From Candidatus Terraquivivens yellowstonensis (GTDB lineage: Archaea; Thermoproteota; Nitrososphaeria_A; Caldarchaeales; Wolframiiraptoraceae): DNA of 28,049 nt. A model generated the notes under the pieces. That model did no database searches, was not told the DNA's origin, and worked only from the letters and a program-made list of their open reading frames with translations. This document shows positions 1 to 28,049 of this stretch, piece by piece. Numbering within the stretch: position 1 is the stretch's first letter; each line of letters starts with the position of its first letter. Both the position numbers and the translations under genes were made by a program. The DNA is taken from assembly GCA_023539445.1 (NCBI GenBank), contig JAKCEW010000011.1:1-28049 (forward strand), in the 5' to 3' direction.

Positions 1-1
1 C

Positions 2-745
2 GGCACCGAGCTCTTGATTTATCACACGGATAGAGTCTCCTCCTTTGATGTTGTTGGTGCACTCTTCGCCGTATTAGATCTCGAAAAATCCCCAAAGATT
101 AGCAACATCAAGACCGGCGACTTGATAGTCGGCCTCAGGAGCGATGGTAGAGCAGTTTACGAACATAAAGAAAACAGCGGGATAATGTGTAATGGAATAA
201 GCCTCGCAAGACACGTCCTCCTGAAACAAGAATATTATCAACGCTACCCAGAGATCGGAGAGCCTGAAATCGCGGAGAAATATTGTGGAAGGTTTTCGCT
301 TGATAGCTTCATAGACGAACTAGACATGACACTCGCAGGCGCGCTCCTATCTCCAACCAGAATCTACGCACCGGTCGTGGCCGAAATAATCATGAGAAAT
401 CCGGAAGGAGTTAAGGCTATGTGTCATAACACTGGTGGAGGATTAACGAAGATAAAGAGAATCGGAAAGGGGATAAGATACGTTAAGAATAACCTCCCGG
501 AACCTAGCCCAATATTTAAGTTAATCCAGAGAGAGGGAGGGGTCCCATGGAAAGAGATGTATGAGACATTCAATATGGGAATAGGGTTCGAGGTCATAGT
601 CGAGAAGGGTCATGAGGATGAGATAATCCAGATAGCAGAAAAATATAAGGTAACATCACAAGTCATCGGGAGAATAGAATCCGCGGAAAAATCAACCAAC
701 GAAGTTGTAATAAAAAGTAAACATGACACATTCATCTACTACTAA
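2..745 (+). CDS. purM: Phosphoribosylformylglycinamidine cyclo-ligase (AIR synthase), 5'-truncated
   Basis: The product closes the imidazole ring of FGAM to give AIR, with ATP hydrolysis, in cytosolic purine synthesis. About 247 residues are present and the frame runs off the left edge, so the N-terminal domain is incomplete. The visible part has the PurM order: a GD-hydrophobic-GL segment followed by a NGISLARHVLL helix (archaeal equivalent of the NGFSLVR helix), the CHNTGGGLTKIKR segment, and near the C-terminus MYETFNMGIGFEV, a hallmark of the C-terminal AIRS domain. An internal TTG occurs at 14, but the reading frame is continuous upstream of it, so that is not taken as the start. The gene ends convergently with the corrinoid reactivase. 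Family assignment is firm; the true start lies outside the window. Confidence 0.9.
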   Translation, partial: GTELLIYHTDRVSSFDVVGALFAVLDLEKSPKISNIKTGDLIVGLRSDGRAVYEHKENSGIMCNGISLARHVLLKQEYYQRYPEIGEPEIAEKYCGRFSLDSFIDELDMTLAGALLSPTRIYAPVVAEIIMRNPEGVKAMCHNTGGGLTKIKRIGKGIRYVKNNLPEPSPIFKLIQREGGVPWKEMYETFNMGIGFEVIVEKGHEDEIIQIAEKYKVTSQVIGRIESAEKSTNEVVIKSKHDTFIYY

Positions 746-794
746 ACTTGTGGCAAACCTCATTGGTGTTGTTAGATTTGTCACATATTTAGGC

Positions 795-809
795 CAAAAA
801 CGGTTTTTG
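795..809. terminator. Palindrome between convergent genes, possible terminator
   Basis: A short perfect inverted repeat, CAAAAAC followed almost directly by GTTTTTG, lies in the 94-base gap where purM and the reactivase gene converge. Each strand offers a run of five T. It could end transcripts from both sides, but it has almost no loop and may be chance AT-rich sequence. Confidence 0.25.
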
Positions 810-839
810 AATATGAAGGGGCCCAATGTTTCAGAACCT

Positions 840-2645
840 TCAAATACGGTCTGAGAAAGGGATCGATTTGAGGAATTCCTTCTGAAAATCTGGCTCAGCA
901 GCCAGTTCGATATGTTCGATCTTCTGAGCTAACTCATAGGCTAAGCTCCTCAAAGACTTGGATAAGAGCATTGCCCTAGCTCCAGCACCTGCAGAATTCC
1001 CGACGAGTCTTATACGAGAAACATCGATATCCGGATAGAGTCCCAAGGTCCTCGCCGATAGAGGATTCGTAAAGAAGCCGAAGGCCCCTGCAATGTAAAG
1101 CCTCCTAATATCCGAGGGGTTAACTCCGAGTCTCTTCATCAAAATGTTCACCCCAGTCCTTATCGCTGCCTTCGCGAGCTGAATTTCACGAATGTCCTTC
1201 TGGGTGAAGACTATGTCCTCACCCGTCGCGGTATTTTCGCCGTACTCGATCACGAACTCCAAGTATCCATCCTTTCCCATCCTAACACGATCAGTCAGCT
1301 CTCTTAATCTTCCAGACTCGTCTATTATTCTTGCTGAAAGGAGTTCTGCAACTACATCCACAACTGCGGATCCTGTGAGGCCAATGGGTCTCGTACCCCC
1401 TATCACCGTGTATTTCACTTCACCATTTGATGAGATCTCTATCCTATCTATTGCTCCTCTCGCGGCTCTCATGCCGTGGGTTATATGAGCACCCTCGAAT
1501 GCAGGGCCGGATGCTGTTGAACATGCAAGGAATTTGTCACCTTTTTTCAGAACGATCTCAGTGTTGGTCCCGATGTCTATCAGCATTTCAGGATCGTCTC
1601 CCCTGAACATTCCGGTCGCGATTATATCGGCGAGCACGTCGGACCCTATGTAACCAGCGATAATTGGGGGAATGAATACCATCGCTTCGGGATTCCCTAA
1701 GAGTTCGAGTTCGCATGCCTTAACATTCATAGGGGACCTTGTAACTGGAGTGTACGGAAAGTATGCAAGAGTTTTCGGTTCGAGCCCTAGAAGAAAGTGT
1801 TGCATCGCGGTATTCCCAACAAGGACGAACTCGTATACGTTCTCGGTTATGGATCGTGTTGCATCGCAGACCGTCGTAATCAACTTGTTCAAGCAATCAA
1901 TAATCTTTGTCCTAAGCTCCTCAACACCGTTCCTTAACGCATAGTCTATCCTTGAGACCACATCTTCACCGTATGCTATCTGCGGGTTTAGATCGGATGC
2001 GACGGCAAGAAGTGCTCCACTTTTTAGATCGACCAGATACCCTGCAACCTTTGTCGTTCCTATGTCTGCTGCGAATCCTAACGGCCTGGACTCGTCACGT
2101 ACATCAATCACTTCATCGTTGTAGACCACCAGCTCCTTCTCCGATTCAGAACCCGAGAACTTCGAAATTTTCCTCAAGGCTGTGAGCCGGAATGAAAATT
2201 CTCGTGGTAAATTCTCGACGATAGAGCCGTAAGCCCTCGCAGGGATCTTGACCCTTAAGCACGTGATTGCTGGATCGAACCGCTCCTCTAGTATCTCGCC
2301 TTCGACAAGAAGCGAGTGTTCCTCGAGCCTGCTCTCAGATGGGACAAAGACCGTCACCTCACCTTCTCTGACTATCCTGCACCTGCAAGCAAGCCTGTAT
2401 CCTTCTTGAATCCTCCTCGTTCCGATCACAAAGAATTCATTATCTGTAGGATCCGAGAGTTTATCCTTACCTTCAATTATCTTCACGAGGCACTTGCCAC
2501 ATAACGCTTTCCCGCCACAGGGTCCAGCCAAATCAACGTTAGCCCTACGGGCTAGCTCAAGTAAACCCTCTCCTAAACTCGCATCAACCCTCTTCTCATC
2601 GGGTAGAAATCTTACCTGCGGCATGACGACATTCTTTAAACTCAC
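840..2645 (-). CDS. RACo-like [2Fe-2S] ASKHA ATPase, reductive activator of corrinoid proteins
   Basis: Corrinoid methyltransferase systems lose activity when Co(I) oxidises to Co(II). RACo-type proteins reduce it back at the expense of ATP. The N-terminal ~90 residues form a plant-type [2Fe-2S] ferredoxin domain with C43, C49 and C52 (GPCGGKALCGKC) and a distal cysteine pair at 87/89. The long C-terminal part is the ASKHA ATPase fold with GFAADIGTTKVAGY (about residue 190) and a second phosphate-binding segment EMLIDIGTNTEIVL. At 601 residues the length fits the RACo/DUF4445 family. Methanogen methylamine systems instead use RamA, which carries C-terminal [4Fe-4S] ferredoxin motifs. The start is GTG; Met8 (ATG, first base 2624) is a good alternative because the ferredoxin fold begins just after it. 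Its divergent neighbour is the corrinoid protein it presumably reactivates. Confidence 0.85.
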   Translation of the reverse strand: MSLKNVVMPQVRFLPDEKRVDASLGEGLLELARRANVDLAGPCGGKALCGKCLVKIIEGKDKLSDPTDNEFFVIGTRRIQEGYRLACRCRIVREGEVTVFVPSESRLEEHSLLVEGEILEERFDPAITCLRVKIPARAYGSIVENLPREFSFRLTALRKISKFSGSESEKELVVYNDEVIDVRDESRPLGFAADIGTTKVAGYLVDLKSGALLAVASDLNPQIAYGEDVVSRIDYALRNGVEELRTKIIDCLNKLITTVCDATRSITENVYEFVLVGNTAMQHFLLGLEPKTLAYFPYTPVTRSPMNVKACELELLGNPEAMVFIPPIIAGYIGSDVLADIIATGMFRGDDPEMLIDIGTNTEIVLKKGDKFLACSTASGPAFEGAHITHGMRAARGAIDRIEISSNGEVKYTVIGGTRPIGLTGSAVVDVVAELLSARIIDESGRLRELTDRVRMGKDGYLEFVIEYGENTATGEDIVFTQKDIREIQLAKAAIRTGVNILMKRLGVNPSDIRRLYIAGAFGFFTNPLSARTLGLYPDIDVSRIRLVGNSAGAGARAMLLSKSLRSLAYELAQKIEHIELAAEPDFQKEFLKSIPFSDRI

Positions 2646-2689
2646 TGAAAGTTAAAAAACTTATATCCGCATGAAGTTAATGTGATCGT
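2646..2689. promoter_or_regulatory. Compact bidirectional promoter of the methyltransferase locus
   Basis: Only 44 bases separate the reactivase start from the corrinoid-protein start, so both promoters must overlap here. An AT-rich core TTAAAAAAC gives a TATA-like element for the plus strand and the adjoining TTATAT gives one for the minus strand. The core sits in a small inverted repeat AAGTT-AAAA-AACTT (2649-2662), and AAGTTAA recurs 25 bases on (2674-2680). The repeats may bind a regulator acting on both transcripts. Confidence 0.45.
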
Positions 2690-3370
2690 ATGCTGTCGGA
2701 ATATCTCGAAAAGCTGAAGGTTGCGGTAATTGAGGGAAATGCTGAGCAGGCGAGGGAGGCCGCGATAGCCCTAAAGGAGGCAGGGATGTCTCCACTAGAA
2801 ATAGTGAACGCCGCGATAAAACCAGCGATGGATGAGATGGGTAAAAGATACGAGAGGCTCGAGGTATTCCTCCCGGACTTGGTCCTTGCAGGAGAGGCGG
2901 CCCAAGAAGCCTTAAATGTGATACTTCCGAAGGAAGGCGCGGAGTCGCTTATTAAGGCGAAAGTCGTGATCGGGACGATCTACGGTGATATACATGACAT
3001 TGGTAAGAACATAGTTGCCGCTATGCTGAGCGCGAACGGATACAAGGTGATAGACCTTGGGAACGACGTACCGGCGGAGAAGTTCGTTGAAGTCGCTAAG
3101 AAGGAAAGCGCGAAGATCATAGGAATCTCGTGTCTGCTCACCCCGTCCATGTATTATATGAGGGACGTGATAAAGAGGCTCGAGGAAGAAAATCTCCGGA
3201 AGAACTTCTATGTAATTATCGGAGGGGCAGCAGTTTATCCAGAATGGGCAAAGGAGATAGGTGCGGATGGTTGGGCAAAGGATGCCGAGAGAGCTGTCGA
3301 ACTTTGTGACATGCTCGTCGAAAAGGGCGAGGAGGTCCCCAAACCGATAATCCTTGGGGAGTGGCGCTAA
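2690..3370 (+). CDS. Corrinoid protein of a methyltransferase system (MtaC/MtmC/MtbC family)
   Basis: This small cytosolic protein carries the cobamide that shuttles methyl groups from substrate methyltransferases to an acceptor. Residues 1-85 form the helical B12-binding-2 cap domain. From about residue 90 comes the Rossmann-like B12-binding domain with the GDIHDIGKN signature, in which His102 is the lower axial cobalt ligand (DxHxxG), followed by the conserved SCLLTPSMYYM and IIGGAAVYPEWAKEIGADGW segments. The 226-residue length matches MtmC/MtaC proteins. It starts at ATG and is the first gene of a three-gene operon with two different methyltransferases downstream, so it is probably the common methyl carrier for both. 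Which family name is best cannot be decided by eye. Confidence 0.9.
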   Translation: MLSEYLEKLKVAVIEGNAEQAREAAIALKEAGMSPLEIVNAAIKPAMDEMGKRYERLEVFLPDLVLAGEAAQEALNVILPKEGAESLIKAKVVIGTIYGDIHDIGKNIVAAMLSANGYKVIDLGNDVPAEKFVEVAKKESAKIIGISCLLTPSMYYMRDVIKRLEEENLRKNFYVIIGGAAVYPEWAKEIGADGWAKDAERAVELCDMLVEKGEEVPKPIILGEWR

Positions 3371-3386
3371 AGGGGGAATTTTGTGG

Positions 3387-4769
3387 ATGGACCTCTTGTT
3401 CAACATCCTCGACAAAACTCTAACTGGCCCACCAATTGAGAAACGGGAGTTTGAGTTTAAGCTGGTCCCGAAACTTACGAAAGAAGTCCTTAAGGAATTC
3501 GGTCTAGAAAAAACTTATGATCCGAACAATCCAATAAACACAGACCTAACCCTTGCAAAAGACTTCTACCATGCTGGATACGAGCTCGCGCTGAGGCTTG
3601 GAATGTTCTGCCCTGACACGAAGAGGAGGGTTATCTTCACGGATGAGGAACTAAAGGAGTCACTGAGGGACGTCCCTACCGAAGTAACTCTCGGCTATGG
3701 GAAGGATAAAGTCACGATAAGAAGCAGAGTCCCGGAAGACGGGAAACCCCCCGTCGCAGAAGGCTCGGCTCTCGGACTCTCAGTCAGCGAAGAGTACTTC
3801 ATACCGCTTTGCATGGCGATAGCGCAGTATAAAGTTATTGACATAATTCTCGCTCCGACACTCGACATGATAAACGGGCGTGAGATTAGGGCAAGAACTC
3901 CCTATGAGACTATCATGGGGATGTATGAGGCGAAGTACGTCAAGGAAGCGCTCAGAAGGATCGGAAGGCCTGGAATGCCGTTACATGGTGTTGAGGGCGC
4001 GCCAACAGAATACGGATACTTCTCCGGATTCCTATGGGGCGGGTTCGAACCTGACAGGACGATAGGGATAGCCCTAATACCGGAGCCGATTTCACTTCCT
4101 TACCAGATACTACATAGAACGGTTGTCAACCATCTCATCGGATCTCCACTCGAGGCAGGGCACATGCTCAGCATAGGTGGATACTTCGGGCCTCCAGAGG
4201 GGGCTGTTGTAGGAGCAGTCGCGGCCCAAATACTCCAAGTCGCATCCATGTTCCCAACGGTCGTCGAGAGTACAATCCTTGACGCAAGGTACTCAGTGAA
4301 TACGAATAGGGAGGCCTTATGGGCAACAAGCACGAGTATGCAGGCGAGAACCCTCGGTAATAAGGTCATGAATCTTGGGATAACTAGCCAGATCAGCGGA
4401 CCTTGCACCGATATGCTTTTGTACGAGACGACGACGATAGCGATTGCGGATTCCGTTTCTGGTGTTGCAATAGAGATTGGGACAAGACCTACTGGGTGTA
4501 GATACAAGAATTACGCGAGCGGGCTTGAGAACAAATTCTTCGCAGAGGTCTTGAAATCCTCTGCGAAGCATCTCAAGCTTTCCGACGCGAATGAGATAGT
4601 CAAAGCGATCCTTCCAAAGTACGAGGACAAGTTGAAAAACCCACCCAAAGGTAAGAGCTTTCCCGAGTGCACAGACCTTAAGACGCTCCAGCCTGCGAGA
4701 GAATGGCTTGAAATATACGAGAGAGTTTGGAAGGAGCTTGAGGATTTGGGGCTTCCAAGGTGGAAATGA
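3387..4769 (+). CDS. MtmB-family methyltransferase with Tyr in place of pyrrolysine
   Basis: MtmB moves the methyl group of monomethylamine to its corrinoid protein using pyrrolysine at residue 202. This 460-residue protein aligns with MtmB (458 residues) throughout: the INTDL...AGYELALRLGMFCPDT region, GYGKD, TPYET, GRPGM, GGYFG, SGPCTDM and the C-terminal KGKSFPEC...WLEIYERVWKELEDLGL. From GRPGM the alignment is ungapped up to the catalytic position, where MtmB reads TSLSA-Pyl-G and this protein reads GAPTE-Tyr209-G. The codon at 4011-4013 is TAC and there is no internal TAG. ATG 3387 is preferred over an upstream TTG at 3354 because a purine-rich AGGGGGAA lies 8 bases before it and the length then fits. 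Without pyrrolysine it probably does not use methylamine, and its substrate is unknown. The family assignment is firm. Confidence 0.85.
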   Translation: MDLLFNILDKTLTGPPIEKREFEFKLVPKLTKEVLKEFGLEKTYDPNNPINTDLTLAKDFYHAGYELALRLGMFCPDTKRRVIFTDEELKESLRDVPTEVTLGYGKDKVTIRSRVPEDGKPPVAEGSALGLSVSEEYFIPLCMAIAQYKVIDIILAPTLDMINGREIRARTPYETIMGMYEAKYVKEALRRIGRPGMPLHGVEGAPTEYGYFSGFLWGGFEPDRTIGIALIPEPISLPYQILHRTVVNHLIGSPLEAGHMLSIGGYFGPPEGAVVGAVAAQILQVASMFPTVVESTILDARYSVNTNREALWATSTSMQARTLGNKVMNLGITSQISGPCTDMLLYETTTIAIADSVSGVAIEIGTRPTGCRYKNYASGLENKFFAEVLKSSAKHLKLSDANEIVKAILPKYEDKLKNPPKGKSFPECTDLKTLQPAREWLEIYERVWKELEDLGLPRWK

Positions 4770-6128
4770 TTGCGCTTCGACCATTTAGCGTACAAAGAGC
4801 CGGACGACTTGGTATTCGGGTTCGCAAAGTATCCGCTGAGATACGGTCTAGGGCTCACAGTCGGTGATGGGAAGGTCGTACCTGAAGTAAAGTATTTGCT
4901 TAAGCCAGGCCTCGAACGGAGTCCGGAAACTTTTATCGAGGAATACAAGAAGACGACTGTCTCGATAATGGAAAGAGCAGCAAATCTTGGATTTTACGAT
5001 GTCCAGCTAGAGACAGAATTCGTCGAGCCGATGACTGTGAACCCGAAGCTCGGAGCGTTAGTCATCGAGGCTCAGAAGACAATCATGGATGATTATCATA
5101 AGAAATTTGGGATAAGGACGGCGCTTAGAGCGACAATCGCTGATGTCAGGAGGTTCGGTGAGGGTCTACGCGCTGGTAATCACTTCGAGCTTATGATGCG
5201 ATCTTTCGAAGAGGCGGCCCGCGCAGGGGCTGACTTGCTCTCGATTGAATCAAGAGGGGGGCAAGAGGTCTTCTCATACTCAATTATCAGGAATGATTTA
5301 CTGGGCATACTGTTCTCGCTTGGAATCCTTGCGCCACGGGATGTCAGATTTCTCTGGAGTGAGATCGTGAAAGTCTCGGGAAATGCAATACCTGCGGGAG
5401 ATACTGCCTGCGCATTGGCAAACAGTGCAATGGTTCTTGCGGATGGATTGGTCGCTAGGAAGATACCACATGTCTTAGCGGCTGTTATAAGGGCGATGTC
5501 TGCTGTGAGGACGCTCGCATGTTACGAAGAAGGGGCTAAGGGTCCTGGAAAAGATTGCGCCTACGAGAACGTAATCGTTAAGACGATAACCGGGTATCCG
5601 ATGAGCATGGAGGGGAAGACCTCTGCATTCGCGCACTCAAGCTTAGTTGGGAATATCTCGGCTACAGTTTGTGACCTTTGGTCAAACGAGACGATAGCCG
5701 TAGACGATACGTTCGGAGGTAAGACGTCTGCGATAATATTCGAGATGCTCGGATATGATACATTGCTCATGAACACCTCGATAAGGTCAGGTAGGGAGAA
5801 GATTCTCAGGGACATGCTCGTCGAGTCGGACAGGTACCGCGATCCCCAAGCATTAATCTTAGCCCCAGATTCCGCTTTCATGATTGCAAAGAAAATAATA
5901 GCGGAGAGGGGGGACTACTGGAGATGCCTCGAGGCCGCCTTGGAAGCTGTGAAGATAATTGAGGATAACATGGATAGGCTTGCGTTACCCGATGCCGAAA
6001 AGAGGCAACTCCATTTGATCAAGAACTTCTTTGAAAACGCACCTGACGAGGATAGATTGATCGAAGAATCTATTAAGCGGTACAAAGACAAGGTCAGAGA
6101 CTTCAAACCTTCAAACTACGAGCTCTGA
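4770..6128 (+). CDS. mtaB: Methanol:corrinoid methyltransferase
   Basis: MtaB is a zinc TIM-barrel enzyme that activates methanol and transfers its methyl group to Co(I) of the partner corrinoid protein. The 452 residues align end to end with Methanosarcina MtaB: DHLAYKEPDDLVFGFAKYP at the start, PEVKYLLKPG, ERAANLGF, LETEFVEPMTVNP, SIESRGGQEVF, AGDTACALANSAM, GPGKDCAYENVI and a C-terminal IKRYKDKVRDFKPSNY. The zinc ligands are present: Glu160, Cys214 and Cys263, corresponding to Glu164, Cys220 and Cys269 in M. barkeri. The start is TTG directly after the stop of the MtmB-like gene, implying translational coupling. An ATG at 4766 is out of frame. Its stop abuts that of the convergent ABC permease with no gap. 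Methanol as substrate is likely; another small alcohol or methyl ether is possible. Confidence 0.9.
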   Translation: MRFDHLAYKEPDDLVFGFAKYPLRYGLGLTVGDGKVVPEVKYLLKPGLERSPETFIEEYKKTTVSIMERAANLGFYDVQLETEFVEPMTVNPKLGALVIEAQKTIMDDYHKKFGIRTALRATIADVRRFGEGLRAGNHFELMMRSFEEAARAGADLLSIESRGGQEVFSYSIIRNDLLGILFSLGILAPRDVRFLWSEIVKVSGNAIPAGDTACALANSAMVLADGLVARKIPHVLAAVIRAMSAVRTLACYEEGAKGPGKDCAYENVIVKTITGYPMSMEGKTSAFAHSSLVGNISATVCDLWSNETIAVDDTFGGKTSAIIFEMLGYDTLLMNTSIRSGREKILRDMLVESDRYRDPQALILAPDSAFMIAKKIIAERGDYWRCLEAALEAVKIIEDNMDRLALPDAEKRQLHLIKNFFENAPDEDRLIEESIKRYKDKVRDFKPSNYEL

Positions 6129-7064
6129 TCACCTTTGTCTCTTGTAGGATCTGGCGAGCGCGGCTGGACCCCTAACCTTCCTGCCGAGTGCGAGAAGGAC
6201 TATTATCGTGAATAGGTAGGGGAGCATTAGGGCAAGCTGTGGAGGGATATATGTTAAGCCGAGTGCCTGTATCCTAAGCTGAAGGGCATCAACCATGCTG
6301 AAAAAGAATGATGCCGCGATGAGCAGCATCGGGTTCCACCTCGCCAGAATCACGAGGGCTATCGCAACGTAACCCCTTCCTTGAGTCATATTATCGAGGA
6401 ACATGTTGTAGTAACCTATCGAGAGCAAAGAGCCGGCAAGACCGGCTATCGCCCCCTCAGCGAGTAGGAGAGTATACCTCGTGAGGTTCACGTTTATCCC
6501 CAGACTGTCCGCAACTTGGGGATCCTCTCCCATTGCCCTTATCTTAAGACCGATGCCCGTTTTTGAGATAAGCCACCAGCCGAATATGGCAAGGATTATT
6601 GCAAAGTACGTGTGTGGTAGATGCCCGAAGATCAACTTCCCTACAACCGGCATCTCTGAGAGCGCACCCAGGTCGATCGGTTTAAGGGTCTCCTTGATGT
6701 GCGGAGGTATGGGGCTGACATACCAGCCGAATGATGCTCTGTAGAGGTAAGAGGTTATCCCGATCGCTAAGAGGTTCATGGCAAGGCCTGTGACCATCTG
6801 ATTCAACGCTAACGATACTGTAAGTATCGCAAAAAGAGCACAGAATACCATCCCTGAGAGGGCGGCGATAAATGATGCGAGTCCCAGATCCCCATAATAA
6901 TAAGCACCCATGAATGCTGCAAATGCTCCAATGAGCATCGCGCCCTCGACTCCTAGATTAAGGACTCCGCTTCTCTCAACAAGCAACTCGGCAATTCCAG
7001 CTAAAAGGACTGGTGTCATCAGCGATATTGCAGAGAATATCAGGCCGGAGATGTCAATGCTCAA
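6129..7064 (-). CDS. BMP-type ABC transporter permease (NupQ/YufQ-like)
   Basis: This is the second membrane subunit of a branched-chain/simple-sugar superfamily importer of the type that takes up nucleosides and related solutes with a BMP-family binding protein. The 311 residues are strongly hydrophobic with about eight to nine predicted membrane segments. They carry the family signature ERSGVLNLGVEGAMLIGAF near residue 30 and the cytoplasmic coupling stretch KIRAMGEDPQVADSLGIN after the middle of the protein. It starts at TTG and overlaps the upstream permease by 11 bases. It is the last gene of the importer operon and its stop abuts that of the methanol methyltransferase gene on the other strand. 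Confidence 0.85.
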   Translation of the reverse strand: MSIDISGLIFSAISLMTPVLLAGIAELLVERSGVLNLGVEGAMLIGAFAAFMGAYYYGDLGLASFIAALSGMVFCALFAILTVSLALNQMVTGLAMNLLAIGITSYLYRASFGWYVSPIPPHIKETLKPIDLGALSEMPVVGKLIFGHLPHTYFAIILAIFGWWLISKTGIGLKIRAMGEDPQVADSLGINVNLTRYTLLLAEGAIAGLAGSLLSIGYYNMFLDNMTQGRGYVAIALVILARWNPMLLIAASFFFSMVDALQLRIQALGLTYIPPQLALMLPYLFTIIVLLALGRKVRGPAALARSYKRQR

Positions 7065-8127
7065 CCTTTCTCAATCCTCCGATTATTCTATGGATGAGTT
7101 TTTCCTCGAGAAAGTATCCGAGGAGGATGAACAGTATTATGAGGGCCTGAATTATGCCAGCCATACCGACAGGGACCCCGACCATCCTATGCATCGTCGT
7201 GCTTCCGTTCATTATCCCACCGAGGAAGAACGATGTTGCTGCAATCAATAACGGATTTAGATATCCTAGGAGTGCGACCGCTATCCCTGTATAGCCGTAC
7301 GGAGATGTCGGCGGAGATATCTCAAGTCTCATCTTGTGCTGTATCCCAAGGACCTCAACGCCTCCTGCCATTCCAGCCATGAAGCCGCTAACAAGCATCG
7401 CGATTATTATCATGCGCACGCTCTCAATGCCGGCATATTTCGCAGTCTTTTCACCCGAGCCGAGTATTTCGAGCTTCAGGCCGAGTGCGGTCCTCTTCAA
7501 TAAGAACCACATGATGGGGGTCATGATCAAGAACGCGAGTACAACCCCGAAATGTAAACGGGTCCCAGGAACGACTGTTGGAAGCCACATGTTGTCAGGT
7601 ATTGTCGTAGTTTCCGGGAAAAGGGATACGGGGTCTCTGAGTGGCCCGTTAAGTAGGTAGCTGACAAAGTATATCGCTATGTAATTAAATATGAGCGTCG
7701 TTATCACCTCGTTTATTCCGTAAATTGCCCTTAGGATTGCGGGTATAAGTGCCCAGAGTGCACCCGCTATCCCAGAGACTACTATCAATACAGGGAGCGC
7801 TATCGGTGATGGGACTCCGCTTATGTAAAGTGCGAGCGTTGCTGCAACTATGCCTCCTATGTAGAGCTGACCTTCAGCACCTATATTCCAGATTTTTGCA
7901 GAAAACGCGACCGAGAGTCCCAGCGATACGAGAAGTAACGGGGTTGCCCTCACGAAGGTTTCCGGAATCAGCGCTGGTGAGAAACCTCCGTAGAAAAGCC
8001 AGAAAAGGGCTTCGCCAGGATTTTTACCGGAGAGCGTGATTAGCATAGTGCAGAATATAAACGCAAGCCCTATGCTTGACAATGCCAGCAAAGCTCTTAC
8101 GAGATTCACCTGCCGCTCGATGCTCAA
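7054..8127 (-). CDS. BMP-type ABC transporter permease (NupP/YufP-like)
   Basis: This is the first membrane subunit of the importer and pairs with the following permease. It has 357 residues with multiple membrane helices, the NIGAEGQLYIGGI signature of this permease family at about residues 80-95, and the coupling stretch EILGSGEKTAKYAGI that contacts the ATPase. The TTG start overlaps the ATPase stop as TTGA, implying coupled translation. The two permeases begin with the same motif, TTG-AGC-AT(C/T), encoding MSI. The substrate cannot be read from the permease. Confidence 0.85.
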   Translation of the reverse strand: MSIERQVNLVRALLALSSIGLAFIFCTMLITLSGKNPGEALFWLFYGGFSPALIPETFVRATPLLLVSLGLSVAFSAKIWNIGAEGQLYIGGIVAATLALYISGVPSPIALPVLIVVSGIAGALWALIPAILRAIYGINEVITTLIFNYIAIYFVSYLLNGPLRDPVSLFPETTTIPDNMWLPTVVPGTRLHFGVVLAFLIMTPIMWFLLKRTALGLKLEILGSGEKTAKYAGIESVRMIIIAMLVSGFMAGMAGGVEVLGIQHKMRLEISPPTSPYGYTGIAVALLGYLNPLLIAATSFFLGGIMNGSTTMHRMVGVPVGMAGIIQALIILFILLGYFLEEKLIHRIIGGLRKVEH

Positions 8128-9617
8128 GCCATATACCCGCCAGCCGCGAGCATGTGTATTCCTATCAATTTCGGGTCGAACTCAGCCCTTTCAAATATCT
8201 TTACGATTCTTCCACCACTTATTACTGCGATCCTATCGCTAAGCTTCAAAATTTCGTCTAAGTCAGAAGATATCAGGATTATTCCAACACCTTTTGAGGC
8301 AAGCTCAGAGAGTGCATTCCTAACCATCTCGGCCGACCTCGCATCTAAGCCTGCGGTCGGTTGCTCAGCTATAAGGACTTTTGTCGATTTTAGTATCTCG
8401 CGCCCGACTATTAGTTTCTGGATGTTCCCGCCAGAAAGATACTTTACCGGAGCACCTAGACTTGGGGCCTTCACTCCAAGGAAAGACACGACCTTCTGCG
8501 CAAATTCTCCGATCTTCGCGAAGTCCAAGGCCTTGATTCGGCCCTTCGAGTTTTCATCAATCGATCTTATGATGCTGTTGACCATGACACTAAGTGACAT
8601 CGCCACCCCTAACTCGACCCTATCTGCCGGAACATAGCTTGGCCTGAAACCAGAATTCTCGCCAATGAACACAACCTCGCCGGATTTCGGGGATCTGAGC
8701 CCCGCGATCGCCTCGGCGAGTTCCCTCTGCCCATTCCCCTCAACCCCAGCTATCCCTAAGACCTCTCCAGCCCTAAGGTCGAAGGAGACTCCCTTGACCT
8801 TCTCGACTCCGAGGTCGTCGGAAACAACTAAATCCTTCACGATGAGAATAGGCTTGTCGCTCGGAGTTCTTGGTCTATCGGGCAATGGAACAATTCTCTC
8901 ACCGATCATAAGCTCGACAAGCTGCTCCTCATCCATAACCTCACTTCTCTTAAGCTTCGCGATGACCCTTCCTTCCCTCATCACAGTTATTCGATCGCTG
9001 ACCTCAAGAGCTTCGCGTATCTTATGTGTAATGAACACTATGCCGTGACCCTCGGACTTCAGCTGCTTCAATGCTTGGAAGAACCTGTCGATTTCAGGGC
9101 CGCAGAGTAAAGAGGTTGGCTCGTCAAATATCAGGACTCTAACCTTCCTGAGTAGGAGTCTGATAATCTCGATCCTCTGCCTTTCCCCGGCAGATAGCGC
9201 ATCAACTGGAACGTCAAGCCTCAGATCGAAGCCAAGCCTTTTTGACAGTTCACCGACTTCTACGATCAGTTGATCTTTACTGAGCTTTCGATCGAAGAGT
9301 CCGAGCCTCAAGTTCTCGAGGACTGTCATGCTCGGTATCAGGGCGAAGTGCTGGTGAACCATCCCTATACCGTACTTTAATGCGTCCGCCGGTGAACCGA
9401 AGTTGACCCGCTCTCCGTTGACATATATCTCCCCGCTCGTTGGCTTGAGGCCCCCGCTCATTATTTTCATAAGGGTTGTTTTACCAGCGCCATTCTCGCC
9501 AAGGAGTGCATGGATCTCTCCCTCTTTCACGTCAAAGTCAACATTCCTGTTTGCAACAATACCTCCCGGGTATACCTTTGTTATCTTCCTAAGCTCGATT
9601 ATAGGCATACGGATCAT
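8124..9617 (-). CDS. ABC transporter ATP-binding protein, tandem NBD (NupO/YufO-like)
   Basis: This is the energising subunit of the importer, with two nucleotide-binding domains in one 497-residue chain, as in sugar and nucleoside importers of this superfamily. The first domain is intact: Walker A GENGAGKTT (40-48), Q89 in MVHQHFALIP, signature LSAGERQ (141-147), Walker B VLIFDEP and switch His in FITHK. The second has a degenerate Walker A (GVEGNGQRE) but keeps LSGGNIQK and an EQPTAGLD Walker B region, a division typical of the family in which one site does most of the hydrolysis. Met4 (MPIIELRKI, first base 9608) is an equally plausible start. It lies 28 bases after the binding-protein gene in the same operon. 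Confidence 0.9.
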   Translation of the reverse strand: MIRMPIIELRKITKVYPGGIVANRNVDFDVKEGEIHALLGENGAGKTTLMKIMSGGLKPTSGEIYVNGERVNFGSPADALKYGIGMVHQHFALIPSMTVLENLRLGLFDRKLSKDQLIVEVGELSKRLGFDLRLDVPVDALSAGERQRIEIIRLLLRKVRVLIFDEPTSLLCGPEIDRFFQALKQLKSEGHGIVFITHKIREALEVSDRITVMREGRVIAKLKRSEVMDEEQLVELMIGERIVPLPDRPRTPSDKPILIVKDLVVSDDLGVEKVKGVSFDLRAGEVLGIAGVEGNGQRELAEAIAGLRSPKSGEVVFIGENSGFRPSYVPADRVELGVAMSLSVMVNSIIRSIDENSKGRIKALDFAKIGEFAQKVVSFLGVKAPSLGAPVKYLSGGNIQKLIVGREILKSTKVLIAEQPTAGLDARSAEMVRNALSELASKGVGIILISSDLDEILKLSDRIAVISGGRIVKIFERAEFDPKLIGIHMLAAGGYMA

Positions 9618-9645
9618 CTCAAAAAAAATAAGAGAAAGTTATCGC

Positions 9646-10710
9646 TCACGCCCATCTTGCAGGATCCCACATTTCGTCTTTTGGCTCGTACACGACAAGC
9701 TCTCCAGAGATTATCTTTTGCTGAACCTCATTAACAAGTTGTAGGACATCTTGTGGTACCTCGTTCTTCAAAGTTGGGTTCCAGACAAGCTTAGCCCACC
9801 CTTCTTTCATTCCCCAGTTGTATATTCCACCATGCCAAGTTCCTTCACGCTTCATCTCGACTAGATGCTTAACGAATGTCTTTAGATCCCAAACAACGCT
9901 TGCGAGAACGACATCTTCAGCAAGCTTGGATTGGTCAACGATGTTGCCGAAGCAGTAGACCTTCTTGCCCTCCTTTAAAGCCTCTCTTGCTGCCTCGAAT
10001 GGTCCGTAGCGCTCTGCGTAAATGAAGTCAGCGCCTTGATCTATTAGGGCCTTCGCAGCTTCTTTGCCCTTGATCGGGTCGAACCAGCTTTCGATGAAGA
10101 TTACGCTAATCTTGACATCCGGGTTAACGGACCTTGCTCCTTTCGCGAATGCATTCACGAGCCTATTCACGTCAGGAACGGCATATGCCGTTACCACGCC
10201 CACCACATTGGTCTTTGTCATTTTACCTGCAATGATCCCGGCCAAGTATGCTGCATCTTGGATCCAGTAGTCATATAGGACCACGTTTGGTGGATACTCT
10301 ATATCCGTCGGCCCAGAGCCCTGAGCGAAGCAGACATTCGGGAATTCCTTAGCAAGCTTTACAGTCGTTTCCCAAAAGCCCCAGCTATGAGGTACGATTA
10401 TGTCGTAGCCCACGGCAATATATTCTCTGGCCACCCTCTCGACGTCTGCGGGCTCCACCTTTTCAGTATAGACATACTCTATGTTCAAATTTTCCTTGGC
10501 CCAAACCATCGCCTCGTGCATAACAGTGTTCCACGGCTCCTCAATCGGTGTTGTGTAGATCACGGCAACCTTGATTTTCTTCTCAACAGGTGCCGGAGGT
10601 GGCATAGTAGTCAACCACACAGCCACGGCGGCAACGACCACGACTACGGCTACAACAATCGCGACGATCGTTAGCTTAGAAATTCCAGAGCGTTTTTTAA
10701 TCATATCCAT
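9646..10710 (-). CDS. BMP/Med family substrate-binding protein, membrane-tethered
   Basis: This is the extracytoplasmic receptor of the importer. The BMP family (PnrA, Med and BmpA are relatives) mostly binds purine nucleosides. After a 20-residue hydrophobic N-terminal helix and a proline-rich linker, the mature part begins KIKVAVIYTTPIEEPWN and contains DIIVPHSWGFWETT, YDYWIQDAAYLAGIIAGKMTKT and the DFIYAERYGPFEAAREA ligand-lobe region. The N-terminus KKRSGISKLTIVAIVV lacks a lipobox. Its SG-ISK junction before the hydrophobic stretch resembles a class III (prepilin-like) signal peptide, as on sugar-binding proteins of Sulfolobus. It is the first gene of the importer operon, divergent from aldehyde ferredoxin oxidoreductase. 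The ligand could be a nucleoside or something related to the neighbouring one-carbon genes. Confidence 0.85.
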   Translation of the reverse strand: MDMIKKRSGISKLTIVAIVVAVVVVVAAVAVWLTTMPPPAPVEKKIKVAVIYTTPIEEPWNTVMHEAMVWAKENLNIEYVYTEKVEPADVERVAREYIAVGYDIIVPHSWGFWETTVKLAKEFPNVCFAQGSGPTDIEYPPNVVLYDYWIQDAAYLAGIIAGKMTKTNVVGVVTAYAVPDVNRLVNAFAKGARSVNPDVKISVIFIESWFDPIKGKEAAKALIDQGADFIYAERYGPFEAAREALKEGKKVYCFGNIVDQSKLAEDVVLASVVWDLKTFVKHLVEMKREGTWHGGIYNWGMKEGWAKLVWNPTLKNEVPQDVLQLVNEVQQKIISGELVVYEPKDEMWDPARWA

Positions 10711-10737
10711 TGTATGTTTACATCTGTATTTATGTCT

Positions 10738-10761
10738 ATTTTTACACGTTCATGTAAAAAT
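10738..10761. promoter_or_regulatory. Perfect palindromic operator between BMP importer and AOR
   Basis: Two 9-base arms, ATTTTTACA and TGTAAAAAT, match perfectly around a 6-base spacer. The site covers an A-rich minus-strand element (near 10740) placed about right for a TATA box of the importer operon, whose start codon is at 10710. It sits about 30 bases upstream of the aldehyde-oxidoreductase TATA box. A related short palindrome, ATGT-TT-ACAT, lies at 10714-10723. One dimeric regulator could therefore control both transcripts. Confidence 0.55.
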
Positions 10762-10789
10762 TTCGCGTTCGTGCAACTTTTTCCAAAGG

Positions 10790-10799
10790 GTATTTAAAT
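10790..10799 (+). promoter_or_regulatory. TATA box of the aldehyde oxidoreductase gene
   Basis: GTATTTAAAT is a good archaeal TATA element. Initiation about 25 bases on, near 10820, would give a leader of some 60 bases before the preferred ATG at 10878, or about 35 before an in-frame ATG at 10854. Confidence 0.5.
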
Positions 10800-10877
10800 T
10801 TGGTAGTTGAGGCTCGCTTGGCTCAAAACACCCTTGTCCAATTAAATACATTAATGGCCAACTTTATTTTGTTTAGT

Positions 10878-12722
10878 ATGATTGGTTACAACAAACTTTC
10901 TTATATAGACTTGCAAACCGGCAGGGTCGAACTAAAGGACGTTGAGGAGGAGCTTGCGTACGGTTTTATAGGAGGTCGCGGATGGGCCGCCCACATACTG
11001 TTCAAAGAACTCGATAACATAGTCGACGGCCTTCACCCTTCCAACGTGCTCATCGTTGCAACCGGACCGTTAACCGCCGTACCATTCCAGAGCGGAGGAA
11101 AGACAACGTTTGCTGCCATAAGCCCACAGACTGGAATATATGGTGATAGTAATGTAGGCGGTTTTTTCGGTTATAAGATGAGGAGGGGCGGAATAGACGC
11201 TTTGGTGATTAAAGGTGCATCACCGCAACCCGTCTACTTACTCGTGGCCAATGGTAAGGTAGAGATTCTTGAGGCGGAGAAGCTTTGGGGTCTTAATTCG
11301 CAGGAGACCGATGCAAAGTTGGTGAGCGAATACGGCGATTGTTCTGTTGCGTCAATAGGTATAGCGGGCGAAAGGCTTGTGAAGTTCGCTTGCATTAATG
11401 TAGACTGGTCAAGGAAAGGGATGCGCCATGGCCAAGCAGGAAGGACGGGCATGGGTGCGGTCATGGGGTCGAAAAAGTTGAAAGCGATAGTCGCGATGGG
11501 TGACAAAGATATCAAGATTGCAGACGAGGGGAGGTTAAGGGAAGCGGCAAAAAAGCTTCAGAGGATGGTAAAGGAGAGTGTAAGTTACGAGGCTTGGATG
11601 AGGTACGGAACGTTAGCTACGCTCGAGTGGTCAAACAAGGCAGAGTGTCTGCCAACTTACAATTTCCAAAAAACGGTTTTCGAGTATGCAGAGAACATAG
11701 GCGGCGATGCTATGGAGAAGGTGAAGGTGTTTACAAGGGCATGTTCCAACTGTATAATTCCGTGTGAACATGTTGTGCGGTTTAATTTGGACGGGGAAGG
11801 CGAAATTGGTATAGAGTATGAGACGGCAGCCATGCTGGGCTCAAACCTCGGGCTGAGGAGTATTGAGGAAGTTGCAAAAGCGAACTACCTCTGCGATTAC
11901 TACGGATTGGATACCATCAGCACAGGTTCTGTGCTTGCGTTCATCATGGAGTGTTATCAAAGGGGGCTGATCACGGAGAAGGAGCTAGGCCTAGCACCAA
12001 AGTGGGGCGATGTTGAAGCCGTCTGTAAAATGATAAGCATGATTGCGAAAAGGGAGGGGTTCGGCGACCTGATGGCAGAAGGTGTAAAGGTTTTAGCTGA
12101 ACATATAGGAAAGGGCTCCGAGGCCTTCGCCATGCATGTGAAGGGCCTAGAGATCAGCGCTTACGATCATAGGGCTGCGACCGCTATGGCCTTAAGCTAT
12201 GCAACTTGCGATATCGGTGCGCATCACAACAGGTCTTGGGCGATAACCTACGACCTTGAGGTTGGTAGGGACAAATATACGGAGGATAAGGTTAGGAAAG
12301 TCATCTACCTTCAGCATATAAGACCGTTATTCGACATGCTAGGTGTTTGTAGGATTTACTGGGAGGAGTTTGGTGTTGACCCTAACATTTATGCAGAGGC
12401 GTACTCTGCAGTTACCGGAAAAGAGTTCACATTCGATGACTTATTATTCAGGTCGGAGAGGGTCTGGAATTTGACGAGGGTGATCGCAATAATCCGCAAA
12501 GGCATAAGTATAAAGGATGACCTACTGCCAGAGAGGGATTTCTCCGACCCCGTTATAGGGAGATATATGAGTGGCGCAAAGTTAGATAGAGATAAATTCA
12601 TAGAAATGTTGAAGACATATTACACTCTCAGAGGTTGGGACGAGCTCGGAAGACCGACCCCTGAGAAACTCATGAAACTTGGCTTGGAAGAGGCTGCCAG
12701 AAAGCTTTACGGCAAGAATTAA
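10878..12722 (+). CDS. aor: Tungsten-containing aldehyde:ferredoxin oxidoreductase
   Basis: The enzyme oxidises aldehydes to carboxylic acids, passing electrons to ferredoxin, using a tungsten bis-pyranopterin and one [4Fe-4S] cluster in the cytosol. With ATG 10878 as start the protein has 614 residues. Its cluster cysteines fall at C289, C292, C296 (RACSNCIIPCEH) and C491 (LGVCRI), almost superimposing on C288, C291, C295 and C494 of the Pyrococcus enzyme. This supports that start over upstream in-frame TTG (10800) and ATG (10854) codons. Other AOR marks are GFIGGRGWAAH near the N-terminus, the GPLTAVPFQSGGKTTFAAISPQTG pterin region, GRTGMGAVMGSKKLKA, and DIGAHHNRSW. It is transcribed alone, divergent from the BMP importer. 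The substrate aldehyde is not evident; formaldehyde or amino-acid-derived aldehydes are family possibilities. Confidence 0.92.
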   Translation: MIGYNKLSYIDLQTGRVELKDVEEELAYGFIGGRGWAAHILFKELDNIVDGLHPSNVLIVATGPLTAVPFQSGGKTTFAAISPQTGIYGDSNVGGFFGYKMRRGGIDALVIKGASPQPVYLLVANGKVEILEAEKLWGLNSQETDAKLVSEYGDCSVASIGIAGERLVKFACINVDWSRKGMRHGQAGRTGMGAVMGSKKLKAIVAMGDKDIKIADEGRLREAAKKLQRMVKESVSYEAWMRYGTLATLEWSNKAECLPTYNFQKTVFEYAENIGGDAMEKVKVFTRACSNCIIPCEHVVRFNLDGEGEIGIEYETAAMLGSNLGLRSIEEVAKANYLCDYYGLDTISTGSVLAFIMECYQRGLITEKELGLAPKWGDVEAVCKMISMIAKREGFGDLMAEGVKVLAEHIGKGSEAFAMHVKGLEISAYDHRAATAMALSYATCDIGAHHNRSWAITYDLEVGRDKYTEDKVRKVIYLQHIRPLFDMLGVCRIYWEEFGVDPNIYAEAYSAVTGKEFTFDDLLFRSERVWNLTRVIAIIRKGISIKDDLLPERDFSDPVIGRYMSGAKLDRDKFIEMLKTYYTLRGWDELGRPTPEKLMKLGLEEAARKLYGKN

Positions 12723-12759
12723 GGCAATAGAGTCTTGCGTAGATGTTACCGGGCGCAAA

Positions 12760-12783
12760 CTTAAATTTACGTAACGTATATAG
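12760..12783 (+). promoter_or_regulatory. Promoter region of aIF5A
   Basis: Two TATA-like elements, CTTAAATTTA and CGTATATAG, lie 35-57 bases ahead of the initiation-factor start. A purine-rich GAGGGGAT follows about 6 bases before the ATG and would serve as ribosome-binding site, so this transcript is probably not leaderless. Confidence 0.45.
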
Positions 12784-12816
12784 CCATCTGTTCACTGCTG
12801 ATGCCGAGGGGATCGT

Positions 12817-13206
12817 ATGAGTAAACCAGTTGACTTAGGCTCTCTTAAAGTAGGGCACAACGTCATAATAGATGGTGAGCCCTGTAAGATAGTCGAGCTT
12901 GAGAAGAGCAAGCCGGGCAAGCATGGATCGGCGAAAGTTAGGCTTGTCGCTATAGGAATATTCGACGGTGTTAAAAGGAGCATGGTAGGACCTGCGGACA
13001 GCAGGGTTGACGTCCCAATAATAGAAAAGAGGTCAGGTCAGGTTGTGTCGATAGGTGAGGTAGTTAGCATTATGGACTCCGAAAGCCTCCAAATAGTCGA
13101 GGTGCCGCTACCGCAAGACGAGTCTTTGAGGAGCAAGATCGAGCCCGGCGTTACTGTCGAGTACTGGACGATCATGGGCAGGCACTTATTAGTCGGCGTC
13201 AAATAA
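12817..13206 (+). CDS. Translation initiation factor aIF5A (hypusine-containing)
   Basis: aIF5A binds the ribosome and promotes peptide-bond formation at difficult sequences. Its activity depends on converting one lysine to (deoxy)hypusine. The 129-residue protein has the archaeal length and the SKPGKHGSAKVRLVAIG loop, in which Lys35 is the modification site. An SH3-like N-terminal domain is followed by an OB-fold beginning around VDVPIIEKRSGQVVSI. It is a single-gene transcript with a TATA promoter upstream and a T-rich terminator downstream. The start is ATG with a purine-rich ribosome-binding site. Confidence 0.95.
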   Translation: MSKPVDLGSLKVGHNVIIDGEPCKIVELEKSKPGKHGSAKVRLVAIGIFDGVKRSMVGPADSRVDVPIIEKRSGQVVSIGEVVSIMDSESLQIVEVPLPQDESLRSKIEPGVTVEYWTIMGRHLLVGVK

Positions 13207-13210
13207 CCCG

Positions 13211-13231
13211 TTTATTTTTTGGATATTTTTC
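13211..13231 (+). terminator. T-rich terminator after aIF5A
   Basis: Two clusters of T, TTTATTTTTT and ATATTTTT, begin four bases after the stop codon. Oligo-T runs on the coding strand are the usual intrinsic signal for archaeal RNA polymerase. Confidence 0.5.
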
Positions 13232-13237
13232 TGTAAT

Positions 13238-13250
13238 AAGTTTAAATAGG
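13238..13250 (+). promoter_or_regulatory. TATA box before truncated padR
   Basis: AAGTTTAAATAGG is a strong archaeal TATA element. Initiation about 25 bases on would fall around 13270, just ahead of the ATG at 13285. The remnant downstream therefore still has an intact promoter. Confidence 0.5.
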
Positions 13251-13284
13251 ACGTGTTATCGAATTCGATATCAACGGTGATATT

Positions 13285-13479
13285 ATGGTCGATTATCCTC
13301 TACATCTTCCGGCGCTCAGGTATTGGAGAAAGCACATGGCAGCCGTTCCGAAGGGTTTTCTACGATACCACGTTCTCGAGCTTTTGAATGAAAAGCCTCT
13401 TTCAGGCTCAGAGATAATAAACGAAATTGGAAGGATGACCGGCGGTTACTGGAAACCGAGTTATCTGCAATCGGCATAA
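13285..13479 (+). pseudogene. PadR-family regulator, C-terminally truncated
   Basis: PadR proteins are winged-helix regulators of about 100-180 residues. Here only 64 codons remain. The N-terminal helix-turn-helix is well conserved (KGFLRYHVLELLNEKPLSGSEIINEI, then GGYWKPS), but the family continues as PGS-[VI]-YP for the third helix and wing, whereas this frame reads SYLQSA and stops. Neither of the other two frames downstream restores a wing, and the convergent dph6 gene ends 33 bases later. A deletion or frameshift has therefore probably removed the C-terminal half. The promoter and ATG look intact, so a short HTH peptide could still be made. DNA binding would normally need the missing wing. 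Confidence 0.6.
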
Positions 13480-13511
13480 CACTTTCGTGGAGGTACTTGA
13501 CGAGGTAACGA

Positions 13512-14210
13512 CTAAGCTTTGTCTATACAATCCAATTTTAGTATCTCGTAAACACCACTGTAGCCAAACCACTTTTTAACCGCTTCTTTTACCCTAAGTC
13601 TTTTCCTGAAGATTGGACAGTCGAGGACGAAAGTTTCGCCCTCACCGCCTTCGAAGCACATGTTTATTCCAAACTTTTCGCTCAACAAACGCAGCTCCTC
13701 TATCGCGGCCTCGTCTAACTTCCTACCCAACCAACTTTCATCAAGACCTTCGGCCGAGACCGACGTCACTATGGTTTCGAATCCTAAAGCGTACTGCTCG
13801 CGAAGCAACCTCTCTGGTTCCATGCCCCAAAGCGGCATGATGCACTTAAGCCCGAGCTCTTCGCAAACTTTTTCGATCCTATTCCTCTGGTAGCGGCTCG
13901 CTATCGTGCCAGAGACCAGCCCCTCCACACCACTCAGTCCCTTCAGCGCTGCTTTCAGGTCTTCAACCTCTTCCTCCTTGACCCCCATGCTGGGCACCAT
14001 TATCTGCTTTATACCAATAGCATCGGCCTGATATCGCGTCATCTCGATGTTTATCCTGTGAAACATCCAAGAATCTGGATTGTGCGTTATGACTGTCACC
14101 AAACACTCTACGGAGTTGCCCTCACGTAGTGCTCTATATATGGCGTATGTGCTGTCCTTTCCACCGCTAAAAAGGGCCACAACCCTCAAAGCCGAATATT
14201 CTCCAACCAA
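13512..14210 (-). CDS. dph6: Diphthine--ammonia ligase
   Basis: The enzyme performs the last step of diphthamide formation on elongation factor 2, amidating diphthine with ATP and ammonium. The N-terminus has the ATP-pyrophosphatase P-loop FSGGKDSTYA (Ser15-Ser20). The family segments VTVITHNPDSWMFH, GLVSGTIASRYQRNRIE and LKCIMPLWG follow, and the C-terminal half carries GGEGETFVLDCP. At 232 residues it has the archaeal length and lacks the extra C-terminal domains of eukaryotic Dph6. The start is TTG, with no better ATG nearby. It is divergent from orc1/cdc6 across an inverted repeat and convergent with the padR remnant. Confidence 0.9.
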   Translation of the reverse strand: MVGEYSALRVVALFSGGKDSTYAIYRALREGNSVECLVTVITHNPDSWMFHRINIEMTRYQADAIGIKQIMVPSMGVKEEEVEDLKAALKGLSGVEGLVSGTIASRYQRNRIEKVCEELGLKCIMPLWGMEPERLLREQYALGFETIVTSVSAEGLDESWLGRKLDEAAIEELRLLSEKFGINMCFEGGEGETFVLDCPIFRKRLRVKEAVKKWFGYSGVYEILKLDCIDKA

Positions 14211-14269
14211 CCGAGCAGATTTCAGGAATATTAAGCTATATCTGTCAGCGATACTCCTCGAGTAATTAT

Positions 14270-14316
14270 CCTAAAATTATACCCATTTTCAGCTAACTGT
14301 ACGATTTAATTTTAGG
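14270..14316. promoter_or_regulatory. 10-bp perfect inverted repeat in the dph6-orc1/cdc6 intergenic region
   Basis: CCTAAAATTA and its exact complement TAATTTTAGG are separated by 27 bases. The right arm overlaps a TATA element (ATTTAATTTTAGG) about 27 bases before the orc1 ATG, which would make that transcript leaderless. The left arm, read on the minus strand, gives a matching element for dph6. The symmetry may be two mirror promoters, an Orc1/Cdc6 autoregulatory site or an origin element. I see no canonical ORB sequence. Confidence 0.45.
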
Positions 14317-14341
14317 CATCCCATACTATGTATGAGAAGGG

Positions 14342-15514
14342 ATGAGAATATTCAAGGATGAGGGGAAGCTGTCGCTGGAATACGTCCCGCCTGTCCTTCC
14401 GCATAGGGAGGATGAGTTGCGCCTCCTAAAAGCTTTCTTCAGTAGCATCCTGAAGGGCAAGCAAAGCATTTCGGTTAGGGCCATAATATCCGGATCGGCG
14501 GGTACGGGCAAGACCGCCATGGCGAAGCTTTTTGGTAAACAGATGGAGGCTGAGGCCAAGAGCAAACAAATGAACCTAAGATACATCCATGTAAATTGTC
14601 GCGTGAATAGGACATTATTTACGGTACTCAAGAGGGTTGTGGAGCATCTCAAGATACCGCTGCCCTCAAGGGGGTACTCGACGGAGGAGCTGATGCACGG
14701 ATTCTTGAACTATCTTGTGGAAAACGACCTCTACATTATCTTAGCACTCGATGATTTAGAGGTTCTGATAAAGGAGGAGGGAGCGGACCCATTCTACTTT
14801 CTAATGAAAGTCGGCGAAGATAGAGATGATAGGATGTCTAGGCTTTCCTTCATATTCATCGTAAGAAATCCGGAGATGTTGAATATGTTGGAGGGTAGCG
14901 CAAGGGTTGGGATACTTAATAACATAGTGCATCTTTCGGAGTACAATGCCACACAGCTCTACGACATACTGAGCTACAGGGCTTCTGAGGCATTCTTCGA
15001 CAACGTGGTCTTGGAGGAGTCGATAAGGCTGATAGCAGACCTAGCCAGCGAAAGGGGCGATGCCAGATATGCTATCGAGACGCTCTGGAGGAGCGGAAAG
15101 TATGCTGAAGCTGAGGGGAGCGATGTTGTAACGCCCGAACATGTAAGGAAGGCCGCGGCTAGCATATATCCTGCAATAAAGAAGGAGAACCTAGCATATC
15201 TTTCGTTGCATGAAAAGCTAATACTCTTGGCAATAACTAGGGCCTTAGCTTCGAACGAGAAGGCATACACCACCTCAGCTGAATTGAATGAGCTTTACAG
15301 GCTCGTGTGCGAAGAGTATAAGGTCCAGCCAAAGGCATACACCCGCTTCTGGGAATATCTCCAAAAGCTCGAGGACCAAGGCATAATAAGGATAAAAGTA
15401 TCCAGCGAAGGCATAAGGGGACGCAGGTCGTATATAACATTGCCCGAGATTCCTGTCTCAATACTTCAGCATGAATTAATAAGATTACTGGAGGGCGGGA
15501 GCAAAGAGTTTTGA
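14342..15514 (+). CDS. Orc1/Cdc6 replication initiator
   Basis: This AAA+ protein recognises replication origins and helps load the MCM helicase. The 390-residue chain starts with a helix containing the family phrase PHREDELRLL, then Walker A GSAGTGKT (51-58) and a Walker B variant ILALDDLE (133-140), where most homologues read LDEID. Sensor regions follow and the C-terminal ~90 residues form the winged-helix DNA-binding domain (YRLVCEEYKVQPKAYTRFWEYLQKLEDQGII). ATG 14342 is chosen because a TATA-like element lies about 27 bases upstream, giving a leaderless start. It is followed with a 4-base overlap by a small winged-helix gene, and rfcL/rfcS lie convergently downstream, making a replication gene cluster. 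Confidence 0.9.
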   Translation: MRIFKDEGKLSLEYVPPVLPHREDELRLLKAFFSSILKGKQSISVRAIISGSAGTGKTAMAKLFGKQMEAEAKSKQMNLRYIHVNCRVNRTLFTVLKRVVEHLKIPLPSRGYSTEELMHGFLNYLVENDLYIILALDDLEVLIKEEGADPFYFLMKVGEDRDDRMSRLSFIFIVRNPEMLNMLEGSARVGILNNIVHLSEYNATQLYDILSYRASEAFFDNVVLEESIRLIADLASERGDARYAIETLWRSGKYAEAEGSDVVTPEHVRKAAASIYPAIKKENLAYLSLHEKLILLAITRALASNEKAYTTSAELNELYRLVCEEYKVQPKAYTRFWEYLQKLEDQGIIRIKVSSEGIRGRRSYITLPEIPVSILQHELIRLLEGGSKEF

Positions 15515-15783
15515 ACGACTATATGAAAAGTTTGATGACATTCTCAAAGGGAAGGAAGAAGATATTGGAAGTTCTCCTGAAGTTTGGCGAGGTGAATATA
15601 TCAAGGATAATAAAGCATACGATGCTTAACCACAAAATCGTGAACACCTACCTGAGAGAGATGGTCTCGTTAGGTTTAGTGAAAGAGAGGAAGTTTGGTA
15701 GGGTTAGAATGTTCAGACTTTCTGATTCCGAGATGCTCATGCAGATGCTTCGGAACGCTGACGGGTCGAAGACTTCCTCTTAG
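15511..15783 (+). CDS. Small winged-helix DNA-binding protein
   Basis: This 90-residue protein has the layout of a single wHTH domain: helix KGRKKILEVLLKFGEVNISRI, recognition region LNHKIVNTYLREMVSLGLVKERK, and a wing RVRMFRLSDSE. It resembles ArsR/HTH-type archaeal regulators, but no specific family is recognised. The TTG start overlaps the last 4 bases of orc1/cdc6, implying co-translation; ATG 15523 (MKSLMTF) is an alternative. Its last 47 bases overlap the 3' end of rfcL on the other strand. Cotranscription with orc1/cdc6 suggests a role in its control or at the origin, which is inference. Confidence 0.65.
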   Translation: MNDYMKSLMTFSKGRKKILEVLLKFGEVNISRIIKHTMLNHKIVNTYLREMVSLGLVKERKFGRVRMFRLSDSEMLMQMLRNADGSKTSS

Positions 15784-17044
15784 GCTTTGCCGCTTCAACC
15801 TTTAATTCCTTAACTTCTTCCGGCTTCCCTGATAAATATGAGAGCTCAGATTCCGATAACTCGAAAAATCTTGCAAGCCCATTCGCAATATTACCATCGT
15901 TCTTGATTATGAAGCTCAAGAAGGGAAGCATCTCAATATTCGCCTTATATGATGACATATGGCATTTTGACGCTATCTTACTAGCTAAACCATTCCTTAG
16001 ATCCCTCTCATGCTTCGTAGCTTGAAGCATCCTAATCTTTTGTGGGAATGAGAATTTAACGAAGCTCTTCGGTGTTTTCTTCTTGGAGAGTGCAATACCG
16101 CCGGTCATGAGAGGCACTGCATACCTAAGCAGATTCCATCTTTGCATCCTCTTTATCCTTGCAAAATAGAGGTCGGCCTTTGCGAGAAAGTCCATAGCAC
16201 GCTCAAGGTCCTCAGGATCCGTCAGCTGTTGTGGAGCATTATCCAAGACCCAGTTGAAAAAGGTATCTATATCCACGTCGATGTTTTCCGTTGATGCCCA
16301 TGCATCTTTGATACTTTTCGCATGGAATACTTGAACTAGCGCTGAGAATATCTCCTTGACTCTATCTCTGTAACCCAAAGCGGCCAAAGTTGAACCGTCT
16401 ATTTTTGGCCCTGCCATCGCCAAAGCTTGAAGGTCATTTATCGCAGACCTCACATCACCATTTGACCTTTCAGCTATTGCTTTCAGCACATCATCACCAC
16501 ATTCCAGCCCTTCTAGCGCGCATATCTTTCTCAAATGGGAAATTATGAGATTCTTGGGCACATGCTTAAATTCTATCATTTCACACATTTCCCTTATCGT
16601 TGCCAACCTTGGACTCCACGGGTCGTTTGCAATGAGCACTATAGGCACCTTAGTTTTTTCTATCGCATCCCTTATGGCCGGTATCCCTCCGGCATCTTCC
16701 TGGCCCGCTATACCATCTACCTCGTCAACCAATACTATTCTCTTCCTCATACCGTCCAGTGTGGCGAACTCGCATGCAGAACCTACAATCGCCTTAACTT
16801 TCTCGGCAGTCCTCCAATCGCTAGCGTTTACCTCAACCAAGTCGTATCCTTTTTCTGTAGCGTACGCTATAACTAGCGAAGTCTTACCCACACCAGCAGG
16901 CCCGTACAAGAATGCCGCCTTCTTAGACGGTCTCCCCTTCTCCCAAGATGCCATCCAATTAAGGAATGCCTCTATTGCCTCTTTGTTGCCGATTACTTCC
17001 GAGACCCTTTTCGGTCTATACTTCTCTACCCAAGGTACCGTCAA
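15737..17044 (-). CDS. rfcL: Replication factor C large subunit
   Basis: RfcL is the subunit that, with four RfcS, opens the PCNA clamp and loads it onto primed DNA. The AAA+ module starts at residue 4 with PWVEKYRPKRVSEVIGN. Walker A is GPAGVGKT (48-55), Walker B VLVDEVDG (104-111), and the sensor-1 region IVLIANDPW follows. A helical collar domain fills the middle, and the C-terminus is a basic low-complexity tail (AKPKRKSSTRQRS). I see no QxxLxxFF-type PCNA-binding motif at the end, which many archaeal RfcL proteins have. The start is TTG, three bases after the rfcS stop. Its 3' end overlaps the convergent winged-helix gene by 47 bases. Confidence 0.93.
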   Translation of the reverse strand: MTVPWVEKYRPKRVSEVIGNKEAIEAFLNWMASWEKGRPSKKAAFLYGPAGVGKTSLVIAYATEKGYDLVEVNASDWRTAEKVKAIVGSACEFATLDGMRKRIVLVDEVDGIAGQEDAGGIPAIRDAIEKTKVPIVLIANDPWSPRLATIREMCEMIEFKHVPKNLIISHLRKICALEGLECGDDVLKAIAERSNGDVRSAINDLQALAMAGPKIDGSTLAALGYRDRVKEIFSALVQVFHAKSIKDAWASTENIDVDIDTFFNWVLDNAPQQLTDPEDLERAMDFLAKADLYFARIKRMQRWNLLRYAVPLMTGGIALSKKKTPKSFVKFSFPQKIRMLQATKHERDLRNGLASKIASKCHMSSYKANIEMLPFLSFIIKNDGNIANGLARFFELSESELSYLSGKPEEVKELKVEAAKPKRKSSTRQRSEASA

Positions 17045-17047
17045 AGG

Positions 17048-18100
17048 TCATCTACGGCTCCTAGCTGCAAGTTTTGCGAGAAAACTCATGATCTGCACTT
17101 CTTCCGACGCACCCTCTGCTATCCTGTAGTCAACTTCGCCCAAGTTGTCGAGTAACTCAACCTTCAATTCCTCTGGGATGTTGAGAGCAAAAATCTCTCT
17201 ATATATTGCCGATACGAGGTCCCTACCAGATATTCCTTGTAAATATAGAATGGCCCTGAGAGCATCCCTTGCCTCCACGAACTTTCCGGACATCGCGTAC
17301 TCTAGTATCCTTCTGACGTCGCCCCTGCTTACATACCCTATGACTGTGTAAACAGCTTTTTCGTCCACCTTCTTTCCAAGCGTCGAGGCAGCCTGTAGGA
17401 TGTTTATGCATTTCCTCATATCTCCTTGCGCGAAGTCGTATATTGCATCAATAGCTTCATCATCTATCTCTAAACCTTCAGCCTTTGCTATCTTCTTCAG
17501 ATGCGATGCCACATCCGTTTTCGTGAGGGGTTTGAACCTGAAGATCGCGCACCTTGACTGTATGGGTTCGATTATTCTGTTGCTATAGTTGGCTACAAGT
17601 ATGAACCTACACGTCGAAGAAAATTGCTCCATTACGCGCCTGAAGGCATGCTGAGCATCATCCGTAAGCTGATCACTCTCATCCAACAGGAGTATCCTGA
17701 AGCCCACATTGCCAAATGGAATAGACCTCGCGTACATCTTTACCTTTTCACGGATCGTTGCTATGCCACGCTCGTCGGATGCGTTGATCTCCACAAACAG
17801 ACCGTCTTTTATGTAACCATCGCCATATAGATCTCTTGCAAAAGCGTGAGCTGTCGCAGTTTTTCCAGTACCAGGCGGCCCCGTGAACAGCATATGCGGA
17901 ACTGCTTTTGTCTTAAGAATATTTTTTAGGCTGGAAATTACCTCATGCTGGTTTACTATCTCGTCGAGCGTCGTTGGCCTATACTTCTCAATCCAAGGTA
18001 GCACGCTTGCCGTAGACAACTCACAATCAGCTTGATTAGGGTCATGAAGTATAATAAAGATTACTTGCATCTTGGTCGAAATCATGCTTTTATATTCCAT
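17048..18100 (-). CDS. rfcS: Replication factor C small subunit
   Basis: RfcS forms the AAA+ ATPase body of the clamp loader. The canonical protein starts at LPWIEKYRPTTLDEIVNQ. It has Walker A GPPGTGKT (74-81), Walker B LLLDESDQ and the SRC arginine-finger motif in IEPIQSRCAIFRF. The frame contains about 32 extra N-terminal residues (from MEYKSMISTK) that homologues lack. A strong TATA box (AATATAAAAG, complement of 18085-18095) lies inside this extension, so the real start is probably further in: ATG 18070, TTG 18019 or GTG 18004, which fits the conserved N-terminus best. It is the promoter-proximal gene of rfcS-rfcL and divergent from a small Cys-rich gene. Confidence 0.92.
   Translation of the reverse strand: MEYKSMISTKMQVIFIILHDPNQADCELSTASVLPWIEKYRPTTLDEIVNQHEVISSLKNILKTKAVPHMLFTGPPGTGKTATAHAFARDLYGDGYIKDGLFVEINASDERGIATIREKVKMYARSIPFGNVGFRILLLDESDQLTDDAQHAFRRVMEQFSSTCRFILVANYSNRIIEPIQSRCAIFRFKPLTKTDVASHLKKIAKAEGLEIDDEAIDAIYDFAQGDMRKCINILQAASTLGKKVDEKAVYTVIGYVSRGDVRRILEYAMSGKFVEARDALRAILYLQGISGRDLVSAIYREIFALNIPEELKVELLDNLGEVDYRIAEGASEEVQIMSFLAKLAARSRR
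18083..18097. promoter_or_regulatory. Overlapping divergent TATA elements for rfcS and the 18121 gene
   Basis: The stretch CATGCTTTTATATTC reads as a TATA box on both strands. On the plus strand it places initiation at about 18119, making the ATG at 18121 leaderless. On the minus strand initiation falls near 18065, inside the nominal rfcS N-terminus, which argues for a downstream rfcS start. Confidence 0.4.
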
Positions 18101-18120
18101 CCTTTTATTACGTTATCAAG

Positions 18121-18426
18121 ATGGTGACGGGAAAGAGCCTATCCTGCATTTGCGGCACATATGTTGATGCCTCATCGCTCGTCATAGAAAGAATCGGAGA
18201 AGGAGAATACAAGATAGTATGCCCGTCACCGAAATGTCCTTTGCATGAATTAGGATTTGTTAAAGTGACTCATCATTCAAAGCCAAAATTCGAGGTTAAA
18301 ATTTCGAGGATGTTCAAGGATTGGAATATTCTGCTCCTCGGTAGGGAAAGTTGTGACAGACTTGTGCGTGACTTGTTGAAACAACTTTCATTAAAGCTCA
18401 GAAAATTTTATGAAACCTGTTGTTAA
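18121..18426 (+). CDS. Small Cys-rich protein of unknown function
   Basis: I do not recognise this 101-residue protein. Its N-terminal half has two cysteine pairs, C9-x-C11 and C34-x4-C39 (CICG and CPSPKC), spaced like a small zinc ribbon with two beta-strands between. The C-terminal half is basic and amphipathic and ends with a Cys-Cys pair. The ATG immediately follows a TATA element, suggesting a leaderless transcript. It is divergent from rfcS with a 20-base gap to the nominal start, and its 3' end faces the 16S rRNA gene. A nucleic-acid-binding or metal-binding role would suit the composition but is conjecture. Confidence 0.55.
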   Translation: MVTGKSLSCICGTYVDASSLVIERIGEGEYKIVCPSPKCPLHELGFVKVTHHSKPKFEVKISRMFKDWNILLLGRESCDRLVRDLLKQLSLKLRKFYETCC

Positions 18427-18527
18427 TTAAATCCTACAAACCTAAACGCCGCATGTCTTGATTATCGTCAGAAACTCCTACATATCAGAAGTTATGCTAA
18501 AACGATCATTAATTAGTAAAGTGAGGG

Positions 18528-18560
18528 CCATGGGCTTTCAGCCCTTTCCACTTCCTAGGA
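18528..18560 (-). repeat. 3' arm of the 16S rRNA processing stem
   Basis: Two blocks, of 17 bases (18528-18544) and 9 bases (18552-18560), are exact complements of blocks upstream of the 16S 5' end (20159-20175 and 20143-20151). The two helices are interrupted by seven unpaired bases on each side. This is the arrangement expected for the bulge-helix-bulge stem cut by archaeal splicing endonuclease to release pre-16S rRNA. Confidence 0.8.
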
Positions 18561-18592
18561 GGCGTTCTCCAGGCAGGGAAGCACGTTAAACG

Positions 18593-20117
<1,525 letters not shown>

Positions 20118-20142
20118 TCAAGCCTGGAGAGGTACGCCGCAA

Positions 20143-20175
20143 TCCTAGGAATTTTTGGGGGCTGAAAGCCCATGG
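20143..20175 (-). repeat. 5' arm of the 16S rRNA processing stem
   Basis: GGGCTGAAAGCCCATGG (20159-20175) and TCCTAGGAA (20143-20151) pair perfectly with the 3' flank of the 16S gene. Seven unpaired bases lie between them. The longer block contains GGGCT-GAA-AGCCC and can also close on itself as a small hairpin. Confidence 0.8.
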
Positions 20176-20215
20176 TTAGACCCAAGCGTCCTAATGCTCA
20201 GGTCCTCATCTTGTC

Positions 20216-20297
20216 CCACGGTTAGGAGGCCGCCCTTACATCTGATGGGCTTTCACGCCCCTTCTTGTTCAAGGGCGGTACCGCCGTCGAACCGTGG
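20216..20297 (-). ncRNA. Structured 5' leader of the 16S transcript
   Basis: Two nested perfect 8-bp helices are seen: CCACGGTT (20216-20223) with AACCGTGG (20290-20297), and CCGCCCTT (20230-20237) with AAGGGCGG (20271-20278). Inside them, on the transcribed strand, GGGC-GTGAAA-GCCC closes an apical hairpin. This would fold at the very start of the pre-16S transcript. It could guide processing, bind an assembly factor or be an independent small RNA. I do not recognise a known RNA family. Confidence 0.5.
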
Positions 20298-20326
20298 AGT
20301 TCCGCACACTATTGTAATTATTGCCT

Positions 20327-20340
20327 GTTTATATATTTTG
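20327..20340 (-). promoter_or_regulatory. 16S rRNA promoter
   Basis: On the minus strand CAAAATATATAAAC is a strong TATA box. Initiation about 25 bases on falls near 20309, just ahead of the structured leader. A second TATA-like element, CCTTTTAAAC (complement of 20350-20359), lies further upstream and could give a tandem promoter. Confidence 0.65.
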
Positions 20341-20370
20341 CATGGACGTGTTTAAAAGGATCATTAGTGC

Positions 20371-20805
20371 TTAAATACCGACCGTTTGATCGAAGGTAGA
20401 CGCATCTTCTGTCTCCGGCTTCCGGTGGTGATGTGTTAAACTGAGCAGCATGTCGAGCAATCTTCGCGACCTATCCGTCAAGTTATATAGTTTGAACTTG
20501 CCCCTTCTCGTGGATTCGACCAGTTCGGCTCTTGTTAACTTATTCAAATGATGCGATACCAACGTCTGATCTAATTTTAGCACATAGGATATGATACAGA
20601 CTGGTAGGGGGCCGTTTCTAAGTAGAAGCAGTATTCTTAGTTTGCTGGAGTCTCCTAAGTCTTTTAGGACTTTAATTATCTCTGAAACGTCTTCAGGAGG
20701 CACTTTAATGGTTTTATTGAGATCCAACGGCATTTCTTTAATCTTGCATTTACCATATCTCCACAATTCCTCGACTATTTCTGATATCTTAATGGTCTTT
20801 TTCAA
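20371..20805 (-). CDS. ArsR-family winged-helix regulator
   Basis: This 144-residue regulator has a charged ~40-residue N-terminal extension, then the ArsR fold: LKDLGDSSKLRILLLL, the helix-turn-helix with VLKLDQTLVSHHLNKLTRAELVE, and the wing RRGKFKLYNLTDRSRRLLD. The tail has a His-rich THHHRKPE segment that might bind metal. The classical ArsR CVC metal site is absent. The nominal start is TTG inside an inverted repeat, and Met25 (MPLDLNKTIKVPP) is an alternative. It lies downstream of, and in the same direction as, a ferredoxin/HdrA-like pair, but a TATA-like ATTATTAACT (near 20838-20847) gives it its own promoter. It may sense redox state or metal and control those genes and itself. Confidence 0.75.
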   Translation of the reverse strand: MKKTIKISEIVEELWRYGKCKIKEMPLDLNKTIKVPPEDVSEIIKVLKDLGDSSKLRILLLLRNGPLPVCIISYVLKLDQTLVSHHLNKLTRAELVESTRRGKFKLYNLTDRSRRLLDMLLSLTHHHRKPETEDASTFDQTVGI

Positions 20806-20820
20806 GTGTTAACTCACTTG
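20803..20820. promoter_or_regulatory. Inverted repeat at the ArsR gene start
   Basis: CAAGTG and CACTTG form a perfect 6-bp inverted repeat around TTAACT, lying across the predicted transcription and translation start of the ArsR gene. Its position fits autorepression, which is common in this family. Confidence 0.45.
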
Positions 20821-20851
20821 TAAGGCGATCATGCAATAAGTTAATAATGCT

Positions 20852-21073
20852 TTACCGAGATGTGCCTACACGTTGTTCTCCGTTGTAGATTATTGCTGAA
20901 GATGGACAGATCTTTTGGCAACCTCTACACATTTCGACGCAGTTTTCTGGATTCACCACTATGGGTTTTCCGTCGGATCCTATGTCATAGACTTCGTGAG
21001 GGCAGAAGTTATAGCATGTCAGGCATCCGGTACACTTGCTATAGTCTATCATCGGGTACCAATTCTTGGCCAT
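20852..21073 (-). CDS. Small 2x[4Fe-4S] ferredoxin
   Basis: This electron carrier of about 73 residues has two cluster motifs: CTGCLTCYNFCP (C14, C17, C20, C24) and CVEMCRGCQKICP (C45, C49, C52, C56). The second has three residues between its first two cysteines rather than two, a non-standard spacing. ATG 21073 is preferred because KNWYPMIDYSKCTGC is a typical N-terminus. A GTG at 21085, directly after the stop of the upstream gene, is in frame. It forms a tight pair with the HdrA-like gene before it, so the two probably exchange electrons. Confidence 0.85.
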   Translation of the reverse strand: MAKNWYPMIDYSKCTGCLTCYNFCPHEVYDIGSDGKPIVVNPENCVEMCRGCQKICPSSAIIYNGEQRVGTSR

Positions 21074-21085
21074 AGTTTTAACCAC

Positions 21086-21436
21086 CTACTGACCTAACGC
21101 CTTATTGATAGCTTCGATCGTCTCTTCAGTCGTCATATTTCTTATTTCAACCCCCACAAATTTGGACTCATCAAAGTTCAACTCCTTGAACACCCATCCG
21201 AACATCTTCTTCTGCATCACCGGGTCGCAACCTGCCACAACTATTTTTTCTATGTTATCATGTTTGCCGAGCAAGACACGCCAGAAACTGTCCCCATCCG
21301 TTGCGCAGAGTTGTGGGTGAATGACAGCGAAGTCAACCTTCTTATTTCTTCTAAAATGGTTCACAACTTCGAATATATTCATCTTTTGAAACGATGGGCA
21401 CGTACCCTGACATACACATAACACCAGACCTTTCAT
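21086..21436 (-). CDS. Stand-alone HdrA N-terminal-like Fe-S protein
   Basis: The ~116-residue protein resembles the N-terminal domain of heterodisulfide reductase subunit A. It opens with KGLVLCVCQGTCPSF (C-x-C-x3-C), continues with an LCATDGDSFWRVLL segment like the CSDPGQ region of HdrA, and has IEKIVVAGCDPVMQKKMF, the counterpart of the HdrA phrase VVVAACSPRMHE, then VEIRNMTTEE like ANIRE. The FAD-binding and ferredoxin domains of full HdrA are missing, but a separate ferredoxin gene follows immediately. ATG 21436 is preferred because GGTGAT precedes it; GTG 21445 and ATG 21442 are in frame. The pair may be a minimal electron-transfer module. The partner enzyme is not in the window. Confidence 0.65.
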   Translation of the reverse strand: MKGLVLCVCQGTCPSFQKMNIFEVVNHFRRNKKVDFAVIHPQLCATDGDSFWRVLLGKHDNIEKIVVAGCDPVMQKKMFGWVFKELNFDESKFVGVEIRNMTTEETIEAINKALGQ

Positions 21437-21445
21437 ATGCATCAC

Positions 21446-21459
21446 CAGTCATGTGACTG
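21446..21459. promoter_or_regulatory. Palindrome upstream of the HdrA-like gene
   Basis: CAGTCA-TG-TGACTG is a perfect 6-bp inverted repeat. It lies between a TATA-like CTTAAATATT (complement of about 21474-21484) and the start codon, where initiation is expected. This is an operator-like position similar to that of the ArsR repeat, though the sequence differs. Confidence 0.4.
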
Positions 21460-21573
21460 CGCATTCATATCAATATTTAAGGATTAAATTTTAAAGATGG
21501 AAATTTTAGGCGTAGCGCAAACAATTCTTTGCTCACATAATGAAAGAAGCTTTTGTGATCATACTCAAAAGAG

Positions 21574-21667
21574 GGCCGCGGCTGGGATTCGAACCCAGGC
21601 AGCCGGCTCCACAGGCCGGAAGGCTAACCGCTACCTTTGCGTCCACACTATGGTGGTCACCGCGGCC
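21574..21667 (-). tRNA. tRNA-His (GTG) with a candidate non-canonical intron
   Basis: Read on the minus strand, the acceptor GCCGCGG pairs with CCGCGGC, with an encoded G-1 opposite discriminator C73, the histidine identity pair. The D arm is AGGT-loop-GCCT with the A14-G15...GG...A21 pattern. The anticodon arm is CCGGC-CTGTGGA-GCCGG with anticodon GTG, and the T arm is CTGGG-TTCGAAT-CCCAG. About 21 extra bases lie between position 8 and the D stem, containing a CCAC...GTGG hairpin. This looks like an intron near position 8/9. The 5' acceptor strand GGCCGCGG is repeated just upstream (70-77 past 21600). CCA is not encoded. A perfect bulge-helix-bulge could not be drawn by eye. Confidence 0.85.
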
Positions 21668-21750
21668 AACCGCGGCCGCCTATTCATTAAAACGAACTTG
21701 TCCTTAAGTATTTCAACCCTTGTCTCAAGTGAAAATATTAAAAAGGGATT

Positions 21751-22050
21751 TTAGGTTTTGCTTTTGTGGAGCACGCGTTTGGGATCTTTGATAAGCAGCA
21801 CTATTTCCCAGAACACCAGCGCGGATACCAAAAGAACGAAGCCAAGGACCGTAGCCTCGACGGACATCTCAAGGAACTCTCCACCTTCCATAAGGTAGCC
21901 CATGACGTGATCGACGAAGACCATTATGGTCGCTCCCCAAAGTATTAGGCTCAACAGCTTAAGCATGTAGACATCATTTTCAGCCTTAGAATACCACACC
22001 GCCGTCGAGAGAGCAGCAGCCATAGCCAACACTACAAGCCACATATCCAT
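21751..22050 (-). CDS. Small membrane protein, paralogue of its divergent neighbour
   Basis: This 99-residue protein of unknown family has three predicted membrane helices (about 3-19, 31-50 and 66-88) and a basic C-terminal tail. The second helix reads LILWGATIMVFVDHVMGY, with an Asp-His pair at its end. It aligns without gaps over this region with the protein encoded in the opposite direction (LLWG, seven residues, then EHV), and the third helices also align (LG....VSALVFW against VG....VATLVTW). A TATA element some 20-30 bases ahead of the start suggests a leaderless mRNA. The conserved acidic-His pair at a membrane edge might bind metal or heme, which is speculation. Confidence 0.6.
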   Translation of the reverse strand: MDMWLVVLAMAAALSTAVWYSKAENDVYMLKLLSLILWGATIMVFVDHVMGYLMEGGEFLEMSVEATVLGFVLLVSALVFWEIVLLIKDPKRVLHKSKT

Positions 22051-22052
22051 CC

Positions 22053-22104
22053 CCGTAATGTTACGTTTATATAGGTGTTACTGTTCTTAAAATTAGTATT
22101 ACGG
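22053..22104. promoter_or_regulatory. Divergent promoter pair bracketed by an inverted repeat
   Basis: CCGTAAT (22053-22059) and ATTACGG (22098-22104) are perfect complements, each close to the predicted start of one of the two divergent genes. Between them lie a minus-strand TATA (complement of GTTTATATAGG) and a plus-strand TATA-like CTTAAAATTA. TGTTAC also appears twice. The symmetry suggests joint control of the paralogous pair. Confidence 0.45.
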
Positions 22105-22115
22105 AGAGTGTGGAG

Positions 22116-22481
22116 ATGGCGTGCTTCCTCGTTCCGATGGCGCTGGCGATCGTAACGTCAATTCTCCAAAAGACTGCTCGAAACTTGGCTGGAAAAATTA
22201 AACTTTGGATTCTCAACGCGTTGCTCTGGGGAGGAGTGATGCTGCTAGCGATTGAACATGTCTGGCATGGCGAGGTCGTTCCATGGCCACCGTTCTTGAC
22301 CGCCATGGCAAACCCTGTTGACATACCCGTGATGCTCCGCGAAATGCTCACGGTAGGCACGATGATGTCCGTCGCAACATTAGTTACATGGGGAGCGATA
22401 CTCGCAATATCCTACTACATGCCGAAGATTGTTACTTTAAGAACCACTGCGCATGTGGAAAAGCCCCTCACCCCACGCTGA
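22116..22481 (+). CDS. Small membrane protein, paralogue of its divergent neighbour
   Basis: The product has 121 residues from ATG 22116; GTG 22110 is also in frame, but the TATA spacing favours the ATG. Three membrane helices are predicted. The second ends LLWGGVMLLAIEHVWHG, matching LILWGATIMVFVDHVMG in the divergently encoded protein, so the pair arose by duplication or shares a common family. A proline-rich loop VVPWPPFL separates helices two and three, and the tail is basic. It does not resemble any family I know. The nearby ferredoxin, HdrA-like protein and ArsR regulator suggest a redox setting, but no direct link is visible. Confidence 0.6.
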   Translation: MACFLVPMALAIVTSILQKTARNLAGKIKLWILNALLWGGVMLLAIEHVWHGEVVPWPPFLTAMANPVDIPVMLREMLTVGTMMSVATLVTWGAILAISYYMPKIVTLRTTAHVEKPLTPR

Positions 22482-22494
22482 AACGTTAAACTCC

Positions 22495-22507
22495 TTTTTT
22501 TATTTTT
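22495..22507 (+). terminator. T-rich terminator
   Basis: TTTTTTTATTTTT follows the stop codon by about 13 bases. The preceding AACTCC is identical to that before the oligo-T run after the surface-protein gene at 25320, so the two terminators share a context. Confidence 0.5.
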
Positions 22508-22576
22508 GGTAAGCGTCATACTGTAACGATGCCAGTCACAAGCCAGTGGCTTATCATGATGGGTTATGGATCGGGT

Positions 22577-23452
22577 TTATGGGAAGCTCACTTTTGTGGT
22601 TACTGCAAACCGTCGAGGCGCACCGGCAATATCTAAGACGAAGTCCACCTGAAGTGTTTTTCCGCTTAGGATTTCCTTGAAGTCTCCAACAATTGTCGGC
22701 GTTCCAACATAGGTCTTTGTTTCGCCAGGCATTACGACTAGGATCCTTTGTTCGAGTGAGGGAACGTAAATCCATCCAATTACAGTTCCCGAAGTTTCCA
22801 TTCCGACGCCCTGCAAGATCAACGGCACGTTGCCTTTATTCGTCACTGTTATCGCCAAATTCTCTTCCCAAGATTTCCAAGCGGTCGGGGAGACCGATGC
22901 GTGAAGCGCCATTTTGAGGTCGAAAATCTTTTTGAAAAGCACTATGCGGCTCTCATACGGACCAATCAGCCAGACAGTAACGTTGTACGCACCCTCCAAT
23001 GGATGTCTCTCATACCACTCCCATGGTAACAAAACATCGACAGTTATCGTTCCAGGTATTTGGAGAAACTGCGTGAAGAATTCGGTATGATCTTCAGGTT
23101 GTAAAAGTTGCCCCTGACTTCCGTCTGGAAGCATCACAGTTATGCGGCCGAACCACAAGCCGTAAACACCGTTGATGCTCACAGGCCCCCTCAGGTCGGC
23201 TTCCCCGCTTATCTTCAGCCTCATGTAAAGCCCCTCGTCCTCGTACAGGTACCTCTCTATCTCAACGTTGGAGACGTAAACTGTGCCTGGCGTAGTACCA
23301 GGCTTTGGGCCCTGTCCGCCGCTTTCAGTCCCTGAGAAGAGATAGAATGCTATGGAAACCACAACCACAGCAAGCACAGCTACCATGGCGATTGCTATTT
23401 TACTTATCGCTTTTCTCCCCATGCTGGGCTTCATAGCAAAATTACGTAGCAA
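22577..23452 (-). CDS. Membrane-anchored extracellular protein of unknown function
   Basis: The 291-residue protein has one N-terminal hydrophobic helix (about 19-42), a Gly/Pro/Thr linker, then a beta-rich ectodomain. The ectodomain appears to contain two beta-sandwich parts, the second with NLAITVTNKGNVPLILQGVGME and a late VVMPGETKTYVG, features common in CARDB/Ig-like archaeal surface proteins. The N-terminus GRKAISKIAIAMVAV has an A-ISK junction directly before the hydrophobic core, resembling a class III signal peptide and the N-terminus of the BMP-binding protein in this window. Possible starts are ATG 23452, 23434 and 23422, and TATA-like elements fit the first two. Its substrate or partner is unknown. 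Confidence 0.6.
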   Translation of the reverse strand: MLRNFAMKPSMGRKAISKIAIAMVAVLAVVVVSIAFYLFSGTESGGQGPKPGTTPGTVYVSNVEIERYLYEDEGLYMRLKISGEADLRGPVSINGVYGLWFGRITVMLPDGSQGQLLQPEDHTEFFTQFLQIPGTITVDVLLPWEWYERHPLEGAYNVTVWLIGPYESRIVLFKKIFDLKMALHASVSPTAWKSWEENLAITVTNKGNVPLILQGVGMETSGTVIGWIYVPSLEQRILVVMPGETKTYVGTPTIVGDFKEILSGKTLQVDFVLDIAGAPRRFAVTTKVSFP

Positions 23453-23586
23453 CGCGAAACTTAAAGCCCCTTTGCTATAAATTTTGGAAAAATTGTTCTA
23501 GCCAAATCGATTTAGTATGAAGAGTATATATTTCAGCATCGCGGGAAAAATTTTTCCTCCAGTCCTTCAGCGCCTTTTAGCAAATG

Positions 23587-23661
23587 CGGGCCCGGTGGGA
23601 TTCGAACCCACGACCTACGGCTTAGGAGGCCGCCGCCCTATCCATTCTAGGCCACGGGCCC
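23587..23661 (-). tRNA. tRNA-Arg (CCT)
   Basis: On the minus strand a complete intronless cloverleaf is seen. The acceptor GGGCCCG pairs with CGGGCCC with discriminator G, and the D arm is GCCT...GGGC. The anticodon arm is GCGGC-CTCCTAA-GCCGT with anticodon CCT (reads AGG), and the T arm is GTGGG-TTCGAAT-CCCAC. CCA is not encoded. A TATA-like AGTTTAAATC (complement of about 23711-23721) lies upstream. Confidence 0.95.
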
Positions 23662-23865
23662 ACCCTAATCCCAGAACACCTTCCTCGTGATTGTTTGACG
23701 GGTTTGCAAAGATTTAAACTTGTGGTAGAAGTTCTTAGGGTCCCATGGACGGATACCCACCGAACTCTCAGATAATCTAGGCGGGAGAATTTCCGGATAT
23801 TTTGCCTTCCTGCGCTTTTCCGATTTACGACCTCCTTGCTCATCCGGGACTAAATTCTCGTTCGG

Positions 23866-23895
23866 GCATGGTCCAAATTAAGGCTTGTACCATGC
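23866..23895 (+). promoter_or_regulatory. Inverted repeat flanking a TATA element
   Basis: GCATGGT (23866-23872) and ACCATGC (23889-23895) are perfect complements on either side of CAAATTAAGG, which resembles a TATA box. Initiation near 23905 would give a short leader for the surface-protein gene at 23941. A regulator bound here would cover the TATA box. The rest of the 279-base gap from 23662 holds the tRNA promoter and otherwise nothing I recognise. Confidence 0.35.
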
Positions 23896-23940
23896 GATTA
23901 CCTTATCTACAAGTTGGGAACATGTTTTTATGACAAAAAA

Positions 23941-25320
23941 ATGGAAGTTCGAGGGCTCGGGATTTCTTGCACCCTAATGCTGGCTGTCTTTATTGCAATG
24001 TTCCTAGCCCCATCGGCTTTCGCGCAGGACGTCGTATCCGGGCTCACAGTACACGTATACACGGATGGCGTATCCCTTTCTGGTAAATCCACGTTTCCCG
24101 CGCTTAACGTAACCATACCAATTACTGCGGATACTAAGCTTTCTGTCAAGAAGGATTCGTTCAATGGAGAGTTGAGCGTAACCGCTGAGCAAATAACGCC
24201 CCAGCCGATGCCCATGAGCATAGAACTATATGCAACTGCTTCGACGTCGCCTAAGGGCCCTGCGGCTGGCACGTCAACGCTAAGGATGTCCTTGCAGTTA
24301 ACGCATGAAGAATATGGTAGCTTAAACGTCAAGCTGAGCGACATGGCTGTAAGTTACAACTATGATACGATGAGCACCCAAATAAGTGGGACGGCCACAG
24401 TAGAAGCATCAGGCAAAATGCAGAGCTTAATGTTGCTCCTATTGATGGTGAAGAAAGAGAATATTCAGAAGGCGCTTGAGGAGCAAGGGATCCGTGGCAT
24501 CGAGATTAACAAGCTCGATATCCGTTTGGTTCGAGAAAATGCTGTAGAGGTTGGATTCGACGTGACGATGCTATACACACAATTGATGGAAAGCCTGAAA
24601 ATCTCACCTGAAGCCCTGAACGTCACACTGATGAAAAAGCTTAACGTTCCATCGACCTATGAAATGAGGTTTACACTGAAGAACGCAAGCCTCACGATGT
24701 GGATGAAACTCGATGTTAAAGCTAACATAAACCAGTACTGGGTCGACTATGCCAATAACATAAAGGGACTGCTACCTGTCCTAAGCAGAGCAAGCGTACC
24801 GGCTGTCCCAACTGAGGCTCCGTCGTTACCCCCAGTATCTACGGAAACGATCGACAGAGTAATTGAAGAACTTTCGAAGTTTGAGATACTTCCGTCGGAC
24901 GCTAAGTTCCACTTGGGCATTGATCCTTCAACAGAAAAGATGACGGTTGAGTTCACCAGCCCAAAGCTGATCAAGAAGGGGGCGGATGTCAAGGAAACGA
25001 TCGTTGCGATATATGATCTCGCAACTAAGGTTTCTAGGCGCATATGGGGAGATGAGGCTGTTCAGAAGCTTAACGAGATGAATGTGAATGTGGTTGCTGA
25101 ACCAGGCATTAGAACTTTGCTCGAAGGAAGGGAAGTAACGAGCGTGAAGTTCGGTAACCTGCCGGCTTTGCAGATCGAGTTCGCGCCACCCCCCGCACCT
25201 CCCACACAAGTACCGACACTCGAGTGGGTAACGATAGGGATAATCGTGGCAGCAGTAATCGTGGTGGCCGCCGTCACCACATTGATGGTAACTAGACGGA
25301 AGAGAGTCGCAACAACCTAA
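23941..25320 (+). CDS. Secreted, C-terminally membrane-anchored surface protein
   Basis: The product (459 residues from ATG 23941) has a Sec signal peptide ending FLAPSAFA before QDVV, a long beta-rich ectodomain and a C-terminal anchor (LEWVTIGIIVAAVIVVAAV) followed by TRRKR at the cytoplasmic face. A Pro-rich stretch (APPPAPPTQVPTLEW) links ectodomain and anchor, and several NVT/NLT-like sites could be glycosylated. An upstream TTG at 23914 is in frame, but the signal peptide starts correctly at the ATG. I do not recognise the ectodomain, and such proteins are often lineage-specific in archaea. It is a single-gene transcript with a T-rich terminator. Confidence 0.7.
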   Translation: MEVRGLGISCTLMLAVFIAMFLAPSAFAQDVVSGLTVHVYTDGVSLSGKSTFPALNVTIPITADTKLSVKKDSFNGELSVTAEQITPQPMPMSIELYATASTSPKGPAAGTSTLRMSLQLTHEEYGSLNVKLSDMAVSYNYDTMSTQISGTATVEASGKMQSLMLLLLMVKKENIQKALEEQGIRGIEINKLDIRLVRENAVEVGFDVTMLYTQLMESLKISPEALNVTLMKKLNVPSTYEMRFTLKNASLTMWMKLDVKANINQYWVDYANNIKGLLPVLSRASVPAVPTEAPSLPPVSTETIDRVIEELSKFEILPSDAKFHLGIDPSTEKMTVEFTSPKLIKKGADVKETIVAIYDLATKVSRRIWGDEAVQKLNEMNVNVVAEPGIRTLLEGREVTSVKFGNLPALQIEFAPPPAPPTQVPTLEWVTIGIIVAAVIVVAAVTTLMVTRRKRVATT

Positions 25321-25324
25321 CTCC

Positions 25325-25337
25325 TTTTTATTTTTTA
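25325..25337 (+). terminator. T-rich terminator
   Basis: TTTTTATTTTTTA follows the surface-protein stop by four bases and is preceded by AACTCC, the same context as the terminator near 22495. Confidence 0.5.
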
Positions 25338-25357
25338 TTATCCTATCTGAAGGCTTC

Positions 25358-25510
25358 TTAGTCGCACCCTCTCTGCTCGAGAATCCTCTCAGGCCGATCT
25401 CTCACCGGCAAATAGACCTTCTCATAGAATTCCCGCTGACTCTTGAGAATGTTCTCCGGAAAGCTCTTGACATACTCTATGGCCGCGTTCCAGCTCCTAC
25501 TTTCCCCCAT
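25358..25510 (-). other. Possible 50-codon ORF or C-terminal gene fragment
   Basis: From ATG at 25510 a 50-residue frame reads through a charged, protein-like sequence (IEYVKSFPENILKSQREFYE, then VYLPVRDRPERILEQRGCD) to a TAA stop. It looks more like the real end of a protein than a random frame. No promoter or ribosome-binding site is obvious and a stop lies just upstream, so it may be a severed 3' end. It overlaps the first 68 bases of the protease-like fragment on the other strand, and both cannot be intact genes. Function is not recognised. Confidence 0.35.
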
Positions 25511-25733
25511 ATTCAGCTATATCAGGATAAAGTCGGGGTCCGTTATAGCGGCCGCAATCCTGCACGGCACCCTCAATGCTACCGGGGGATTATCTATAAT
25601 GATTGTTAATGGAAATGAACTCGTTACAGGGGCATCAGGCTTCATAATCCTCTCGATACTGAACCTCCTAATATTCGTTCTTGACCACTCTATAAGGGGG
25701 AGGCCCGTGAAGGATATCGTGGATGGATTTTAG
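25443..25733 (+). pseudogene. CPBP/CAAX-type intramembrane protease, C-terminal fragment
   Basis: The 96-residue frame is hydrophobic. From about residue 25 it matches the last conserved block of CPBP-family membrane proteases (IKSGSVIAAAILHGTLNA, family pattern S-x-x-aailH-x-x-x-N), followed by a final membrane helix. The upstream EE-x-x-x-R and F-x-x-x-H catalytic blocks are absent, and the DNA before residue 25 fits better as coding sequence on the other strand. The gene has therefore probably lost its first two-thirds by rearrangement near 25510. It could not be an active protease. Confidence 0.5.
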
Positions 25734-25805
25734 GGTGAAGCTAGCTTAACGCGTTCACGAAGTAATAGTCGAGAGGGGGATGGAACCACCTTAGCCGGAA
25801 GCATA

Positions 25806-26624
25806 TCATACAATCCTTATCTCCTCGATCCCTACCCCGCGCATCCTCCTCAATAGGATTATGTCTAGTATCAGGAGCGTGATGGTCCAGGTTGTTAAGG
25901 AGGATGCTGTTAACATGGTATCCATGAGCTCCTTATCGCCCGGCATGAAGATCCCACCTGTTACCGGCTGCTTACCAGAGTAATAGTGGTAGAATAGGGA
26001 GGATATGCAGTTGAATGGTGATATGTAGGCGATGATTCTGAAGTCTATCCAGGGTGAGGCATATGCTAGGAAGCCCAACATCAGTGGAACGAATGCTATG
26101 AAGGAGGCTGATCTGGGAGCCCTCAAGACCACGATTAAGAGGCTCAGAAAGGATGAGAGGGCGTAGAGGAAGACCGCGCTGAGGAGCGTGGCCGCGAACA
26201 AGCCCGGAGGATTATGTGGAAGAACTAGTAGTCCGAACCTATGCCAGAATACTATGATCATGGAGGCGAACATTATCGCTGATACAATCAATAACACGGT
26301 GATTGAGGATACCGCGTTCTCCACCATAAACCTCGATGGAGAGAGCCTAGTATACTTTGTCACGAACTTTATCGACTTGGAGGAGTAGATGAGTGCATAG
26401 GCTATGGTCGTCGCTGTGGCCGACAAGCTCAATATTGTTAGGCCCCCGTAAGCCGTGGAGACATAGTCTTTAACCGCCTCCTCATGAGCCGGGATATGGA
26501 CCCCGAAGACGTATGCCCACATTAGAACCCAGAACTCCACGAATATTATTGCCCAGAAGATGAGCTCCGGGCGCGTGAGCACTGTTTTAAGGCTGAGCGT
26601 GAAGTATCTCGTCACCCCTCTCAC
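25806..26624 (-). CDS. ABC-2-type transporter permease
   Basis: This 272-residue integral membrane protein has six predicted helices, the size and layout of an ABC-2 exporter permease. Hydrophobic blocks are LIFWAIIFVEFWVLMWAYVF near the start, GLTILSLSATATTIAYALIY, ITVLLIVSAIMFASMIIVFW, LLSAVFLYALSSFLSLLIVV, FIAFVPLMLGFLAYASPW, and a last helix TWTITLLILDIILL. It starts at ATG inside the 3' end of the ATPase gene (38-base overlap), so the two are cotranslated. The cargo is unknown; lipids, drugs or peptides are typical of this class. The first charged loop (VHIPAHEEAVKDYVS) is probably external. Confidence 0.75.
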   Translation of the reverse strand: MRGVTRYFTLSLKTVLTRPELIFWAIIFVEFWVLMWAYVFGVHIPAHEEAVKDYVSTAYGGLTILSLSATATTIAYALIYSSKSIKFVTKYTRLSPSRFMVENAVSSITVLLIVSAIMFASMIIVFWHRFGLLVLPHNPPGLFAATLLSAVFLYALSSFLSLLIVVLRAPRSASFIAFVPLMLGFLAYASPWIDFRIIAYISPFNCISSLFYHYYSGKQPVTGGIFMPGDKELMDTMLTASSLTTWTITLLILDIILLRRMRGVGIEEIRIV

Positions 26625-27417
26625 CCTCTAAGGCAAGCTCATACACCCTATCAAGGCTCTCTAGGCTCAGGAGAGGCATTCTACCCCCATCCTTGACAAG
26701 GCTCACAGCCCTGCCAGAGATCATCATTCTCATAATGGGGTTAGCCTCCTCCCGTAAGGAGAACCTGGCCTCAAGAAGCTCTTTAACCAAGACCGGGCCA
26801 TAAAGAACCCCCTCAAACATGAAGAATGCCCTCCAGTCCTCGAGGCTCCTAACGAGCCATGTCTCATGGGTGTTGAGGATTATTATTCCATCATAGTCCG
26901 CGAGATACCTTATCAGCCTACTCTTCCTAGCGGGATCCAGTTGTTCGAAGGGCTCATCTAGGAGGACGTGTTTGGCGTGAGCTGAGAGGGCTATCGCCGT
27001 GCAGACAGCCTTGAGCTGGCCAGCCGAGAGCTCATGAAGCCTCCTACTCCTCAGGATCTCCTCACCCACCCCCAAGTCCGCCAAGACCCGATAAGCAAAC
27101 GCCTTATCCCCACCGGTCAAATCAGCATACAGGCTTATCAGATCATGGATTTTGACGGGTAGGAGGGATAGGACTTCTGGGAAGTTCACCATGATTAACC
27201 CAGTCTTCGCATATATCCTCTCGACATCGAGGCCGTCAATCAGGATCCTACCCCTCCTTATGCTCGTAAGCCCACATAAGGCCCTAAAGAGTGTCGTCTT
27301 CCCGGATCCATTCGGCCCCAGCACAAGGCTTTTACAATCAAAAACAGCGTTAACATTCCTTAAAACAGGCTTCCTAGACCTCCCATAGGAGACCTCAAGA
27401 TCAACAACCTCTATCAT
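26587..27417 (-). CDS. ABC exporter ATP-binding protein with altered Q-loop
   Basis: This is the ATPase partner of the ABC-2 permease. Its 276 residues contain Walker A GPNGSGKTT (34-42), signature LSAGQLKAV, Walker B KHVLLDEP with catalytic Glu, D-loop LDPA and H-loop NTHE. The Q-loop glutamine, normally in a VFQNPE-type phrase, appears as Asn78 in MVNFPEVL, which may alter coupling to the permease. The last ~70 residues form a C-terminal extension with no recognised domain. A minus-strand TATA (complement of about 27439-27449) places initiation at the ATG, so the mRNA is probably leaderless. Confidence 0.85.
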   Translation of the reverse strand: MIEVVDLEVSYGRSRKPVLRNVNAVFDCKSLVLGPNGSGKTTLFRALCGLTSIRRGRILIDGLDVERIYAKTGLIMVNFPEVLSLLPVKIHDLISLYADLTGGDKAFAYRVLADLGVGEEILRSRRLHELSAGQLKAVCTAIALSAHAKHVLLDEPFEQLDPARKSRLIRYLADYDGIIILNTHETWLVRSLEDWRAFFMFEGVLYGPVLVKELLEARFSLREEANPIMRMMISGRAVSLVKDGGRMPLLSLESLDRVYELALEGERGDEILHAQP

Positions 27418-27438
27418 CTCATCTTACGTTGTATCGTC

Positions 27439-27449
27439 GCATATAAGCC
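27439..27449 (-). promoter_or_regulatory. TATA box of the ABC exporter operon
   Basis: The minus strand reads GGCTTATATGC about 25-30 bases before the ATPase ATG, consistent with a leaderless transcript covering the ATPase and permease genes. Confidence 0.4.
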
Positions 27450-27481
27450 TGTTCAGTAATATGCTTAACCAACCATGCGTA

Positions 27482-28049
27482 CTACATAGTCCCCGCCTCA
27501 CGCTGCTTCAGCCATCTTGTTAGAAGATCCCTCCTGACGCTTGCCACATCCACCACCCTCTCAACTACTGTTATGACCGGTCTCCGAATCCTCAGCGCAT
27601 GCCCCCTTGTAAATACACCCTCCTCTTGGTAGAAGTCTTACGGAGGGGCTATATTATCCCCCATAATGTCCTTGAGCCCCCTCAAGATCAACATCCTCGA
27701 CCCTGAACGCGAAGATGTTCTGGCCCATCTAGGTTGATATGAACTTGTCCACCTCGCTCAGCCTCTTAGTCGTGATGAAGGCGCCCTCATGTGCCCGTCT
27801 CGGATCTACCGATCCCACTAGGTATCTTATCACCTTCATTACCTCCTCATCCTCATCATATTTCTCGCATTCCTCCCCCCATGGCTCGAGATCCTTTCTT
27901 CTTTTTCTTTTTACGTTCGGATTTCTCAAGAGACTCGAGGAACCATATCATGTCCCAAGGCTCTCCGGCAGCCATACCCCCATCACATGTAATGTGTCGG
28001 CCGGCTCCCTGATCGTAAGTGGTCCACCATCAGGCCAATACCTGTAAAA
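27482..28049 (-). pseudogene. Decayed protein gene with several frameshifts and stops
   Basis: On the minus strand protein-like sequence continues across at least three frames. From the window edge, one frame (WPDGGPLTIREPADTLHVMG) ends at a TGA (27948-27950). A second segment (DLEPWGEECEKYDEDEEVMK, then AHEGAFITTKRLSEVDKFIS) ends at TAG 27729-27731 and resumes after it (NIFAFRVEDVDLEG). A third frame (DFYQEEGVFTRGHALRIRRP, then VERVVDVASVRRDLLTRWLK) ends at TAG 27482-27484. An A-rich tract near 27895-27912 could be one frameshift point. FITTKRLS faintly recalls Mrr-type endonucleases, but I would not name a family. It extends beyond the window. Confidence 0.45.

Follow-up and report, generated by a model that had tools for sequence, protein, structure and literature searches.

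Introduction

MtqB of Methanococcoides methylutens Q3c, a homologue of the monomethylamine methyltransferase MtmB that lacks pyrrolysine (Pyl), demethylates tetramethylammonium and choline, as published in 2026 (PMC13044021). In a dichloromethane degrader, a Pyl-less MtmB homologue was induced more strongly than any other protein (PMC9768040), and in the Methanomethylicia, mtmB is one of the genes that have been cited in favour of methylotrophic methanogenesis (PMC10033731). As such, MtmB homologues without Pyl are not new, and they make up the great majority in the Thermoproteota: MtmB homologues are present in 47 of the 398 genomes of this phylum, and the genes of 45 of these 47 have no internal TAG codon. 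The two others, G184 and G243, are the only genomes that combine a TAG-type MtmB with pylB. Since so few of the MtmB-bearing genomes have the TAG codon, both the label "monomethylamine methyltransferase" and the inference of methylotrophy are unsafe wherever Pyl is missing.

In this work, we have analysed a stretch of 28,049 nucleotides from the thermophilic archaeon Candidatus Terraquivivens yellowstonensis, referred to as the window. It presents a setting that looks new: A methylamine-type corrinoid protein, an MtmB homologue with His at the Pyl site and a zinc-type MtaB are encoded in one operon, which is convergent with the genes for a BMP-type ABC transporter (Table 1).

Table 1. Positions of the genes and codons of the window that are discussed in the text
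Feature	Coordinates	Strand	Remarks
AIR-synthase/PurM-related gene, C-terminal part, truncated by the start of the window	2-745		Weak match, 119 bits (purM cut-off 236)
RACo-type corrinoid reductive activase, 2Fe-2S domain	840-2645	-	Divergent from the operon
Corrinoid protein, methylamine-type MtxC, B12-binding domains	2690-3370	+	GDIHDIG fits DxHxxG; ends 16 bases before the start of the MtmB-like gene
MtmB-family (PF05369) corrinoid methyltransferase without Pyl, 460 aa	3387-4769	+	Open reading frame, Pfam and sequence matches, relatives
Codon CAT, His200	3984-3986	+	Takes the position of M. barkeri Pyl202 (four alignments)
Codon TAC, Tyr209	4011-4013	+	Nine residues downstream of the Pyl column (codon reading, alignment)
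MtaB, methanol:corrinoid methyltransferase family	4770-6128	+	Glu/Cys/Cys zinc ligands conserved; first base directly after the mtmB stop
BMP-type ABC transporter, entire span	6129-10710		Convergent with mtaB
ABC transporter permease 2	6129-7064	-	Convergent with mtaB
ABC transporter permease 1	7054-8127	-
ABC transporter ATPase	8124-9617	-	Two ATP-binding domains
BMP-family (PF02608) substrate-binding protein (Bmp), MtmB-linked subfamily	9646-10710	-	Pocket W-S-W-D-W-E-R
Aldehyde:ferredoxin oxidoreductase (AOR), tungstoenzyme family	10800-12722	+	Divergent from Bmp; cassette membership uncertain
SSU rRNA gene, archaeal, complete	18595-20118	-	Usable for taxonomic placement

Results

The MtmB-like gene of the window

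The reading frame starts with ATG at 3387, stops at 4767-4769 and contains no in-frame TAG. An alignment with MtmB over the whole length had been claimed in a first-pass annotation of this DNA, and this is borne out by the Pfam profile MtmB, which matches the product from position 3 to 450 of 450 (E 8.7e-80, 269 bits, cut-off 25), and by a phmmer match to the crystallised MtmB of M. barkeri (E 4e-52). The gene is present in four further genomes at 85-90% identity; its relatives include Candidatus Terraquivivens tengchongensis, T. tikiterensis and one Aigarchaeota MAG. Because the comparison with the four relatives gives a pS of 0.79-0.85, i. e. saturated synonymous sites, and a pN of only 0.07-0.10, this substitution pattern identifies a real gene under strong purifying selection rather than a chance frame or a pseudogene. 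Moreover, the MtmB-like protein is the best-conserved member of the cassette, with the identity of 85-90% compared to 74-80% for the corrinoid protein, 65-72% for MtaB and 54-62% for the RACo-type activase. An AlphaFold2 model built from four sequences was too poor to be used (pLDDT 30, pTM 0.24).

An MtmB gene that is 80% identical, encodes His200 and is truncated at the contig end was found on CALHIW010000050, which belongs to a MAG with the label Methanomethylicia. The contig may be misbinned from Terraquivivens, or the gene may have been transferred recently. A plasmid search yielded no match.

Histidine at the pyrrolysine site

The first-pass annotation had read the codon at 4011-4013 as TAC for Tyr209, which is correct, and had placed this residue on Pyl202 of MtmB. 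Instead, His200 takes this position in four alignments, of which two are anchored on MtmB genes from the same phylum that contain a true TAG. First, phmmer aligns residues 109-211 of the window protein with residues 111-213 of 1L2Q and 1NTH without a gap, and Pyl202 therefore corresponds to residue 200. Accordingly, the motif order is GRPGM-G-V-Pyl202 in MtmB, with Pyl three residues past the Met, and GRPGM-P-L-His200 in the window. Second, His200 falls into the Pyl column in a MAFFT alignment of 67 homologues. Third, the same placement results when the window clade is compared by hhalign with aligned Pyl-containing MtmB proteins. The real TAG codons of the MtmB genes of G184 and G243 fall into the column of His200. 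Tyr209 aligns with M. barkeri residue 211, in a column that holds twelve different letters among the homologues, and we have rejected Tyr at the Pyl site on the basis of this variability and of the phmmer, MAFFT and hhalign alignments. The annotation itself had held that another residue at this site would overturn its assignment, and at the sequence level His200 is such a residue. Its remark that TAC is a single transversion away from TAG becomes moot, as the codon at the Pyl site is CAT, two changes from TAG. The annotation had also asked whether the clade uniformly has Tyr or another sense codon; the site is indeed uniform in all six sequences of the window's kind from Terraquivivens and its kin, but it encodes His (CAT or CAC). 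Elsewhere among the aligned homologues, the Pyl column contains Leu, Ile, Asn, Met or Thr; His is confined to the clade of the window's family (f1), and Tyr occurs in none.

The Pyl site is not the only loss. In place of Glu229, Glu259 and Gln333 of MtmB, which we take to be the active-site residues that hold the Pyl-amine adduct, the window protein has Gly, Gly and Ile; both TAG-bearing relatives keep all three of them. Furthermore, pylB was not found at the curated score in the genome of the window or in its tested relatives. The genome itself gives only a radical-SAM background hit of 21.9 bits (cut-off 348.2), compared to 425 and 400 bits in two genomes used as positive controls. By codon 202, by the three adduct residues and by pylB, the gene lies outside Pyl-dependent MtmB sensu stricto. 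That a sequencing or assembly error conceals a TAG codon has virtually no probability left, and we have rejected this explanation: His is encoded at the site in five more independent records, in addition to the negative result for pylB.

Since Pyl chemistry is not possible for this protein, another substrate is probable. In this respect, the first-pass annotation was right to see a relative of MtmB that cannot use this chemistry. Its parallel to the Pyl-less relatives of MttB that act on glycine betaine also holds in so far as such a case exists for MtmB, but this case has already been published as MtqB (PMC13044021). The fold and family of the protein are those of MtmB, and monomethylamine might thus still be the substrate, with His200 in place of Pyl. 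We regard this as very unlikely: Not only Pyl but also the equivalents of Glu229, Glu259 and Gln333 are replaced, and a dedicated BMP-type importer would be unexpected for methylamine.

In a phylogenetic tree with weak deep branches, the Pyl-containing sequences form one clade (100/99) and the f1 sequences another (100/100). As a long stem leads to the f1 clade, no nearest characterised relative can be named. In the MCR-bearing Thermoproteota (L050-L059, family f8), Pyl-less MtmB genes occur as tandem pairs with Ile/Leu and Asn at the Pyl column. At another locus (L032/L080, G201:C78:4674-7556), two tandem MtmB paralogues read as one open frame of 961 amino acids, which reflects a fusion or an assembly error.

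A corrinoid operon that includes MtaB

Of a three-component corrinoid methyltransferase system, the window encodes an MtxB protein and its cognate corrinoid protein in one operon, plus an activase. The corrinoid protein is nearer to the methylamine and betaine types (192, 182 and 166 bits) than to MtaC (133 and 124 bits), and it is the only MtxC-type corrinoid protein that was found in the genome. The zinc ligands of M. barkeri MtaB are Glu164, Cys220 and Cys269. The motifs ESRGGQEVF, GDTACA and GPGKDC of the downstream gene product, aligned with 2I2X, keep these ligands, and the neighbour is thus a genuine MtaB, as had been annotated. The genes for the MtmB-like protein and MtaB co-occur in exactly the same five of the 22 genomes of the family.

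The abutting genes and the intact zinc site of MtaB would also fit an operon that is only a methanol system, with the MtmB-like protein as a non-catalytic partner of MtaB. This is improbable: No other protein of the cassette is as well conserved as the MtmB-like protein, the corrinoid protein is of the methylamine rather than of the MtaC type, and the same transporter accompanies MtmB pairs that have no MtaB in the families f8 and f6 (see below). On the far side of the transporter, AOR is a possible but inconstant member of the cassette: It also adjoins MtmB genes in several genomes of f8 and does not do so in the other genomes of Terraquivivens.

A BMP-type importer accompanies Pyl-less MtmB genes

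The main new result of our work is the link between Pyl-less MtmB genes and one BMP-type ABC transporter in three archaeal families. The transporter genes are located beside the MtmB genes in all five cassette-bearing f1 genomes, in the f6 genome G154, and in f8, where they are found at every locus with a tandem MtmB pair whose contig extends far enough to show them. In three f8 genomes with MtmB and Bmp on different contigs, a Bmp protein of the linked subfamily is present. At the f8 and f6 loci, the partner is the tandem pair of MtmB paralogues, and MtaB is missing. All seven f8 genomes tested are MCR-positive, and f8 probably corresponds to the Methanomethylicia. No such link was seen in the loci of the MtmB genes of f4, f20, f29 and f50 that were read.

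The Bmp proteins that accompany MtmB group together in a single clade (support 0.957), and their binding pocket is invariant and consists of W45, S97, W98, D165, W194, E220 and the following Arg (numbering of AtzT, with pocket positions taken from PMC6834077). The full set is present in none of the 17 unlinked BMP proteins of the phylum, including the paralogues in G010 and G154; the nearest one, in G003, has Ala97, Phe98 and Glu165. The neighbourhood could have been inherited as a block. Given a conserved importer with a unique pocket, ligand binding by Bmp is a direct and cheap route to the substrate.

The pocket bears on the idea that the window protein accepts choline, tetramethylammonium or a similar quaternary ammonium compound and binds it in the manner of MtqB, which would be a special case of our main proposal. 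Among the Pyl-less MtmB homologues, an activity has been shown for MtqB alone (PMC13044021), and three Trp residues together with Asp and Glu would be compatible with a cation cage. However, the window clade is isolated on its long branch, and two of the three Trp positions are aromatic in purine-binding BMP proteins as well. Moreover, the known choline importers use other families of binding proteins. We therefore consider this special case possible but doubtful.

Fate of the methyl group

Targeted searches of the cassette-bearing Terraquivivens genome found none of the tested methyl sinks, i. e. Mcr, MtrH, Pterin_bind (pterin methyltransferase) and MTHFR, and no second methyltransferase is linked to the cassette. 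An MtaA-like URO-D protein is encoded elsewhere in the genome, unlinked to the cassette, and scores 210 bits against a cut-off of 244. It has an Asn-x-Cys motif at a position where we would expect His-x-Cys with the zinc-binding His; it is also present in cassette-free congeners and missing from the cassette-bearing genome G008. Core methionine-synthase-like genes occur in the relatives (Pfam was tested on the copy of G009).

These observations can be read in terms of transmethylation: The MtmB-like protein and MtaB would share one corrinoid protein, and MtaB would pass the methyl group of the imported compound to water, yielding methanol, or, in reverse, the compound would be methylated from methanol. 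The two proteins always occur together in f1, the genome yielded only a single corrinoid protein of the MtxC type, and the tested sinks were not detected. On the other hand, the genome does encode an MtaA-like protein, core methionine-synthase-like proteins are present in relatives, and an acceptor enzyme may have escaped recognition, as has been proposed for the Brockarchaeota (PMC8065059). We regard transmethylation as rather unlikely; MtaB might discharge the methyl group as methanol. If MtaB were the sole methyl acceptor, this would amount to a novel arrangement within C1 metabolism.

Discussion

We propose that the window encodes an active, Pyl-free methyltransferase of the MtmB family that acts on an imported methylated compound, and we would give this proposal a probability of roughly 60%. 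A small methylated compound would be taken up by the adjoining BMP-type ABC transporter, and the MtmB-like enzyme would move its methyl group to Co(I) in the corrinoid of the neighbouring MtxC protein. The RACo-type activase would keep the corrinoid reduced by reductive repair, and MtaB would load the same corrinoid protein with methanol or unload it. This proposal, in which the activity, its direction and the substrate class are inferred, draws on the family and fold matches, the operon with its activase, the purifying selection, the transporter linkage and the distinctive clade and pocket of Bmp, and it has a precedent in the Pyl-less MtmB homologue that acts on quaternary amines (PMC13044021). 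Against it stand the lack of a linked second methyltransferase, the missing tested methyl sinks and the unlinked position of the MtaA-like protein, as well as a possible inheritance of the transporter neighbourhood as a block and the long stem of the f1 clade.

A methylated compound other than methylamine is probable, because His occupies the Pyl site and the gene clusters with a corrinoid protein and a dedicated importer. We do not assume a Pyl-type use of monomethylamine; most likely, the substrate is an N-methylated compound that is either cationic or heteroaromatic. Three Trp and two acidic residues in the pocket of Bmp would suit a cationic N-methyl compound; the ancestry of Bmp among purine binders and the neighbouring genes in G154 would suit an N-methyl heterocycle. 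We make no choice between the two, and the derivation of the pocket from purine binders (AtzT, 3S99) counts against fixing the substrate class.

It is tempting to speculate about a demethylation of an imported N-methylated heterocycle, e. g. a methylated purine base, that is independent of folate and CoM: A purine-type BMP protein with a re-cut pocket would deliver the compound, the His-type MtmB would transfer the methyl group to the corrinoid protein, and MtaB would form methanol from water. This route is unlikely as a whole, but it has partial support from the position of the linked Bmp proteins as sister to guanine and adenine binders. In G154 (L129, G154:C39:9500-18000), the MtmB/BMP cluster is followed by genes for an MtaA-like URO-D protein and then for xanthine-dehydrogenase-type FAD, FeS and Mo subunits. 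These are accompanied by a gene for an amidohydrolase of the allantoinase/hydantoinase/dihydroorotase type, which we count toward the heterocycle route.

The genes beyond Bmp differ among the Terraquivivens genomes. Three of them (L119, L120, L121) have a glycyl-radical enzyme, its activase and a gene of the Fe-ADH family where the window has AOR; in L119, the glycyl-radical enzyme scores above the cut-off for the NCBIfam model of trans-4-hydroxy-L-proline dehydratase. A glutamate-semialdehyde-type dehydrogenase is present there in one genome. We have dropped hydroxyproline betaine as a substrate, regarding these genes as neighbourhood noise, since the window has AOR in their place.

How does this locus compare with the known systems? 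M. barkeri MtmB (PDB 1L2Q, 1NTH, 1TV2) shares with it the homology over the full length, the GRPGM motif and an adjacent corrinoid protein, whereas the window differs by His200, by the loss of Glu229, Glu259 and Gln333, by the lack of pylB and by the presence of an importer and MtaB in the cassette. MtqB likewise lacks Pyl, is homologous to MtmB and has a corrinoid protein of its own, but it serves methanogenesis together with MtbA and CoM, and no BMP-type importer has been described for it (PMC13044021); no Mcr was found in the genome of the window. The Pyl-less MtmB pairs of f8 have the same BMP transporter subfamily beside their corrinoid protein and MtmB genes, but two MtmB paralogues, with Ile/Leu and Asn at the Pyl site, take the place of MtmB and MtaB, and MCR is present. 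MtgB and its relatives, the Pyl-less members of the MttB family, follow the logic that we propose for the window protein, in that the loss of Pyl goes along with another substrate; this family is, however, separate from MtmB and not homologous to it (PMC6855144). The MtaB/MttB systems of the Brockarchaeota are also corrinoid methyltransferases of thermophilic archaea that are not methanogens and for which no acceptor enzyme has been identified, but they involve MttB rather than MtmB, and no transporter link has been described (PMC8065059). For the importer, finally, the closest solved relatives of the cassette Bmp are the purine-binding proteins AtzT (6PI5) and Brucella BMP 3S99, from which its pocket differs by the replacements of F98 by W, E165 by D and N/D220 by E.
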